From the NCBI GenBank assembly GCA_944382835.1, contig CALWNP010000012.1:1-60918 (forward strand): DNA of 60,918 nt. Direction: 5' to 3'. The DNA comes from an uncultured Gemmiger sp. (GTDB lineage: Bacteria > Bacillota > Clostridia > Oscillospirales > Ruminococcaceae). Below are positions 1 to 60,918 of this stretch, in pieces. Below the pieces are notes generated by a model. It was given only the letters and a program-made list of their open reading frames with translations. It had not been told where the DNA came from and searched no databases. A program made the position numbers and the translations under genes. Numbering within the stretch: the first letter of the stretch is position 1; each line of letters starts with the position of its first letter.

Positions 1-72
1 AACAAAAAATGAGATAGGCAAACCCTTTCGGGAATGTCTATCTCATTTTTTTTAGGCTATTTTGCAACAGCC
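1..72. repeat. Terminal hairpin repeat, left copy
   Basis: The reverse complement of these bases is nearly identical to 60842-60913, with only homopolymer length differences. It holds a stem of ATGAGATAG paired with CTATCTCAT, extended by a second partly paired segment around a TTTC loop and flanked by A and T runs, so it can act as a terminator in both directions and would stop transcription after oppF. Next to it is an imperfect palindrome GGCTATTTTGCAACAGCC. The pairing of a terminator with such an end suggests the tip of an insertion sequence or a dispersed palindromic repeat; no transposase is visible because the window stops here. Confidence 0.85.
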
Positions 73-113
73 CCTTTACGCCACACTTTGGTAAAGGGAA
101 AAGGTTGCCCCTC

Positions 114-1046
114 TCAGCGGCACCAGCGGGCAAATTCCTCGTCGGTGCACTTGACATAGTGGCTGCCCGAGACCAGATGATCGGTGCCCTTGGTGTAGTC
201 AATGCCGGAGGTGGCATAGTCGTAGCTCTCGGCGGTGCGGCGTTTTTCCACCACAGGGTTGGGCATGGGGATAGCCGAAAGCAGGCTGCGGGTATAGGGA
301 TGGATGGGATTCTCGAAGATTTCCTCGGTGGTGCCGGTTTCCAGCAGGTGACCGAGATGGAGCACCCCGATCCGGTCGCTGATGTACTTGACCATGGACA
401 GGTCATGGGCGATGAAGAGATAGGCGGTGCCGGTTTCGGCCTGGATATCCTTCATCAGGTTGACCACCTGGGCCTGGATGGAGACATCCAGGGCCGAGAT
501 GCACTCGTCGGCGATGATCAGCTTGGGGTCCATGATCAGCGCCCGGGCGATGCCCACACGCTGGCGCTGGCCGCCGGAGAACTGGTGGGGATAGCGCTCG
601 GCGTGTTCGGGGGCAAGGCCCACCTTGGCCAGGATCTTCTCCACCTTTTCCCGCCGTTCTTCCCGGCTGTGGTACATGTGGTGGATGTCCAGCCCCTCAG
701 CGATGATGTCCCCCACCTTTTTGCGGGGGTTCAGGCTGGCCATGGGGTCCTGGAAGATCATCTGCATCTGGGTGCGCAGCAGGCGGTTGGTCGCCCCGTC
801 CAGACGGCCGCTGATGTCATGGCCGTCGAAATGAATGGTGCCGGCGGTGGGATCATACAACCGGATCACACTGCGGCCGATGGTGGATTTGCCGGAGCCC
901 GACTCCCCCACCAGACCGTAGGTCTCACCGGGGTAGATGGTAAAGCTGACGTCGTCCACCGCCTTGACGGTGAAGTTGCGGCTGGGACGGAAATACTGTT
1001 TGAGGCCCTTGACTTCCAGCAGCGGGGCCTGGTCCTGATGTGTCAT
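114..1046 (-). CDS. oppF: Oligopeptide ABC transporter ATP-binding protein OppF
   Basis: 310-residue cytoplasmic ATPase that powers oligopeptide import with OppD. Visible are Walker [10 protein letters not shown] (about residue 47), the signature [14 protein letters not shown], Walker B LIIADE and the oligopeptide-family C-terminal extension with the [15 protein letters not shown] motif. Last gene of a five-gene minus-strand operon; its ATG lies 1 base after the oppD stop and has a GGAGG site 9 bases upstream. Dipeptide transporters (DppF) are closely related, so the exact substrate is inferred only from the family. Confidence 0.93.
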
Positions 1047-1047
1047 G

Positions 1048-2151
1048 TTACGGCGCCTCCTTTGCTGCGACCTTGCGGGCCTCGGCCTTCATCCGCTCCA
1101 CACGAGCACGCAGTTCCTCGGGCATCTCCACCTTGGGGGCCCGGGGGTCCAGCAGCCAGGTGGCCGCGTAGTGGGTGTCGGTAACCTTGAACATGGGCGG
1201 GTCAATCTCGTCGTCGATGTTCAGGGCAAACCGGTTGCGGGCCGCAAAGGCATCGCCGGGCTTCTCATGCAGCAGGTTGGGCGGCGAACCGGGGATGGTG
1301 TACAGCCGCTCGTCGGCGGTGTCCAGGTCGGGCATGGCCGACAGAAGACCCCAGGTATAGGGGTGTCGGGGATCATAGAAAATCTCGTCGATGGTGCCGG
1401 TCTCCACGATCTTGCCGGCGTACATGACATCCACATAGTCGGCCACCTTGGCCACCACGCCCAGGTCATGGGTGATGTAGATGACCGAGATGCCGCGCTC
1501 CTTCTGGATGCGGCGGATGAGCTCCAGGATCTTGGCCTGGATGGTCACATCCAGGGCGGTGGTGGGCTCATCACAGATCAGCAGGTCGGGGTCGCAGGCC
1601 AGGGCGATGGCAATGACCACGCGCTGCCGCATGCCGCCGGAAAGCTGGTGGGGGTAGTTCTTCATCCGCTTTTCGGCGTCGGTGATGCCGACCTCCTCCA
1701 GCAGGGTGATGGCCCGCTTCCAGGCTTCCTTTTTGTCCATCTTGAAATGCCAGAGCATTCCCTCGATGATCTGCTTGCCGATGGGCATGGTGGGGTCCAG
1801 GCTGGTCATGGGGTCCTGGAAGACCATGGCGATCCGTTTGCCGTTGATGTGGCGGCGGATCCACTTTTTGTCCTTTTTCAGGATGTCCACCGTCTCGGGC
1901 GAACCGTCGGCGTGGTGGTAGGAAAATTCGATGGTACCGGCATTCACCGTGGCGTTGTGGGCCAGAATGCCCATGGCCGCCTTCATGGTGACCGATTTGC
2001 CCGAGCCGGACTCACCCACCAGGGCCACCGTCTCGCCGCGGTACAAATCAATGTTCACGCCGCGGATGGCGTGTACCGGGCCCGCGGTGGTCTTGAAGGT
2101 GATGTCCAGATCACGCACGGCCAGCACCCGTTCTTTTTGTTGTTCTGCCAC
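1048..2151 (-). CDS. oppD: Oligopeptide ABC transporter ATP-binding protein OppD
   Basis: 367-residue partner ATPase of OppF. Walker [10 protein letters not shown], signature LSGGMRQRV, Walker [13 protein letters not shown] and the peptide-transporter motif [15 protein letters not shown] are present. The start is GTG at 2151 with AAGGAGG eight bases upstream. The C-terminal region beyond about residue 290 is longer than in the shortest OppD proteins and ends in a charged helix rich in Glu, Arg and Lys. It sits 13 bases after oppC and 1 base before oppF, fitting a single transcript. Confidence 0.93.
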
Positions 2152-2164
2152 TGTGCGTTCCTCC

Positions 2165-3265
2165 TTACATGCTCTTCATCTTGGGGTCCAGGGCTTCCCG
2201 CAGACCGTCTGCCACCAGGTTGAAGCTGAGCATCAGCAGCACCATCACCACAATGGGCGGAACGATCTGGTAGGGGTGGGTGGTGAAGCTGTTGTACAGC
2301 TCGTTGATCAGAGAACCCAGCGAGCACTGGGGCACCGGAATGCCCAGGCCCACGAAGCTCAGGAAAGCCTCGGTGAAGATGGCGGTGGGAATGCTGAACA
2401 TGACCTGGGTGATGATGGGTCCAATGATGTTGGGCAGCACTTCCCGGAAGATGATGAAGAAGCTGCCGGCGCCCAGGGTGCGGGAGGCCAGAACGAACTC
2501 CTGTTCCTTCAGCTTGAGCATTTCGGCACGGGCAATGCGGCTCATGCCCACCCATTCGGTGAGCATCAGGGCAAAGACGATGGTCAGGATGCCGGGCTGC
2601 AACACCAACAGCAGCAGGGTGCAGATGACCAGCCGGGGAATGCCGTTGGCGATTTCCAGGAACCGCTGCATGATCATATCCACCCGGCCGCCGAAGTAGC
2701 CGGAGATCAGGCCGTAGGACATGCCGATGGCCATATCGATGATGGCCGCGGCCACCGCTATGATCAGGCTGACCCGGGCACCTTCCCAGGTACGGGTCCA
2801 GATATCACGGCCGAAGTTGTCCGAGCCGAACCAGTAGTAGACATCGTCCAGTCCCTTCTCCTCGTACTGGTTGGTGGTCTTGGAGCCGGTGGTGGTAGAG
2901 ATGGTCTCGCTGCCGTCAAAGATACCCAGCTGCTCGATCACCGGCACACGGGGCGCCAGGTTTTTCTGGCTCAGTTCCTGGCCGGAGTAGGTGTAGTCGT
3001 TCATCCCGGGGCCAAAGATGGCCATGAGGGTGATGAGAACAATCATAATCAGGCCGAAGACCGCACTCTTTTTGCGGAAGAAGCGGACCCGGACATCCTT
3101 CCAGAAGCTCTGGGAGGCAAAGTTGGTGTCGATCTGAATTTCGCCGGCATTCGCTTTCAGCTGGAAATCCTTCTCGGTGAAGGTATGTTCCGGGAAGGCG
3201 GCGTTGACGGCGGCGACGTCGTTGAGCGCGTTGATTTTCACGCGGGTTACGGCTGCTTGTGCCAT
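2165..3265 (-). CDS. oppC: Oligopeptide ABC transporter permease OppC
   Basis: 366-residue inner-membrane permease of the OppBC type. The N-terminal ~70 residues are cytoplasmic, followed by a first membrane helix (FGLIMIVLITLMAIFG), an external loop of roughly 75 residues and then the binding-protein-dependent transport core with five further helices and the EAA-like region around EMLKLKEQEFVLASRTLGA. OppC/DppC members normally have a shorter first external loop; this one carries a polar TTTGSKTTNQYEEKG insert, which may touch the binding protein. ATG preceded by AAAGGAGGGG, 2 bases after the oppB stop. Confidence 0.92.
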   Translation of the reverse strand: MAQAAVTRVKINALNDVAAVNAAFPEHTFTEKDFQLKANAGEIQIDTNFASQSFWKDVRVRFFRKKSAVFGLIMIVLITLMAIFGPGMNDYTYSGQELSQKNLAPRVPVIEQLGIFDGSETISTTTGSKTTNQYEEKGLDDVYYWFGSDNFGRDIWTRTWEGARVSLIIAVAAAIIDMAIGMSYGLISGYFGGRVDMIMQRFLEIANGIPRLVICTLLLLVLQPGILTIVFALMLTEWVGMSRIARAEMLKLKEQEFVLASRTLGAGSFFIIFREVLPNIIGPIITQVMFSIPTAIFTEAFLSFVGLGIPVPQCSLGSLINELYNSFTTHPYQIVPPIVVMVLLMLSFNLVADGLREALDPKMKSM

Positions 3266-3267
3266 GG

Positions 3268-4203
3268 TCAGTTCCCCTCCTTTGAAAGACGGATGCGCGG
3301 GTCGATGACACCGTACAGGATATCCACGACCAGCATGATGCCAATGTACATGGCGCTGTAAATAAAGCTCAGGCTGATGACCACGTTGTAGTCATTGGAC
3401 TGGATGGCGTTGACCAGCAAACTGCCCACGCCGGGGATGGCGAAGATCTTTTCCACCACCAGCGAGCCGGTCATCAGGTCGACGATCAGCGGTGCCAGCA
3501 CCGTGATGATGGGGATGAGGGCGTTGCGCAGGGCGTGACGAAAGATCAGCGCCGGGCCGGAAATGCCCTTACTCTCGGCCAGCAGCATGTAGTCGCTGTC
3601 CAACACCTCCAGCATCTCACTGCGGGTGAACCGGGCGATGGATGCCATGGTGAACATGGAAAGGGAGATACTGGGCAATACACTGGAGCCGGTGATATCG
3701 GTGGTGGTAAACAGCATGGGGAACCACTGCAGCCGGAAGCCGAAGGAGTAGGACAGGCCCAGGGCGAAAACGTAGGAAGGCACCGAAACACCGATGACCG
3801 AGATGATGGTGGCCAGGGTGTCCCAGATGGTGTCCCGCTTGAGGGCGGCGATGATGCCCAGGATCAGGCCCACCACGGCGCCCAGCAGCACCGCCATGCC
3901 GCCGATCTGGATGGAGATGGGCAGGCGGGTCTGGATGAGCTGGCTGATGGGGGTGTTCTTGGAGATGTTGTAGCTGACGCCCAGGTCTCCGCGGAGCATA
4001 CCGCCCACATACTTCAGGAACTGCACGACAACCGGCTGATCCAGGCCGTACTTGGCATAGAGGGCCGCGCGCATATCATCGTTGAGCTTTTCATCGTTGA
4101 AGGGCGAGCCGGGCATCAGTTTCATCAGGATGAAGAGCACCAGCAAAATCGCCAGCAGGGTGAACAGTGAGGTCAGGATACGCTTGAGGATGTATTTCTT
4201 CAC
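3268..4203 (-). CDS. oppB: Oligopeptide ABC transporter permease OppB
   Basis: 311-residue permease with the typical N-terminal helix just after KKYILKRIL and a transport core with the EAA-type sequence RSEMLEVLDSDYMLLAESKG. I start it at GTG 4203, which has AAAGGAGG 11 bases upstream; a longer reading from 4257 would add 18 residues with no membrane or family features. Together with OppC it forms the membrane channel. It follows oppA after a 120-base gap holding two hairpins, so the permease genes are probably expressed at a lower level than the binding protein. Confidence 0.92.
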   Translation of the reverse strand: MKKYILKRILTSLFTLLAILLVLFILMKLMPGSPFNDEKLNDDMRAALYAKYGLDQPVVVQFLKYVGGMLRGDLGVSYNISKNTPISQLIQTRLPISIQIGGMAVLLGAVVGLILGIIAALKRDTIWDTLATIISVIGVSVPSYVFALGLSYSFGFRLQWFPMLFTTTDITGSSVLPSISLSMFTMASIARFTRSEMLEVLDSDYMLLAESKGISGPALIFRHALRNALIPIITVLAPLIVDLMTGSLVVEKIFAIPGVGSLLVNAIQSNDYNVVISLSFIYSAMYIGIMLVVDILYGVIDPRIRLSKEGN

Positions 4204-4270
4204 GGTGGGAGATTCCTCCTTTAACGGCAAAGGGGGCGTGCGGACTGCAGGCCGCATCGCCCCCTGCCAA

Positions 4271-4311
4271 TCAAAAAAGCCGCGCAGCGTGCGGCAAGGC
4301 CACTGCGCGGT
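4271..4311 (-). terminator. Partial terminator between oppA and oppB
   Basis: On the minus strand an eight-base stem CCGCGCAG/CTGCGCGG is followed directly by a CTTTTTTG tract. A second GC-rich hairpin (about 4226-4266, GGGGGCG stem) lies just downstream. Because oppBCDF need read-through, this is best read as an attenuator that keeps oppA mRNA more abundant than the rest. Confidence 0.7.
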
Positions 4312-4323
4312 TGGTTGCGGTTA

Positions 4324-6033
4324 TCAGCCGGCTTTGACGGCGTTCTTATACACGCGGTTCAGCGCCACGGGATGGAACTCGATGCCGGTGACGTTGGGGT
4401 TGATCATCTCGGCGTTGCACTGGGTGTACAGCGGGAAGATAACAGCCTCATCCATCACGATCTTTTCAGCATCGTACATGGCACTCCAACGGCCCTCGGG
4501 ATCGGTGCACAGATCGCCGGTGCTGCACCGGTCGATGACGGCGTCGTAGTCGGCGTTGGACCACAGACCGTAGTTGTTGGAGTTACCGGTGGTCCACATG
4601 CCCAGGTAGGTCATGGGATCGGCGTAGTCGGGGCCCCAACGGGTCAGGCCCAGTTCAAAGTTGCCGTTCTGCATGTCTTCCACACGCTGCTTCTTGGGCT
4701 CCACAACCAGGTTGATGGTCAGGCCGGGCAGGGTGGTCTCCAGCTGCTCCTTGACGACCTGCGCAACCTTCTGGGGCGCATCGTCGGAGTCAACGATCAT
4801 ATCGAACTCGAAGGAATCGACGCCCAGCTCCTGCTTGGCGGTCTCGTAGTAGCTCGCGGCCTTTTCGGGATCGTAGGCGCAGGAATCGGCAAACTTGGTC
4901 TGGTCGGCGCTGAAGTCGCTGCCGTCCGGGCCGGTGGCGAACTGCGGCGGCACGGCGGTGAAGGTGGCGGCGCTGCCGTCCTTCAGGACGTCGTTGCAGA
5001 TGGCTTCACGATCCAGAGCGAAGGTCATGGCCAGACGCAGGTTGACGTTGGCCAGCTCGGGCACAGAGCCCATGTTGGGGCTGATGTACCACAGGTAACC
5101 GGCGCCGCGGCTGTCGAAGGCGGGATCATCCTTGACCTGGTCGACCTGCTCGCCGTTGACCAGGGTGATGTCCAGCGCACCGGTCTGATAGCTCATCAGA
5201 GCCTGCTGGCTATCCTGGATGACCTGATAGTTCAGGCCGGCCAGCTGCACCTTGTCGGCGTCATAGTAGCTGTCGTTCTTCACCAGGGTGAAGGCGGTGG
5301 CGGCGGGCTCATAGCTGGTCAGGGTGAAAGCACCGTTGGACAGCACGGTCTCGGGGCTGGTGGCGAAGGTATCGCCGCAGCTCTCATAGAAGGCCTGGTT
5401 CACCGGGTAGTAGGTGGGGAAGTACATCAGGCTCAGGAAATAGCTGACAGGAACGTTCAGCTGAACTTCCAGGGTCTTGTCGTCCACAGCCTTGACGCCC
5501 AGTTCCGAGACGTCCTTCTCGCCGGCGATGATCTCGGCGGCATTGACCACCTGGCCGATATCACTGAGCATGTAGGCATATTCCGAAGCGGTGGCGGGGT
5601 CAACGGCGCGCTGCCAGCCAAAGACGAAGTCGTTGGCGGTGACGGGGTCGCCGTTGGACCAGTTGGCATCCTCCCGGATGTGGAAGGTGTAGGTCTTGCC
5701 GTCCTCGCTGACCTCGTAGCTCTCGGCGCAGGCGGGCACGGCGGCGCCCTTGGCATCCATCTGCATCAGGCCGTCGGTGTAGTCGGCGATGACCTCAAAG
5801 GAGGTACCGTCGGTGGCCACCTGGGGATCCAGAGACTGCACGGGGGTTTCCAGCATGACGTTCAGAGCCGAGGAGGAAGCTTCCGTAGCTTCGGTGGACT
5901 CGGCAGAGGCTTCACCGGTGGCGGTGGATTCCGCTGCACCGCTGTCTGCAGTAGCAGTGGAGCCGCAGCCGGTGGCGGTTAATGCCATAGCAGCAGCCAT
6001 GGCAAAGGCCAGCACGGATCTTGCATTTTTCAT
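4324..6033 (-). CDS. oppA: Oligopeptide-binding lipoprotein OppA
   Basis: 569-residue extracellular substrate-binding protein (SBP family 5). A signal peptide (MKNARSVLAFAMAAAMALT) ends at Cys23 and is followed by a Ser/Ala/Glu/Thr-rich linker, typical of Gram-positive lipoproteins. The core has family-5 features such as YTFHIREDANWSNGDPVTANDFVFGW and the C-terminal region EKIVMDEAVIFPLYTQ. The start at 6033 is chosen because AAGAGGA lies about nine bases upstream; the reading frame stays open to 6279 but those codons do not look coding. First gene of oppABCDF. Confidence 0.93.
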   Translation of the reverse strand: MKNARSVLAFAMAAAMALTATGCGSTATADSGAAESTATGEASAESTEATEASSSALNVMLETPVQSLDPQVATDGTSFEVIADYTDGLMQMDAKGAAVPACAESYEVSEDGKTYTFHIREDANWSNGDPVTANDFVFGWQRAVDPATASEYAYMLSDIGQVVNAAEIIAGEKDVSELGVKAVDDKTLEVQLNVPVSYFLSLMYFPTYYPVNQAFYESCGDTFATSPETVLSNGAFTLTSYEPAATAFTLVKNDSYYDADKVQLAGLNYQVIQDSQQALMSYQTGALDITLVNGEQVDQVKDDPAFDSRGAGYLWYISPNMGSVPELANVNLRLAMTFALDREAICNDVLKDGSAATFTAVPPQFATGPDGSDFSADQTKFADSCAYDPEKAASYYETAKQELGVDSFEFDMIVDSDDAPQKVAQVVKEQLETTLPGLTINLVVEPKKQRVEDMQNGNFELGLTRWGPDYADPMTYLGMWTTGNSNNYGLWSNADYDAVIDRCSTGDLCTDPEGRWSAMYDAEKIVMDEAVIFPLYTQCNAEMINPNVTGIEFHPVALNRVYKNAVKAG

Positions 6034-6154
6034 CTGTATCATTCCTCTTCCCTTTTCCCGTTCTGCCATTTCCCAAATCAAACAGAACAAGAAGATAATT
6101 AAAAAAGTACAAAAACGCCTGAGAATACCCGTACGTCTTTGTACTGTATGTAGT

Positions 6155-6183
6155 ATTATAGTCTCCTCATCCTGGAATGAAAA
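6155..6183 (-). promoter_or_regulatory. Candidate sigma-A promoter of opp operon
   Basis: On the minus strand TTTTCA (6183-6178), a 17-base spacer and a perfect TATAAT (6160-6155). Transcription would start near 6148, giving a leader of about 115 bases before oppA. The remaining part of the 474-base gap (6034-6507) is AT-rich; apart from this promoter and the GH3 terminator I see nothing in it. Confidence 0.55.
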
Positions 6184-6427
6184 GTCTTTTTGGACCATTT
6201 TGTGCTTGCAGCGCTGTTTTTCTGTGGATTGTACAAACGTCCCCCGCAATATTCGGGCAATTTTCGCCACTTTTTTCATAATTATTCAACAAATTGTGCG
6301 TCGTGCAAGGACACTCAAAATTACCATTGGCGAATCCGGCCAGTTTTGTATTTCTATGGCGTACAGTTTTGTATTCATCTGAGTGTTTTTCATCGGGTTG
6401 CCGACATGATCCGTCCCCGGATTTTGC

Positions 6428-6477
6428 AAAAAAGCCCCTGCCGGGGCGGAAGAAATTTTCCTCGATTCCGGCAGGGG
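6428..6477 (-). terminator. Terminator after the GH3 gene
   Basis: On the minus strand a perfect ten-base stem CCCCTGCCGG/CCGGCAGGGG is followed by CTTTTTTG. It lies 30 bases after the GH3 stop codon and closes the three-gene glycosidase operon. Confidence 0.85.
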
Positions 6478-6507
6478 ATATTATCCAGTTTTTGAGGTTT
6501 TCTGCGG

Positions 6508-8910
6508 TTACCGGATCTGCTGCACCCGGGCACAGAACCCGCGGGTGGCCCCCTCCACAAAGGCATCGCCGGTGATGGAGAATTCCGTGCTCAGCGGCAG
6601 CTCCTTGGAAGAAGGCCCGGCCAGCAGCTGCATCTTGCCGCTCTCCACCTTCCACCGCATCGCAAGGTCCAGGAAGGCCAGCTGGCTCATGGGCAGGGCA
6701 AAGGTCACCGTTTTGCTCTCGCCGGGCTGCAGAGAGACCCGGCAGAAGCCCACCAGCTCCAGGGCGGGGCGGACCACCGAAGCCTGCAAGTCCTTGGCAT
6801 AGAGCTGGACGATCTCGGTGCCGGGGCGGTCTCCGGTGTTCTGGACGGTCAGATGCACTACCGCCTCCTCCTGCGGACCCAGCTCGGTCTTGTCCAGGGT
6901 GAGATCGCGGTAGGCAAACCGGGTATAGTGCAGACCATGGCCAAAATAATACCGGGGTTCGTGGGGCTCGTTGACATAAGAGTTGAAGGCGATGCTGTTG
7001 TTCAGGCTGTAAGAGGAGCCATTGAGATGATTGTAGTAGACCGGAATCTGGCCTGCGTCCCGTGCCACGGTGCAGGGCAGCTTGCCGCTGGGGTCTGCCT
7101 TGCCCAACAGAATCCGGGCAATGGCATCCCCGCCCCGCTGGCCGGGTGCCCAGGCCTCCACCAAGGCATTGCAGACGGTATCTGCCGCATCGCTGGAACA
7201 GGGGCGACCATCAAAGTGGACCCCTACCACGGGTTTGTGCAGGGCGGCCAGCTGCTTCAGAAATTCCTCCTGGCAGGCCGGCAGCCCGATGTCCGAGCTG
7301 TCGATGCCCTCGCCGCTGGTGGCGGCCATATTCCAGCCGTAGTGTCCGCCCAGGGTGCAGATCACCAGATCCGACTGCCGGGCCAGCTCCAGCGCCTGGG
7401 CAAAGCCGCTCTGGTTATCGCCGGCATAGGGATAGCCCTCGGCGTACTGGAAATCGGCGTCGGGGCATTCCGCCCGCAGTGCCTCCAGCAGGGAGTGGAT
7501 GCCGGGATAGCACTGCCGCACCAGCGGTTCCACCTTGGGATTTTCCCGGCAGACCCGAGAGCCGGGGTAGGTTTCGTTGACCGCATTGAAGGCCACCGGG
7601 GAGTCAGGGTCCACCGAGATGCCCGCCATGCTGATGGTCACCCCCACCGAGCTCTCCTTCATGCTCATGGCATGGTAGCCGCCGAAGAGGGCGCGGGCAC
7701 TGTTGGCGTGGTATCCGATGACCGCCACCTTTTTGCCCGACGGCGCCAGGGGCAGGACGCCGTCGTTTTTCAGCATCACCAGGGATTCCTCGGCCACCCG
7801 CAGACTCAGGGCTGCGGCCTGGTCCACCCCGTAGGCCCCATCGGACAGGTCCTCGGCGGGGAAGGGATGCTCGAACAGCTCCAGGCGGAACTTGGCAATG
7901 AGAATCCGCCGCACCGCCTGGTCCAGCAGAGCGGGGTCGGTGTCCCCCCGGCGCAGTCTCTCCCGCAGGGCTTCACCGTAGCACTCGGCGCTGGGCAGTT
8001 CCTGGTCCAGCCCCGCTTCCAGTGCCAGACGGCCGGATTCGGCCTTGTCGGCAGAAAGATGGTGGATGGTTTCCAGCTGCCCCACCGAGCTGTAATCCGA
8101 GACGGTGATGCCCTGGAACTGCATCTCATCCCGCAGCAGGTCCCGGAACAGATGCCGGCTGCCCACCACCGGTTCCCCGTTGATGGAGGCGTAGGAGTTC
8201 ATCACCCCGCCCAGCTGGCCGTCGGTGATGGCCGCCTGGAAGGGTTTGGCGTAAATTTCCCGCAGTTCCCGGTCCTCAATGGCGGTGCGGGCACCGTGGA
8301 TGCCCCCCTGCCCTGCCATAAAGCCCAGAAAGTGTTTGGAGGTGGCCATCATCTGCCGGTCATGCTGCAGACCACGCACATAGGCGGTGCCCATGGCCGA
8401 TGCCAGGGTGGGGTCCTCGCCGTAGCCCTCCCCCTGCCGGCCAAACCGCGGGTCCCGGCAGAGGTCCAGCACCGGGGCCAGGCCCTGGGAAAAGCCCAGC
8501 ATCCGCCCCTGATGCCCGATCTCCTCCCCCATCTGCTGCTGGAGCTCCGGGTCCCAGCCGCTGGCCTGGCCGATGCCGCAGGGGAAGCTGGCGGCGTCGG
8601 TGACCAGAGGCCCGGTGAGGGTTTCGATGTGGAAGATGGCCGGGATGTGGTGGGGGCTGACTGCCAGAATCTGCTCCTGGCAGCGGCGGACCAGACCGGC
8701 CACCGCCTGGCGGTCCTGCATCATGGTCACTGCCAGGCAGGACACCTGCCCTACCCCATGGGGGTGCAGTTTTTCCACCGGTTTGCCCATAAAGCCGTCC
8801 AGCATGGCCCAGCATTGCAGCTGGCCGAACTTTTCCTCCAGGTCCATTTGGGCCAGCAAATCATCCGCCCGCTCTTCGGGGGTCAGGGTGGGGTCAAGAT
8901 ATCGTTCCAT
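6508..8910 (-). CDS. Glycoside hydrolase family 3 (beta-glucosidase type)
   Basis: 800-residue cytoplasmic exo-glycosidase without signal peptide. The N-terminal GH3 barrel shows KHF (residues 192-194) and the nucleophile motif ITVSDY with Asp272; a GH3 C-terminal domain follows from about 380, and a fibronectin-III-like domain (around residues 650-760, NTGDRPGTEIVQLYAKD) closes it. GH3 enzymes remove beta-glucose or beta-xylose from non-reducing ends; sequence alone does not choose between them. Third gene of the GH2-GH78-GH3 operon; its ATG overlaps the GH78 end by 17 bases, suggesting coupled translation. AAGGAG lies six bases upstream of the start. Confidence 0.9.
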   Translation of the reverse strand: MERYLDPTLTPEERADDLLAQMDLEEKFGQLQCWAMLDGFMGKPVEKLHPHGVGQVSCLAVTMMQDRQAVAGLVRRCQEQILAVSPHHIPAIFHIETLTGPLVTDAASFPCGIGQASGWDPELQQQMGEEIGHQGRMLGFSQGLAPVLDLCRDPRFGRQGEGYGEDPTLASAMGTAYVRGLQHDRQMMATSKHFLGFMAGQGGIHGARTAIEDRELREIYAKPFQAAITDGQLGGVMNSYASINGEPVVGSRHLFRDLLRDEMQFQGITVSDYSSVGQLETIHHLSADKAESGRLALEAGLDQELPSAECYGEALRERLRRGDTDPALLDQAVRRILIAKFRLELFEHPFPAEDLSDGAYGVDQAAALSLRVAEESLVMLKNDGVLPLAPSGKKVAVIGYHANSARALFGGYHAMSMKESSVGVTISMAGISVDPDSPVAFNAVNETYPGSRVCRENPKVEPLVRQCYPGIHSLLEALRAECPDADFQYAEGYPYAGDNQSGFAQALELARQSDLVICTLGGHYGWNMAATSGEGIDSSDIGLPACQEEFLKQLAALHKPVVGVHFDGRPCSSDAADTVCNALVEAWAPGQRGGDAIARILLGKADPSGKLPCTVARDAGQIPVYYNHLNGSSYSLNNSIAFNSYVNEPHEPRYYFGHGLHYTRFAYRDLTLDKTELGPQEEAVVHLTVQNTGDRPGTEIVQLYAKDLQASVVRPALELVGFCRVSLQPGESKTVTFALPMSQLAFLDLAMRWKVESGKMQLLAGPSSKELPLSTEFSITGDAFVEGATRGFCARVQQIR

Positions 8911-11605
8911 TGTTGTCTCCTTCTTCTGTACAAGGTGTGTGATCCGGTGCAGTCAGCGGTGGTTCGCTGACGGAAAAGGTATAGCTGCCGCTGCCGATCT
9001 CGCGGCGGGAGCCGTCGGGCAGAATCACCAGGGCATCGGCATTGGGGGGCACCTGGACTTTCATAGTGAACCGTCCCTCGCTGCGTTTCCAGCAGATGGC
9101 CGCCTCCCCCTGGGGGGTGCGGTAGCTCCGCCGGGCCCACCGCAGGCTGGGATCGGGCTGGGGATGGAAGACCAGATGGCGGTATCCCACCCCCTGCTGG
9201 TCCATCCCGGCAATGTTGCGGAAGATCCAGTCATCCACCGTGCCGTAGGTATAGTGGTTGAAGCTCTCCTTGCGGGGCTGGCCGTCCGGCCCGTACATCT
9301 GCCAGCTTTCCCAGATGGTGGTCGCTCCCTGGCGGACCTGAGCCAGCCAGGAGGGGGCTTTTTGCTGATACAGCAAGGTGTAGGCCAGTTCCCGGTTGCC
9401 CGACTTGCACAGGGCGTCCAGCAGATAGGGGGTGGGCAGGAATCCGGTGTCCAGGCAGTCCCCGTTCTCGTGAATCAGCTGGGCAAGGCGGTCAGCAAAA
9501 GCCTGCCGGTGCCGGGGCGGCACCAGGTCAAAGGCGATCATCAGCACATAAGCGCCCTGCCGGTCCACCTGCATCCGGCCCTCGGGGGTTACCAGAGCGG
9601 TCTGGATGGCCTGTTTCATGGCAACGGCCTCGGCGGTATAGCGGGCCTGATCCTGGGTCCGGCCCAGCACCTCGGCCACCCGGGCCATCCGGTCCACCGC
9701 CATCCAACCGAAGATGGGGGCGGTGTAGCCGGCGGAGGCCGCCATGGTGGCAAAGATTTCCTCCTGAGGGCGGTCCGCCTGGCTGGGGATCAGCCATTCC
9801 CCGAACTGGAAGCCGGTGTTCCACAGATGCTCCTCCACCGCATCCGGCAGGGTACTGCCGGGGGCATGGACCCGGGCACGGCCGATCACATAGTCGGCCC
9901 AGCCCTGCATGCTGGCGTACTGTTCCGCCAGAATCCCGGTGTCCCCGGTGATCTCGTAGATAGCCCAGGGCACCGTGATGGCCGCGTCCCCCCAGCCGGC
10001 GGAGCAGACCGGCCCGCCGCATCCGGTGCTGGGGCCCATCTCGGCGCCGCTGTAATGGTAGAGGGCGGTGTCCGGCACCGTAAAGGGCACCGAACCGTTG
10101 GGCCGCTGGTCACAGACCAGGCTGTGCAGCCACCGTCTGAGCAGCGGGGCCACCTCCTGGTTGAGCAGGGCGGTGCAGGCGTAGAGGGAGATATCCCCCG
10201 TCCAGCCTGCCTTTTCCCGCTGGGGACAGTCGGTGGGAATGGAGATCATGTTGGCCTGCTGGCTGCGGCGGGTGTTCCGGTAGAGCTGAACCAGCCGCGG
10301 GTCGGAACAGCTGAAGGTGCCGGCGTTGGGGTTGTCGCTGGAGAGCACCACCGCGGTGAAGTCCTCGGCCTTGGGATGGTCCAGGCCGGTGACCCGCAGA
10401 TACCGGAAGCCGTGGTAGGTAAACCGGGCTTCGTAGGCGGCGGGGGTGCCGTCCGAAATGTACTCGTCCCTTTGCAGGGTGGGGCCCATCAGTCCTTCGC
10501 TGTTGTTGAAGTAGTTGCCCTGGGCGTCCAGGGTTTCGGTGTGTTCCACCACCAGGCAGGCCTCTGCCGGCAGGGTGGCCTGCACTCGGGTGCGGCCGGC
10601 CAGCACCTGGCCGAAATCCACAATTGTTTCCCCTTTGGGGCTCTGGAAGACCCGCTGGGCGGACCGCTCCTCCACCACCCGCACCGGGGGATCCATCTGG
10701 GGATGAAGGGTTTCCATCCCCCGTTCCACCGCCACCGCCGGGGCCCATCCCCGGACATCGTAGCCGGGGTCATCCCAGCCCGGGCAGGCCAGGCGGGCGT
10801 CATACCGCTCCCCCTCAAAGAGGTCGGAGGAGCGCACCGGGCTTTCGTGGGTCAGCACCGCTCCGTCGGAGCAAATCCGGCAGCGGCTGCCGTCGGCCAG
10901 CTCTGCCTCCAGCTGGAAGAGCACCGTATGGTCGGGGATCTGCCCGTCCAGCGGCGGCTGGGTGCGGGGGCCACAGTACCAGCCGTCCCCCACCTCCATG
11001 CCGATGACGTTTTCCCCCGGCTGCAAAAGCGCCGTCAGATCATAAATCTGGTAGCAGAGCAGCCCCCGGTAGCTGGTGTGTTCCGGGGCCAGCTCCCGGG
11101 GATCGGGCCGCACCCCGTTGACGGTGAGGCGGTAGACCCCCAGGCAGGTGGCATAGAGCCGGGCCCGCACCGGTGCCGCGGTCAGCGAGAAGCTGCGCCG
11201 GAAGAGGGTGGCCGGCGGCTGTTCCCCAAAGCCCTTGCCCCGCTGGGGGGCCGGGCGTGGGGTACGCATCCAGGCTGCGGTCCAGTCTGCGGGGGCCAGA
11301 GCGGTCTCAAACCAGCTCTCGGCCCGGGCGGCCTCCCCCCGGTTGTCCCACACCGTCAGCTGCCAGGTATACCGGGTACGGGCTTCCAGCGCCGGACCGC
11401 CGTAGGGCACAAAGGCGTTGGTGTCCTTTGCCACCCTGCCGCTGTCCCAGAGCAGGCCCTGGGGTCCGCAGACGGTCAGCCGATAGCCAGTCTGCCTGAT
11501 GTTGCGGCGGCGGCTTTGCAGTTTCCAGCCAAAGCGGGGACTGCTGCCCGCCTCGACGCCCAGCGGGGTCCTGACCTGCTGGACGGTAAGATCATACAAC
11601 TCCAT
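8894..11605 (-). CDS. Alpha-L-rhamnosidase, glycoside hydrolase family 78
   Basis: 903 residues, intracellular. It has the family order: N-terminal beta domains with DxGW-like carbohydrate-binding parts, then the alpha/alpha barrel with the hallmark DCPQREKAGWTGD at 459-471. Asp459 and neighbouring acids match the GH78 catalytic region, where the more common form is DCPQRDERLGWTGD, so this copy is two residues shorter in the loop. It frees terminal L-rhamnose from plant glycosides, pectic rhamnogalacturonan or saponins. Middle gene of the operon, 16 bases after GH2. Confidence 0.92.
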   Translation of the reverse strand: MELYDLTVQQVRTPLGVEAGSSPRFGWKLQSRRRNIRQTGYRLTVCGPQGLLWDSGRVAKDTNAFVPYGGPALEARTRYTWQLTVWDNRGEAARAESWFETALAPADWTAAWMRTPRPAPQRGKGFGEQPPATLFRRSFSLTAAPVRARLYATCLGVYRLTVNGVRPDPRELAPEHTSYRGLLCYQIYDLTALLQPGENVIGMEVGDGWYCGPRTQPPLDGQIPDHTVLFQLEAELADGSRCRICSDGAVLTHESPVRSSDLFEGERYDARLACPGWDDPGYDVRGWAPAVAVERGMETLHPQMDPPVRVVEERSAQRVFQSPKGETIVDFGQVLAGRTRVQATLPAEACLVVEHTETLDAQGNYFNNSEGLMGPTLQRDEYISDGTPAAYEARFTYHGFRYLRVTGLDHPKAEDFTAVVLSSDNPNAGTFSCSDPRLVQLYRNTRRSQQANMISIPTDCPQREKAGWTGDISLYACTALLNQEVAPLLRRWLHSLVCDQRPNGSVPFTVPDTALYHYSGAEMGPSTGCGGPVCSAGWGDAAITVPWAIYEITGDTGILAEQYASMQGWADYVIGRARVHAPGSTLPDAVEEHLWNTGFQFGEWLIPSQADRPQEEIFATMAASAGYTAPIFGWMAVDRMARVAEVLGRTQDQARYTAEAVAMKQAIQTALVTPEGRMQVDRQGAYVLMIAFDLVPPRHRQAFADRLAQLIHENGDCLDTGFLPTPYLLDALCKSGNRELAYTLLYQQKAPSWLAQVRQGATTIWESWQMYGPDGQPRKESFNHYTYGTVDDWIFRNIAGMDQQGVGYRHLVFHPQPDPSLRWARRSYRTPQGEAAICWKRSEGRFTMKVQVPPNADALVILPDGSRREIGSGSYTFSVSEPPLTAPDHTPCTEEGDNNGTIS

Positions 11606-11621
11606 CCTTCCGGTTCTCCTT

Positions 11622-13835
11622 TCAGGGTTTGGGAATCTGGTTCAGGGCGTGGTTGATTCGATGGACCAGTTCCGGCGTCACAAACCGGGCGGCCTGTTTC
11701 ATCCATCCCTCAATGCTCATCCGGTTCATCATCTTCTGCATGGATTCCGGCACCGAGACATTCTGTGCCACCTCGCCGTAGGAGGCGGCCATCTTCATCA
11801 GGGCAGGTTCCAGCAGCTCCCGGATCACGGCATCCGCCGCCGGGACCGCCCGCACCGACTCCATGGAATCCCGGATGGAGAAGTACCCCTCCCGCAGGAT
11901 CTCGTCCTCCCGGTCAAACCAGTTGACGGCGTTCTTGCCGCCGTAGCGATAGTCCGGGTTGGGGGTATCCACCTTGCGGATGGTCATGGCATCGGACAGC
12001 GCCCCGCTGTGGGCTTCGATCTGATGCTCCCCCGTCAGCGGAATCCGGAAGCGGAAGACACAGTGCCCGGTCAGGGTCTGACGTTCCTCGCCGTCCACCC
12101 ACAGGGTGACCGACGGCTGGTTGGAATAGACCTTGATCTCGGTTTCCTCGCCGGTGCGGTCCCGGTAGCGCCGGCCGCAGAGGTGCAGGAAGGGATCGTC
12201 ACTGAGATACGCCTTATAAAGGTAGAAGGCGTCCTTCTTGATCTTGCGGTCAAAGGTGACCAGTCCCTTCTGGTTTTGCCCCGGCTTTCCGCCCTCGTCC
12301 CGGCCGTCCGCCGCAAAGTCAAACATGTTCCAGGCGTACATGGTCCAGAGATAGGGCCGAGCCTCCCAGATGGCCAGCATATGTTCGTGGTAAAGGCACT
12401 GGTAGCCCTCGCTCCAGTCTCCCTTGGCAGGGTGTTCATTCTGGTAGGCCGGGTTGGCGTCGGCGCCGTACTCCGAAAGGCCGATGGCCAGGGTGGGATA
12501 TTGTTTGTGGAAGTCATCCAGGAACTGCTCGTTCTGTTCCAGCTCTCCCAGGTACCAGCCATAGTAGAGGTTGTAGCACCGCAGATCAGCCAGCCGCACG
12601 AAGGAATCCGCCGGGTCCAGCATGAAGGCGTGGGCCATGGTGGTGGGCCGGGTGGGGTCCAGCCGGTGGCACAGCTCGTTGAGGGCCTGGTGGTTGGCGA
12701 CCATGTCGGGGTTGATCCCGCCGGCGGCGGTGATCTCGTTGGACAGGCACCAGCAGAAAATCGAGGGATGGTGGTGGTTCTGGACCACCAGCTCGGTGAG
12801 CTGCAGCCGGGTGTTGTCGTTGGCCTCCGGCATGTGTTCGGTGATATAGGGGATTTCGGCCCAGACCACCAGCCCTTTCTCATCGCAGAGGTCGTACACC
12901 TCCTGGGCCTGCTGATAGTGGGCCAGCCGCACCGTGTTGCAGCCCATCTCCAGCATCAGATCGATGTCCTGGGCGTGCTGGGCCAGGGTGAGGGCATTGC
13001 CCAAATCGGCCCGGTCCTGATGGCGGGCGGCACCGCAGAGCCGGTAGGGATGTCCGTTGAGGAAAAAGCCCCGGTCGGGGTCCACCTCCATCCGGCGGCA
13101 TCCGAACCGCAGGGACACCCGGTCCCCCGAGGGCAGCTCGGCCAGGGCGGTGTAAAGGTAGGGGTCCCGCCGACCGTCCCAGAGATGGACCGGGTCCAGC
13201 CGGAAGGTGGTACTGGCGTATCCTTCCCGGACCGGAACGGTCTGGCGCTGCTGCCCCACCTGGAAACTGACCGAATCTCCTCCGGTCACCCAGGCTTCCA
13301 CCGTGACCTGGGCGGTGCGCAGATCCCGGTCCAGCTGCGGGGTCACCTTGAGGCCGGGGCCGCCGAAGTGATCCAGCACAAAGTGTTCGGCCGGGACGGT
13401 GATCAGATGGACCTCCCGGTACAGCCCGCCATAGAAGGTGAAATCCGCCTTTTGGGGATAGACGGTGCGGGTTTTGCTGTTGTCCACCCGGATGGCCAGC
13501 AGGTTGTCCTGCTGCAGCGCCGGGGTCAGGTTGACCCGGAAGGTGGAATAGCCGTTCGGGTGGCTGGCCAGCAGCTGACCGTTGAGCCAGACCTGGGCCT
13601 GCAGAGCGGCGCCCCGGACTTCCAGCCAGGTTTCCCCCTCCTGCTGTGGGCAGGACAGCTGCCTGTAATACCAGCAGGCACCGCGGAAATAATCGTTTCC
13701 GCCGTCGGTTCCGTCCTTGGCGTTCCAGGTGTGGGGCAGGGTGACCGGCTCGCTGTCCCGGGGCTGCTGGCCGGGCCCTGCCTCGGGGGATTTGGAGAAA
13801 AACCAGTTGTCATTCAGTAATCGATCATTCCTCAT
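11622..13835 (-). CDS. Glycoside hydrolase family 2 (beta-galactosidase-like)
   Basis: 737 residues, no signal peptide. Sugar-binding (WLEVRGAALQAQVWLNG), immunoglobulin-like and TIM-barrel domains are in the usual GH2 order. The acid/base is Glu367 in CLSNEI and the nucleophile Glu455 in GLSEYGADA; both are intact. The C-terminal ~100 residues are helical and not typical of LacZ. Start at ATG 13835 rather than eight codons upstream because sequence similarity to GH2 begins there, although the ribosome site (AAAGGG) is weak. First gene of the minus-strand glycosidase operon; a likely exo-beta-galactosidase or glucuronidase. Confidence 0.88.
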   Translation of the reverse strand: MRNDRLLNDNWFFSKSPEAGPGQQPRDSEPVTLPHTWNAKDGTDGGNDYFRGACWYYRQLSCPQQEGETWLEVRGAALQAQVWLNGQLLASHPNGYSTFRVNLTPALQQDNLLAIRVDNSKTRTVYPQKADFTFYGGLYREVHLITVPAEHFVLDHFGGPGLKVTPQLDRDLRTAQVTVEAWVTGGDSVSFQVGQQRQTVPVREGYASTTFRLDPVHLWDGRRDPYLYTALAELPSGDRVSLRFGCRRMEVDPDRGFFLNGHPYRLCGAARHQDRADLGNALTLAQHAQDIDLMLEMGCNTVRLAHYQQAQEVYDLCDEKGLVVWAEIPYITEHMPEANDNTRLQLTELVVQNHHHPSIFCWCLSNEITAAGGINPDMVANHQALNELCHRLDPTRPTTMAHAFMLDPADSFVRLADLRCYNLYYGWYLGELEQNEQFLDDFHKQYPTLAIGLSEYGADANPAYQNEHPAKGDWSEGYQCLYHEHMLAIWEARPYLWTMYAWNMFDFAADGRDEGGKPGQNQKGLVTFDRKIKKDAFYLYKAYLSDDPFLHLCGRRYRDRTGEETEIKVYSNQPSVTLWVDGEERQTLTGHCVFRFRIPLTGEHQIEAHSGALSDAMTIRKVDTPNPDYRYGGKNAVNWFDREDEILREGYFSIRDSMESVRAVPAADAVIRELLEPALMKMAASYGEVAQNVSVPESMQKMMNRMSIEGWMKQAARFVTPELVHRINHALNQIPKP

Positions 13836-13910
13836 AGAGCGGCACCCTTTCCAGATCAAACATTTTACTTTCTGAGGGTATTCTACGATTTCCGCCCCGA
13901 AAGAGGAATA

Positions 13911-13987
13911 TAAAAACTGGCGCTTTAGAGTGTTTATTCGCCTTGTTTGATATAAAAAGCGAATAGTTTCTCCAAAGCGCCAGTTAT
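13911..13987 (-). terminator. Long two-part terminator after HPr-like gene
   Basis: A perfect outer stem AACTGGCGCTTT/AAAGCGCCAGTT spans about 71 bases and encloses an inner stem TATTCGC/GCGAATA. On the minus strand it is followed by a TTTTTATA tract, so it ends the AraC/HPr-like transcript just before the GH2 operon begins. A weak candidate GH2 promoter (TTCCTC, 17 bases, TAGAAT at 13885-13880) lies immediately beyond. Confidence 0.75.
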
Positions 13988-13998
13988 TCCCCCATTAA

Positions 13999-14247
13999 TC
14001 AGAGGGCTTCCATCTGCTGTACAAAGGGTTCCAGCCGCGGGGCATCCTCCGGCTCCTCACAAACCAGCCACCCCTGCTCCACCAGATCGGGGTGATCGGC
14101 CAGCATGGAAAAGACATAGGTGGAGAAGAGGGATTTGAGGTTGAGGCAGTCCCCCTCCTCGGTATGAAAGGTAACCTCTCCCCGGCAGGTGCCGATCCGG
14201 GTCAAAAGTGCTCCAATGTCAGTGTTCGGTCTGAGTTTTAGTTTCAT
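13999..14247 (-). CDS. Small HPr-like protein of unknown function
   Basis: 82 residues if started at ATG 14247 (a start five codons earlier is also possible). The stretch GEVTFHTEEGDCLNLKSLFS recalls the HPr/Crh fold, in which a Ser-containing segment AKSxMGxxSL follows a central strand, but the phosphorylated His15 equivalent is absent and the match is by eye only. It overlaps the end of the AraC gene by 29 bases and ends before a strong terminator, so the two proteins are co-expressed. A role as a small regulatory partner is possible; no function can be assigned. Confidence 0.6.
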   Translation of the reverse strand: MKLKLRPNTDIGALLTRIGTCRGEVTFHTEEGDCLNLKSLFSTYVFSMLADHPDLVEQGWLVCEEPEDAPRLEPFVQQMEAL

Positions 14248-15478
14248 GATCTTCCACCCCATACTGTTCCCGGTAGACCTGGGGCGACACCCCGTAGGCC
14301 TGGGTAAATACCTTGGTAAAGTAATTGCGGGAGCTGAACTGCAGCTCCTCGCTGATCTGCTGGACGGTGTTGTCGGTTTCCACCAGCATGATCCTGGCCT
14401 GTTCCAGCCGTGCCTGGCGCAGATAGGCCGAGATCTTCTGCCCGGTTTCCCGGGCGAATTTTTTGCTCAGATAGTATTCGGTATAGCCCATGGTCCGGGC
14501 CATCTGTTCCAGGGAAAAGGGTTCTTTCAGGTGCAGCTGCAGATACTCGCAGCATTCCCGCACCGTGCGGCTCATCCCCTTGTTCTGTTTGGCATGGCGC
14601 ACCTGGTTGATGAAGTCCTCCATCATCTCCTTGTTCAGCTCCACCAGGTTGGTATAGTGCCGGCACTGCTCCACCTGCTGTATATAGTAGTCCTGCATTT
14701 TGGAGGCAGTCCGGGGTGCCACGCCCCCCTGCACCGCCGCCCGGGCCGCCAGGGCGGTGAAGATGATGACGGTATTTTTGTTCTGCCGCAGTCCCCCTTC
14801 CCGGGTGGCCCCCTGGGGGATACTCTCGATCAGCGGTTCCGCCAGCCCCTTGTAGCCGGGGTTGCCCTCCCGGATCAACTGCAGCAGCCGCTCCTCCACA
14901 TAAAAGCTCCGCTCGGGGTTGACGTCGTTTTCCTCCTGCCGCTCGGTGACCTTCTGCTCATACTGCTGGGCCAGGATCTCGCTGCTCTTGATGACCTGGC
15001 CCGTCATATTCCAGTGGAGCATCCGGATGAACTGGTTGAAGCTGGTGGTGCCCATGACCGGCACGCTCTGGAGCCGTTCCAGCACCACCTGGTTCAGGCT
15101 GTCGGAAAAATGAAGGTTGCGGATGGCATCCCGCAGCATCTGCAGCGAGGAGGCCGAGCTGAACACCGGCCCCAGCACCAGGATGCAGTCGGTCTGGGAT
15201 TCCGGGCCGCTGCGCAGAAAGTCCGCCGCCCACAGCATCCCGATGGCATCCTCCATCAGGACCGGCGTCTTGTACCGCTCGGGGTCCGCCGTGATGAAGT
15301 CCAGGCACTTGCTCAGCTCCAGAAAGATCAGAAAGGATTTGGGCTCGGTGCAGGTGGTATCAATCAGGGTCTGGTTGCGGCTGAAGCACCACAGGCTCAG
15401 CCCGTTGCACTGCTGCAGCATCTGGGCGAAATATTCCATCTGGTGAAACACCGGATTGAGGTTGCTGCCAAAATTCAT
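14219..15478 (-). CDS. AraC-family transcriptional regulator
   Basis: 419 residues. The last ~100 residues carry the two helix-turn-helix motifs of the AraC family (PFSLEQMARTMGYTEYYLSKKF and the second motif near DNTVQQISEELQFSSRNYFTKVF, each shorter than shown when split), and the long N-terminal region is a probable sensory domain without membrane segments. ATG 15478 has AAAGGGG nine bases upstream. It lies between the minus-strand GH2/GH78/GH3 operon and the divergent GPH symporter/GH2/GH2 operon, so it most likely activates both in response to the imported glycoside. Confidence 0.9.
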   Translation of the reverse strand: MNFGSNLNPVFHQMEYFAQMLQQCNGLSLWCFSRNQTLIDTTCTEPKSFLIFLELSKCLDFITADPERYKTPVLMEDAIGMLWAADFLRSGPESQTDCILVLGPVFSSASSLQMLRDAIRNLHFSDSLNQVVLERLQSVPVMGTTSFNQFIRMLHWNMTGQVIKSSEILAQQYEQKVTERQEENDVNPERSFYVEERLLQLIREGNPGYKGLAEPLIESIPQGATREGGLRQNKNTVIIFTALAARAAVQGGVAPRTASKMQDYYIQQVEQCRHYTNLVELNKEMMEDFINQVRHAKQNKGMSRTVRECCEYLQLHLKEPFSLEQMARTMGYTEYYLSKKFARETGQKISAYLRQARLEQARIMLVETDNTVQQISEELQFSSRNYFTKVFTQAYGVSPQVYREQYGVEDHETKTQTEH

Positions 15479-15521
15479 GGAAGTTTCCCCTTTCTGTGGG
15501 GTGGTTTCCCCCACCGACTTC

Positions 15522-15527
15522 ATTATA
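15522..15527 (-). promoter_or_regulatory. Candidate extended -10 promoter of araC-type gene
   Basis: On the minus strand TGCTATAATG gives a perfect TATAAT with the TG extension; the -35 region is poor, as is common for extended -10 promoters. On the other strand TGGTACACT (15654-15662) is a weaker extended -10 for the symporter operon. The 380-base intergenic region 15479-15858 also holds a short open frame (15700-15807). Confidence 0.45.
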
Positions 15528-15699
15528 GCAGAAGCTTCGGGGGCTTTGTGTAATCTTTCTGGCTGATTTGGATATTTTTTGGCCGTATTTTCCCCGTATC
15601 ACCAAAAACATGACAAGTTCGCCAGTTTATATCTCGTTCTTTGGGATTTTTTCTGGTACACTCTAGGCACATCAAGTTGCAACAGAAGGGAAAAACAGC

Positions 15700-15807
15700 A
15701 TGAACAGATCATTGGATCCCGGGCAGGTCCGGCTTCCCCTGCGTTTCAGGCAGAGCGCACCGCCTTTGGACCGAAAGGAGGCGTGGCAGCCGGAAGATTG
15801 CCAGTAA
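15700..15807 (+). CDS. Possible 35-residue leader peptide or small protein
   Basis: An ATG at 15700 is preceded by AGAAGGG at eight bases spacing and opens a 35-codon frame ending TAA at 15807, 51 bases before the GPH symporter. The product is rich in Arg, Pro, Leu and Gln and has no membrane segment or known motif. The good ribosome site and its place in the symporter leader suggest a translated upstream frame; it may also be chance. Confidence 0.35.
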   Translation: MNRSLDPGQVRLPLRFRQSAPPLDRKEAWQPEDCQ

Positions 15808-15858
15808 CCCCGGCACATCTCGTTTTTTGGATCAGGATACCTGACGAGGAGGATTATC

Positions 15859-17211
15859 ATGAAAAAAGTCAAAAATCCCGACACCAAGTTGGGCTTCGGG
15901 CGGCTGGTTCTGTGGCAGACCAGCTCGGTTTCGGTGGCCATCGCCACGTTGGTCCTGGGCTTTGTGAGCATCTACTGCACCGACACCCTGGGCCTGGAAC
16001 CGGTGATTGTGGGTGCCGTCTTTGCCGCCAGCAAGGTGGTGGACAGCATCACCGACCTGCTGGTGGGCTTCATCATCGACCGCACCAACACCCGCTGGGG
16101 CAAGGGCCGTCCCTATGAGATCTTCATGGTGGCGCTGTGGCTGTGCACCTGGCTGCTCTTCAGCTGCCCCGCCAGCCTGTCCAACGTGATGAAGTATGTC
16201 TGGGTCTTCTTCATGTACATCTTTATGAATGCCGTCTGCGTCACCTTCCTCAACGGCAACAACGTGGTGTACATGGTCCGCGCCTTCAAGACCCGGGAAC
16301 AGCAGACCAAGCTGACCGCCTACGGCAGCTTCTTTACCATGGGCGCCGGCTTCGCCTTCAACATCTTCTTCCCCTCCCTGATGGCCAAGATGGCCACCTC
16401 CCCCGCCGGCTGGAGCCGCCTGATCGGGATGTTCGCCCTGCCCCTGACCATCATCGGTGTGCTGCGGATGCTCTTCATCCCCGAGCGGTACAACAACGAG
16501 GCCGACACCGCCCAGGAAAAGCTTCAGCTCCGGGACATTGTCACCCTCTTCAAGTCCAACCCCAGCTTTGACCTGCTCACCGTGGTCCGCTTTTTGCAGA
16601 ACATCGCGGCTGGCCTGGGCACCGGCGTCTACTACTTCACCTGGATCATCGGCAACGTGGGCCTGATGGGAGTCACGGCAGTGTTCTCGGTCATCGGCCT
16701 GCCCCTGGCCTTTGCCATGCCGGCCATGCGCAAGCACCTGGGCATGAAAAAGATGTCGGTGTACGGCTTTGTGGTGGCCCTGGTGGGTTATGTCATGATG
16801 TTCTTTGCCGGCAGCAACCTGGTGCTGGTGGTGGTTTCCGGCCTGCTGTCCAGCGTGGCGGTGGTGCCCTTTACCATGATGTTCAACATGTTCATCGTCG
16901 ACTGCGCCGACTTCAACGAGATGAACAACCATCCCCGGATGGAAGGCACCCTGGGCAGTGTGACCGGCTTCGCCTCCAAGGTGGGCAGCGCCGTGGGCGG
17001 CCTGGTCACCGGCGCCGTGCTCAGCCTGTCCGGCTATGTGGGCACCGCAGCCGAGCAGACCTCTGCCGCCATACTGGGCATCCGGCTCAGCGCCAGCCTG
17101 GTTCCCGCCATCCTCTTCCTGGTCATGATTCTGCTGATGAACCGCTACCAGGTGGACGACCGGCTGAAGGAATGGCGTGCCCAGCGTGCCGCCCAGCAGG
17201 CAAAAGAGTAA
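15859..17211 (+). CDS. GPH-family sugar:cation symporter (MelB-like)
   Basis: 450-residue integral membrane protein with about 12 helices. The glycoside-pentoside-hexuronide motif is clear: Asp62, Asp66 and Asp74 in DSITDLLVGFIIDRTNTRWG, the cation- and sugar-binding acids of MelB, followed by GKGRPYEIF. The family imports glycosides with Na+, H+ or Li+. ATG has GAGGAGG just upstream. It is first in an operon with two intracellular GH2 enzymes and divergent from the AraC gene, so it likely carries the oligosaccharide or glycoside that the GH2, GH78 and GH3 enzymes cleave. Confidence 0.92.
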   Translation: MKKVKNPDTKLGFGRLVLWQTSSVSVAIATLVLGFVSIYCTDTLGLEPVIVGAVFAASKVVDSITDLLVGFIIDRTNTRWGKGRPYEIFMVALWLCTWLLFSCPASLSNVMKYVWVFFMYIFMNAVCVTFLNGNNVVYMVRAFKTREQQTKLTAYGSFFTMGAGFAFNIFFPSLMAKMATSPAGWSRLIGMFALPLTIIGVLRMLFIPERYNNEADTAQEKLQLRDIVTLFKSNPSFDLLTVVRFLQNIAAGLGTGVYYFTWIIGNVGLMGVTAVFSVIGLPLAFAMPAMRKHLGMKKMSVYGFVVALVGYVMMFFAGSNLVLVVVSGLLSSVAVVPFTMMFNMFIVDCADFNEMNNHPRMEGTLGSVTGFASKVGSAVGGLVTGAVLSLSGYVGTAAEQTSAAILGIRLSASLVPAILFLVMILLMNRYQVDDRLKEWRAQRAAQQAKE

Positions 17212-17273
17212 GAGCAGACTTTCCTTCGTCCGGCCCCCGCGGCCGGACATTTTCTGGATTCAGGAGGATTTGT

Positions 17274-19841
17274 ATGAAAACAGCGAGAACCTTGAACTTG
17301 GACCAGGGCTGGAAGTTTTCCACCGGGATGTACAACAGCCTGTCGGAATTTCTGGCCGCCGCAAAGCCCGAGCTGGCCGGCAAGCCGCTCCGCCAGGTCA
17401 ACCTTCCCCACGACTACATGATGGAAGCCGGCCCCGACCCCAAGGCCCCCGCCGGATCGGCCAGCGGGTTCTACACCGCCGGACCGGCCCACTACACCCG
17501 CCAGGTGGAGATCCCCGCCGGGTGGGAGGGCGAGGAGGTCTACCTGCAGCTGGACGGGGCAATGATGAACGCCACGGTGGAGGTCAACGGCTGCCGGGCT
17601 GCCCTGCAACACAACGGGTACATCCCCTTTGCGGTGCGGATCACCCCCTATCTCTACTGCGGCCAGGCCAACCGCATCACCATCACCCTCAACCCCGCCA
17701 TGCAGCCCAACTCCCGCTGGTACACCGGAGCCGGTCTGCTGCGCAGTGTCAGCCTGCTGCATGTTTCGCCGCTGCATCTGGAACCCGACGGCATCTTTGG
17801 CATCACCCGGTCCATCGACTACGGCCCCGACGGCCAGCCGGAATCTGCCCAGCTGGAGGTGGCCGTGGACCTGCGCAATCGGACCGGTCTGCCCCGGGTG
17901 GCCTCGGTGGAGGTCTGGCTGACCCGGGAGGACACCGGCGCCGAGGCCGCCCGCTGTGTCCAGCCCCTGCAGGTGGAACCGGACAGCCTGGCCACCGCCC
18001 ATCTCCGCTTTTCCCTGCCCTGGCCCCTTCTGTGGAATGCGGAGCACCCCAACCTCTACCGTCTGCATGCCCGGATGACCGAGTGCGGCAGTTTCCGCAC
18101 CCATCTGATTCCGGCAGACCAGCCCATGGTGGACGAGGCCGAGGTCCTCTTTGGGGTGCGCACCATCCAGGTAGACGCCGAGCACGGGCTGCGGATCAAC
18201 GGCCGGACGGTCAAACTGCGGGGCGGCTGCCTGCACCACGACAACGGCATTGCGGGAGCCATCTCCCTCTATGATCTGGAAGCCCGCAAGCTGGCCCGGA
18301 TGAAGGAGATCGGCTACAACGCCATCCGCACCGCCCACAATCCCCCTTCGGCTGCCCTGATCGAGGCCTGTGACCGGCTGGGGGTCTATGTGCTGGACGA
18401 GGCTTTCGATGCCTGGGGGATGATGAAACAGCCCGGGGACTACAACCAGTTTTTTGACACCGACTGGCAGAAGGACCTGGCCGCCTTTGTGCGGCGGGAC
18501 CGCAGCCATCCCGCGGTGATCCTCTGGAGCACCGGCAACGAGATTCCCGAGCGGGGCGGGCTGAACCACGGCTACGCCCTGGCAACCCAGCTGGCCGAGG
18601 CGGTGCGGGCACTGGACCCCACCCGGCCTGTCACCAACGCCCTGTGCTCCTACTGGAACGGGCTGGATGAGCAGCTGACCCGCCAGACCATGGTCAAGCT
18701 GCTGGCTTCGGGGACCGGGGCGGTGCAGAACGCCCAGACCGACACGGAGGAGGACACCACCTGGGAGCAGTATTCCGCCCCCTTTGTCAACGGCCTGGAC
18801 GTGGTGGGCTACAACTACATGGAGGACAAATACCAGCTGGACCACCGGCTCTATCCCCACCGGGTCATGCTGGGCACCGAGACCTACCCCAAGGAGATCG
18901 GCCTCCACTGGCCGATGGTGGAGACGCTCCCCTATCTGGTGGGAGACTTCACCTGGACCGCCTGGGACTACCTGGGCGAAGCCGGGCTGGGCAAAGGGAT
19001 GTTCCTGGTGCCGGGGGACCCCGCCGCAGCCATGGCGGAGTACCAGCTGTCGTCCTGGAGCAGTCCCTATCCCTGGCGGCTGGCCAACGACGCCGACCTG
19101 GACCTGACCGGCTGCCCCACCCCCCAGGGGGACTACCGCAGTGTGGTCTGGGGCAGCCGTCGTACCTTCCTGTTCAGCTATGACCCCGCCGTCACCGATC
19201 AGGAGGAGTTTCTCAGCCGCTGGGGCTTTCCTGCTGTCCGGCGCTGCTGGAACTGGCCCGGCGCCCAGGGGCAGCAGGTCCGGGTGGCGGTCTTTTCCGC
19301 CGCCCCCGAAGTGGTGCTGTTCTGCAACGGCCGGGAGGTAGGCCGGCAGAAAGCCGGAGATGCCCTGCTAGCCGGCATGCCCCACACCTTTGTCTTTGTC
19401 CTCCCCTATTCTGCCGGGCGGCTGGATGCCGTCAGCCTGGAAGGGGGGCAGGAAGTTTCCCGGGCGATGCTGGAGACCACCGGCCCGGCCGCCGCACTGC
19501 GGCTGCATGCCGAGGCCGAGTCCCTGACTGCCGACGGCCACAGTGTCCTCTGCGTTCAGGTGGAGGTGGTGGACCGGGAGGGCCGTCTGGTGCCCGACGC
19601 CACCCTGCCGCTGCAGGCCGCCGTCACCGGGGAAGCGGTGCTGGCCGGGTTCGGTTCGGCCAACCCCATCACCGAGGAAAACTACACCACCGGACAGTTC
19701 CACAGCTACCAGGGCCGTGCCCTGGCGGTGCTGCGCAGCGGCTACCAGGCCGGCAACGCGGTGCTGACCGTCCGCTGTGAGGGGCTGGAAGAAGGAAGCC
19801 TGACCCTGTCCCTCACCCCGGCCATCCTGCCACGGCTGTGA
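17274..19841 (+). CDS. Glycoside hydrolase family 2 enzyme, first of pair
   Basis: 855 residues, no signal peptide. GH2 sugar-binding, Ig-like and TIM-barrel domains are followed by a DUF4982-like domain and a C-terminal Ig-like domain (about residues 740-850). Acid/base Glu423 in STGNEIPE and nucleophile Glu536 in LGTETYP are intact. This GTET subtype differs from LacZ and includes beta-galactosidases, glucuronidases and enzymes acting on plant glycans. The start is the ATG at 17274, with AGGAGG seven bases upstream; the frame upstream is noncoding leader. It follows the symporter by 62 bases. Confidence 0.9.
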   Translation: MKTARTLNLDQGWKFSTGMYNSLSEFLAAAKPELAGKPLRQVNLPHDYMMEAGPDPKAPAGSASGFYTAGPAHYTRQVEIPAGWEGEEVYLQLDGAMMNATVEVNGCRAALQHNGYIPFAVRITPYLYCGQANRITITLNPAMQPNSRWYTGAGLLRSVSLLHVSPLHLEPDGIFGITRSIDYGPDGQPESAQLEVAVDLRNRTGLPRVASVEVWLTREDTGAEAARCVQPLQVEPDSLATAHLRFSLPWPLLWNAEHPNLYRLHARMTECGSFRTHLIPADQPMVDEAEVLFGVRTIQVDAEHGLRINGRTVKLRGGCLHHDNGIAGAISLYDLEARKLARMKEIGYNAIRTAHNPPSAALIEACDRLGVYVLDEAFDAWGMMKQPGDYNQFFDTDWQKDLAAFVRRDRSHPAVILWSTGNEIPERGGLNHGYALATQLAEAVRALDPTRPVTNALCSYWNGLDEQLTRQTMVKLLASGTGAVQNAQTDTEEDTTWEQYSAPFVNGLDVVGYNYMEDKYQLDHRLYPHRVMLGTETYPKEIGLHWPMVETLPYLVGDFTWTAWDYLGEAGLGKGMFLVPGDPAAAMAEYQLSSWSSPYPWRLANDADLDLTGCPTPQGDYRSVVWGSRRTFLFSYDPAVTDQEEFLSRWGFPAVRRCWNWPGAQGQQVRVAVFSAAPEVVLFCNGREVGRQKAGDALLAGMPHTFVFVLPYSAGRLDAVSLEGGQEVSRAMLETTGPAAALRLHAEAESLTADGHSVLCVQVEVVDREGRLVPDATLPLQAAVTGEAVLAGFGSANPITEENYTTGQFHSYQGRALAVLRSGYQAGNAVLTVRCEGLEEGSLTLSLTPAILPRL

Positions 19842-19869
19842 GCCGAGCATCCACAAGGAGGAATCTGCC

Positions 19870-22362
19870 ATGCAAGAATGGAGCTTCAACGACGACTGGC
19901 TGTTCACCGATCCGGCCGATGGCCGCCGGGCGGTGGTCACCCTGCCCCATGACGCCATGATCAACACCCCCCGGGACCCCAACACCAAACCCTACTTTCT
20001 CCTGGCCGGTTTCCACGGCTCGGATTACACCTATACCAAACAGTTCACCCCCGGCCCCCAGCTGGCGGGCAAGCGCCTCTTTCTGGAATTTGAGGCGGTA
20101 TACTGCATGTCGGAGATCTTTGTCAACGGGGTGAAGATGGCGGAAAAAGCCTACGGCTTTACCCCCTTCCATCTGGAGCTCACCGCCTGCCCCAGCTGGA
20201 ACCCTGCCGGGGAGAACCAGATCAAGGTGGTGGCCCATGTGCCCTACGACGGCCACGGCCGCTGGTACACCGGCGGCGGCATCTACCGGCCGGTGCACCT
20301 CTATGCCGGGGGCGAGGCCTGGATTTTGCCCCAGGGCCTCCGGGTCACCACCCTGTCCATCCATCCTGCCCGGGTCCGGGTGGAGGTGGAGTGCACCGGC
20401 GGCGAGGAGGTGGCCCTGTCTCTGGAGGATGGCGGCGCTGCGGTGGCCCGGGGCACCGCCCAGGTCCGGGAAGGCCGGGCGGTGTGGGAGACCGAGGTGC
20501 CCGACGCCAAACTTTGGGACGCCGAATCCCCCGCCCTCTACACCGTCCGGGCCGCCCTGCGGAAAGAGGGCCGGACGCTGGACACCGCCCAGGACACCTT
20601 CGGCATCCGCACCCTCAGCGCCGACCCCCAACAGGGCCTGCGCATCAACGGCAAACCGGTCTTTCTGCGGGGCGGCTGCATCCACAACGACATGGGGGTG
20701 ATGGGGGTCATCAACAACGATGCCACCGAGCTGCACCGGGCCCGCAAGATCAAGCAGGCGGGGTTCAACGCCATCCGCTCTGCCCACCATCCCATGAGCC
20801 GCAGCCTGATGAAAGCCTGCGACCAGGTGGGGCTGTATGTGATGGACGAGGCCTTTGACCACTGGTACCGGATGAAGAATCTCAGCCCCTATGTGGCCCA
20901 CTTTGAGGCGGATTTCAAAACCGATGTCCGGGCCATGGTCCGGGACGCCTACAACCATCCTTCGGTGCTGATCTACTCCATCGGCAACGAGATTCCCGAG
21001 GCCGGCAGCGTCAAGGGGGTGCGGATCGGCCGGGAGATTGTGGACACCATCCACGCCCTGGACACCACCCGGCTCACCGTCCTCTGCCCCAGCGTCCACT
21101 GGCTGCGGGAGTATCTGGAGGGCACCCCCTACCTCACCGAGGACGAAGACGAATGGATGGCCAAAGACCCCGCCAACAAGGCCAAAGACTGGCAGCACTA
21201 TGTCAAGATCTTCCTGGGGGCGGCGGCCAACCTGCCTGACGAGGAGAAAAATGACCTCTATCCCCCCACCTACCGCCGGGCCGACGAGGAAGCCACCAAA
21301 AACCTCTACCCCTATCTGGACCTGGCCGGGTACAACTACTACGAGGACAAGTACGAGATCCTGCACCAGCTCCACCCCGAGCGGGTGCTGCTGGGCACCG
21401 AGACCCGCTGCACCATGCTGGTAAACACCATGCGGTTTGCCCGCAGCCATCCCTATCTGATCGGGGACTTTGTCTGGACGCTGCAGGACCATCTGGGGGA
21501 GGCCAACTGCGGCAACCTCCACTACACCAAGGACGAAGACTACAAGGGCTATCCCTGGCTGATCAACTACGGCGGCGTCATCGACATCAACGGGCTGATT
21601 CTGCCCGCCATCCACCGCTTCGAGTTTGCCTGGGACCCCCAGAAGCACGGGCTGTACCTGGCCAGCCAGCCGCCGGTCCACGGCGGCAAGGCTCCGCTGG
21701 TGCAGAGCTACCGCTGGACCGACACGGTGGAGGGCTGGAGCTACGAGGGATATGACGGCCAGCCCACCTTTGTGGACGCCTACACCGATGCCGCCAGCGT
21801 GAGCCTCTTCCTCAACGGGGAGCCGGTGGGAAGTGCCCCGGTGGAGGACTACTTTGCCAAGATTCCCTGCACCTACCACCCCGGCACCCTCACCGCCGTG
21901 GGCTACGACGCCGACGGCCGGGAGCTCTACCGCACCACGGTGCACTCCGCCGACCCCGCCTCCACCCGTCTGGAAGCCCGGGCCGACCGCACCCGGCTGA
22001 TTGCCGACGGCCAGGACTTCGCCTTTGTGGACATCACCGTCACCGACGATGCCGGGATTCCCAAACTCCTGCCGGAACACCTGGTCAGCCTCGGGCTGGA
22101 AGGTCCCGGCCAGCTCCAGGGCTTTGGCAGTGCCTGGCAGAAAAACGACCAGCCCTACAACCTGCCCCGGCACAAAACCTGGCTGGGCCGGCTGCGGGCG
22201 GTGATCCGCACCAAACGGCAGCCGGGGGTGATCCGGGTGCATTTTGCCAGCGAAGGCTGCCGTCCGGTAACGGTGGAGCTGCATGCCGAGCCAGCAGGCG
22301 ACCCGGCCGCCCCCGGCGGAGGAAAGACGACGGATTGCCAAAACGGCCTTTCCGGGGTATAA
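19870..22362 (+). CDS. Glycoside hydrolase family 2 enzyme, second of pair
   Basis: 830 residues, intracellular, and of the same GTET subtype as the preceding gene. The substrate loop begins PHDAMI, the acid/base is Glu374 in SIGNEIPE and the nucleophile Glu511 in LGTETR. A C-terminal domain with VDITVTDDAGIPK resembles the Ig-like end of the GTET family. Paralogous to the neighbour but clearly diverged, so a different linkage is likely. AAGGAGG precedes the ATG. The stop codon lies inside the -10 box of the promoter of the next unit. Confidence 0.9.
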   Translation: MQEWSFNDDWLFTDPADGRRAVVTLPHDAMINTPRDPNTKPYFLLAGFHGSDYTYTKQFTPGPQLAGKRLFLEFEAVYCMSEIFVNGVKMAEKAYGFTPFHLELTACPSWNPAGENQIKVVAHVPYDGHGRWYTGGGIYRPVHLYAGGEAWILPQGLRVTTLSIHPARVRVEVECTGGEEVALSLEDGGAAVARGTAQVREGRAVWETEVPDAKLWDAESPALYTVRAALRKEGRTLDTAQDTFGIRTLSADPQQGLRINGKPVFLRGGCIHNDMGVMGVINNDATELHRARKIKQAGFNAIRSAHHPMSRSLMKACDQVGLYVMDEAFDHWYRMKNLSPYVAHFEADFKTDVRAMVRDAYNHPSVLIYSIGNEIPEAGSVKGVRIGREIVDTIHALDTTRLTVLCPSVHWLREYLEGTPYLTEDEDEWMAKDPANKAKDWQHYVKIFLGAAANLPDEEKNDLYPPTYRRADEEATKNLYPYLDLAGYNYYEDKYEILHQLHPERVLLGTETRCTMLVNTMRFARSHPYLIGDFVWTLQDHLGEANCGNLHYTKDEDYKGYPWLINYGGVIDINGLILPAIHRFEFAWDPQKHGLYLASQPPVHGGKAPLVQSYRWTDTVEGWSYEGYDGQPTFVDAYTDAASVSLFLNGEPVGSAPVEDYFAKIPCTYHPGTLTAVGYDADGRELYRTTVHSADPASTRLEARADRTRLIADGQDFAFVDITVTDDAGIPKLLPEHLVSLGLEGPGQLQGFGSAWQKNDQPYNLPRHKTWLGRLRAVIRTKRQPGVIRVHFASEGCRPVTVELHAEPAGDPAAPGGGKTTDCQNGLSGV

Positions 22363-22363
22363 T
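22335..22363 (+). promoter_or_regulatory. Promoter of the cobalamin riboswitch unit
   Basis: TTGCCA (22335-22340), 17-base spacer and TATAAT (22358-22363), close to consensus. Transcription would begin near 22370, exactly where the first riboswitch stem starts. The promoter overlaps the 3' end of the GH2 gene. Confidence 0.85.
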
Positions 22364-22369
22364 AGTACC

Positions 22370-22530
22370 CGCCTGAAAAGGAAACAGGTGGAAATCCTGT
22401 ACGAGCCCGTCGCCGTATCGCACATTTTCGCCGTCCTTCTGCCCGGTGCCGCAGCCGGGGACACGCCATTGGGACCCCTGGTCCCGAGAAGGTGAAGGAC
22501 GCCGTGCCCAGTCGGAATATTTTTCAGGCG
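22370..22530 (+). promoter_or_regulatory. Cobalamin (vitamin B12) riboswitch aptamer
   Basis: The outer P1 stem is perfect: CGCCTGAAAA (22370-22379) pairs with TTTTCAGGCG (22521-22530). Inside are the conserved core GGAAACAGGTGGAAATCC, an ACGAGCCCG block, the GTCCCGAGAAGG element and a B12-box-like CAGTCGGAATA just before P1 closes. Downstream, CCTCCC/GGGAGG (22534-22565) forms a P13-like hairpin; there is no U tract, so control of translation of the AAGGAG site at 22584 is more likely than termination. It should lower expression of the two genes below when cobalamin is plentiful. Confidence 0.9.
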
Positions 22531-22598
22531 CAACCTCCCGTGGACCGCGAGCACCGGTGGGGAGGAATTTCAACCAATCCAAGTAAGGAGACAAAACC

Positions 22599-23114
22599 AT
22601 GCGACTGAAAAATTGGAAACAATCCCTGTCGCTGCTGGTTTGCAGTGTGCTGATTGCGGCTCTGGCACTGATGGCAACCGGTTGCAGCGGCAACACCACC
22701 GACAGCAGCACCTCCAGCGCGGCTGCGTCCAGCGAGGTCACCTCCAGTGAGGCTGCCTCCAGCGAAGCCCAGCCTGCCAGCCCCGACACCGCCGCCTCCC
22801 AGGCTGCGGGCAACGTGCTGGGCCAGGGTGCCACCGCCTTCACCTTTACCGTGGTGGACGGTGACGGCAACGAAACCAGCTACCAGATCAACACCGACCA
22901 GACCACCGTGGGCGACGCCCTGGTGGAGCTGGGCCTGATCGCCGGCGACGAGAGCGACTACGGCCTCTACATCAAGACGGTGGACGGCATCACGGTGGAC
23001 TACGACACCGATGGCAAGTACTGGGCCTTCTATGTGGATGGGGAGTATGCCTCCACCGGCGTGGATTCCACCCCTGTCACCGCGGGTTCCACCTACACCT
23101 TCAAAGTAGAGTAA
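22599..23114 (+). CDS. DUF4430 lipoprotein, probable corrinoid-binding
   Basis: 171 residues. Signal peptide with lipid-modified Cys29 (LMATGC), a 50-residue Ser/Thr/Ala linker and a C-terminal DUF4430 domain (about 85-171) with TVGDAL and KYWAFYVDGEY motifs. DUF4430 is related to the small beta domain of intrinsic factor and transcobalamin, which bind B12. Being under a cobalamin riboswitch and one base before an ECF-type S component, it is inferred to catch corrinoids at the cell surface and pass them to the membrane protein. The domain assignment is by eye; binding is inferred. Confidence 0.82.
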   Translation: MRLKNWKQSLSLLVCSVLIAALALMATGCSGNTTDSSTSSAAASSEVTSSEAASSEAQPASPDTAASQAAGNVLGQGATAFTFTVVDGDGNETSYQINTDQTTVGDALVELGLIAGDESDYGLYIKTVDGITVDYDTDGKYWAFYVDGEYASTGVDSTPVTAGSTYTFKVE

Positions 23115-23115
23115 C

Positions 23116-23634
23116 TTGAAAGTCACGGTGAAGGAGACCGTCGTCTTCGGCATGCTGGGGGCGCTGATGTACGCCTCCAAGGTGCTGATGTCCATGCTGC
23201 CCAACGTCCATCTGCTGGGCGTCTTTGTGGTGGCGATGACGGTGGTCTATCGCAAAAAGGCCCTCTACCCCATCTACACCTATGTGCTGCTCAACGGGCT
23301 GATGGCAGGGTTTGCCCTGTGGTGGCTGCCCTACCTCTACCTGTGGGCCATCCTGTGGGCCTGGGTCATGCTGCTGCCGCGGCGGATTCCGGCCAAGGTT
23401 CAGCCTCTGGTGTACATGGTGGTCTGTGCGGCCCACGGCTATCTCTTCGGCACCCTGTATGCCCCGGCCCAGGCCCTGCTCTTCGGGCTGGACTTCCATG
23501 GCATGATCGCCTGGATTCTGGCCGGGCTGCCCTGGGACTTTGTCCACGGGACCAGCAACTTTTTCTGTGGGATTCTGATTTGTCCCCTGATTGCGGTGCT
23601 GAAAAACGCCGACAAATACACCGGTATTCAATGA
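23116..23634 (+). CDS. ECF transporter S component, predicted cobalamin
   Basis: 172-residue membrane protein with five to six helices and the short ECF S-component opening KETVVFGMLGALMYASK. It begins with TTG one base after the DUF4430 stop, so translation is coupled. S components bind the vitamin and use a shared EcfAAT energising module encoded elsewhere; no EcfA or EcfT gene lies in this window. The riboswitch makes cobalamin or a corrinoid precursor the probable substrate (CblT/CbrT-like). A GTG four codons further is another possible start. Confidence 0.82.
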   Translation: MKVTVKETVVFGMLGALMYASKVLMSMLPNVHLLGVFVVAMTVVYRKKALYPIYTYVLLNGLMAGFALWWLPYLYLWAILWAWVMLLPRRIPAKVQPLVYMVVCAAHGYLFGTLYAPAQALLFGLDFHGMIAWILAGLPWDFVHGTSNFFCGILICPLIAVLKNADKYTGIQ

Positions 23635-23642
23635 AAAAGACG

Positions 23643-23680
23643 GGACATCCTCCCTTTGGGGAGGATGTTCCGCCTTTTTT
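23643..23680 (+). terminator. Terminator after the S-component gene
   Basis: Stem GGGACATCCTCCC/GGGAGGATGTTCC with a TTTG loop, followed by CGCCTTTTTT. Ends the B12 unit nine bases after its last stop codon. Confidence 0.9.
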
Positions 23681-23794
23681 GTACGCCTTTTTTGCCCGGC
23701 GCTGTATCAAACGGCCGGCGGCGGAATATTGTGATGGATGGAAGCAAGGATGCCGCCCCGCCGGGCGGCGTTCTCTTTGGAAAGGGGTGTTGTT

Positions 23795-25639
23795 ATGTGC
23801 GGAATTGCAGGATTTTCCAGCTTTGAGGCGGACTTTCTCCCCGATGCCCCGGCCTGGACCCGGGTTTTGGAGCGGATGCGCACCGCCATTGCCCACCGCG
23901 GTCATGATCAGACCGGGGAATATCTGCGCAGCCATGTGGGGCTGGCCCACACCCGGCTGTCCATCCGGGACCTTTCGGGCGGCGCCCAGCCCATGGTCCG
24001 CCGCCGGGACGGGACCGAGGTGGCCATCGTCTACAACGGCGAGATTTACAACGCCGAGGAGCTCAAGCGGGACCTGATCGGGCGGGGCTACACCTTTGAG
24101 ACCCACAGCGATACCGAGGTCATCCTCTGCGGCTACATGGAATACGGGGCCGGGGTGGCCCGGCTGCTCAACGGCATCTTTGCCTATGTGATCTGGGACG
24201 GGGCCCGGGATACGATGCTGCTCTGCCGGGACCGCATGGGGGTCAAACCCCTGTTCTACGCCCTGGAGGGAAACACCCTGGTCTTCGGCTCGGAGCCCAA
24301 GGCGCTGTTCTCCCATCCCCGGATTCAGCCCCGGGCGGACCTGGACAGCTTCCGGGAAATCTTCGGGCTGGGGCCGGCCCGGACCCCGGGCTGCGGGGTT
24401 TTCTGCGGGCTGCGGGAAGTCAAACCCGCCCAGATCCTGACTTGGTCCCGGGCGGGGCTGCAGGCGTCCAGCTACTGGGCGCTGGAGGCGAAGCCCCACA
24501 CCGACAGCTACGACGAGACGGTGGAGAAGGTCTCCTGGCTGCTGCGGGACGCGGTGAAGCGGCAGATGGTCTCGGATGTGCCGGTGTGCAGTTTCCTGTC
24601 CGGCGGCATCGACTCCACCGTGGTCACCGCCCTGGCCTCCCAATATCTGGGGGAGCGGGGCGGCACCCTGAATACCTTTTCCTTCGACTTTGCCCACAAC
24701 GACGACTGTTTCCAGGCCAACGCCTTCCAGCCCAGCCGGGACCGCCCCTATGTGGACCAGGTGCTGGCCCTTTATCCGCTGCACCACACCTATCTGGAAT
24801 GTGACGAGAAGACCCTGGCCGACCTGCTGGACGACGCGGTGGTCATGAAGGATCTGCCCGGCATGACCGATGTGGATGCCTCCCTCTATTACTTCTGCGG
24901 CCTGGTCCGGACCCACAACAAGGTGGCGCTGACCGGGGAGTGTGCCGACGAGATTTTCGGCGGCTATCCCTGGTTTTACCGTCCTGAGCTGCTGAATGCC
25001 GACGGCTTTCCCTGGTCTGCCGACCTGAGCGCCCGCACCGTCCTGCTTTCGGAGGAAGCGCTGCGGGAGCTGGATCTGGAATCCTATGTGCGGCAGCGGT
25101 ACGAGGAGACATTGGCCCAGGTGCCCGCCCTGCCCGGAGAGACGGGGGATGCCCTGCGCCGGCGGCAGATGAGCGTGCTGAACCTGCGGTGGTTCATGCA
25201 GACGCTGCTGGACCGGATGGACCGCACCAGCATGGCCTGGGGGCTGGAAGCCCGGGTGCCCTTTGCCGACCACCGGATTGTGGAATATCTCTACAACGTC
25301 CCCTGGGAGATGAAGTACCGGGAGGGGATGGAAAAGCGGCTGCTGCGGGATGCCTGCCGGGACCTGCTGCCCCCTGCCCTGCTCTACCGCAAAAAGAGCC
25401 CCTACCCCAAAACCTACTCCCCCGCCTACGAGGCGCTGCTGACCCGGCGATTCCGCAAGATGCTGGAGAATCCCCAGGCGCCGGTGCTGCGGTTCCTGGA
25501 CCGGAACAAGGCGGAGAAGTTCCTGGCCCAGCCCAAGGATTACGGCCGGCCCTGGTTCGGCCAGCTGATGGCCGGGCCCCAGATGATCGCCTACTTTTTG
25601 CAGGTCAATTTCTGGATGGAGCGGTACGGCATCCGCTGA
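23795..25639 (+). CDS. asnB: Glutamine-hydrolysing asparagine synthase
   Basis: 614 residues. After Met removal Cys2 is the amidotransferase nucleophile (MCGIAGF), which sets the start at 23795; GAAAGGGG lies eight bases upstream. The glutaminase half carries AHTRLSIRDLSGGAQPM and YNGEIYN, the synthetase half the PPi-loop SGGIDS (269-274). It makes asparagine from aspartate, ATP and glutamine. The usual HRGPD motif reads HRGHD here (34-38), a change in the glutamine-site loop. Single gene with its own terminator. Confidence 0.93.
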   Translation: MCGIAGFSSFEADFLPDAPAWTRVLERMRTAIAHRGHDQTGEYLRSHVGLAHTRLSIRDLSGGAQPMVRRRDGTEVAIVYNGEIYNAEELKRDLIGRGYTFETHSDTEVILCGYMEYGAGVARLLNGIFAYVIWDGARDTMLLCRDRMGVKPLFYALEGNTLVFGSEPKALFSHPRIQPRADLDSFREIFGLGPARTPGCGVFCGLREVKPAQILTWSRAGLQASSYWALEAKPHTDSYDETVEKVSWLLRDAVKRQMVSDVPVCSFLSGGIDSTVVTALASQYLGERGGTLNTFSFDFAHNDDCFQANAFQPSRDRPYVDQVLALYPLHHTYLECDEKTLADLLDDAVVMKDLPGMTDVDASLYYFCGLVRTHNKVALTGECADEIFGGYPWFYRPELLNADGFPWSADLSARTVLLSEEALRELDLESYVRQRYEETLAQVPALPGETGDALRRRQMSVLNLRWFMQTLLDRMDRTSMAWGLEARVPFADHRIVEYLYNVPWEMKYREGMEKRLLRDACRDLLPPALLYRKKSPYPKTYSPAYEALLTRRFRKMLENPQAPVLRFLDRNKAEKFLAQPKDYGRPWFGQLMAGPQMIAYFLQVNFWMERYGIR

Positions 25640-25655
25640 GCTGCCCCACCACACC

Positions 25656-25695
25656 AAAAGCCGCCGGCTCCCCACAAGAGGAGCCGGCGGTTTTT
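25656..25695. terminator. Bidirectional terminator between asnB and GH32
   Basis: Eleven-base stem CCGCCGGCTCC/GGAGCCGGCGG with TTTTT on the plus side and TTTT on the minus side. It serves the two converging genes. Confidence 0.88.
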
Positions 25696-25728
25696 GGTTT
25701 ATGGAAGATTGGGTGGTTTCAGAAGAAA

Positions 25729-27192
25729 TCAGGCCAGGTCATGCTGTACCATCTCGAAGGGAAGTGCCCCTTCGCTGTACAGCGAGATGCCATCCGCCTC
25801 CCGCGGGGTTTCCAGAACGGCGGAGAGAACCCGCTCTCCATCGTTGACGAAGAGTTCGGCACAGTCGTTGTCCAGGATCAGGCGTAGTGTCAGCTTGCCT
25901 TCCCGGGGCTGCACCGGCACCTCCCGGCGATGGACGAAATCCCGCCGGGAACCGCTCAGGCTGCGGTCCAGAGCCAGGGTCTCCTTGACCGGGTCCCACT
26001 GGATGTCGGTGTGATGGCGGCCATCCTCGGCAAAGCGGAGGCAGAAGCCGCTGCACTGGGCAGTGGCGTCCAGCGTCAGGCTCAGGTCCAGATGCCGGCC
26101 GGACAGTCCCTCATAGCGGGCCTCCCCTTCCAGCACCCCGCTGCGGCGGACGGTGGTTTTCCACATCGTTTCCAGTTCCCGCACCGGGCGCTGGCAGAGC
26201 CGGTCTCCCCGCAGGAAGAGTTCCCGGGGCAGGCTCATCCGGCCGAACCAGCGGTGGCGGCGGGGGGTATCGTTGGTGTTGGCCCAGTTCTGCATCCAGC
26301 CGATGATGACACGGCGGCCGTCGGGGGTCAGCACACTTTGCGGTGCATAGAAATCCATTCCGGAATCCAGGGTCTGTACCCACTGCCGGGTGAAGCGCGC
26401 CTGTTCCTTGTCATAGTCCCCCACCAGGGCCACAATGCCGTACCCTGCGTGGAACTCCCCATCGGGGGTGGCCTCCATCTCCTGGGGGCTGACGATGAGC
26501 ACCTGGCGGCCTTCCAGCGGGAAGAAGTCGGGGCATTCCCACATCATGCCATACTCGCTGCGGCAGCGATCCAGGGTGGTGCGATAGGTCCAGTGCCGGG
26601 CATCGGGGCTCTCGTAGAGCAGGATGCGGCCCTGATCCTGGGCATCCCGGGTGGAGACCACACAGTGGTACTGTCCATCCTCGTACCAGATCTTGGGATC
26701 GCGGAAGTCCACGCTGCTGCCGCCGGCGGGGAGCTGGTCCTCGTCGATGACGGGGTTGACGGCCTCCTTCACGAAGTCGGTGCCGTTGCCCACGGCCAGG
26801 CATTGGGTCTGTTTGTCCTGCTTGCCCACCTTCTGCACCCCGGTATACAGCAGTATCAGCTGGCCGTCGGGGGTGGGCACCGCGGTGCCGGAGAAGCATC
26901 CGGCCGCATCGGCCGGGGTATCCGGCGCTATGGCACAGGGCAGATAGGTCCAGTGCAGCAGGTCGGTGCTCATGGCATGGCCCCAGTGCATGGGGCCCCA
27001 GACGGTGTCGTAGGGGTAGTACTGATAGAACAGGTGGTAGGCTCCCTGGTAGTAGCAGAAGCCGTTGGGATCATTCATCCACCCCGTCCAGGGGGTGAGA
27101 TGGAAGGAAGGGCGATCATCGGCGGGGATGGCATTGCCCTCCCGCGCCTCATAGGTGCGGGCTTCTTCCAGTTTCGTCGTAGAACACGGCAT
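25729..27192 (-). CDS. scrB: GH32 sucrose/fructan hydrolase
   Basis: 487 residues, no signal peptide. The three family motifs are present: WMNDPNG with nucleophile Asp41, FRDP (Arg164-Asp165-Pro166) and WECPDFF with acid/base Glu219. It cleaves terminal fructose from sucrose, sucrose-6-phosphate or short fructans. No PTS gene is nearby and an ABC-type sugar-binding gene lies 39 bases upstream, so unphosphorylated sucrose or fructo-oligosaccharides are more likely than the phosphate. AGAGAGG precedes the ATG. Confidence 0.92.
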   Translation of the reverse strand: MPCSTTKLEEARTYEAREGNAIPADDRPSFHLTPWTGWMNDPNGFCYYQGAYHLFYQYYPYDTVWGPMHWGHAMSTDLLHWTYLPCAIAPDTPADAAGCFSGTAVPTPDGQLILLYTGVQKVGKQDKQTQCLAVGNGTDFVKEAVNPVIDEDQLPAGGSSVDFRDPKIWYEDGQYHCVVSTRDAQDQGRILLYESPDARHWTYRTTLDRCRSEYGMMWECPDFFPLEGRQVLIVSPQEMEATPDGEFHAGYGIVALVGDYDKEQARFTRQWVQTLDSGMDFYAPQSVLTPDGRRVIIGWMQNWANTNDTPRRHRWFGRMSLPRELFLRGDRLCQRPVRELETMWKTTVRRSGVLEGEARYEGLSGRHLDLSLTLDATAQCSGFCLRFAEDGRHHTDIQWDPVKETLALDRSLSGSRRDFVHRREVPVQPREGKLTLRLILDNDCAELFVNDGERVLSAVLETPREADGISLYSEGALPFEMVQHDLA

Positions 27193-27231
27193 GGGGAAGA
27201 ACCTCTCTTTCCGGATAGATTTTTTGGGTGA

Positions 27232-28262
27232 TCAGGCAGCGGACTCGGCGGTTGCTGCCACGGTGGTGTCGGCGGTGCCGGCGGTTTCCACATAGCGGTC
27301 GTAGGCGGCCTGGTAGGTCTCCAGCAGTTCCTGCATGCCGTAGCTGTTCAGGTTCTCCTTGTAAGCTTCCCAGGTTTCATCGGTGATGCCGCCGTCGCGC
27401 AGCCAGGTGGCTTCCTGCTCGGCCACAAAGTTCTCAAAGTCCACACGCCACTTGTCGATGGTGTCCAGTTCGTCCTGGGTGTAGACGCAGTCCACAGGGT
27501 AGCAGGTGGTGTCATCCACAAACTGCATCCAGTAGTCGTACAGGTCGGTCAGGCGTTCCACAGCGCGGGGCTCCATCTCGAAGGTGGTGGCGTAGTAGTC
27601 GGAGATGATCAGTTTCGGGCCGTAGACCTCGCACTCGCTCTTGACCTCGCCGGCGCTCTTGCCGAACTTCTCCTGGGCCTCGTCGTCGGTGATTCTCTGC
27701 CACAGGCCGTTCTCGTCCTGCTCGGTGAAGTAGGTGCCGATGGGGCCGTACTGCAGCTGCATGACGTTCTCGGGATCATACCACTGATCGTAGAACTTCA
27801 GCAGGTTGATGGGGCTTTCGCAGGCGGAGGTGATGCTCAGGTTGCCGGAGTTGACGCCGCCGCCGTCACGGACGGTGACGTTGTAGGTGCCGTCGGGGCC
27901 GGCCAGAACCGGCAGGAAGACATAGTCATCGGCGTAATCGCCCATGAGCTCCTCGATGTACCACCAGGTGGCCACACCGACCTCGCCCTGAGAGCACTTG
28001 GCCATGTACTGGGTATCGGTCTGGCTGAAGGCTTCCTGATCGATCAGGCCCTCGGCAAACCAGTTGTGGAAGTATTCCAGGGCGGCGCGGTAGTTGTCGT
28101 CGTCGCTGACAAAGTTGACGGTGCCGTCGGGCTGGAGCAGCAGGTCGGCGCAGATGTCATTGGTCCAGTTGGTGAAACCGAAGCCGGCGTAGAAGATGTT
28201 CTGGCCCCAGCACCACTGGTCGATGCCGAAGCTCATGGGGATGGTGGAGCCGGGATCGTTGC
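27232..28262 (-). pseudogene. Sugar ABC binding protein, 5' end missing
   Basis: About 343 codons of an extracellular solute-binding protein of the large (~540-residue) LplA-like class; the remaining part includes DPGSTIPMSFG, MAKCSQGEVGVATWW, a sugar-binding C-terminal lobe and an Ala/Thr-rich tail. There is no signal peptide: the N-terminal ~200 residues are missing, and at about 28262 the sequence passes directly into a LacI gene in the opposite direction. An ATG exists at 28236 but without a ribosome site, and a protein from it could not be exported. It belonged with GH32 as a sucrose/fructan importer. Confidence 0.8.
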
Positions 28263-29042
28263 CTTCCCAACACCATTGCCCCCTTCTTTGCCCTGCTGAC
28301 CCATCACATCAATATGGCGCTGGAAAAGCGCGGCTATAAAATGATGCTCTGCTTCACCGAGTACGACCGGGACCGGGAGCAGGAGTTCGTCAGCATGGTG
28401 GTGCACAACCGGGTGGACGGCATCATCGCCTTGACCTACAACCCAAAGCTGGACATTCCTGCCGGCATCCCCTTTGTGACCATCGACCGCTTTTTCAGCG
28501 TATCGGTGCCCTGTGTGGCATCGGACAACTTCGGCGGCGGCCAGCTGGCGGCCAAAAAGCTGGCCGAACTGGGCTGCCACCGGGTGGCCTGCCTGCGCAC
28601 CGGCTCTTCCCTGACCAATGAGCCCAGCAAGCGCAAGGACGGCTTTGTCAGCGGCTGCATGGAAATCGGCCTTCCTTTTGAAGTGTGCAATCTTCAGGAC
28701 GATGCGCCAATCTCGGCCTTTGAGGTCTTTCTGCGCCACAACCTGCTGGAAACCGATACCCCACTGGACGGGCTGTTCTGCGGCACCGATCTGATGGCCT
28801 GGCAGGCCATCAAAATTGTCCGGAACCTGGGGCTGCGGGTGCCGGAAGATGTACAGGTCATCGGCTTTGACGGCATCCGGATGTTCGGGGACAAGGAGTA
28901 TGTCTGTTCCACCATCGTGCAGCCGGTGCCGGAGCCGTCCGAAACCGCCGTGAACATGGTGCTGTCCAAGGATTTTACCGCACTGCCCTCCCTGGTCTGC
29001 CTGCCGGTGCGCTATCAGCCCGGCGGCACCACCCGGGATTGA
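28263..29042 (+). pseudogene. LacI-family regulator, DNA-binding domain missing
   Basis: About 259 codons of the sugar-binding domain: the family opening LPNTIAPFFALLTHHI starts at 28263, followed by VDGIIAL, the GTDLMAWQ segment and VQVIGFDG. A LacI protein should have about 80 more N-terminal residues with a helix-turn-helix; upstream codons in frame are antisense of the binding protein. An ATG at 28314 lacks a ribosome site. Without DNA-binding this cannot act as repressor. It was the regulator of the sucrose/fructan genes, divergent from them. Confidence 0.82.
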
Positions 29043-29078
29043 CCGAATGAACCCATCGCCAAAGGAGAGATCAGGGTC

Positions 29079-29870
29079 ATGAATCTGTTTCGTCCTTATC
29101 AGACCGGGGAACCCCAGCGGGATGCCCGGGGCCGGCTGATCGGTATTGACCGGTACCAGGATGTGCTGGGCCGCAACTGGAAGCGGTTCTTCCTCACCGG
29201 TCTTGTGACCATGGTGGGCTGTCTGCCCCTGGCAGCCGGGGTGGGATACGCCATCCTCAGCACCAGCTTGCTGGTGCTGCTGCCTGCCGGGCTCATCGGC
29301 GGCGTCATTGCCGGGCCCTTTCTGGCTTGCCTGTATGACACGGTGCTCCGAGCACTGCGGGATGCCCCCGGCAGCTGGGCCCACAACTACAAACGCAGCC
29401 TGTCCCAGAATCTGCGGGCCTCGCTGCTCCCCGGGGCTTTGACCGGGCTGTTTCTGGCAGCGGCCTCCTTCGCGGGGATAATGCTGTTCTTCTGGAGCCC
29501 GGTGCGCCCCACCCTGGTAACCGTCCTGATCTACCTGTTCAGCTGGCTGGTGTTTCTGGTGCTTTCCACCCTGTACTGGCCCCAGCTGGTGCTCTTTGAC
29601 CAGCGGGCTGTGGTGCGGCTGCGCAATGCCCTGCTGTTCACCGTCCAGCATTTCTTTGCCACCCTGGGGGTTGCCCTGCTGCAGCTGGTGTGGTGGCTGT
29701 TTCTGGTTTTGTTTGCCCCCTGGACCCTCCTGCTCTTGCCCTTTGTGGGGGTCTGGCTGGATTTGTTTATCGCGCTGTTCCTGCTCTACAATCGGCTGGA
29801 CAAGGCCTTTTCCATCGAGGAAAGCATTGCCCAGGCCTTTCCCGATCAGGTACCGCGCTATGATGATTGA
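29079..29870 (+). CDS. DUF624 (YesL-like) membrane protein
   Basis: 263 residues with about five to six membrane helices and the DUF624 pattern of a conserved N-terminal GR..DVLGRNWKRFFLTGL stretch. YesL-like proteins accompany ABC sugar transporters in Firmicutes but their role is not settled. It has AAAGGAG and an ATG 36 bases after the LacI remnant and lies 12 bases before fructokinase, so it stands in the sucrose/fructan operon. Its expression depended on the region removed with the LacI 5' end. Confidence 0.8.
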   Translation: MNLFRPYQTGEPQRDARGRLIGIDRYQDVLGRNWKRFFLTGLVTMVGCLPLAAGVGYAILSTSLLVLLPAGLIGGVIAGPFLACLYDTVLRALRDAPGSWAHNYKRSLSQNLRASLLPGALTGLFLAAASFAGIMLFFWSPVRPTLVTVLIYLFSWLVFLVLSTLYWPQLVLFDQRAVVRLRNALLFTVQHFFATLGVALLQLVWWLFLVLFAPWTLLLLPFVGVWLDLFIALFLLYNRLDKAFSIEESIAQAFPDQVPRYDD

Positions 29871-29882
29871 GGGAGGTTTCTT

Positions 29883-30833
29883 ATGACCGACGTTGTTGCC
29901 CTGGGGGAACTGCTCATCGACTTTGCCCCCGTTTCCACCGATTCCGACGGCTACCCCACCCTGAAAGCCCAGCCCGGCGGGGCGCCGGGCAATTTCCTGG
30001 CCGCCCTGCAGGCCTACGGCTGCTCCACCGCCCTCATCGGCAAGGTGGGGGAGGACGCCTTCGGCCGCCAGCTGGTGGCCACCCTGGACGGCCTGGGCAT
30101 CGGCACCCAGGGCATCCGCACCGACCCCGCCGTCTTCACCACCCTGGCCTTCGTCACCCTGGACGAGACCGGCAACCGGTCCTTCAGCTTTGCCCGCAAG
30201 CCCGGCGCCGACACCTGCCTTCGGGCGGACGAGCTGCCCTTTGACCTGCTGGAGGGCTGCAAGGTCTTTCACTTCGGCACCCTGAGCCTGACCAACGAGC
30301 CGGCCCGGGAGGCCACCCGCACCGCGGTGGCCTACGCCAAGGAGCACGGCAAGCTCATCAGCCTGGACCCCAACCTGCGGATGCCGCTGTGGCCGGATGA
30401 GGCCGCGGCCAAGGAGCAGATGGAGTGGACGCTGCACCAGGCCGACATCGTCAAGATCAGCGACGAGGAGATCGACTTCCTCTGGGGACTGAGCCCCGAG
30501 GCCGGCGCCCAGAAACTGCTGGAAGAGTATGGGGTGCGGCTGGTCTACGCCACCCTGGGCCCCAAGGGCTGCCACTTTGCCAACCGCAACGGCTGCGGCG
30601 AGGTGCCCTCCCCCACCGGGCTGCATGTGATCGACACCACCGGCGCCGGGGACATCTTCGGCGGCAGCGCCATGAGCCAGTTCCTGCGGCTGGGCAAGGC
30701 CCCCGAGGAACTGTCGGTGGAGGAAATGCGGGCGATCACCCGGTTTGCCTGCTGCGCCGCCAGCCTGTCCACCCAGACCCACGGCGGCATCAACAGCGTG
30801 GTGCCGGAGGCGGAAGTCCGGGCCATCCTGTAA
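29883..30833 (+). CDS. scrK: Fructokinase, PfkB family
   Basis: 316 residues with the PfkB signatures: GELLIDF start, GGAPGNF sugar site (about residue 37) and DTTGAGD with catalytic Asp (about 256). It phosphorylates fructose released by the GH32 enzyme to fructose-6-phosphate. GGGAGG precedes the ATG. Its presence supports an ABC-import route with free fructose inside the cell. Confidence 0.92.
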   Translation: MTDVVALGELLIDFAPVSTDSDGYPTLKAQPGGAPGNFLAALQAYGCSTALIGKVGEDAFGRQLVATLDGLGIGTQGIRTDPAVFTTLAFVTLDETGNRSFSFARKPGADTCLRADELPFDLLEGCKVFHFGTLSLTNEPAREATRTAVAYAKEHGKLISLDPNLRMPLWPDEAAAKEQMEWTLHQADIVKISDEEIDFLWGLSPEAGAQKLLEEYGVRLVYATLGPKGCHFANRNGCGEVPSPTGLHVIDTTGAGDIFGGSAMSQFLRLGKAPEELSVEEMRAITRFACCAASLSTQTHGGINSVVPEAEVRAIL

Positions 30834-30860
30834 CCGGAACATCTTTTTTCAGACAAAACA

Positions 30861-30905
30861 AAATCCGAACCCTTCTCCGGCCGGAGTTGGGTTCGGATTT
30901 TTCTT
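30861..30905 (+). terminator. Terminator after fructokinase
   Basis: Perfect stem AAATCCGAACCC/GGGTTCGGATTT with a T-rich tail. A second perfect hairpin (AAAGCCACCCC/GGGGTGGCTTT) follows at 30921-30949. The rest of the gap to 31102 shows no convincing gene. Confidence 0.9.
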
Positions 30906-31102
30906 TGGAGCAAAGCAGGAAAAGCCACCCCTCGGCATGGGGTGGCTTTCCAAAAGGAGAAGAATGATGCAGGGTCCGGGAGCGGATCCCCGGCCTGGCA
31001 GCGACCGGGGCTTCCCGAACCGAGAACCATGGGGCGAAAAGCGCCCCGAAGGGAATGGCACCGGGAACCCGGAAGAAACAGCGGGCAGAACCGGCCGTCT
31101 TC

Positions 31103-32389
31103 TCACCGGGCCGAATGTCCCAGCGGCCACACCCGATCGGCCCTGCGCAGTCTGCGGACCAGGGTTGAGCCACCGGCATCCGGGATGTATTCGTCATAGA
31201 CGCCGGCCAGGCTGCCGAAGGTGCGCACCGTGGTGAATCCGCAGCGCTGCTGCAGCACCCGGAGCATCTCCAGCTTGGTGGCGTCGGTGCGGTAGAGTTT
31301 GAGATAGGAGTAACCGGGGTAATCGTCAGAGGGATAGCAGAGCATCCGGAAATCCTGGGTCTGCTCGGCCTCCAGCCGGGCGTGGGCTGCCTCGATGGCG
31401 GGGGTTTTGTCCATCGCCATCAGGTAGGCCACCGGTTCTTCCGGCGGGAGGGGTCGATGAAGGTAGTTGCGGTAGGGGGAAACCTTCAGCTTTTCCACCA
31501 TCTGCTTGGGGGCGCCCTCGGGCAGGTCATCATAGAAGATCAGCACCGAGTTGCCCACAATGACATTGGCAAAGCAGCACAGGCCGCAGTCCCGCAGGAT
31601 GTCGATCAGCTCCCTGGCCCGCCGGGCGGGCAGCTCCCGCTTTTCCAGAAAGGCGTTGTGCACCGGATCATAGAGAATGGCGCCGCCCATCAGGATCACC
31701 GGCAGGCGGAACCGGAGTCCCGCCGTGGCTTCCAGAAAGGAGGCCAGGGTCCGCATGGTCATCACCGACAGGGGCAGTCCGTCATCCAGCATCCGGTTGA
31801 GGCGCACCCGGGTCAGATCCGACATAGCCGCGGTACGGGGCAGCATCACATCATCCAGCCCGGTGACCAGCAGCTGGTCCCGCCGATGGCGCAGGGGCAG
31901 GCGAAATTCGTTGACCGCCATGCCCACCGCCACACCCAGCAAGGTGTCCAGCAGACGGTTGAGGACAAAGAGATAGGGATTCTGATCCCCGATGTGGACC
32001 ACCGTAATGGAGAGAAACACCAGCCCGGAAAAATAGGCCGCGTTCTTTTTGTGCAGTGCCACAGCGGTGTACAGCGCTACCACCACCCCCAGCGAGACCG
32101 CCACGCAGTAGAGCAGGTAGGGTCCCGGACGGTGGTCGGACTGGCGGATCTGCAACAGCAGCAGACACAGCCCGTAGACCGAGCCGATCAGGGTGCCGGT
32201 GACACGCTGGATGGCCATTTTTTTGGTACTGGCGTGGTAGGGCTGCATGCATTGCAGGGCGGCCAGCGCCGAGTAAAAGGGGATGCCCTGGAATCCGCGC
32301 AGGGCGTAGATCACCAGGCAGAGCCCCACGGCCACCGCACTTTTGACGGCGCGCATCCCGAGATGGGGCAGATAAAGATGTTTGTGCAT
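31103..32389 (-). CDS. FUSC/aromatic-acid-exporter protein fused to HAD-like domain
   Basis: 428 residues. The N-terminal ~165 residues hold six membrane helices of the FUSC/ArAE type (MRAVKSAVAVGLCLVIY, later LLDTLLGVAVGMAVNE). From about 172 a Cof-type HAD fold follows (LLVTGLDDVMLP, SVMTMRT, VILMGGAILYD). The nucleophile Asp of motif I is Gly177 and the motif IV GDSxND is GSLAGVYD, so it is probably not a phosphatase. The start at 32389 has AGGA upstream; a TGATG overlap with the ATPase gene allows a start 11 codons earlier. Last gene of the amino-acid ABC operon; role unknown. Confidence 0.8.
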   Translation of the reverse strand: MHKHLYLPHLGMRAVKSAVAVGLCLVIYALRGFQGIPFYSALAALQCMQPYHASTKKMAIQRVTGTLIGSVYGLCLLLLQIRQSDHRPGPYLLYCVAVSLGVVVALYTAVALHKKNAAYFSGLVFLSITVVHIGDQNPYLFVLNRLLDTLLGVAVGMAVNEFRLPLRHRRDQLLVTGLDDVMLPRTAAMSDLTRVRLNRMLDDGLPLSVMTMRTLASFLEATAGLRFRLPVILMGGAILYDPVHNAFLEKRELPARRARELIDILRDCGLCCFANVIVGNSVLIFYDDLPEGAPKQMVEKLKVSPYRNYLHRPLPPEEPVAYLMAMDKTPAIEAAHARLEAEQTQDFRMLCYPSDDYPGYSYLKLYRTDATKLEMLRVLQQRCGFTTVRTFGSLAGVYDEYIPDAGGSTLVRRLRRADRVWPLGHSAR

Positions 32390-32421
32390 GGGTATCCTGT
32401 TTCTTCCAGTATGGGGCAGCA

Positions 32422-33189
32422 TCAGGAGGAGAGGCGCTGGCTCAGGGTCTGGACAAAGTTTTTGGTGGTGGGGTGTTTGGGATGCTGGAAGATCTCTTCC
32501 GGCGTGCCCGATTCAATCAGTGCTCCGTCCTCCAGCACCACGATCTTGTCCGCGATGCTGCGGGCGAAGTTCATCTCATGGGTGACGATGACCATGGTCA
32601 TACCGGAATCGGCCAGATCCCGCATGACCCGCAGCACCTCCCCCACCATCTCGGGGTCCAGTGCACTGGTGGGTTCGTCGAACAGCATGATCTCGGGGTC
32701 CATGGCCAGGGCCCGGGCAATGGCCACCCGCTGCTTCTGCCCGCCGGACAGGCTGGCCGGCATCACAGAGGCCTTTTCGGGCAGACCGACCTTTTCCAGC
32801 AGTTCCATGGCGCGGGCTTCCGCCTCCGCCTTGGGCCGATGCAGCAGATCCATCGGAGCCATGGTCAGGTTGCGCAGAACCGTCTTGTTGTAAAACAGGT
32901 TGAAGCTCTGGAAGACCATCCCGATGCGGCGGCGCATGTGGTTCAGATCCCGTTCGCTGGTCTCCACCGACTTGCCGTTCACCATATGGCGGCCGATGTA
33001 CTGTCCATCCAGCTTGACATAGCCGTCCTGATAGGTTTCCAGGTAGTTGATGCAGCGCAGAAGGGTGCTCTTGCCGGCACCGGACGGCCCGATGATGACC
33101 ACAACCTCTCCCTTGTCCACATGGAGATTGACGTGCTTGAGCACATGGTGGTCCCCATAGTATTTGTCCACCCCCACAACATCGATCAT
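32422..33189 (-). CDS. glnQ: Polar amino-acid ABC transporter ATPase
   Basis: 255 residues. Walker A GPSGAGKST, signature LSGGQKQRVAIARAL, Walker B IMLFDEPTSALD and the family segment VIVTHEMNFARSIADK identify the GlnQ/HisP class. It has an insert around residues 65-80 (MVNGKSVETSERDLN) seen in related Clostridia proteins. Overlaps the permease stop by four bases (ATGA), showing coupled translation. Substrate not decided by sequence. Confidence 0.92.
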   Translation of the reverse strand: MIDVVGVDKYYGDHHVLKHVNLHVDKGEVVVIIGPSGAGKSTLLRCINYLETYQDGYVKLDGQYIGRHMVNGKSVETSERDLNHMRRRIGMVFQSFNLFYNKTVLRNLTMAPMDLLHRPKAEAEARAMELLEKVGLPEKASVMPASLSGGQKQRVAIARALAMDPEIMLFDEPTSALDPEMVGEVLRVMRDLADSGMTMVIVTHEMNFARSIADKIVVLEDGALIESGTPEEIFQHPKHPTTKNFVQTLSQRLSS

Positions 33190-33854
33190 GACAATTCCTC
33201 CCCTGTTTTGAGTTTCTTTTCAATGACATTGCCGATGAAGCCGACAATGTTATTGAGGATGTAGTACAGCAGCGCCGCCACCAGGTAGAGTTCCAGGGTG
33301 CGGAAGCTGCGGGCGATCAGCTGGTTGGTCTGACGGAACAGCTCGGTAACCGTGATGGTGGAAAGCATGGCCGAGTTCTTGGTCAGCGAGATGTATTCGT
33401 TGACCAGCGGCGGAACCGCCCGCTTGAGGGCCTGGGGCAGCACCACCTTGAGCATGGTCTGCCAGTAGGAATACCCCAGGCAGCGCCCGGCTTCCATCTG
33501 TCCCTTGTCAATGGAGACGATGGCGCCCCGCAGCACCGCCGACACATAGGCACCGCTGTACATGCCCAGGCCGATGATGCCGCAGATCCAGGCGGCGGTG
33601 TCCAGCCCGAAGGCGATGGGCAGCCCGTAATACACCAGCACCAGCTGTACCAGCAGCGGGGTGGAGCGGAACCAGGACAGGTACACGCTGGAAATCACCT
33701 GCACAAACCGGCAGCGGGAGACCTGGCCAAAGGCAATCAGAATGCCAATGACAAAGGCCAGCACAAAGCCCGTGGTGGAGTAAAATACGGTGTAGCCCAA
33801 GCCTTGCAGCATGAGCAAAAAGGTATTCCCTTGCAGTAAAATTGAAAAATCCAT
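33186..33854 (-). CDS. Polar amino-acid ABC transporter permease
   Basis: 222 residues, five to six membrane helices and the EAA loop (EAGRCLGYSYWQTMLKVVLPQAL) of the HisMQ family, here split over residues 135-158. One permease gene only, so it likely forms a homodimer. The ATG at 33854 is preferred over an upstream TTG because AAAGGA lies ten bases before it. Confidence 0.9.
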   Translation of the reverse strand: MDFSILLQGNTFLLMLQGLGYTVFYSTTGFVLAFVIGILIAFGQVSRCRFVQVISSVYLSWFRSTPLLVQLVLVYYGLPIAFGLDTAAWICGIIGLGMYSGAYVSAVLRGAIVSIDKGQMEAGRCLGYSYWQTMLKVVLPQALKRAVPPLVNEYISLTKNSAMLSTITVTELFRQTNQLIARSFRTLELYLVAALLYYILNNIVGFIGNVIEKKLKTGEELS

Positions 33855-33876
33855 CTTCTCGGCATCCTTTCCCAAA

Positions 33877-33907
33877 CAAAAGCGGCGGCACTGCAGGCAG
33901 GCCGCCT
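33877..33907 (-). terminator. Attenuator between amino-acid binding protein and permease
   Basis: On the minus strand GGCGGC/GCCGCC with an 11-base loop, then GCTTTTGTTT. As with opp, it probably reduces permease mRNA relative to the binding protein. Confidence 0.6.
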
Positions 33908-33934
33908 GCCGGCCATGGGTCAGCTCATCGCAGC

Positions 33935-34771
33935 TTATTCAAACCACTTGCTCACCAGTTCATCGTAGGTTCCGTTGTCCTTGAGGGCTGCCAGGGCTGC
34001 GTTCATGGAATCCTTCAGGGCAGTATCATCCTTCCGGACGCCCCAGCCGTAGTCCTCCTGGGTCAGGTTCTCATCCAGCACCTTGACGTTGCCGGAGGTC
34101 TTGGCGTAGGTCAGGGCAGCGGGGCGACCGGTGACCACTGCGTCCACCTTGCCGGTTTCCAGCTGCAGGAACATTTCGGAGTTCTGCTCCACCGTGACCT
34201 TTTTCACATCGGGGTAGTTCTCATCCAGGTAGGTGTCCGACTTGGTGCCCACCTGCACCGCCACCGACTTGCCGGACAGGGTGTCGGGGCCGGTGATCTC
34301 GGTGTTGTCCTTCTGGACCATGATGCACAGGCCGCCTGCGAAGTAGGGATCGGTGAAATCGATGCTCTGCTTGCGCTCGTCGGTGATGTACATGGCCGAG
34401 GCAATCACATCAAACTTGTCGGCGGTCAGGCCGGGGATCAGGCCCTGGAAGGCGGTGTTGACAAATTCCACATCGCTGTAGCCCATCTGGGTGGCCATGG
34501 CCTCCATCAGATCGATGTCAAAGCCCACATACTCGCCGTTCTCTTCGTATTCAAAGGGGGCGAAGGTGGCGTCGGTGCCCACGCGAAGGGTACCGCCGGC
34601 GGCTGCGGTTTCCGCCGAGCCGCTGCTGGCGGCGCTGGAGGCTTCGGAGCTGGAAGTGCTTTCGGCAGTGCTTTCACTGGCACTGGTGCTTTCGGCAGTG
34701 CTGCCGCAGCCAACCAGTCCCGCGCAAAGTGCAGCCGTGAGCAAGACAGAGATCCATTTTTTCGTTTTCAT
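33935..34771 (-). CDS. Amino-acid-binding lipoprotein (SBP family 3)
   Basis: 278 residues: signal peptide with lipid Cys22 (LVGC), Ser/Glu/Thr linker and a family-3 binding domain beginning LRVGTDATFAPFEY, with the Asp-containing GFDIDLMEAMA and Arg-binding segment typical for polar amino acids. First gene of the transporter operon. Ribosome site AAGGA. The neighbouring amidohydrolase and M20 genes could act on its cargo, but the substrate is not visible. Confidence 0.92.
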   Translation of the reverse strand: MKTKKWISVLLTAALCAGLVGCGSTAESTSASESTAESTSSSEASSAASSGSAETAAAGGTLRVGTDATFAPFEYEENGEYVGFDIDLMEAMATQMGYSDVEFVNTAFQGLIPGLTADKFDVIASAMYITDERKQSIDFTDPYFAGGLCIMVQKDNTEITGPDTLSGKSVAVQVGTKSDTYLDENYPDVKKVTVEQNSEMFLQLETGKVDAVVTGRPAALTYAKTSGNVKVLDENLTQEDYGWGVRKDDTALKDSMNAALAALKDNGTYDELVSKWFE

Positions 34772-34854
34772 AATGATTCCTTCTCTCCTTTCAGATTTTG
34801 AGGCACCGGCCGGCGGCCGAACGTTTCGGCCTGCTCCGGCGCTTCAAATATATG

Positions 34855-34898
34855 AAAAGGGGCACAGAAAGGCAAAACTGCCTTCCTATGCCCCTTTG
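34855..34898 (-). terminator. Terminator after the amidohydrolase gene
   Basis: On the minus strand AAAGGGGCATAG pairs with CTGTGCCCCTTTT through a long stem with GGCA/TGCC closing a small loop. It separates the amidohydrolase operon from the amino-acid transporter operon. Confidence 0.8.
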
Positions 34899-34918
34899 CA
34901 TACGGAACAATAACAAGT

Positions 34919-36262
34919 TTATTCGGCGTCCTGGAATTTTTGCATCAACTTTCTCACGCTGTTGATCACAACCGGTTCCGGAACCCCCAGAAGCCGGCCG
35001 CCCTCCACGGTCTGGCGCCCCTGCACGACCACTTTGTCGACGGCAGAGGGCTGCATCCCATAGACGAGATTGGGCAGCAGCTGTTCGTAATTGTCGTAGA
35101 GCGGCTGCAGCGACAGGTCTTCCAGGTTGATGCCGGTGAAGTCGGCGCAGCAGCCCGGTTCGATCCGTCCCGCGGGCAGACCCAGCAGGCGTCCGCCGGC
35201 CGAGGTGCCCATCTCCAGCGCTTCCTGGCCGGTGATGGCCAGGGCGTTGCAGGTGCTGACCTTTTGCAGCAAGGCCGCCATCCGCATCTCCTCGAAGACG
35301 CTGTTGCGGTTGTTGCTGCAGGCGCCGTCGGTGCCAAGTCCCACCGTCACCCCGTTGTGAAGCAGGCTGGGCAGATCGGTGATCCCGTCGGCCAGGAACA
35401 TGTTGCTGGACGGACAGTAGGCCAGGCTGGCCTTGGCATCCGCCATCAGCTGTTTTTCGTGGTCGTCCAGCCAGACGCAGTGCACGGCGATCATCCGGTC
35501 GTCCAGCACCCCCAGGTCATGCAGCAGCTCCATGGGGCGGCGTCCGAACTCTTTCTGGACGCCCTCCACCTCGAAGGGCTCCTCGGCCACATGGATATGG
35601 AACTTGGTGTCAAAATCCACCGCGATCTGGTGACCGGCCTGGACCATCTCAGGGGAGGCCGCGTGCAGGCTGTGGGGAGCCGGCATGACGGTGACCATCC
35701 GGTCCGCCCCGCCGTTGTATTTCTGCATCAGGCTGCGCACCGCCCGGTCCGCCTGGTCGACGGTCTCCACATAGCCTGCGGGGGCACCGTCCCAGTCGTA
35801 CATGGTGCGGGCCAGCACCAGCCGGATGCCCACATCCCGGGCCGCCCGGATGATGGCCTCATCGCTTTCGGCCCCGTCGTTGTGGACGTAAAAGAAATCC
35901 GATACCGTGGTGACGCCGCATTTCATCATCTCGGAGAAGGCGAACACCGCACCGGTGTACAGGTCCTCCGGGGTGAGGATGGGAGAAAACTTATACAATG
36001 CCTGATCCCGCCATTCCAGAAACGGGCGGTCAGTGGCAAGGCCACGCAGCAGGCTTTGGAAGCAATGGTTGTGTACGTTGACGGTGCCGGGCAGCAGGGC
36101 GGTGTTTTCCCACCGCAGCCGCTGGGCCTCCGGTGCCTTTTCGTGCAGGGCAGCGGGGGTATCCACGGCGGTGATCCAGCCATCTTCCACCAGTACGGCG
36201 GTATCCCGGCGCATCTCCCGGCCGGTGAAGAGCACCGCCGGCTCATAGATCTGTTGGCTCAT
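34919..36262 (-). CDS. Amidohydrolase of the ATZ/TRZ deaminase type
   Basis: 447 residues, cytoplasmic. Metal and catalytic residues of the superfamily are all present: His64 and His66 (VHNH), His222/224 (HIHVAEE) with Glu227, His261 (HCVWLDD) and Asp312 (GLGTDGA). Close groups include SsnA-like, S-adenosylhomocysteine and formiminoglutamate deaminases; sequence alone cannot choose. Fourth gene after rpiR, CMP-kinase-like and M20 genes, 14 bases downstream of M20, hinting at sequential breakdown of a nitrogen-rich compound. GAGGAGG precedes the ATG. Confidence 0.85.
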   Translation of the reverse strand: MSQQIYEPAVLFTGREMRRDTAVLVEDGWITAVDTPAALHEKAPEAQRLRWENTALLPGTVNVHNHCFQSLLRGLATDRPFLEWRDQALYKFSPILTPEDLYTGAVFAFSEMMKCGVTTVSDFFYVHNDGAESDEAIIRAARDVGIRLVLARTMYDWDGAPAGYVETVDQADRAVRSLMQKYNGGADRMVTVMPAPHSLHAASPEMVQAGHQIAVDFDTKFHIHVAEEPFEVEGVQKEFGRRPMELLHDLGVLDDRMIAVHCVWLDDHEKQLMADAKASLAYCPSSNMFLADGITDLPSLLHNGVTVGLGTDGACSNNRNSVFEEMRMAALLQKVSTCNALAITGQEALEMGTSAGGRLLGLPAGRIEPGCCADFTGINLEDLSLQPLYDNYEQLLPNLVYGMQPSAVDKVVVQGRQTVEGGRLLGVPEPVVINSVRKLMQKFQDAE

Positions 36263-36276
36263 GGAAATTCCTCCTC

Positions 36277-37518
36277 TCAGACCGGCAGGGTCTGATCCAG
36301 TTCCAGCACAGCGTGGAGCAATGCCCGGGCCGCGCTGTCAATCTCGGCATCATGGGTCAGTTCCTGACGGCTGTGGCTGATCCCCTCCACACTCTGGATG
36401 AAGAGCATCCCGGTGGGGCAGATCCCGCTCATGTGTACCGCGTCATGTCCCGCCATGCTGACCAGGCTGACCGGTTTGCCCTGCACCGCCTGGCATCCAT
36501 CGGCAATGGCTGCGGCCACCGTGGGATTCAGCACCACTTCGGCCTGGTCCAGGTTCACCTGCCGGACAAACCGGACCCCGCGCTTGGCCTCGATGGCCTC
36601 GATGCGGGCGGTGAACTCCTCCAGCAGCCGGCTGCGCAGCTCCCGGTCGGGGGTGCGCATTTCCAGAATCAGCTCGGCCCGGCCGGGAATGATGTTGGCG
36701 GCGTTGGGGAAGACATCCATCTTTCCCACCGTGCCCACCACATCGCTGCGGTTGACCCGGGATACGGTGGCTTCCAGCGCCAGGGCCAGCTCGGCGGCGG
36801 CCAGCAGTGCATCATGGCGCCGGGGCATCGTGGTGGTGCCGGCGTGGTTGGCCTCCCCTTCCACCGTGATCCATTCCCGGTAAATGCCGGTGATCCGGTC
36901 CACCGTGGCCACGGCCAGCCCCGCATCATAGAGGTTGCGGCTCTGTTCGATGTGGGGTTCCAGATAGGCGGCTTTCTCGCCGGGCTGCAGCCGTTCAAAG
37001 GGCAGCGCCTTCACATTGCCGCCCACCTGGGCGATCACATCCGCCAGGCGGCGTCCGGTGTCATCGTGGGCGGCCAGGATCTGCTCCGGCGTCAGCTTGC
37101 TGGTGATGGCCCGGCTGCCCAGGGTGGACAGGCCGAAGGGATTGGGTTCCTCGGCGGTGAAGGAAACCACCTCCAGCGGGTGACGGGTGGGCACCCGGTT
37201 CTCCAACAGGGTCTGCACCACCTCGGTGGCCAGCAGCACCCCCAGGGCACCGTCAAACCGGCCGCCGTCGGGCACCGCATCGTGGTGGGACCCCAGCACG
37301 ATGGGAGCGCCCGGTTTGCCCGGAACCCGGGCCCACAGGTTGGCAATGGCGTCGGTGCGCACATTCAATCCGGCGCTCTGCCATTGGGCGGTGAGCCAGG
37401 CGCGGGCATCCCTGTCGGCCTGACTGCCGATGCTGCGGTCGATGCCGCCATTGTCGTTGCGTCCGAACCGGGCCAGTGCATCCAGCCGTTCGTGCAGCCG
37501 CTTCGTGTTCACTTCCAT
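36277..37518 (-). CDS. M20 family amidohydrolase (allantoate/carbamoyl type)
   Basis: 413 residues. The di-zinc site is visible in GSHHDAVPDGGRFDG (His78-79, Asp80, Asp89) and TAEEPNPFG (Glu123-124), and the dimerisation domain in HAGTTTMPRRHD. This pattern fits allantoate amidohydrolase, beta-ureidopropionase or N-carbamoyl amino-acid hydrolase rather than M20 peptidases. ATG 37518 has GAGG eight bases upstream. Together with the deaminase-like neighbour it suggests ureide or purine-derivative breakdown. Confidence 0.87.
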   Translation of the reverse strand: MEVNTKRLHERLDALARFGRNDNGGIDRSIGSQADRDARAWLTAQWQSAGLNVRTDAIANLWARVPGKPGAPIVLGSHHDAVPDGGRFDGALGVLLATEVVQTLLENRVPTRHPLEVVSFTAEEPNPFGLSTLGSRAITSKLTPEQILAAHDDTGRRLADVIAQVGGNVKALPFERLQPGEKAAYLEPHIEQSRNLYDAGLAVATVDRITGIYREWITVEGEANHAGTTTMPRRHDALLAAAELALALEATVSRVNRSDVVGTVGKMDVFPNAANIIPGRAELILEMRTPDRELRSRLLEEFTARIEAIEAKRGVRFVRQVNLDQAEVVLNPTVAAAIADGCQAVQGKPVSLVSMAGHDAVHMSGICPTGMLFIQSVEGISHSRQELTHDAEIDSAARALLHAVLELDQTLPV

Positions 37519-37528
37519 CCCACTCGCC

Positions 37529-38119
37529 TCACTCAAACCGTTGCATCACAATACTTGCCAGGGTTTTGGCGGTTCCCTGCACCCCCAGATAGCTGGAATC
37601 AATCATCAGGTCGTAATTGCCCGGCGACTGGATCGGGGTGCCGGCGTAGGTTCTGTGGTAGGCATCCCGGGCCGCGTCCACCTCCCGGATCATCCGGCGG
37701 GCGGTCTTTTCGTCCAGGTCCAGTTCCTCGATGCAGTTTTTCAGTTTTGCCTCGAAGGGGGCGTAGACAAAGACCCGGAACCGGTTGGTGTATTCCCGGA
37801 AGACAAAGTCTGCGCAGCGTCCCACCACCACGCAGGACTGGATGGAAGCCATATCCGTCATGATCCGGCGCTGTGCCTGAAAAATCCGGTCCTGCAGATC
37901 ACTGCTGCCGATGCCCAGCGGGTATTTCATATGCCAGAAGTGGTTGACCTTTTCCTCCACCTCGCTGACCACCGAAACCGGCTGGTTGGTGACCTTGGCG
38001 GCGTATTCCACGATGTCCCGATCGTAATACTGGATCTGCAGCTGCTCGGCCAGTGCCTTTGCGATGGGACGTCCCAGACTGCCGAATTCTCTCGAAATGG
38101 TGATGACGTAGCGTTTCAT
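37529..38119 (-). CDS. Cytidylate-kinase-like protein
   Basis: 196 residues with the cytidylate kinase-like family opening VITISREFGSLGRPIAKALAE, which replaces the classical P-loop GxxxxGK, and YDRDIVEYAA. The family looks like CMP kinase but its substrate is unknown; true Cmk genes are longer. It overlaps the RpiR stop by four bases and lies ten bases before M20, so it is fixed in this operon. A role phosphorylating a pathway intermediate or nucleotide is possible. Confidence 0.8.
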   Translation of the reverse strand: MKRYVITISREFGSLGRPIAKALAEQLQIQYYDRDIVEYAAKVTNQPVSVVSEVEEKVNHFWHMKYPLGIGSSDLQDRIFQAQRRIMTDMASIQSCVVVGRCADFVFREYTNRFRVFVYAPFEAKLKNCIEELDLDEKTARRMIREVDAARDAYHRTYAGTPIQSPGNYDLMIDSSYLGVQGTAKTLASIVMQRFE

Positions 38120-38967
38120 AGCCGGCCTCCCTCTTCGTAGACGTGCTGCTCGGCCTCCACCTTTTCCAGGCGGGCCATCCGCTGTTCCAGGTTGGGGATG
38201 CAGGCGGCTGCATCCTTGAGCATCAGGTTGAGCAGCAGCAGCGGCGTGCTGTACACATCAAAAATCGAATGACGGGTAATGGGAACATACAGACAATGAC
38301 GGCTCAGATCGGACACCGGAGAAAGCGGGCTGTCGGTGACCGAAGAGATGGTAAAACCTGCCTGATGCAGCTGGCGCAGTTCCTGAACCAGCTGGCTGGA
38401 ATACCGGGGAAAGGAAACCGCCAGCACAAAGGCCGAGGCGGGGTCCGCACAGCAGACGGTCTGCCATTGGACGGTGTCCGGTTCCACCAGCACCACTCCA
38501 TCCCGCAGTTTGCAAAGACCGTAGTGGAAATACCGCATGACGGTGGAGGAAAGCCGGGCCGAAACCAGATAGATCCGCGGGGCGGTGGCCAGCGCCTGGA
38601 CCGTGGCCCGATATGCTTCGCCGGCCACCACATCATACAGCTGATCCATGCCCTGCTTTTCCGACTCGATGATCTCGATGTCGCTGGGCTGGGCCTGCTG
38701 CAGATATTGCAGCCGTTCCACCGCATTGGACGGGGCGGCGACGTGTTCCTGCTGCAGCTTTTTCTGGAAATCGCTGTACCCGGTGCATCCCAGGGCGCAG
38801 CAGAACCGGCTGACGCTTCCCTGGCTGACGCCGGCGCGTTCGGCCAGCTCCTGAGCCGTCAGGAAGAGGACTTCGTCCTCGTGTTCCAGAAGGTAACGGG
38901 CCAGCAGCTGATTGACCCTGGTGCCCTTGCCCTGCTTGGTAATGTAATCCCGCCACGGTTCCTGCAA
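38116..38967 (-). CDS. RpiR/MurR-family transcriptional regulator
   Basis: 283 residues: N-terminal helix-turn-helix (residues ~37-60, LTAQELAERAGVSQGSVSRF) and a C-terminal SIS domain (about 110-240). Such proteins bind phospho-sugars or other phosphorylated effectors through the SIS domain. Starts with TTG, preceded by AAAGGGGG. First gene of the operon; its promoter carries palindromes that it probably binds itself. Confidence 0.88.
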   Translation of the reverse strand: MQEPWRDYITKQGKGTRVNQLLARYLLEHEDEVLFLTAQELAERAGVSQGSVSRFCCALGCTGYSDFQKKLQQEHVAAPSNAVERLQYLQQAQPSDIEIIESEKQGMDQLYDVVAGEAYRATVQALATAPRIYLVSARLSSTVMRYFHYGLCKLRDGVVLVEPDTVQWQTVCCADPASAFVLAVSFPRYSSQLVQELRQLHQAGFTISSVTDSPLSPVSDLSRHCLYVPITRHSIFDVYSTPLLLLNLMLKDAAACIPNLEQRMARLEKVEAEQHVYEEGGRL

Positions 38968-39017
38968 CAGATCGCCCCCTTTCTGTTCCCCGCCGAAAAG
39001 GCAGAGATGGGCAAATA

Positions 39018-39084
39018 AATGATTTCATTCATCGCTCATTCATTTGAATGACTGCATTATACCATCAGTCTATTCCGCCGTCAA
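39018..39084 (-). promoter_or_regulatory. RpiR operon promoter with palindromic operators
   Basis: On the minus strand TTGACG (39084-39079), 17 bases and TATAAT (39061-39056) with a TGG extension. Just downstream, over the likely start site, lie TCATTC-N4-GAATGA (39036-39051) and AATGA-N2-TCATT (39018-39029). They share the half-site TCATT/AATGA and fit autorepression by the RpiR protein. Confidence 0.75.
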
Positions 39085-39179
39085 CTGATTTTTGCCATTC
39101 TCGCCGGATTTTTTTTGCAGAATTTTGCAAGCTTTTTCATCGCTAAAATTGGATGGTATTGGATGTCGATCCTTCATAC

Positions 39180-39205
39180 AAAAAATGCCGCTCCCACGAG
39201 CGGCA
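39180..39205 (-). terminator. Terminator after hypothetical lipoprotein gene
   Basis: On the minus strand TGCCGCT/AGCGGCA followed by TTTTTTG, six bases after the stop codon region. Confidence 0.85.
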
Positions 39206-39211
39206 ACAGAA

Positions 39212-39967
39212 TCAAGCTTCTGTATAGGTAAAGGTTCCTTTCGGCTCCACTCCGTTGGAGACGGGGGTGTCCGTGTGATGGGAGAGATGATCGGCAACAT
39301 AGACAGCCTGTTGCAGTTCCCATGTTCCATCAGCAGTCTTATCGTATGTCAACTGATAGCCCAGGTCCTCCTGCGCATAACAGATGTAGTCAGGCAAACC
39401 GTCATCGTTGAATTCCAAAACAATTTCGGCATTGAAGCCAGCTTCCACCAGGGCCAGCGTACCATCCGGCTGCAGTTCCACCTTCTTGATCAGGGGCATA
39501 TCCGGCGTATCTTCCCGGCCAGCGGTGTCGGCAGGATCAATGGCCACACTGGCCTGACCGGCTTCGTCATAGGTCACCAGAAGGTCCAGCGCATCGGAAA
39601 AGTCTTCCGGATCCATGCCCACTTCAATATGAGTCACCCGCTGTTGATGATCGTAAGTCAATCTGACGTTGGCATCATACTGTGTGGTGGTAAAGGTGAA
39701 TGTCTGCAAGATCGGCTGCTGGGGCGGCGTCTTCACCGGCGTCGGCGACGGTTCCGAAGGGAGCTCCTCCGAAGCAGAGGCCACCTCTTCCTGTGCTGCA
39801 GAAGCACCGGACGGTTCCGAGTCCACAGCTTCTTCTGTGCTTTCCGCAGCAGAATTGACGGGATCCATGCTTTTCTCGGACGGCATGGATGTGCCGCAGG
39901 CCGTCATAAAAAATGCGCTTGCCACAACCAAAGATGTCAGGCGGCTCACAGTAGATAGCACTTGCAT
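39212..39967 (-). CDS. Hypothetical lipoprotein with YD-like repeats
   Basis: 251 residues, signal peptide with lipid Cys24 (FMTAC), then a Ser/Glu/Pro-rich linker of ~70 residues. The C-terminal part carries short Y-D and F-N-D beta-hairpin units (TYDHQQRVTHIEV, TYDEAGQAS, EFNDDGLPDY) that recall RHS/YD repeats or MORN-like text repeats. Function unknown; surface-exposed. The lipoprotein at 41325-42218 has the same build, though little direct identity. Confidence 0.75.
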   Translation of the reverse strand: MQVLSTVSRLTSLVVASAFFMTACGTSMPSEKSMDPVNSAAESTEEAVDSEPSGASAAQEEVASASEELPSEPSPTPVKTPPQQPILQTFTFTTTQYDANVRLTYDHQQRVTHIEVGMDPEDFSDALDLLVTYDEAGQASVAIDPADTAGREDTPDMPLIKKVELQPDGTLALVEAGFNAEIVLEFNDDGLPDYICYAQEDLGYQLTYDKTADGTWELQQAVYVADHLSHHTDTPVSNGVEPKGTFTYTEA

Positions 39968-40061
39968 TGTATAACGATCTCCCTTTTATGGTGTTTTCCA
40001 TTTCAGTTATAGTACAAACAAAGCTCCAATGCAAGAAATGCACAGTTCCCTAATATTGCCA

Positions 40062-40094
40062 AAGGCTGCCCCGCCCGATGGGCGAAGCAGCCTT
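40062..40094 (-). terminator. Terminator after the EEPETP protein gene
   Basis: Stem AAGGCTGC/GCAGCCTT with an inner CGCCC/GGGCG arm; on the minus strand it ends in CCTTTGG. The U tract is short. Confidence 0.6.
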
Positions 40095-40149
40095 GGAGAA
40101 AGCCTTGGTTGTGGGTTGATTCATCAGGGATTCGGAATCGAAAGAGACA

Positions 40150-41229
40150 TCAGCGTCCCAGCGATGCCAGATATGCCGCTTCCCGCTGGGCCACATGCTC
40201 CTGCAGGGCGCGGATGGCTGCCAGGTATGCGTCATTGGCGGCCTGGGCCTCGGCCATGGTCTGGGCACTGGCTACCTGAGAAGCAGGCTGTGCGGCCGGA
40301 GCCGGGGCGGTGTACCCCTTGACCCCGGCATCGCTCTTGACGGTGGCTGCGATGTGGCCGCAGGTGTCACAGACATAGCCCAAGGAGCTGGCCGTCCAGT
40401 TGTGGTAACCGCAGGCGGGGCAGGTGGTGTACTCGGCCCCCCAGCTGCCGTCGGCCTTGGCCTGGGCGATCTCGCCATGATCATCCACCGGGGCCGCAGT
40501 GGCTGCAGGAACCGGTTTGCTCTGGTTGGGTGCCGCCGTTTCCTGGCCGGAGGCATTGTTCTGCGCCGCCGGGGCTTCCGGTTTTTCGGCAGGCGTCACA
40601 GGCTTAAAGTCGGGTACCTCAGATCCCCCGGTGGGTGCCTCGGGTTTTTCCACCGGAGTTTCCGGCTTTTCAGCGGGCGTCTCCGGCTCCTCGGTAGGCG
40701 TCTCCGGCTCCTCCACAGGCTTCTCGGGTTCCTCGGTAGGGGTTTCCGGTTCTTCGGCGGGAGTCTCGGGCTCCTCGGCGGGAGTTTCCGGCTCTACAGC
40801 AGGTGTTTCAGGCTCTTCGACAGGCGTCTCGGGCTCCGCAGCGGGAGGCTCCGGTTCCTGAACGGCAGCTGCCTCCACCGTCACGGTGACTGTTTTGTAA
40901 GTTTCGGTCCACCAGCGGTTGACGATGCGGAAGGTCTGGGTGCCGGGGGCGATGGCCTCATAGACAAAGGTCATACCGCCCGCATCGTTGCCTTGGCCGC
41001 TGACGATCCGCAGCGCCGTGCCCTGCTCGCCGTAGTCCACCGGACCGGCCTCGCCGTCATAGGACCAGGTGTAGGTATCCCCCACTTCCAGGGTGGCGTC
41101 CTCAATGTACACGTGGCTCATGTCCACGCTCATGCTCAGGGAGGTGGAAGCCGGTTCGGCCGCCATGGCAGTCATCCCGAACACGCATCCCATGGCCAGT
41201 GCCAAAAATGTTGCAATCCGTTTTTTCAT
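40150..41229 (-). CDS. Secreted protein: chagasin-like domain, EEPETP repeats, zinc ribbon
   Basis: 359 residues. A signal peptide is cleaved after about residue 23. Residues 40-120 resemble the chagasin/I42 cysteine-peptidase-inhibitor fold (GDTYTWSYDG, GGMTFVYEAIAPGTQTF, RWW loop). Residues 125-200 are a run of PE-rich units, mainly EEPETP, a flexible spacer or wall-spanning stretch. A zinc ribbon follows (Cys270, 273, 287, 290: CPACGYHNW and CDTCGH), then an Ala/Gln-rich helix. No sortase motif or anchor is seen. Function unknown; the I42 reading is by eye. Confidence 0.72.
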   Translation of the reverse strand: MKKRIATFLALAMGCVFGMTAMAAEPASTSLSMSVDMSHVYIEDATLEVGDTYTWSYDGEAGPVDYGEQGTALRIVSGQGNDAGGMTFVYEAIAPGTQTFRIVNRWWTETYKTVTVTVEAAAVQEPEPPAAEPETPVEEPETPAVEPETPAEEPETPAEEPETPTEEPEKPVEEPETPTEEPETPAEKPETPVEKPEAPTGGSEVPDFKPVTPAEKPEAPAAQNNASGQETAAPNQSKPVPAATAAPVDDHGEIAQAKADGSWGAEYTTCPACGYHNWTASSLGYVCDTCGHIAATVKSDAGVKGYTAPAPAAQPASQVASAQTMAEAQAANDAYLAAIRALQEHVAQREAAYLASLGR

Positions 41230-41324
41230 TCTGCATTTCTCCTTTTTGATGGAATCGGAAAGGCTTTCTGTTCTTTCCTATAGGGTCTTGTTTCGCCGGA
41301 CTTCATGCCCGGCAAGGATTTTTT

Positions 41325-42218
41325 TCAGGGATTCGGCGTCTGGGCATCCACCAGCAGGCAGGTAAGCGGGGTATAGGTGTTGGTGTAGGTAAACTGGTTC
41401 ATGGGGCCCAGCTCATCCGAGACGTAGTCCACCCTAACGCAGATCAGACCGCCCTGCTCGTCATAGGTGTACTGCCGGTAGCCGATGACCGTCTCCCCGT
41501 CCCGGTCCTCCTCCCGCAGAAGCCGGCCCTCGGCATCATAGGCGGAGACCATCCGCAGCACATCGCCGGGATAGTAGAGGGATTCGGTACAGGCCAATCC
41601 CTCGCCGGTGTATTCCCGAATCTTCCAGGTGGGAAAGGACGGGTCGTTGAGATCCTGCCGCACCCAGCGTCCTTCCTCATCATAGAGGTAGCTGTACGAT
41701 TTGTCCGGCAGACTGCCCTCGGCCAGCAGATTGGTCTCGGTCAGCGGGTTGCCGAACTGGTCGTTCTCATAGGTGGTGGTCTGCACCACCTGCCAGCTGC
41801 CGTCCTGCAGGCTGCTGTGGACCTCCTCCACCAGATAGTCCTGGTCATCATAGGCATACCGGATGCAGCTGTCTGCCGCCTCCTCCAGCGGGCCGGACCA
41901 TTCTTCGGCCAGCAGCCCGGCGGCGGTGTAGCGCTTCTCGGTCCAGGAAGCCGGCAGCGTGACCCCGCCCTCCATGCTGGCCAGAGGGTCCGGCTGACAG
42001 ACCGTCCGGGACAGCATCATCGGGTCCTCCTGGGGCGCGGAGGTCGGGCTGGGAGTGGCAGTGGGCGCCGGGGTGGGTGTTCCCGTGGGAGCCGGAGTGG
42101 AGACCGAAGCGACCGAAGCGGCGGCAGGGCTGCTCCCGGCAGGCTGCCCTGCGGCACAGGCTGTCAGCGCCACAGCGGCCAGCAACGTCATGGAAAGGAT
42201 CATCAACCGTTTTTTCAT
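41325..42218 (-). CDS. Hypothetical lipoprotein with YD-type repeats
   Basis: 297 residues. Signal peptide ends at lipid Cys21 (LTAC); a Pro/Thr/Ala linker follows. The rest consists of about eight YD hairpins such as YAYDDQDYLVEE, TYENDQFGNPLTE, LYDEEGRWVRQD and TYDEQGGLI, the pattern of RHS/YD repeats but without an RHS core or toxin. The ATG at 42218 has GAGGAA six bases upstream; the frame above it is not coding. Surface-exposed, function unknown. Confidence 0.78.
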   Translation of the reverse strand: MKKRLMILSMTLLAAVALTACAAGQPAGSSPAAASVASVSTPAPTGTPTPAPTATPSPTSAPQEDPMMLSRTVCQPDPLASMEGGVTLPASWTEKRYTAAGLLAEEWSGPLEEAADSCIRYAYDDQDYLVEEVHSSLQDGSWQVVQTTTYENDQFGNPLTETNLLAEGSLPDKSYSYLYDEEGRWVRQDLNDPSFPTWKIREYTGEGLACTESLYYPGDVLRMVSAYDAEGRLLREEDRDGETVIGYRQYTYDEQGGLICVRVDYVSDELGPMNQFTYTNTYTPLTCLLVDAQTPNP

Positions 42219-42392
42219 GGGAATTTCCTCTTTTCTCTTTGGTGTGGCGGCATCTCGTCGTCCTCTGTCCATTGGGTAGTGCCGCATGAGGGCAGAGTTC
42301 ACCCCCGGACAGAAATTTTTTCTTCCCATGAAGATTCTCCTTGCCGGGCCCTACCAACCCAGTACAACCAAAACACAAAGGAGGATATGACA

Positions 42393-42566
42393 ATGAACAC
42401 TTTCCACCCCATTCCTTCCCCGGAGGAAGAGGAGCGCCGCCGGGAAGAAGAAGCCTGGCAGGAAGAGCATCGGCGGTTTGTGCTGGAGATCAACAACATC
42501 ATCCCGGGACCGTTGAATGATCCTCGGCTTTTGGAGGAGGAAGAGACCGGCTGGGACTGGGATTGA
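42393..42566 (+). CDS. Small acidic protein of unknown function
   Basis: 57 residues, very rich in Glu and Arg (EEEERRREEEAWQEEHRR) and ending in GWDWD. An excellent AAAGGAGG lies eight bases before the ATG at 42393. The charged middle is a probable helix, possibly a coiled coil. No family recognised. It is followed by a hairpin terminator and precedes the PerR operon. Confidence 0.65.
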   Translation: MNTFHPIPSPEEEERRREEEAWQEEHRRFVLEINNIIPGPLNDPRLLEEEETGWDWD

Positions 42567-42599
42567 CCGCCCCAGAAAAGCAGCCCGTTCTCCCCTTCC

Positions 42600-42634
42600 G
42601 GCCATCCTCCCTGTCACGGGCGGATGGCCATTTT
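42600..42634 (+). terminator. Terminator after the small acidic gene
   Basis: Stem GGCCATCC/GGATGGCC with a 14-base loop, then ATTTTG. Confidence 0.65.
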
Positions 42635-42709
42635 GCTGGGAATAGCGACAATTCTGGGAAAGAGTTCGGATTGTAACGAACCATTTTACACGAAGAATCG
42701 AAAAATTTC

Positions 42710-42763
42710 TTGACAAATCTCCCGGACTGGCGTATCCTGTAATTGGAAATAGAATAATTCTAA
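42710..42763 (+). promoter_or_regulatory. perR promoter with PerR-box-like operator
   Basis: TTGACA (42710-42715), 17 bases and TATCCT (42733-42738). At 42749-42763, across the start of the transcript, ATAGAATAATTCTAA is a 7-1-7 palindrome matching the PerR box TTATAATNATTATAA at 11 of 14 defined bases. This suggests peroxide-responsive autoregulation of the operon. Confidence 0.8.
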
Positions 42764-42776
42764 TTTGGTGAATGCA

Positions 42777-43172
42777 ATGAGATATGAGAATGCAATCTTG
42801 GAGTTGATTTGTTCCGGCTCCTCCCACATGACGGCGGAGCAGGTGTTTCTGGCTCTGAAGAAGAGTTATCCTTCGGTGGTACTGGCCACGGTGTACAACA
42901 ACCTGAACAGCCTGTACCAGCAGGGGCGGATCCGGAAAATCAGTGTGGAAGGCCAGCCCGACCGCTATGACAAAAACACCCGGCACGACCATCTGGTCTG
43001 CCGCCGGTGCGGTCGCCTCTCCGACATCCATCTGGCAGACCTGACCGCGGATTTAGAGCGCCAGACAGGGCTTTCCATCGAGGGGTACGATCTGAAAATC
43101 CAGTACCTGTGCCCCCAATGCCGCGCCGAGCTGGCGGCGGCCAACCAGGAAAACAGGTCTTCGGACTTGTGA
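42777..43172 (+). CDS. perR: Fur-family peroxide-type regulator (PerR-like)
   Basis: 131 residues from ATG 42777; TTG and GTG starts four and three codons upstream are also possible and no strong ribosome site is present. The structural zinc site has Cys75/78 and Cys112/115. Candidate Fe/Mn ligands of PerR are His17, Asp65, His70, His72 and Asp83 (RYDKNTRHDHLVC), with the loop between Asp65 and His70 one residue shorter than in B. subtilis PerR. The PerR-like box at its own promoter and the msrAB gene in the operon support a peroxide-sensing role rather than Fur or Zur. Confidence 0.82.
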   Translation: MRYENAILELICSGSSHMTAEQVFLALKKSYPSVVLATVYNNLNSLYQQGRIRKISVEGQPDRYDKNTRHDHLVCRRCGRLSDIHLADLTADLERQTGLSIEGYDLKIQYLCPQCRAELAAANQENRSSDL

Positions 43173-43196
43173 ATACCAATATAAGGAGGTTTTTCT

Positions 43197-43763
43197 ATGA
43201 GAAGCATTACAAAGTTGGATCTGCAGTACGCCCACCGGTTTTACGGGTTCAAGGGTGAGGCCCAGTATCTCCACGGACATACCGGCGTCCTGACCCTGGA
43301 GGTGGAGGACACCATCGAGCCCGGCGTCAACATGGTGTTCCCCTGCAACGAGATCCAGAAAACCGCCTGGTCTTTGTTGAAAAACTTTGACCATGCCCTG
43401 ATCCTGCGGGAAGACGACCCCCTTCTGCCCGCCATCCTGAAGGTGTACGAGGAGCAGGGCATCAAGGACGGCGCACCCCAGAACCAGATGAAGGGTCCCG
43501 CCTTCCACACCGAGCTGGCCACCGCCTACCCTGACTGCCGTCTGGTGGTGACCAAGGAGACCCTGACCGTGGAGGGGATGATCAAGATTGTCTATGACCT
43601 GCTCAAGGACAAACTGAACATCGCCAAGATCACCTTTACCAGCGGGGTGAATGCCGCTTCGGCCGAGTTCACCACCCACAACCAGATTGACCGCTGCCCC
43701 CTGTGCGGCATCGCGCTGAATGAAAACGGCGTCTGCCCCAAATGCGGCTACAAGAAGGGCTGA
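43197..43763 (+). CDS. PTPS/QueD-family protein lacking catalytic Cys, with zinc ribbon
   Basis: 188 residues. Zinc ligands of the 6-pyruvoyl-tetrahydropterin synthase/QueD family are intact (His13, His26, His28 in YLHGH), as are the relay Asp65-His66 (FDHAL) and Glu126 (TVEGMI). The catalytic Cys of the CxxxHGH motif is Ala22. The C-terminus adds a zinc ribbon (Cys167, 170, 180, 183). QueD is about 120 residues, so this is longer by an insert and the ribbon. It follows perR by 24 bases with a TAAGGAGG site. Not a normal QueD; its substrate is open. Confidence 0.8.
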
Positions 43764-43796
43764 GTTTTTTCCAAAAAATTCAATCGAAGGGTTTCA

Positions 43797-43832
43797 TGGC
43801 GGCGGGCCTGCCCAGGCAGGTCTGCCGCTTTT
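43797..43832 (+). terminator. Hairpin between the PTPS-like gene and msrAB
   Basis: A 14-base imperfect stem starting GCGGCGGGCCTGCC is followed by CTTTTGG. The short U tract means it may only dampen read-through into msrAB. Confidence 0.5.
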
Positions 43833-43885
43833 GGAATTTTCCCCCTTGTGCCTCTGCGCACAGATCGAAACAAGGAGGTGCAGAG

Positions 43886-45013
43886 ATGGGACGCATCCTG
43901 CCCATGGCAACAGCCGGCATCCTGCTGCTTGGCTTGACCGGCTGTTTTGCGCCAAGAAAAGACGAGGGTACCATGACAAACAACAACATTCAGACCGCAA
44001 CTACCATTGAAGACCAGGACTGGAAAAACCGGGCAGATGCCGCCGACCTGCGGGAGATCTACTACGCCGGCGGCTGCTTCTGGGGGGTGGAGTCCTACTT
44101 TTCCCGGGTGCCGGGGGTGGAATCGGTCACAGTGGGCTATGCCAACGGCAGCACCGACCGGCCCAGCTATGAGCAGGTCTGCACCGGCACCACCGGCCAT
44201 GCCGAGACCGTCCATCTGGTCTACCGCCCCGACCAGGTCAGCCTGCAGACCCTGACCGAGCACTTCTTCAAGATCATCGACCCCCTGGCCGAGAACCGCC
44301 AGGGCAACGATGTGGGCAGCCAGTACCGCAGCGGCATCTACTACGCCGAGGAAGCCGACCTGGAGACCTTACAGGCGGTGCTGGACACCGAACAATCCAA
44401 GTATGACCGGCCCATCCGCACCGAGCTGCTGCCGCTGAGCTGCTACTATCTGGCCGAGGAGTACCACCAGGAATATCTGGTCAAGCATCCGGGCGGCTAC
44501 TGCCATGTGGATTTCTCCAGCCTGGCGGACTTTGCCACTCCCGACACCGCCTCCCCCTACACCCGCCCCTCCGACGCCGAAATCCGGGCATTGCTCACCG
44601 ACGAACAATACCGGGTAACTCAGCAGAGTTCCACCGAGATGCCCTTCACCGGCGAATACGACCATCTGTTTGCCCCGGGGATCTATGTGGACGTGGTGAC
44701 CGGGGAGCCGCTGTTCCTCTCCAGCGACAAGTTTGATTCCGGCTGCGGCTGGCCAAGTTTTTCCAAGCCCATTGATGAAGACGCTCTGGTGGAATCCCGG
44801 GATCTGAGCCATGGCATGGACCGCACCGAGGTGCGCAGCCGGGTGGGGCGCTCTCATCTGGGGCATGTCTTTGACGACGGCCCGGTGGCGCTGGGCGGGA
44901 TGCGGTACTGTATCAACAGCGCCGCACTGCGCTTTGTCCCCTATGAGGAGATGGAGCAGGAGGGATACGGCGACCTGATGGCGCTGGTCACCGACGCCCC
45001 CGGCCGGGAGTGA
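43886..45013 (+). CDS. msrAB: Lipoprotein methionine sulfoxide reductase MsrA-MsrB
   Basis: 375 residues. A lipoprotein signal ends at Cys20 (LTGC), so it acts outside the membrane. MsrA (about 55-210) has GGCFWG with catalytic Cys64 and a GYCH resolving Cys206; MsrB (about 235-365) has GCGWPSF (Cys287) and RYCIN with catalytic Cys342. The zinc CxxC pair of some MsrB proteins is absent. It repairs S- and R-methionine sulfoxide in surface proteins. It follows AAGGAGG and lies 122 bases after the PTPS-like gene in the PerR operon. Confidence 0.92.
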
Positions 45014-45099
45014 CCCGGACTGTCCAGTCTCCCCTGCAAAACTTGGCCTTTCTTTCCTTCCATCGGTTTTAACTATGCAAAAGGATTGAAAACCGGCAT

Positions 45100-45128
45100 T
45101 TGATGCAGAATCCTTTCTCCGGTATACT
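45100..45128 (+). promoter_or_regulatory. Promoter of cyclophilin-like lipoprotein gene
   Basis: TTGATG (45100-45105), 17 bases, TATACT (45123-45128), about 50 bases before the start codon. Confidence 0.65.
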
Positions 45129-45185
45129 GGAAGCAAGGAATCCATGCCGGGCAATCCGGCGGAACAGAGCAAGGGGGAGCATCAG

Positions 45186-45719
45186 ATGAAAAGACCGATT
45201 CAGACATTCGGGGCCGCAGCGGCTCTGGGCATCCTGCTGGCCGGCTGTGACGCCGGGGGCGCCTCCTCGGCGCCGGCCGCCAGCAACGCCACCCAGAACG
45301 ACGCCGGGCCAGGCAGCACTGCATCGGTGCAGGAGACCGCCAGCCCCGAAAGCAGCAGCAACGCTAATCTCTTTTATCTCACCATCGGGGAGGAGCATTT
45401 TACAGCCAGCTTTGCCGAAACCTCGGGTGCCAGGGCGCTGAAGCAGTGGCTGGCCGAAGGGCCGGTCACGGTGGAGGTCAGCGATTACGGCGGCTTTGAG
45501 AAGGTGGGCGGTCTGGGCCGCAGCCTGCCCACCGAGGATGTGCAGACCACCACCAAGGCCGGCGACATCGTGCTGTACCAGGGCAATCAGATTGTCCTGT
45601 TCTACGGCTCCAACAGCTGGGCCTACACCCGTCTGGGCGCTGTCTCGGATCTGGATGGCTGGGAGGACGCCCTGGGCGAGGGGGACCTGTCGGTGACCCT
45701 GTCGCTGACCGAGCCCTGA
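45186..45719 (+). CDS. Cyclophilin-like-fold lipoprotein
   Basis: 177 residues. Perfect lipobox LAGC with Cys21 and a Ser/Ala/Glu linker. The C-terminal ~110 residues (LFYLTIGEEHFTASFAET, DYGGFEKVGGLGRSLP, GDIVLYQGNQIVLFYGSNSW, ending LG.VSDLDGWEDALGEGD) match the cyclophilin-like domain common in Firmicutes. These domains lack proven prolyl isomerase activity. AAGGGGGAG precedes the ATG. Monocistronic, next to msrAB but with its own promoter. Confidence 0.85.
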   Translation: MKRPIQTFGAAAALGILLAGCDAGGASSAPAASNATQNDAGPGSTASVQETASPESSSNANLFYLTIGEEHFTASFAETSGARALKQWLAEGPVTVEVSDYGGFEKVGGLGRSLPTEDVQTTTKAGDIVLYQGNQIVLFYGSNSWAYTRLGAVSDLDGWEDALGEGDLSVTLSLTEP

Positions 45720-45735
45720 AGCACTTCTTTTCCAC

Positions 45736-45773
45736 AAAAAACAGAGGCAAAGCCCGTCGGGGCTTTGCCTCTG
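45736..45773. terminator. Terminator shared by converging genes
   Basis: Fourteen-base perfect stem CAGAGGCAAAGCCC/GGGCTTTGCCTCTG; on the minus strand it is followed by TTTTTTG, so it mainly ends glgA. Confidence 0.88.
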
Positions 45774-45796
45774 CTGTTATCTGGGGATGGTTCCGA

Positions 45797-47935
45797 TTAC
45801 CACGGCGTCAGTTCCAGGTAGAGGTCCTTGTACTGACGGGCGGAGTTGGCCCAGGAGACATCCTTGGCCATATCCCGCTGGACCACCTCGTCCCAGTGGT
45901 AGCGGTTGACAAAATACTCGGTCTTGGCCCGGTTGACGGCATCCAGCAGCAGGCCGGCGTCGTAACGGTCAAAGGTGAAACCGTTGCCCTCACCGTCAAA
46001 GACGTTGTAGGGCTGCACGGTGTCCTTCAGGCCGCCGGTTTCCCGGACGATGGGCAGGGTGCCGTAGTGCATGGCGTTGAGCTGGGTCAGGCCGCAGGGC
46101 TCAAAGCGGGAGGGCACCAGCAGGGCGTCGGCGCCGGCGTAGATCCGGTGGGCGCGGGATTCGTCATACTGGATGCAGGCGCAGAACATGCCGCGGTAGG
46201 CGTTCTCGTAGTAGCGGAAGGTGTCCTCGTACTGCTTGTCGCCGGTGCCCAGCACCACCACCTGGGTGTTGCCGTCCATGAGATCAGGCACAATGGCGTT
46301 GACCAGGTCCAGCCCTTTCTGGTTGGTCAGACGGGAGATCAGGCCGATGACAAACTTGCCCTCGTCCTGTACCAGGCCCAGTTCTTCCTGCAAGGCCCGC
46401 TTGTTCTCCATCTTGTGGTCCAGCACGTTGGTGATGTCGTAGTTCACCGCCAGAGCCGGGTCGGTGGCCGGGTTCCACATGCCGTAGTCGATGCCGTTGA
46501 CGATGCCCCGCAGCTTGTAGTTGTGGTAGCGCAGGTGGGCATCCAGCTTTTCGCCGTACTCGGGGGTCTGGATTTCCTGGGCATAGGTGTAGCTGACAGT
46601 GGTGATCCGGTCGGCGTAGGCCAGACCGCCCTTGAGCATGTTGGCATCCTCGTAGTCCTGTTTCAGGGCGCCCATGTTGAAGACTTCATCGGGCAGACCG
46701 GTCCAGTACTGGATGGTGGGAATGTTGTAGATGCCCTGGAACCGCAGGTTGTGGATGGTCAGCACCGTCTTGGCGTGGCCCACCGGGGTGTCCTGGAAGA
46801 AGGTGTGCAGATACACCGGCACCAGCGCCGCCTGCCAGTCGTGGCAGTGGATGACGTCGGGGATCCAGTTCATATAGTTCAGGGCCGCCAGCGCCGCCTT
46901 GCTGAAGAAGCAGTACTTGGGGATGTCGTCCACCAGGCTGATGTAGGGGTTGCCGGCGGAGAAGAACTCCTGGTTGTCGATGAAGTCATAGACCACACCG
47001 TCCCAGACATATTCCATGATGCCCACATAGTAGTTGCGGCCGGTTTTGCCCAGGTCCATATAAAACTCGCCGCGGTAAATCATCTTGTCCTGGTACTTCT
47101 GGGGAATGCAGGCGTACCGGGGCAGGATGACCCGGACATCGCAGTTCTGCTTGACCAGTTCCCGGGGCAGGGCGTACATCACATCGCCCAGGCCGCCGGT
47201 CTTGACAAAGGGATGGCATTCCGAGCCGATGAAGGCCACGCTGCGGCGCGGGGTATCGTAGTGAGGCTCCTCGGGGGCCTGCTCCACCGGCTGCACCTCC
47301 TCGGTCTGGGCGGGTTCCACCGGTTCGGCCGGAGCGGACTCCACCGCCTCAGGCTTGACCTCCGCCGGGGCGGGAGCCGCTTTCTCTTCCGCCGGCTTGG
47401 GTGCCTCAGTCACCGGGGCTGCGGGCTTGTCGGCGGATTTCGCCGGCTTTTCCGCCTCGGCAGCAGGGGCAGCCTTCTTGGCAGCGGGCTTGGTCTTTTT
47501 CACAGTGGTTTTTGAGGCCACCGGTTCCGCCTTTTCGGCGGCAGCAGCCTTTTTGGCAGTGGGTTTGGCTTTCTCGGCAGCGGCGGGCTTTTTGGCAGCA
47601 GTCTCCGTCTTCTCGGCGGCAGCAGGCTTCTTCCCAGCAGGCACGGCCTTCTCAGCGGCAGCGGGCTTCTTCGCAGCGGGTGCAGCCTTCTCAGCCGCAG
47701 CGGGCTTCTTCGCAGCAGGCGCAGTCTTCTCAGCCGCAACGGGTTTCTTGGCGGGCTCCGCCTTCTCGGTCACAGCGGTCTTTTCGGCAGCAGTCGCCTT
47801 CTGGGCGGCGGGCGCGGTCTTTTCGGCTACGGGTGCTGCCTTCTTGGCAGCAGCCGTGGTCTTCTTTTCGGCAGCCGGAGCAGCGGCTGCACCGGCAACC
47901 TTCTGCTTTGCGGGCGTAGTTTTCTTCTGTGCCAC
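45797..47935 (-). CDS. glgA: Glycogen synthase with long Lys/Ala/Pro N-terminal tail
   Basis: 712 residues. The GT5 core starts at about 231 (SVAFIGSECHPFVKTGGLGDV, ADP-glucose Lys in KTGGLG) and is complete to the end with the E-x7-E-like region SRFEPCGLTQLNAMHYGT. It extends glycogen from ADP-glucose. The first ~230 residues are a low-complexity tail of AEK, AAKKP and PAAA units that turns acidic and Pro-rich after residue 175; normal GlgA lacks it. Starts with GTG 47935, AAAGGAAG seven bases upstream. A structured leader (about 47960-48060) with several hairpins precedes it. Confidence 0.9.
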   Translation of the reverse strand: MAQKKTTPAKQKVAGAAAAPAAEKKTTAAAKKAAPVAEKTAPAAQKATAAEKTAVTEKAEPAKKPVAAEKTAPAAKKPAAAEKAAPAAKKPAAAEKAVPAGKKPAAAEKTETAAKKPAAAEKAKPTAKKAAAAEKAEPVASKTTVKKTKPAAKKAAPAAEAEKPAKSADKPAAPVTEAPKPAEEKAAPAPAEVKPEAVESAPAEPVEPAQTEEVQPVEQAPEEPHYDTPRRSVAFIGSECHPFVKTGGLGDVMYALPRELVKQNCDVRVILPRYACIPQKYQDKMIYRGEFYMDLGKTGRNYYVGIMEYVWDGVVYDFIDNQEFFSAGNPYISLVDDIPKYCFFSKAALAALNYMNWIPDVIHCHDWQAALVPVYLHTFFQDTPVGHAKTVLTIHNLRFQGIYNIPTIQYWTGLPDEVFNMGALKQDYEDANMLKGGLAYADRITTVSYTYAQEIQTPEYGEKLDAHLRYHNYKLRGIVNGIDYGMWNPATDPALAVNYDITNVLDHKMENKRALQEELGLVQDEGKFVIGLISRLTNQKGLDLVNAIVPDLMDGNTQVVVLGTGDKQYEDTFRYYENAYRGMFCACIQYDESRAHRIYAGADALLVPSRFEPCGLTQLNAMHYGTLPIVRETGGLKDTVQPYNVFDGEGNGFTFDRYDAGLLLDAVNRAKTEYFVNRYHWDEVVQRDMAKDVSWANSARQYKDLYLELTPW

Positions 47936-48125
47936 AAAAACGCTTCCTTTCTAGCTATGGTGGTCGGCTTCCCGGACGGGAAACCTCTGAAAATTTCTCC
48001 TTCATGGGTTGTCCCAAGGGACACGGCATTGCAGCCGCAGCACCCGGCGTGGGTGCTTATAAAGAAACGTTAGCATATTTTTGCCAAAATTTCAATGCTG
48101 TGGCCATTTTCCGACCAATGCAGCA

Positions 48126-48158
48126 GGAGCCGCCAGCTCCAAAAAGGCTGGCGGCTCC
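48126..48158 (-). terminator. Hairpin after DUF1349 gene
   Basis: Stem GGAGCCGCCAGC/GCTGGCGGCTCC with an 9-base loop. No clear U tract follows on the minus strand, so it may be a weak terminator. Confidence 0.55.
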
Positions 48159-48209
48159 CTGTGTTTTCCGCAGATGTTCTGTTGTCCAGATTCCGGGGCT
48201 TCCGCCGGC

Positions 48210-48821
48210 TCAGTCCGCATCCGGGGCCTGGCCGTCGTGGGCCAGCCACTTGCAGTCGGTCAGCGCCATGTCGGTGAAGACGGCCCGGAAGGAGGAGTCC
48301 TCGGGGCTGCAGGCGTAGATGCCGAACCGGATCTCGCCGGTGCCTTCCAGCAGATGGCAGACCCGCATCTGGTGGTACACCTGGCCATCCTCCGAGCACT
48401 CGATGCAGAAATCATCCTCCCGGCGGCTCAGACGATACCACATGGACTTGACGGTGGCGGGGATTTCGGTGGTGGCCCAGTCGGAATAGCCGTGGTTGGT
48501 GACCACGCTGCCCAGGTGCTGGAACCGCTCGTTCTCGTACTCGATGGAGCCCTTGATCCAGTTTTCGCTGTCCAGATAGAGCACTACACCGCACTGGTCA
48601 AAGCGGTGATGGCTCTCGGTGAAGTCGGTTTTCACCACAAAGGAGAAAAACTTGTCCTCGGTGGCCATCTGAAGCACCGGGGCGTTGTCGTTGCGGAAAT
48701 GGTAGTAGGTCCGCTGCCACAGATCGGTGTGGGGGTTGGTGACGATCTCAATTTTGTCCGGGGTGATCACGCAGCTCTTGGGCTGACGGGTCCACTGCAG
48801 CTCTTTCACATTCCACTTCAT
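48210..48821 (-). CDS. DUF1349 family protein
   Basis: 203 residues with the DUF1349 concanavalin-like jelly-roll, for example FDQCGVVLYLDSENWIKGSIEYENE and FGIYACSPEDS. Such domains bind carbohydrate in related proteins; enzymatic activity is not known. The ATG at 48821 overlaps the acetyltransferase stop (ATGA) and has GGAGG upstream. Third gene of a ROK-acetyltransferase-DUF1349 operon. Confidence 0.85.
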   Translation of the reverse strand: MKWNVKELQWTRQPKSCVITPDKIEIVTNPHTDLWQRTYYHFRNDNAPVLQMATEDKFFSFVVKTDFTESHHRFDQCGVVLYLDSENWIKGSIEYENERFQHLGSVVTNHGYSDWATTEIPATVKSMWYRLSRREDDFCIECSEDGQVYHQMRVCHLLEGTGEIRFGIYACSPEDSSFRAVFTDMALTDCKWLAHDGQAPDAD

Positions 48822-49411
48822 TGTCCATTCCTCCAATATTTTTTCTTGTCTTCCTCGGTGATCTTGCGCAGCACCCGGCAGGGATTGCCCACTGCCACCA
48901 CCCCGTCGGGGATGTCCCGGTTGACCAGGCTGCCCGCCCCGATCACCGTGTTGCTGCCGATGGTCACCCCGGGCAGCACCGTCACCGAGGCCCCGAACCA
49001 GACATTATCCCCCACCGTGATGGGATAGGCATACTCCAGGCCCCGGTTGCGCTGCTCGGTGTCCAGCGGGTGCCCGGCGGTGGAAAAGACACAGTTGGGG
49101 GCGATGAAGACGTTGTCCCCAAAGGTCACCTTGGCCCCGTCCAGGATCACACAGTTGTGGTTGGTGTAAAAGTGATCCCCCACCTGGATGTTGCTGCCGT
49201 AATCACACCAAAAGGGTGCCGTGACGCAGAAGTGTTCCCCCACCGTTCCGAACAGGGAGCGGATGATCCGCTCCTGTTCCTCCACCTGGGAGGGTTTGGT
49301 CTGGTTGAAGGCAAAGCAGAGGTCCTTGCACCGTGCTCTGGCCGCCAGCAGCTCTTCATCATAGTTGGCATCGTACAGCAGCCCCTGCTGCATCTTTTCC
49401 GCTTCGGTCAT
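48818..49411 (-). CDS. Maltose/galactoside O-acetyltransferase type
   Basis: 197 residues. N-terminal Mac domain (MTEAEKMQQGLLYDANYDEELLAARARCK) and a left-handed beta-helix of hexapeptide repeats with the acetyl-CoA/His motif TAGHPLD. It acetylates sugars not used by the cell, often seen as a detoxifying step. Overlaps ROK by four bases and DUF1349 by four bases. Confidence 0.9.
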   Translation of the reverse strand: MTEAEKMQQGLLYDANYDEELLAARARCKDLCFAFNQTKPSQVEEQERIIRSLFGTVGEHFCVTAPFWCDYGSNIQVGDHFYTNHNCVILDGAKVTFGDNVFIAPNCVFSTAGHPLDTEQRNRGLEYAYPITVGDNVWFGASVTVLPGVTIGSNTVIGAGSLVNRDIPDGVVAVGNPCRVLRKITEEDKKKYWRNGQ

Positions 49412-50400
49412 CCTTGTTCATCCTTTCTGTTTCTTGCCGTCCAGTACATTCCCAGGCGGTAGTAGCGCTCCACATCGGGAAGATAGTCAAAATCCGGCAT
49501 GTACTCCGGGGGGATACATTTCTGGCAGGCGGCGCGGATGGAGTCCAGGTCCTGCGGCCGGATCAGATCCCCGGTGAGCAGCAGTTTGTGGGGGTTGAGA
49601 ATGGAGATCAGCGCAATGACCGCCTGAATGATCAGCGGCTCGGCCGTGGGGCGGTGCAGCTTGCGGATCTGCTCCTCCCGGCTCATCCCGTAGTCCAGAA
49701 AGCCCACCATGCCGGCAAACAGGTTGCGCCCGGTGAGGACCGTCCCGTTGCAGAGGGTGGCGGTGCCGGGCAGCACCCCGCTGGGGTAGTTGACCAGGGT
49801 GATGATCTGGTCCCCGACCTGCTCCTGCCGGTCATACCCATAGATCTTATAATACATATCGTTGGCCAGGGAGACCGGCCGCCCGTACTCCCCTTCCAGC
49901 CGCGAGACCAGCGGCTCCCCCTCCAGTTCGGGGATGTCGCAGTGGCGGATGACCCCGTGCTCGGCAATGCTGGGGGTGCCTACCACAATCTGGCTGGTGT
50001 TGGGAAGCTGCGCCAGCACCCGGCCCAGCTGGTCCTGGATGGAGCCAAGGGGCAGCCGGTCAAGTTGCTGCACCTGCCGCAGCCGCACCTGCCCCGTGGG
50101 GGAAAGGACCTGGATCGTCAGCTGCCGTTTTTCTTCCACCAGCTCGAAGGAAAGGCAGACAAAGCTCTCATATTCCTCGTTCATCCGGTAGACTGCGGCG
50201 GTGCGCCCTACCGCGTGGAGCTGCTGCTTTTCCCCCAGCACCTCCCCTGCCTGTTCCATCTCGTTGAGGTAGGTGTTGCAGCTGGCCACACTCAGCCCGG
50301 TCTTGGCCGCAATTTGCTGCTTGGAATAGGCCCCGCCCTGGGCCAGCAGGGTGCGGATTCGAGATTTATTCTGTTGCTTGATTTCGGCAGAATCCTTCAT
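49408..50400 (-). CDS. ROK-family regulator without kinase motifs
   Basis: 330 residues: winged helix (residues ~10-65, GAYSKQQIAAKTGLSVASCNTY) and a ROK ASKHA fold. The ATP motif DxGGT is absent (FVCLSFELVEE), the zinc CxCG motif is absent and the catalytic AGExGH reads AGMVGF. It is thus a pure regulator that may still bind a sugar. Start ATG 50400 lies just after the promoter. First gene of the operon. Confidence 0.85.
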   Translation of the reverse strand: MKDSAEIKQQNKSRIRTLLAQGGAYSKQQIAAKTGLSVASCNTYLNEMEQAGEVLGEKQQLHAVGRTAAVYRMNEEYESFVCLSFELVEEKRQLTIQVLSPTGQVRLRQVQQLDRLPLGSIQDQLGRVLAQLPNTSQIVVGTPSIAEHGVIRHCDIPELEGEPLVSRLEGEYGRPVSLANDMYYKIYGYDRQEQVGDQIITLVNYPSGVLPGTATLCNGTVLTGRNLFAGMVGFLDYGMSREEQIRKLHRPTAEPLIIQAVIALISILNPHKLLLTGDLIRPQDLDSIRAACQKCIPPEYMPDFDYLPDVERYYRLGMYWTARNRKDEQG

Positions 50401-50426
50401 CCGGGGCCTCCCTTCCGCTCTCGCTC

Positions 50427-50459
50427 AATTATTATAACCCTTGTAATAATTCCCGTCAA
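50427..50459 (-). promoter_or_regulatory. ROK operon promoter with embedded operator
   Basis: On the minus strand TTGACG (50459-50454), 17 bases, TATAAT (50436-50431). The perfect inverted repeat AATTATTA/TAATAATT (50427-50434 and 50444-50451, nine-base gap) sits across the -10 and spacer, a place where the ROK protein would block RNA polymerase. Confidence 0.85.
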
Positions 50460-50464
50460 GAGAA

Positions 50465-50490
50465 CCCGGCAGCCGCTGCCGCCGGGTTTT
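50465..50490. terminator. Terminator-like hairpin between ROK and MATE genes
   Basis: CCCGGC/GCCGGG with a 10-base loop; TTTTG on the plus side and TTCTCTT on the minus side. It probably ends the MATE transcript. Confidence 0.6.
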
Positions 50491-50509
50491 GTGCCGAAAT
50501 TTTTCCGTC

Positions 50510-51904
50510 TCACCGGGGCGACGGGGCACCGGTTTTCTCCCCCATCTGGACGATGTCCCGGCGCAGAAGGGGCCAGAGGACCAGGGTGAAGAGCACCAGG
50601 CTGAACCCCGCCCCCACAATGTCCGAGAGGGAGCCGGCGTAAAAGACCAGGTCCACCGTGCCCAGCCGGGGCAGTACCAGCAGGCAGAGCAGGTAAAGCA
50701 GCTTGCGGAAGATGGACAGCGGAAAGGCATACCGCACCTTGCCCATGGAGGTCAGGCTGTCCACCAGGGCGTACTGCACCGCAATGCCCAGCAAGCCCAG
50801 AGTGTACCGGCGCAGACAGAGGCAGGCCATCTGGAGCAGGGTGTCGTCCTGCAGAAACAGCCCGGCAAACCAGGCTGGGGCTAGCTGTACTGCCACCTCC
50901 AGCAAGCCGATGTACCCGGCGCAGAGGACAAAGACCCAGACAAAGGCCTGGCACACCTTGTCGGCCTCCCCTGCCCCATAGTGGTAGCTGAAGATGGCGC
51001 CGCAGCCGGTGGTGATGCCCTGGGCGGGGCAGAAGACGATGGTCAGGAAGCTCTGCACCACGGTGGCACAGGTGATCCAGGCATCTCCCTGGGCACCGCC
51101 GTACCTCCGCAGCACAATGTTGAGCAGGATGATGATAAGGTTGTCCAACAGGGTGATGAGAAAGGACATCGACCCCACCGCGATGATCCGCCTGCAGATG
51201 GCGCCCTCGGGGCGGTGCAGCCGCACCGGCATCCGGGACTGGCAGAGCTGGACCAGCACATACACCGCCATGGCGCACTGGGAGAGGACGGTGGCCACCG
51301 CCGCGCCGGCCACCCCCATTCCCAGGCCGAAGATCAGCAGCGGGTCCAGCACCACATTGGCCAGTGCCCCCAGCACCACCGCGATCATCCCCTGCCGGGC
51401 AAAGCCCTGGGTCAGCAGGAACTGGTTGAGCCCCACCCCCAACAGGGAGGCCAGGGTTCCCAGCAGATAGATGGTAAAATAGGTGTTGGCGGCGGGATAC
51501 AGGGCATCGCTGCAGCCCAGCAGATAGAGCAGCGGCCGCCGCAAAGGCAGCAGCACCGCCGTGACCGCCATGGCAATGCCCACCACCAGCCAGAAGGCGT
51601 TGCCCAGGGCCTGAGCGGCCCGGCGCTGGTTGCCCTGCCCCAGGCTGATGCCCATGAGGGAGGCACCGCCAATGCCCACCATATAGGCAAAGGCAGAGAT
51701 GGCGGTGAGCGCCGGGGCGCAGATGCCGATGGCCGCCAGGGCTTGCTCCCCGGTGCCGGGGATGTGGCCCACAAAAATCCGGTCCACAATGCTGTACAGC
51801 AGGTTGAACACCTGCCCCACCATGGCCGGCCCCCCCAGCCGGAACACCAGCCCCCGCACCGAATGGGTCTGCATCAGCTGCCGGGTTGAAGAACTGTTTG
51901 CCAT
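50510..51904 (-). CDS. MATE-family efflux protein
   Basis: 464 residues, about 12 helices in two halves of six. The first half shows FRLGGPAMVGQVFNLLYSIVDRIFVGHIPG typical of MATE exporters, split here over residues 21-50. Exports cationic drugs, toxins or metabolites using an ion gradient. Start at ATG 51904 is preferred; ribosome site is weak. Divergent from the flavin reductase. Confidence 0.85.
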   Translation of the reverse strand: MANSSSTRQLMQTHSVRGLVFRLGGPAMVGQVFNLLYSIVDRIFVGHIPGTGEQALAAIGICAPALTAISAFAYMVGIGGASLMGISLGQGNQRRAAQALGNAFWLVVGIAMAVTAVLLPLRRPLLYLLGCSDALYPAANTYFTIYLLGTLASLLGVGLNQFLLTQGFARQGMIAVVLGALANVVLDPLLIFGLGMGVAGAAVATVLSQCAMAVYVLVQLCQSRMPVRLHRPEGAICRRIIAVGSMSFLITLLDNLIIILLNIVLRRYGGAQGDAWITCATVVQSFLTIVFCPAQGITTGCGAIFSYHYGAGEADKVCQAFVWVFVLCAGYIGLLEVAVQLAPAWFAGLFLQDDTLLQMACLCLRRYTLGLLGIAVQYALVDSLTSMGKVRYAFPLSIFRKLLYLLCLLVLPRLGTVDLVFYAGSLSDIVGAGFSLVLFTLVLWPLLRRDIVQMGEKTGAPSPR

Positions 51905-51994
51905 ACCTTCCGCCGGCTGCCCTGTTCCGGGCAACCGGCCTTTTCCCTCCTCCTTGGTTCCCGCACGCCGGGGGCGGCCGGAACACTCTTTCCA

Positions 51995-52128
51995 TCATAC
52001 CGAAAACGGCGCAAAATGCAAGTAGATACCTGTCTGCAAGACGCTTACCTGCAAGAAAGTATCTTACTGGTTTTCCAGTACCTCACCTTTTTGTGCGTAC
52101 TTGTTTTTTCTTCCCCCTGCGCTATGAT
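51995..52128. promoter_or_regulatory. Divergent promoters with three TGCAAG direct repeats
   Basis: For MATE on the minus strand TTGCAT (52022-52017), 16 bases, TATGAT (52000-51995). For the flavin reductase TTGTTT and TATGAT (52123-52128), a weaker match. Between them TGCAAG occurs at 52018, 52036 and 52051, each followed at similar distance by TACC or TATC, a candidate binding site for a regulator not encoded here. Confidence 0.5.
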
Positions 52129-52179
52129 GGTAACAGAAAGCGGCATTGCCGCCGCCCAGACAGAAGGAGATTTTTCCCT

Positions 52180-52752
52180 ATGGCAAAAGATTTTGGCGTC
52201 AAGCCCTACCTGTTCCCCATGCCGACCTACATGATCGGCACCTACAACCCCGACAATTCCGTGGACGTCATGATGATGGCCTGGGGCGGGATCTGCGCCG
52301 AGGATATGGTGGCGCTGAACCTGGAAGCCGAGCACAAAACGGTGGCCAACCTGAAGGAGCGCAAAGCCTTTACCCTGGCAGTGCCGGGGGCCGATACCCT
52401 GGCGGCGTCGGATTTTCTGGGCATTGCCAGCGCCAACAAGATGGCGGACAAGTTTGCGCGCAGCGGCCTGCACGCCGTCAAGAGCAGCCGGGTGGATGCC
52501 CCGGTGATCACCGAGTATCCCCTGACCCTGGAGTGCGAGGTCGTGGAGATGCAGGACCAGCCCTACGGGCTGCGGGTGCTGGGCAAGATCGTCAACGTGA
52601 TGGCGGACGAGTCGGTGCTGGACGAGGCCGGCAAGATCGACGCCGGCAAGCTGCAGGCCTTTGCCTTTGACCAGATGCGCAACGGCTACTACGCCATCGG
52701 GGAAAAGATCGGCCAGGCCTGGAACAGCGGTGCCGGGCTGATGAAGGGCTGA
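52180..52752 (+). CDS. Flavin reductase family protein
   Basis: 190 residues of the FMN-binding split-barrel flavoreductase type (MPTYMIGTYNPDNSVDVMMMAWGGICAEDMVALNLEAEHKT region, here across residues 14-54). These proteins bind FMN and reduce flavin, or act in small-molecule reduction. AAGGAG lies about ten bases before the ATG. Its position opposite a MATE exporter hints at shared stress response. Confidence 0.88.
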   Translation: MAKDFGVKPYLFPMPTYMIGTYNPDNSVDVMMMAWGGICAEDMVALNLEAEHKTVANLKERKAFTLAVPGADTLAASDFLGIASANKMADKFARSGLHAVKSSRVDAPVITEYPLTLECEVVEMQDQPYGLRVLGKIVNVMADESVLDEAGKIDAGKLQAFAFDQMRNGYYAIGEKIGQAWNSGAGLMKG

Positions 52753-52774
52753 TTGTCTCATTTTTTCAAAAACA

Positions 52775-52815
52775 AAGGTGCAGGGGGATCCAACCGGTCT
52801 CCCTGCACTTTTTGT
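52775..52815 (+). terminator. Terminator after flavin reductase
   Basis: GTGCAGGG/CCCTGCAC stem followed by TTTTTG. Confidence 0.85.
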
Positions 52816-52825
52816 ATCCGGGGAA

Positions 52826-52854
52826 TTGCCAGAAAAACCATCCTCCCTTATAAT
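52826..52854 (+). promoter_or_regulatory. Promoter of AIM24-like gene
   Basis: TTGCCA (52826-52831), 17 bases, TATAAT (52849-52854). It leaves a leader of about 115 bases with two GC hairpins before the start codon. Confidence 0.8.
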
Positions 52855-52976
52855 GGAACCAGAACCATGCTTGCCGCAGACCAGGTTCGAAAAAGGGCCG
52901 GCTTGCGGCCAAAAATCCGCGGTGCCCCGCGTCCGGCGGTGCACCTTTCCACAGATTCCACAAATGGAGGAAATCT

Positions 52977-53654
52977 ATGCATTACGAAATTCAGGGCGGT
53001 TCCTTCCCGGTCGTCGTCTGTCATCTCAGCGACGGTGAACGGATGATTACCGAAAAGGGGTCAATGGTCTGGATGAGCCCCAACATGCAGATGGCGACCA
53101 GCGGCGGCGGACTGGGGCGGATGTTCTCCAAGGCGCTGTCCGGCGAGAGCATGTTCCAGAACACCTATACCGCCAAAGGAGACGGAATGATCGCCTTCGG
53201 GTCCAGCTTTCCCGGCCAGATCCAGGCGGTCTCCATCGGCCCCGACCGGGAGATGATTGTCCAGAAAAGTGCCTTTCTGGCCGCCGAGGCCGGGGTCAAC
53301 CTCTCCATCCACTTCAACCAGAAGCTGAGCGCCGGGTTCTTTGGCGGCGAGGGCTTCATCATGCAGCGGCTGTCCGGCACCGGCACCGCCTTTGTGGAGA
53401 TTGACGGCTCCCTCATGGAGTACCAGCTGCAGGACGGCCAGCAGCTGGTGGTGGACACCGGCAACGTGGCGGGCTTTGAGCTGGGGGTGAAGATGGAAAT
53501 TCGCCAGGTGCCCGGCCTGAAGAACAAACTGCTGGGCGGCGAAGGGCTGTTCAACACCGTCCTCACCGGTCCCGGCCGGGTCTGGCTGCAGACCATGCCC
53601 ATCTGCAATGTAGCCGCCTCCATCCGCCCCTTTATCCCCACCGGAAACGGCTGA
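52977..53654 (+). CDS. AIM24/TIGR00266 family protein
   Basis: 225 residues. The family hallmarks are the N-terminal MHYEIQGGSFPVVVCHL, the MVWMSPNM region and GGEGFIMQRLSGTGTAF, forming a stacked beta fold. The eukaryotic homolog shapes mitochondrial architecture, while bacterial roles are unknown. GGAGG precedes the ATG. Monocistronic. Confidence 0.9.
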   Translation: MHYEIQGGSFPVVVCHLSDGERMITEKGSMVWMSPNMQMATSGGGLGRMFSKALSGESMFQNTYTAKGDGMIAFGSSFPGQIQAVSIGPDREMIVQKSAFLAAEAGVNLSIHFNQKLSAGFFGGEGFIMQRLSGTGTAFVEIDGSLMEYQLQDGQQLVVDTGNVAGFELGVKMEIRQVPGLKNKLLGGEGLFNTVLTGPGRVWLQTMPICNVAASIRPFIPTGNG

Positions 53655-53682
53655 GGAAGCCGTCCCAAAATCAGGATACAGC

Positions 53683-53716
53683 GCAGCTGTCCCCGCGGGC
53701 AGCTGCCTTTTGTTTT
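53683..53716 (+). terminator. Terminator after AIM24-like gene
   Basis: GCAGCTG/CAGCTGC stem followed by CTTTTGTTTTG. Confidence 0.75.
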
Positions 53717-53718
53717 GT

Positions 53719-53746
53719 CCTGACAAAATGCAAGATAAATGTCAGG
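53719..53746. promoter_or_regulatory. Inverted repeat upstream of response regulator
   Basis: CCTGACA (53719-53725) and TGTCAGG (53740-53746) are perfect half-sites 21 bases apart centre to centre, which is two DNA turns, the usual geometry for an OmpR-type dimer pair. TATGAT elements (53763-53773) follow. Candidate autoregulation site. Confidence 0.5.
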
Positions 53747-53803
53747 TTGCTCGTCTTATGGATATGATATGATGAAAAAAATTGCCCCAAAGGAGGAGAG
53801 CCG

Positions 53804-54496
53804 ATGAACCGAATCTTGCTGGTGGACGATGACCGGGATCTGTGTGAACTACTGGCCCGCAGCGTGGAGCAGGAAGGGCTGGCTGCGGACTGCTGCTTTT
53901 CCGGTCGGGAGGTGCCGGACCGGCTGGCCCGGGCCGCATATCAGCTGGTGGTGCTGGATGTGATGATGCCGGGGGCGGACGGTTTTGAGACCATGGCCGC
54001 CATCCGGGCCCAAAGCGGTGTCCCCATCCTGATGCTCACCGCCAAAAACGATCACTTGTCCAAGGTGCGGGGGCTGCGGGCCGGAGCTGACGACTATATG
54101 ACCAAGCCCTTTGATCTGGAGGAACTGCTGGCCCGGATTCACTCGCTGATCCGCCGCTACACCCGGCTGAACCAGGGCCGGGAAACGGGAAGCCCTCTTC
54201 GCTACCAGGGGCTCGTCATCGACCCGGACACCCACACCATCACCACCGACCGGGGCTGCTTTGATCTGCCGCCCAAGGAATTTGACCTGCTTGTCTACTG
54301 TGCCCGCCACCAGGGCCGGATTCTGACCAAGGCCCAGATTTACGAGGCGGTGTGGGGGGAGCCCTATGTCTACGACGACGGCAACATCATGGCGGTGATC
54401 AGCCGTCTGCGCAAAAAACTGGAAGCCGACCCCGCCCATCCCCGCTATCTCCAGACGGTCAAGGGACTGGGGTACCGCTTCAGCAAGGATGTGTGA
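53804..54496 (+). CDS. OmpR-family response regulator
   Basis: 230 residues: receiver domain with acidic DDD at 8-10, phospho-Asp52 (VLDVMMP) and Lys101 (MTKPF), and a C-terminal winged helix with the recognition region GNIMAVISRLRKKLEADPAHP. AAAGGAGG precedes the ATG. It is co-transcribed with the kinase and probably with the ABC exporter. Confidence 0.93.
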   Translation: MNRILLVDDDRDLCELLARSVEQEGLAADCCFSGREVPDRLARAAYQLVVLDVMMPGADGFETMAAIRAQSGVPILMLTAKNDHLSKVRGLRAGADDYMTKPFDLEELLARIHSLIRRYTRLNQGRETGSPLRYQGLVIDPDTHTITTDRGCFDLPPKEFDLLVYCARHQGRILTKAQIYEAVWGEPYVYDDGNIMAVISRLRKKLEADPAHPRYLQTVKGLGYRFSKDV

Positions 54497-54497
54497 G

Positions 54498-55454
54498 ATG
54501 GGATGGGTTTTGTTTGCCCTGGCGGGGGCGGGCTGTCTGCTGGCGGCCTTCTGGCTGATGTTCCGGGTGCGCCGCCAGCTTGGGGAGATGGTGGAACTGT
54601 TGGAGGAAATTCGTGCCGGCAACCACAACCGCCGTCTGCTGGCACCGCCGGGACGGATGACGGCCCCCCTGGCCTATGCCATCAACCGGCTGGTGCGGGA
54701 CTACGAAGAGGAGCGGCTGCGCTTTCGCCAGACCGAGGAGGCCGACCGCCAGCTGATGACCGGCCTTTCCCACGACATCCGCACCCCGCTGACCACCTTG
54801 ATCGGCTATCTGGACGCCGTCCACCGCCGGGTGGTGACGGGGCCGGAGCGGGAGCGCTATCTGGAGATTGCCCGGCAAAAGGCCCACCGCCTCAAAGGCA
54901 CCACCGACGAGCTGTTCAGCTGGTTCAAGCTCTATGCCGGGGAGGAGCCGCTGCAGCCGGTCCGGCTGGACCTGGGGGAGCTGACCCGGGGGATTCTGGT
55001 GGACTGGGTGCCCCTTTTGGAGGAAGGGAAAATTGCCTACGAGGTGGAGATTCCCGAACAGCCCTTCTGGGTGAAGCTGGACCCCGAGGGATACCGCCGC
55101 ATCCTGAACAATCTCTTGCAGAACCTCCTGGACCACAGCGGGGCCACCCGGGTGACCCTGTCTCTGGAGACTTCGGCAGAGGCCGTGACGGTGCGGCTGG
55201 CCGACAACGGGGTGGGCATTGCCCCCGAAGATCTGGCCCACATCTTTGACCGGCTCTACAAATGCGACCCGGCCCGCACCTCGGTGGGCAGCGGGCTGGG
55301 ACTGGCCATCGCCCGGCAGCTGGCCGAGGGGATGGGCGGCCAGATCACAGCCGAGAGCCGGCCCGGACAGGGCACCGCCTTTGTCCTGGGCTTTCCCCGG
55401 TACGGTGCGGAAACATTTCAAGAAAAGCCCAAGGTTGCTGTCAGGACGGTGTAA
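54498..55454 (+). CDS. Sensor histidine kinase, short BceS/intramembrane type
   Basis: 318 residues. Only one membrane helix (residues 4-22) and no large outer sensor domain, then a HAMP-like linker, HisKA with phospho-His92 (GLSHDIRTPL), and a HATPase with N, G1 (DNGVGI) and G2 (GSGLGL) boxes. Kinases with so little outside often sense through a partner transporter. Starts at ATG 54498, two bases after the regulator stop, with AAGGA eight bases upstream. Confidence 0.92.
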   Translation: MGWVLFALAGAGCLLAAFWLMFRVRRQLGEMVELLEEIRAGNHNRRLLAPPGRMTAPLAYAINRLVRDYEEERLRFRQTEEADRQLMTGLSHDIRTPLTTLIGYLDAVHRRVVTGPERERYLEIARQKAHRLKGTTDELFSWFKLYAGEEPLQPVRLDLGELTRGILVDWVPLLEEGKIAYEVEIPEQPFWVKLDPEGYRRILNNLLQNLLDHSGATRVTLSLETSAEAVTVRLADNGVGIAPEDLAHIFDRLYKCDPARTSVGSGLGLAIARQLAEGMGGQITAESRPGQGTAFVLGFPRYGAETFQEKPKVAVRTV

Positions 55455-55494
55455 GGTTGGAGTGCTACCATAAAGATAAGGAGGCGAACCATCC

Positions 55495-56418
55495 ATGACG
55501 ACCTATCTGATCGAAACCAAAGACCTGACCAAGCAGTACGGGGACCAGACCAGCGTGAACCGGCTGAACCTGCACCTGCGGCCGGGGCGGATCTACGGGC
55601 TGCTGGGCCGCAACGGTGCCGGTAAGACCACCACCATGAAGATGCTGCTGGGGCTGACCCGGCCCACCGCCGGGGAGGTGCTGCTGTTCGGAATGCCGCT
55701 GCGGGGCAACGAGCGGAAGATCCTGCCCCGGATCGGCAGCCTGATCGAATCGCCGGGGTTCTACCCCAACCTGACCGGCACCGAGAATCTGCGGATTTTC
55801 GCACGCCTGCGGGGCATTCCCAGCGCCGACGCCATCCGGGAGGCCCTGGCACTGGTGGGGCTTCCCTACCGGGACAAAAAGGTCTTTTCCCAGTACTCTC
55901 TGGGCATGAAGCAGCGTCTGGCCATCGCCCTGGCGGTGATGCACGACCCTGAGCTGCTGATCCTGGACGAGCCCATCAACGGGCTGGACCCCATTGGCAT
56001 TGCCGAGATCCGTTCCTTCTTGCGCAAACTCTGCGACGAGAAGGGCAAGACCATCCTGCTGTCCAGCCACATTCTCTCCGAGATTTCCCTGCTGGCCGAC
56101 GACGTGGGCATCCTGCACCAGGGGGTGCTGCTGGAGGAGGAATCCCTGGCCGAGCTGGAAGCCCGCAACGGCCGGTCCATCCATCTGTCGGTGTCGGATT
56201 CCGCCCAGGCGGCCCGGCTGCTGGAAACCGAGCTGCACACCACTGCCTTCCGGGTGGAGGATGACCACAGCCTGCGCATCCTGGACCTGGGGCTTCCCAT
56301 CCCCGCCATCGCCCGGACCATGCTGGCGGGGGGCCTGGATCTGCAGGACCTGCATCTCTGCGAGGACACGCTGGAGGACTACTTCAAACGGGTGACCGGA
56401 GGTGAGGGCATTGCTTAG
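55495..56418 (+). CDS. ABC transporter ATPase, BcrA/lantibiotic-immunity type
   Basis: 307 residues. Walker A GRNGAGKTT, signature YSLGMKQRLAIA and Walker B LLILDEPINGLDP with the C-terminal extension of antibiotic-exporting ATPases. Preceded by AAGGAGG. It overlaps the first permease by 17 bases. Probable role: removing bacitracin-like or lantibiotic peptides from the membrane. Confidence 0.92.
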   Translation: MTTYLIETKDLTKQYGDQTSVNRLNLHLRPGRIYGLLGRNGAGKTTTMKMLLGLTRPTAGEVLLFGMPLRGNERKILPRIGSLIESPGFYPNLTGTENLRIFARLRGIPSADAIREALALVGLPYRDKKVFSQYSLGMKQRLAIALAVMHDPELLILDEPINGLDPIGIAEIRSFLRKLCDEKGKTILLSSHILSEISLLADDVGILHQGVLLEEESLAELEARNGRSIHLSVSDSAQAARLLETELHTTAFRVEDDHSLRILDLGLPIPAIARTMLAGGLDLQDLHLCEDTLEDYFKRVTGGEGIA

Positions 56419-57211
56419 TCTGATCTGGTGCGAGCTGTACAAGCTCAAACGGACCCCCTTTGTGGTGCTGGTGGCGCTGGCCGCCTGCCTGTTTCCCATC
56501 CCCGCCACCCTGGTGTCCATGCGGGGCGGCACCGACGGCTCTTTCCTCAGCCTTTCCTTCCTGCTGCTGACCATCCTGGCCGGGCCGTTGCTGCTGCCGG
56601 TGGTGGGCGGCTGCCTGGCGGTGCTGCTGTTTCACCGGGAACGGGACTGGGAAACGCTGAAAAACCTGTACACCGTTCCGGTGCGCTGGTCCGGCCTGGT
56701 GGCGGCCAAGCTCTTCGTGGTCTATCTGGGCTGTGTCCTCTTTTCGATGGTCAGCCTGCTGGCCGTGGCTGCCACCTCCAGCCTGACCGGCACCCCGGCA
56801 ACCCCTTTTTTCAGCTGCCTGGCGGCCGCCGCACTGGTGGGATTTTTCTACGCTTCGGCCACCCTGCCGATGATTCTGCTGGTGCTCTGGCTGGACCGGG
56901 GCACTCTGCTCAGCGTACTGCTCTGCGTTCTCTACGGGGTGGCCCAGAGCATCCAGGTCTTCGGCGGGCTCTACTATATCGCCGGGACCGCCTCGGCGGA
57001 GGCTGCTCCGCTGGATTCTCCTTTGATGTGGAGCTTTCCCATCCTGGTCTTCCGCTGGTATACCGGTTTTGCAGCCTCCGGACAGATGGTGCTGGGGCCG
57101 GACACCGCTCCCTTTTATCTGGATACCGTCCCGCTGCTCGCCCTCAGCCTGCTGCTGATGCTGGTTTGTGGGGGACTCATGGTCCTGCTGGGCCGTCGTC
57201 AGGAGGTGTAG
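56402..57211 (+). CDS. ABC-2 type permease, first
   Basis: 269 residues with six membrane helices, opening MRALLSLIWCELYKLKRTP typical of lantibiotic-immunity permeases. Starts with GTG 56402 inside the ATPase gene. Pairs with the second permease to give a BcrABC/LanFEG-like exporter. Confidence 0.88.
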   Translation: MRALLSLIWCELYKLKRTPFVVLVALAACLFPIPATLVSMRGGTDGSFLSLSFLLLTILAGPLLLPVVGGCLAVLLFHRERDWETLKNLYTVPVRWSGLVAAKLFVVYLGCVLFSMVSLLAVAATSSLTGTPATPFFSCLAAAALVGFFYASATLPMILLVLWLDRGTLLSVLLCVLYGVAQSIQVFGGLYYIAGTASAEAAPLDSPLMWSFPILVFRWYTGFAASGQMVLGPDTAPFYLDTVPLLALSLLLMLVCGGLMVLLGRRQEV

Positions 57212-57215
57212 TGCC

Positions 57216-57989
57216 ATGGCTGCCATGATTCGTCTGGAACTGCTCAAACTCCGCCGCACCTCCCTGCTCTGGGTGGGGGTGGCCTCCGGCATGCTGGCCA
57301 TTCTGGTCAGCTTCTATCTGGCCGCTGCCGACCGGATGACCCAGTACACCGTGGCCATCTTTATGGGCAACATCGTCTCCAACAACCAAAGCTCCCTCTT
57401 CCCCTTTGTGGCGGTGCTGACGGTGGGCAGGATGATGGAATGGGAGCGCACCAGCCACACCCTGCGGGGCATTCTGACGGTGCCGGTGTCCTTTCCCGCC
57501 CTGCTGGCCTCCAAGCTGGAGGCCGGTGTGCTGCTGACGATGGGTTACTCGCTGCTGCAATGGGTGCTGGGGGTGGGGTGCTGCCTTGTGCTGCATCTGC
57601 CTGGGGTGGAAGCCGGGGCACTGCTGCGGGATCTGCTGGTCCTTGCCGCCAGCAATCTCTGCGTCTACATCGCGGTGCTGCCGGTAGCCGCCCTTTCGGC
57701 CCAGTTTGCCGGCGGGTATGCGGCCGGCACGGTGTTCGCGGTCTTTTACGGCTTCTGTTCTATCTTTGTGGAGGGCGGCGCTTTCTCTGCCCTCTATCCT
57801 ATCTGCTCCGGCACCGTGCTGCTGGGCCTGGGGAACAGTGTCCCCGCCCTGCCCCAGCGTCTCTGTGCCTTACTGAGCCTGGGGGCCATGCTGGCGGTGG
57901 GGGTGATTCTCACCGTCACGGCACGGGACCGTCAGACACGGCGCAAACCTTCGGCCCGGCCCCAAAAGGCCAGAGGCCGAAGGCGGTAA
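57216..57989 (+). CDS. ABC-2 type permease, second
   Basis: 257 residues, six membrane helices, opening MAAMIRLELLKLRRTSLLW, and a basic C-terminal tail (RQTRRKPSARPQKARGRR). AGGAGG nine bases before the ATG. Paralogous in design to the first permease. Last gene of the five-gene resistance-type operon. Confidence 0.88.
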   Translation: MAAMIRLELLKLRRTSLLWVGVASGMLAILVSFYLAAADRMTQYTVAIFMGNIVSNNQSSLFPFVAVLTVGRMMEWERTSHTLRGILTVPVSFPALLASKLEAGVLLTMGYSLLQWVLGVGCCLVLHLPGVEAGALLRDLLVLAASNLCVYIAVLPVAALSAQFAGGYAAGTVFAVFYGFCSIFVEGGAFSALYPICSGTVLLGLGNSVPALPQRLCALLSLGAMLAVGVILTVTARDRQTRRKPSARPQKARGRRR

Positions 57990-58051
57990 GGCGGCGGGCA
58001 AACGAATGTATTTTCCATCCGGACAAACCGAATGTATGTGCTTCTTTCAAG

Positions 58052-58095
58052 AAAAACAGGAGCACTGCAGCACCTTTCTCCGCAGTGCTCCTGTT
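58052..58095 (-). terminator. Strong terminator facing the truncated GH38 gene
   Basis: Fourteen-base perfect stem AACAGGAGCACTGC/GCAGTGCTCCTGTT; on the minus strand it runs into TTTTTC. It lies only ~30 bases from the GH38 break, so it may be the original terminator of the deleted gene. Confidence 0.9.
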
Positions 58096-58124
58096 GTGAC
58101 ACCCGTCTGTGGTTGTGTGTCCTA

Positions 58125-59089
58125 GGGCGAAGGATTTCCAGCAGCTCGTAGGTGTAGGCCTGGGTGTGGGTGTATTTGAACTCGGGATACTGGTCCATCA
58201 GCCGCATCTGGATGAGCACGGTGCGGGCGTTTTTGTGGACAGTGTGGATTCTGCGCCAGTAGTAGGCCAGATCCAGGTGGGAATGGCCCACCACCGCCAC
58301 GTCGCCGGTGCCCTTGTAGTCGTCGTTGGCGTAGATCACATCCTCGATGTACTTGCGGGCGGCGGCCACCTGGTCGGCGAATGCCGTTTCCTCCTCGGCA
58401 TCCAGGCAGAGCAGGCCGGTGTCGGGGTCGGTCTTTTCCCGCATCAGATCAAAGTCGATCTTGTTGAGGGCCAGGCTCAGTTCCCGGTTGAGGAACTTGC
58501 GGTAGTCCTCGTTGAAGTACTGGCTCTTGGCCACATCCAGCAGCAGCTGCAGGTCATAGAACAGGTCCAGCACCCCGTGGCGGATGGTGGCCAGATACAG
58601 GCCCTGGAACTCCTGCCGGCAGCCCCGCAGCTTCATGGAATCGGGGTTGCGCTCGTCGTCGGGCTTGGAGCGGTTGTAGCCCTCCATCTCAATCTTCAGG
58701 TCCCAGTTGCCGTTGCAGGGAGGCAGCAGCAGACGGTCCCGGTTGGGGTCCAGACCGCCGGCGTACCGGCCGTTGACCTTGACGATGACCTCGGCGGCCG
58801 TCCACAGGGACAGCCACAGCTCCCTGCCCCGCAGGAACTCCGGCACCGTGACCTGGCCTTCAAAGAAGACGGTTCCGTCGGGGGTGTAGTAGATGTCCCC
58901 CTTGTGCAGCGGGCGGAAGCCCTCGGGGGAATCCTCGTACTCGCTTTCCGAGATCTGGCGGGCATCCCGGGCCCGCAGATCGGTGATCTCGAACTTATCC
59001 TGATAAATGTAGCGTTTCAGCCAGTTGAACCGAAGATCGGTGTACTCTTCGGGACACATGCTGCGGCGCACAACCTGAACAAATGCCAT
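58125..59089 (-). pseudogene. GH38 alpha-mannosidase, 3' two thirds missing
   Basis: About 320 of ~1040 expected residues. The N-terminal beta domain and the start of the zinc-site domain are intact, including VVGHSHLDLAYYWR with the metal-binding His-x-Asp. Family similarity stops after HTQAYTYELLE; the frame then runs through unrelated basic sequence to a stop at 57932. The nucleophile Asp and the rest of the fold are absent, so no activity is expected. Start has GGGAGG upstream; it follows the NifU-like gene by 24 bases. Confidence 0.83.
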
Positions 59090-59113
59090 GGCTCTTTCTT
59101 CCTCCCGCCGTGG

Positions 59114-59350
59114 TTAGATGACATCCCAGAAAAAGGGTTTTTTGCGGCGGTAGCGGATGGTGACATCCCGCCCGAGATCCCGCTTGATCTCGCTGCGGAT
59201 CCAGTCCATGCAGCGGTCCGCCACATGGCATTTGGAACATTCCCCCTGCAGCTGTACCGTGAGGACATCGCCCTCCTCGCTCAGCAGGTCCAGCCAGCCG
59301 CCGTCCCCCTGAATCCGGGGCAATATCCGTTGCTCGATGTACTCTTTCAT
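59114..59350 (-). CDS. NifU C-terminal-domain-like protein
   Basis: 78 residues resembling the NifU C-terminal Fe-S scaffold: QGDGGWLDLLSEEGD, VTVQLQGECSKCHVADRC with the CxxC pair (about residues 38-41). The basic tail YRRKKPFF is unusual. AGAGG before the ATG. A role in Fe-S assembly is suggested by family only, and its position in front of a mannosidase is odd. Confidence 0.75.
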   Translation of the reverse strand: MKEYIEQRILPRIQGDGGWLDLLSEEGDVLTVQLQGECSKCHVADRCMDWIRSEIKRDLGRDVTIRYRRKKPFFWDVI

Positions 59351-59560
59351 GTTGTGCCCTCTCTTTCTCGGAATCTGGACATAGATACGGATTCTATGGC
59401 AACATCATAGCACCGGTTTTCCGTCGGATACAGGACAGTTTTTGTCTCAATCTTGACATCTTTGGCTCTTTCGGGGCACCTTGCGCCATGTTGCACAAAT
59501 CCAGGTTGCCGTGATCGGGCATCCTTCACAATTCCGGGTGGAACCGGCCGGCGCTCATCT

Positions 59561-59589
59561 TTCTCAACCGGCGGCCTTTCTGTTATAAT
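59561..59589 (+). promoter_or_regulatory. Candidate promoter of MFS transporter
   Basis: TTCTCA (59561-59566), 17 bases, TATAAT (59584-59589), about 48 bases before the start. An extended -10 TGCTATGAT for the NifU-like gene is visible on the minus strand at 59412-59404. Confidence 0.6.
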
Positions 59590-59636
59590 GTTTTCTGGGC
59601 TGAACCCAATCTGCATTTGTCCTGGGAGGGACCGTT

Positions 59637-60821
59637 ATGGCTATACCATCCGACTATCAAAAGACCCTGCGCGCCTGTTATCTGGGCTATGTCACCCAGG
59701 CCATCTGCGCCAACTTTACCCCGCTGCTCTTTCTGACCTTCCACAGCAGCTACGGAATTTCACTGGAACAGATTGCCCTGATCCCCACCGTCTTCTTTCT
59801 GACCCAGCTGGTCATCGACCTGGCCTCCACCCAGTTTGTGGACCGGGTGGGCTACCGGCGCTGCGTGCTGGTGGCCCATGCCCTGGCCGCCCTGGGGCTG
59901 GCGATGCTGGCCTTTCTGCCCGCCGTGCTGTCCTTTGGGGGAATTTTCCTCTCGGTGATGGTCTACGCCGTCAGCAGCGGGCTGATCGAGGTGCTCATCA
60001 GCCCCATTGTGGAGGCCTGCCCCTTTGAGAACAAGGAGAGCCGGATGAGCCTGCTGCACTCCTTTTATTGTTGGGGCGCGGCGGCGGTCATCCTGGGCTC
60101 CACCCTCTTCTTTGCCCTCTTCGGGTTGGACAACTGGAGGATCCTCACCCTGCTCTGGGCGCTGGTCCCTTTTTGCAACATCTTCAACTTTCTGCACTGC
60201 CCCATTGACCGCCTGGTGGAGGAAGGGGACGATCTGGGGGTCAGGGGGCTGCTGCGGCTGCCGCTGTTCTGGCTGTTGATCCTGCTCATGGTCTGCTCCG
60301 GGGCGGCCGAGGCCGCCATGGCCCAGTGGGCCTCCGCCTTCACCGAATCCGCCCTTGGGGTGTCCAAGACGGTGGGGGACCTGGCCGGCCCCTGCCTGTT
60401 TGCGGTGCTCATGGGGCTGGCCCGGGTGCTCTACGCCCGGATGGGCAACCGGGTGTCGCTGCGCACCGCCATGCTGCTCTGCGGCGTTCTCTGTGTGGGA
60501 TGCTATCTGCTGGCTTCGCTGACGGCGGCCCCGGTGCTGGGGCTGGCCGGCTGCGCTCTGTGCGGTTTTTCGGTGGGGATCATGTGGCCGGGCACCATCA
60601 GCTCTGCCTCCCAGGCATGCCCCACCGGCGGCACCGCCATGTTCGCCTTCCTGGCCCTGGCCGGGGATCTGGGCTGTGCCCTGGGCCCCATGTCGGTGGG
60701 CTTTTTCTCCGGCCTGGCGGGGGGAAATCTCAAACACGGACTGCTCATTGCAGTCCTCTTCCCCATCGCCTTTGTGCTGGCCCAGGCGGCGTTGCGGCAG
60801 AAACGCCACAGCACCACCTGA
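59637..60821 (+). CDS. MFS transporter
   Basis: 394 residues, about 12 helices. Loop 2-3 motif DRVGYRRCVL resembles motif A. The fucose/glucose-permease or drug-exporter branches are both possible. GGGAGGG precedes the ATG. It ends 20 bases before the right terminal repeat, whose hairpin serves as terminator. Confidence 0.85.
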   Translation: MAIPSDYQKTLRACYLGYVTQAICANFTPLLFLTFHSSYGISLEQIALIPTVFFLTQLVIDLASTQFVDRVGYRRCVLVAHALAALGLAMLAFLPAVLSFGGIFLSVMVYAVSSGLIEVLISPIVEACPFENKESRMSLLHSFYCWGAAAVILGSTLFFALFGLDNWRILTLLWALVPFCNIFNFLHCPIDRLVEEGDDLGVRGLLRLPLFWLLILLMVCSGAAEAAMAQWASAFTESALGVSKTVGDLAGPCLFAVLMGLARVLYARMGNRVSLRTAMLLCGVLCVGCYLLASLTAAPVLGLAGCALCGFSVGIMWPGTISSASQACPTGGTAMFAFLALAGDLGCALGPMSVGFFSGLAGGNLKHGLLIAVLFPIAFVLAQAALRQKRHSTT

Positions 60822-60841
60822 CCCGCGCCCAGACAAAAAGC

Positions 60842-60913
60842 GGCTGTTGCAAAATAGCCTAAAAAAATGAGATAGACATTCCCGAAAGGGTTTGCCTATC
60901 TCATTTTTTTGTT
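60842..60913. repeat. Terminal hairpin repeat, right copy
   Basis: Inverted copy of 1-72: GGCTGTTGCAAAATAGCC followed by the ATGAGATAG hairpin and T run. Both copies have the same end turned toward the window, so whatever lies outside extends from the same side of the element. Confidence 0.85.
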
Positions 60914-60918
60914 GTAAT

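Follow-up and report, generated by a model that had tools for sequence, protein, structure and literature searches.

Positions 22335-23680 (+) of the window, the 60,918-nucleotide stretch of an uncultured Gemmiger sp. analysed here, hold a compact transcription unit made up of a promoter, a cobalamin aptamer, a DUF4430 lipoprotein gene, an ECF S-component gene and a terminator. The unit is quite likely to serve cobalamin-controlled uptake, with the lipoprotein capturing a corrinoid and passing it to a CbrT-type S component for ECF import. There is competition for vitamin B12 in the gut and, to our knowledge, the way in which Gram-positive bacteria living there capture it is not well defined. 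A two-part B12 relay had been proposed in a sequence-only reading of this DNA, and it stands as the best explanation of the results, although it is not new in kind.

The genes flanking the unit encode a GH2 enzyme and asparagine synthetase. A motif search located a sigma-70 type promoter, TTGCCA-17-TATAAT (22335-22363, +), within the 3' end of the upstream GH2 gene, with its -10 box overlapping the GH2 stop codon (ORF end 22362). As the sequence-only reading had held, this promoter is near-consensus (11 of 12 matches), and it was the one promoter-type motif in 22250-23760 against a shuffle mean of 0.3. The cobalamin aptamer claimed in the same reading was recovered by an Rfam covariance model search as RF00174 at 22357-22542 (+), scoring 42.5 bits at E 2.3e-7 (gathering score 31.5). 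Because the -10 box (22358-22363) coincides with bases 2-7 of the Rfam match, transcription probably begins close to 22370, at the P1 helix, whose strands were placed by RNA folding at 22370-22380 and 22520-22530 (+). The clade-specific model R2 scored the window at 190.4 bits, the window itself being one of its 11 training rows. Covariation was assessed over 55 distinct sequences of relatives, in which 93.8% of cells were paired and 33 of 43 pairs had changed on both sides, a level reached by none of 500 shuffles, the alignment having been fitted to the tested structure. Folding also gave a downstream hairpin of CCTCCC with GGGAGG (22534-22565, +) as a candidate expression platform, and the sequence suggests that its CCTCC run could pair instead with AAGGAG (22585-22590, +), the likely ribosome-binding site of the lipoprotein gene. 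We infer that the aptamer would permit expression of the two-gene transcript when intracellular cobalamin is low. Only two genes follow the aptamer, one base apart, as had been read earlier: the TAA stop of the lipoprotein gene lies at 23112-23114, the S gene begins with TTG at 23116, and an intrinsic terminator (23641-23680, +; stem 23641-23672, then a T run) closes the unit.

The first gene (22599-23114, +) encodes a protein of 171 aa with a signal peptide, a Ser/Ala-rich linker and a C-terminal DUF4430 domain (PF14478; residues 102-170, 22902-23108, +), an assignment borne out by Pfam with 36.8 bits against a curated cut-off of 23.8. From the signal peptide and a lipobox-like ATGC pattern, with its Cys29 codon at 22683-22685 (+), the protein is predicted to be secreted or surface-anchored, and a loose lipobox pattern was found in 66 of 79 named relatives. 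The lipoprotein profile matched transcobalamin-1 (E 6.2e-5). As modelled by AlphaFold2 (pLDDT 94), the DUF4430 domain is a beta-grasp fold of the transcobalamin type, and Foldseek returned 19 matches to it at E <= 0.001. Two of the matched chains come from 3u7z, and the other 17 belong to transcobalamin, haptocorrin or intrinsic factor; they include 5np4, in which a beta domain of transcobalamin, isolated from the rest of the protein, holds cyanocobalamin. The profile and the Foldseek matches together support homology to the transcobalamin/intrinsic-factor beta domain, the relationship that had been suggested for this protein. Homology and regulation would both be in keeping with a tethered extracellular lipoprotein that uses its transcobalamin-beta-like domain to capture cobalamin or a related corrinoid; in the open-access literature we found no test of B12 binding by such a surface protein.

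The second gene (23116-23634, +; TTG start) encodes a protein of 172 aa that had no Pfam or NCBIfam match. Searched by itself against the PDB, the sequence gave a weak match to 6fnp_A (CbrT; E 0.038), while the family profile matched the same chain at E 9.7e-23, its sole match at E up to 1. The CbrT-type identity, supported by this sequence comparison and in line with the earlier call of an ECF S component, therefore rests on the family profile, the single-sequence match being weak. The structure model has six helices (pLDDT 88), and its top-ranked Foldseek hits were the S components PanT (TM 0.54) and RibU (TM 0.60), which were weak (E >= 1.1); 6fnp was absent from the 50 matches listed, none of which reached E <= 0.001. 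CbrT of L. delbrueckii binds cobalamin with a Kd of ~9 nM and transports it with the ECF module (PMC5997447).

According to PMC5997447, B12 uptake in E. coli is supported by an L. delbrueckii complex of CbrT, EcfT, EcfA and EcfA', with no lipoprotein. The window protein could accordingly be viewed as an accessory to the S component or to the S-ECF complex, which it would stabilise or hold in position while carrying no corrinoid itself, leaving S alone to bind B12 from the medium. This reading gains from the lack of an alpha/alpha toroid in the unit and from the very tight coupling of the two genes, whose frames overlap or lie <=6 bases apart in 33 of 34 close pairs of the order (the exception, L053, at 395), as computed with mechanical start codons. 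We nevertheless regard it as unlikely, since the structural matches of DUF4430 at E <= 0.001 other than 3u7z are all B12 carriers, and since two loci (L034 and L035) have a riboswitch and DUF4430 without an adjacent S gene, which argues that DUF4430 is of use even where no S gene adjoins it. In the preferred reading of capture and transfer, the tight gene pair suggests that the lipoprotein would hand its corrinoid on to the CbrT-type S component encoded next to it.

The pairing of the two genes was conserved among relatives. In 147 genomes of the order, a DUF4430 gene lay upstream of 47 of the 48 close S homologues, a set that includes the 35 S genes from DUF4430 loci of the same genomes on which profile A1 was trained. 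The 13 homologues outside that training set had DUF4430 upstream in 12 cases, 8 by Pfam and 4 by profile A2 alone, which was itself built from linked genes. A cobalamin-type riboswitch was present ahead of 34 of these 48 loci, 23 of them above an Rfam gathering score, and none was seen at the remaining 14; RF00174 itself accounted for 26 loci, with G061, G087 and G137 below the gathering score. Named loci were retrieved with A5, a sub-alignment of the same S set, and the best 80 of 572 were retained: a DUF4430 gene was upstream in 79, and the clade model R2 found a riboswitch in 54, both R1 and R2 matching their own training rows by construction (for R2, 10 of the 80). The survey of co-occurrence proposed with the sequence-only reading came out in favour of the pairing. 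Among the 26 named loci without an R2 match, 4 had <800 bases upstream, and 8 of the other 22, including that of Roseburia inulinivorans, gave no riboswitch when searched with Rfam at E up to 1. Among the 46 S matches of the order with lower scores, 22 had DUF4430 <=12 kb upstream and 14 a riboswitch <=15 kb. Beyond the order the pairing was looser: of 20 S loci taken from 249 genomes of the phylum, with the window's own locus among them, 9 showed DUF4430 in the ~1.5 kb of upstream sequence covered.

When the DUF4430 matches listed for the order were considered, 65 of 150 were preceded within 8 kb by a same-strand cobalamin riboswitch, whereas an element on the opposite strand or downstream was seen for 1 of 150, a count for which one input search ran with stricter filters; the association of riboswitch and DUF4430 therefore exceeds chance. 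As the other 85 of the 150 had no such riboswitch within that distance, DUF4430 may serve other ligands as well. Ahead of a DUF4430-S pair, no other vitamin riboswitch was found on the sense strand in the loci run through Rfam, which comprised 20 + 20 + 15 loci, 18 of the 80 named loci (gathering score only), L219 and 8 of the 80 named loci; loci L033-L092 had been hand-picked from the DUF4430 and riboswitch lists and are non-random, and L074 and L075, of 10 bases each, were left out. Association with unrelated vitamins, which would have spoken against the relay, was rejected, the only other vitamin riboswitches seen being a TPP element on the opposite strand at L093, which is the one locus with a high-scoring S but no DUF4430, and a THF element in antisense orientation at L147.

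Further components were sought in the rest of the genome (2.5 Mb, about 91% complete), in which the unit's aptamer and its DUF4430 domain were the only RF00174 and DUF4430 matches found. On contig C26 there is a CbiQ-family match of 176 bits; the two frames ahead of it read as ABC ATPases and the frame after it as TruA, these gene names being our own reading. This cluster likely encodes a shared EcfA-EcfA-EcfT module, on which the S component would dock. A B12-binding domain match of 100.6 bits and a MetH-like gene were also found, and the imported corrinoid may serve B12-dependent methionine synthase. Two FecCD-type importers, with substrates not assigned, are also present and count against the B12-unit reading. 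Plasmid searches returned one record.

The gene content of the genome bears on what might be imported. Instead of finished cobalamin, the unit could import a corrinoid precursor or lower-ligand fragment (cobinamide, dimethylbenzimidazole or alpha-ribazole) for which the lipoprotein would be specific, and B12 riboswitches can control precursor salvage too. No CobS, the enzyme needed to complete cobalamin from precursors of this sort, was detected in the ~91% complete genome, however, and the transcobalamin-type beta-grasp domain points to corrin rather than free base. Thus, while CbrT accepts cobinamide besides cobalamin (PMC5997447) and cobinamide is bound by the transcobalamin beta domain (PMC5599065), we consider precursor import distinctly unlikely. 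The solved relative 3u7z bears the deposited title 'putative metal binding protein', a label taken from that title only, and cobalamin riboswitches can control cobalt transporters (PMC11477304), so that the lipoprotein could be envisaged as binding a metal ion, cobalt, imported for corrin synthesis. This is very improbable given that CbrT is the only PDB chain matched by the S family profile, that the other close structural matches of the domain are B12 carriers, which bind corrinoids, and that CobS was not found. Uptake of cobalamin or a related corrinoid remains the reading preferred here.

The earlier description of this form as little described needs correction. Surface transcobalamin-like B12 scavengers were predicted in 2007 in operons with CbiO- and CbiQ-like genes (Burroughs et al., PMC1796856), the L. 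rhamnosus DUF4430 protein LGG_02295 (= LRHMDP2_2713 = K8Q211) has been labelled 'additional lipoprotein component of putative cobalamin ECF transporter', its gene adjoining rtpR (nrdJ) for the B12-dependent reductase RtpR (PMC9963975), and the L. delbrueckii CbrT cluster nrdJ-cbrS-cbrT-pduO includes a gene named cbrS (PMC5997447), which we infer to encode a DUF4430 protein itself. ECF-CbrT of L. delbrueckii shares with the window unit the S family by profile, a neighbouring gene (cbrS) and the use of a shared ECF module, and in L. rhamnosus the labelled lipoprotein component, there beside rtpR/nrdJ, is likewise a DUF4430 protein. In contrast to both, the window unit stands alone, with a promoter, an aptamer and a terminator to itself, and includes neither nrdJ nor pduO. 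Set against the transcobalamin-like SLBB clade of Burroughs and co-workers, the window lipoprotein has the beta-type domain only and is paired with one CbrT-type S gene. The word 'riboswitch' was absent from the two open-access papers, out of six found to name DUF4430, that also name cobalamin, and the terms 'riboswitch' and 'S component' were absent from the main text of PMC1796856. To a kind of system predicted in 2007, the present analysis adds the connection with a riboswitch, the counts and, within this group, the strict pairing with an S component of CbrT type.

BtuF-BtuCD likewise combines extracytoplasmic capture with an ATP-driven importer, but has other folds and belongs to another transporter class. 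A BtuCD-type reading was rejected for the unit, which has no BtuF-kind protein and no adjacent permease and ATPase, only the DUF4430 protein and the S component. BtuG of Bacteroides, also a surface B12 lipoprotein, belongs to an outer-membrane system.

Human transcobalamin, haptocorrin and intrinsic factor share the beta-domain fold, with sequence similarity to transcobalamin-1. These receptor-mediated carriers, however, combine toroid and beta domain in one chain, whereas the window lipoprotein has the beta-type domain alone and so departs from the transcobalamin architecture; larger bacterial relatives do have toroid matches. The missing toroid, from which half of transcobalamin's site is formed, counts against the proposed capture of corrinoid. 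More speculatively, and in our view doubtfully, the minimal unit could be a split B12 receptor in which the CbrT-type S component replaces the transcobalamin toroid, so that it and the tethered beta domain close on a single corrinoid from opposite sides. If this were true, the unit would represent an ECF importer equipped with a protein dedicated to capture and to serving as a lid. Along with the larger bacterial operons, in which cobalamin riboswitches head a combination of beta domain, toroid and dedicated ECF module, it would then be a present-day relative of the form ancestral to animal B12 carriers.

Larger operons of relatives were observed to add the alpha/alpha toroid. One locus (L077) comprises a riboswitch, a toroid protein, DUF4430, a double ATPase, an S component and a likely EcfT, and at another (L079) a single riboswitch-led protein contains DUF4430 and a sub-threshold toroid match. 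B12-related neighbours were also seen: L073 has DUF4430, S and MTHFR with a sub-threshold methionine synthase activation domain, in a genome (G031) without an RF00174 match, and RACo adjoins an AdoCbl riboswitch-DUF4430-S unit at L219. A class II type riboswitch variant was present in eight relatives, all eight scoring below the Rfam gathering score.

The unit (22335-23680, + strand) opens with a promoter (TTGCCA-17-TATAAT, 22335-22363) matching the consensus at 11 of 12 positions, and with a cobalamin aptamer that scored 42.5 bits with the Rfam cobalamin riboswitch model RF00174 (gathering score 31.5). The -10 box (22358-22363) coincides with bases 2-7 of the Rfam match and, because it falls inside that match, the RNA probably starts near 22370, the first base of P1, which the RNA fold gave as a helix of 11 pairs (22370-22380 with 22520-22530). 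Downstream of P1 and ahead of the ribosome-binding site, the fold has a CCTCCC/GGGAGG hairpin (22534-22565), an arrangement through which translational control is plausible. There follow, on the same strand, the genes for a lipoprotein of 171 residues (22599-23114) and an S component of 172 residues (23116-23634), the second beginning with TTG one base after the first, and an intrinsic terminator (23641-23672). The sequence-only reading of a promoter at a cobalamin aptamer, followed by two genes one base apart, was thus confirmed, with the S gene starting at 23116. The stop codon of the upstream neighbour, a GH2 gene (19870-22362, + strand), overlaps the -10 box of the unit, and no + strand terminator was called from 22250 to the lipoprotein gene, so that read-through from the GH2 side is possible. 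A search of the whole genome (2.5 Mb in 83 contigs, completeness 90.88%) returned a single cobalamin aptamer and a single DUF4430 match, both in the unit.

The DUF4430 domain of the lipoprotein scored 36.8 bits in Pfam against a cut-off of 23.8, and among solved structures the closest relative of the protein was 3u7z (Ruminococcus gnavus; E 4.6e-13). The profile A2, built from 32 homologues, matched 3u7z at E 2e-33 and transcobalamin-1 at E 6.2e-5; its match to intrinsic factor (E 0.29) was not significant. Of the 19 Foldseek matches at E ≤0.001 for an AlphaFold2 model of the domain (pLDDT 94), two were 3u7z chains and the other 17 came from haptocorrin, transcobalamin or intrinsic factor, among them the isolated transcobalamin beta domains 5no0 (apo) and 5np4 (with cyanocobalamin). 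The proposed relationship to the transcobalamin/intrinsic factor beta domain was therefore borne out by both A2 and Foldseek. When the transcobalamin beta domain was expressed separately, extensive washing was needed to strip bound cobalamin, according to the paper that describes 5no0 and 5np4 (PMC5599065), indicating that a lone beta domain can hold corrinoid.

No match to the S protein of the window was obtained in Pfam or NCBIfam. As a single sequence it matched only 6fnp_A in the PDB (E 0.038), which was also the sole PDB match of a profile of 35 homologues (A1; E 9.7e-23). The structure 6FNP shows ECF-CbrT of L. delbrueckii, which is proven to import cobalamin and cobinamide and whose S component, CbrT, binds cobalamin with a Kd of ~9 nM (PMC5997447). 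The AlphaFold2 model of the S protein showed six helices (pLDDT 88), and Foldseek returned only weak S-component matches (PanT, RibU), with 6fnp absent among the 50 listed. The putative assignment to the CbrT type is thus one of sequence, not of fold comparison.

Searching 147 genomes of the order with A1 gave 94 matches, 48 of them at ≥150 bits, after which the next score falls to 74 bits. Pfam placed DUF4430 on the same strand within 460 bases upstream at 43 of these 48 loci, and A2 added it at four of the remaining five, so that 47 were paired (exception L093). A1 had been trained on DUF4430-linked loci of the same 147 genomes; among high-scoring loci outside its training, 12 of 13 were linked. 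In the best 80 of 572 confirmed relatives from a named collection, which include Gemmiger, Roseburia inulinivorans and Eubacterium plexicaudatum, DUF4430 was directly upstream in 79 (exception L217), and the closest named relative was Candidatus Gemmiger avistercoris (S identity 84%), which makes a Gemmiger-like host probable. The linkage loosens with distance from close relatives: DUF4430 lay within 12 kb upstream in 22 of 46 lower-scoring matches in the order, and in the ~1.5 kb available upstream at 9 of 20 S loci taken from a phylum sample of 249 genomes, window included. At two loci (L034, L035) a cobalamin riboswitch precedes a DUF4430 protein, and an S component was not found within the stretch examined. 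At three others (L056, L064, L071) the DUF4430 lipoprotein adjoins a gene reading as a phosphoglycerate-dehydrogenase-like protein, and Rfam gave no riboswitch at E ≤1. Near the 3' side of the L100 unit, Gut-1 RNA matches occur on both strands (192-373), one above and one below the gathering score.

RF00174 was found within 2 kb upstream of 25 of the 48 high-scoring S loci, three of these matches being below the gathering score, and laxer filters gave one more (L103, 36.8 bits). Eight further loci (L057, L058, L060, L061, L066, L089, L098, L100) had a short class II type element upstream of DUF4430. Seven of these elements scored 23.5-31.4 bits with Rfam AdoCbl-II (E 0.0016-0.61), below the gathering score of 36.5, and that of L061 was recognised by the common motif and added to the alignment; they are well conserved among the eight loci and may represent a variant whose frequency is underestimated with the present models. 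Cobalamin-type riboswitches thus totalled 34 of 48. Among the best 80 of the 572 named relatives, 11 of 18 loci searched with Rfam passed the gathering score. A clade-specific model (R2), with 10 of its training rows among these 80, found the element in 54, scoring at least 100 bits in 50. All of these elements are sense-strand, and 482-866 bases separate their ends from the S gene. Four of the 26 loci lacking an R2 match had <800 bases upstream; eight of the other 22 were searched with Rfam, and none of the eight gave a riboswitch at E ≤1. Covariation was seen in an alignment that had been fitted to the structure model: 93.8% of cells pair and both sides change in 33 of 43 pairs, with none of 500 shuffles equal and slid structures pairing at most 44.2% of cells. 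For the 150 DUF4430 matches listed for the order, a same-strand cobalamin riboswitch lay within 8 kb upstream in 65, against one on the wrong strand or side. DUF4430-S pairs behind cobalamin riboswitches recur in both sets of S loci. Two tandem cobalamin-type elements precede a single DUF4430-S unit at L193 (2789-2904 and 3277-3480) and L198 (1014-1137 and 1475-1677).

In the host genome one match to a B12-binding domain (100.6 bits) sits in an extended reading frame whose translation reads as methionine synthase, and CobS was not found in the genome search (completeness ~91%); within that completeness the genome therefore looks like that of a B12 user unable to finish B12. On contig C26 a CbiQ-family match follows two frames reading as ABC ATPases and precedes one reading as TruA, and two other CbiQ-family matches occur elsewhere. 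There are also two FecCD-type importers of uncertain substrate, neither of which reached the cut-off of any listed family, BtuC among them.

A B12 relay, in which the tethered lipoprotein would capture corrinoid and hand it to the ECF S component, is the best explanation of the unit, and a probable one. B12-type regulation and family membership were shown; that the lipoprotein would bind corrinoid and pass it to S, and the direction in which the riboswitch would act, we infer. The view of this form as little described needs correction. Burroughs et al. (2007; PMC1796856) named the transcobalamin-like clade, described bacterial toroid fusions as well as operons in which it stands with CbiO- and CbiQ-like genes, and suggested a role in scavenging B12; neither 'riboswitch' nor 'S component' appears as a term in the main text of that paper. 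Also published are the L. delbrueckii cluster nrdJ-cbrS-cbrT-pduO (PMC5997447) and, in a proteome paper on L. rhamnosus, LGG_02295 (LRHMDP2_2713), a DUF4430 protein encoded near rtpR and also named an 'additional lipoprotein component of putative cobalamin ECF transporter' (PMC9963975). The unit thus belongs, with good support, to a kind of system already predicted, and does not open a new category.

Larger relatives carry further B12-related genes. DUF4430 proteins are found at four riboswitch-led loci (L076-L079); at three of these (L076-L078) there is also an S component, together with frames matching or reading as ATPases. At L077 the riboswitch (37.1 bits) is followed by a protein of 572 residues that has no clear family, an alpha/alpha toroid protein that looks secreted (PF00432, 26.6 bits against a cut-off of 26.5), a protein with DUF4430 (72 bits), a double ATPase, the S component and a last gene, lacking a Pfam match, that is likely EcfT. 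The toroid match of L078 was sub-threshold, and at L079 one protein after a 125-bit riboswitch carries both DUF4430 and a sub-threshold toroid match. In human B12 carriers two domain kinds sandwich B12, and the same kinds thus recur together in bacteria under B12 control. At L073, a locus from the window's family, DUF4430, S, MTHFR and a methionine synthase activation domain (a sub-threshold match) stand one after another, in a genome with no RF00174 match. In Subdoligranulum variabile (L219, on a record labelled plasmid 4), an AdoCbl riboswitch (55.3 bits, gathering score 50), DUF4430 and S form a unit adjoining a PocR-type AraC regulator and RACo, an activator of corrinoid proteins.
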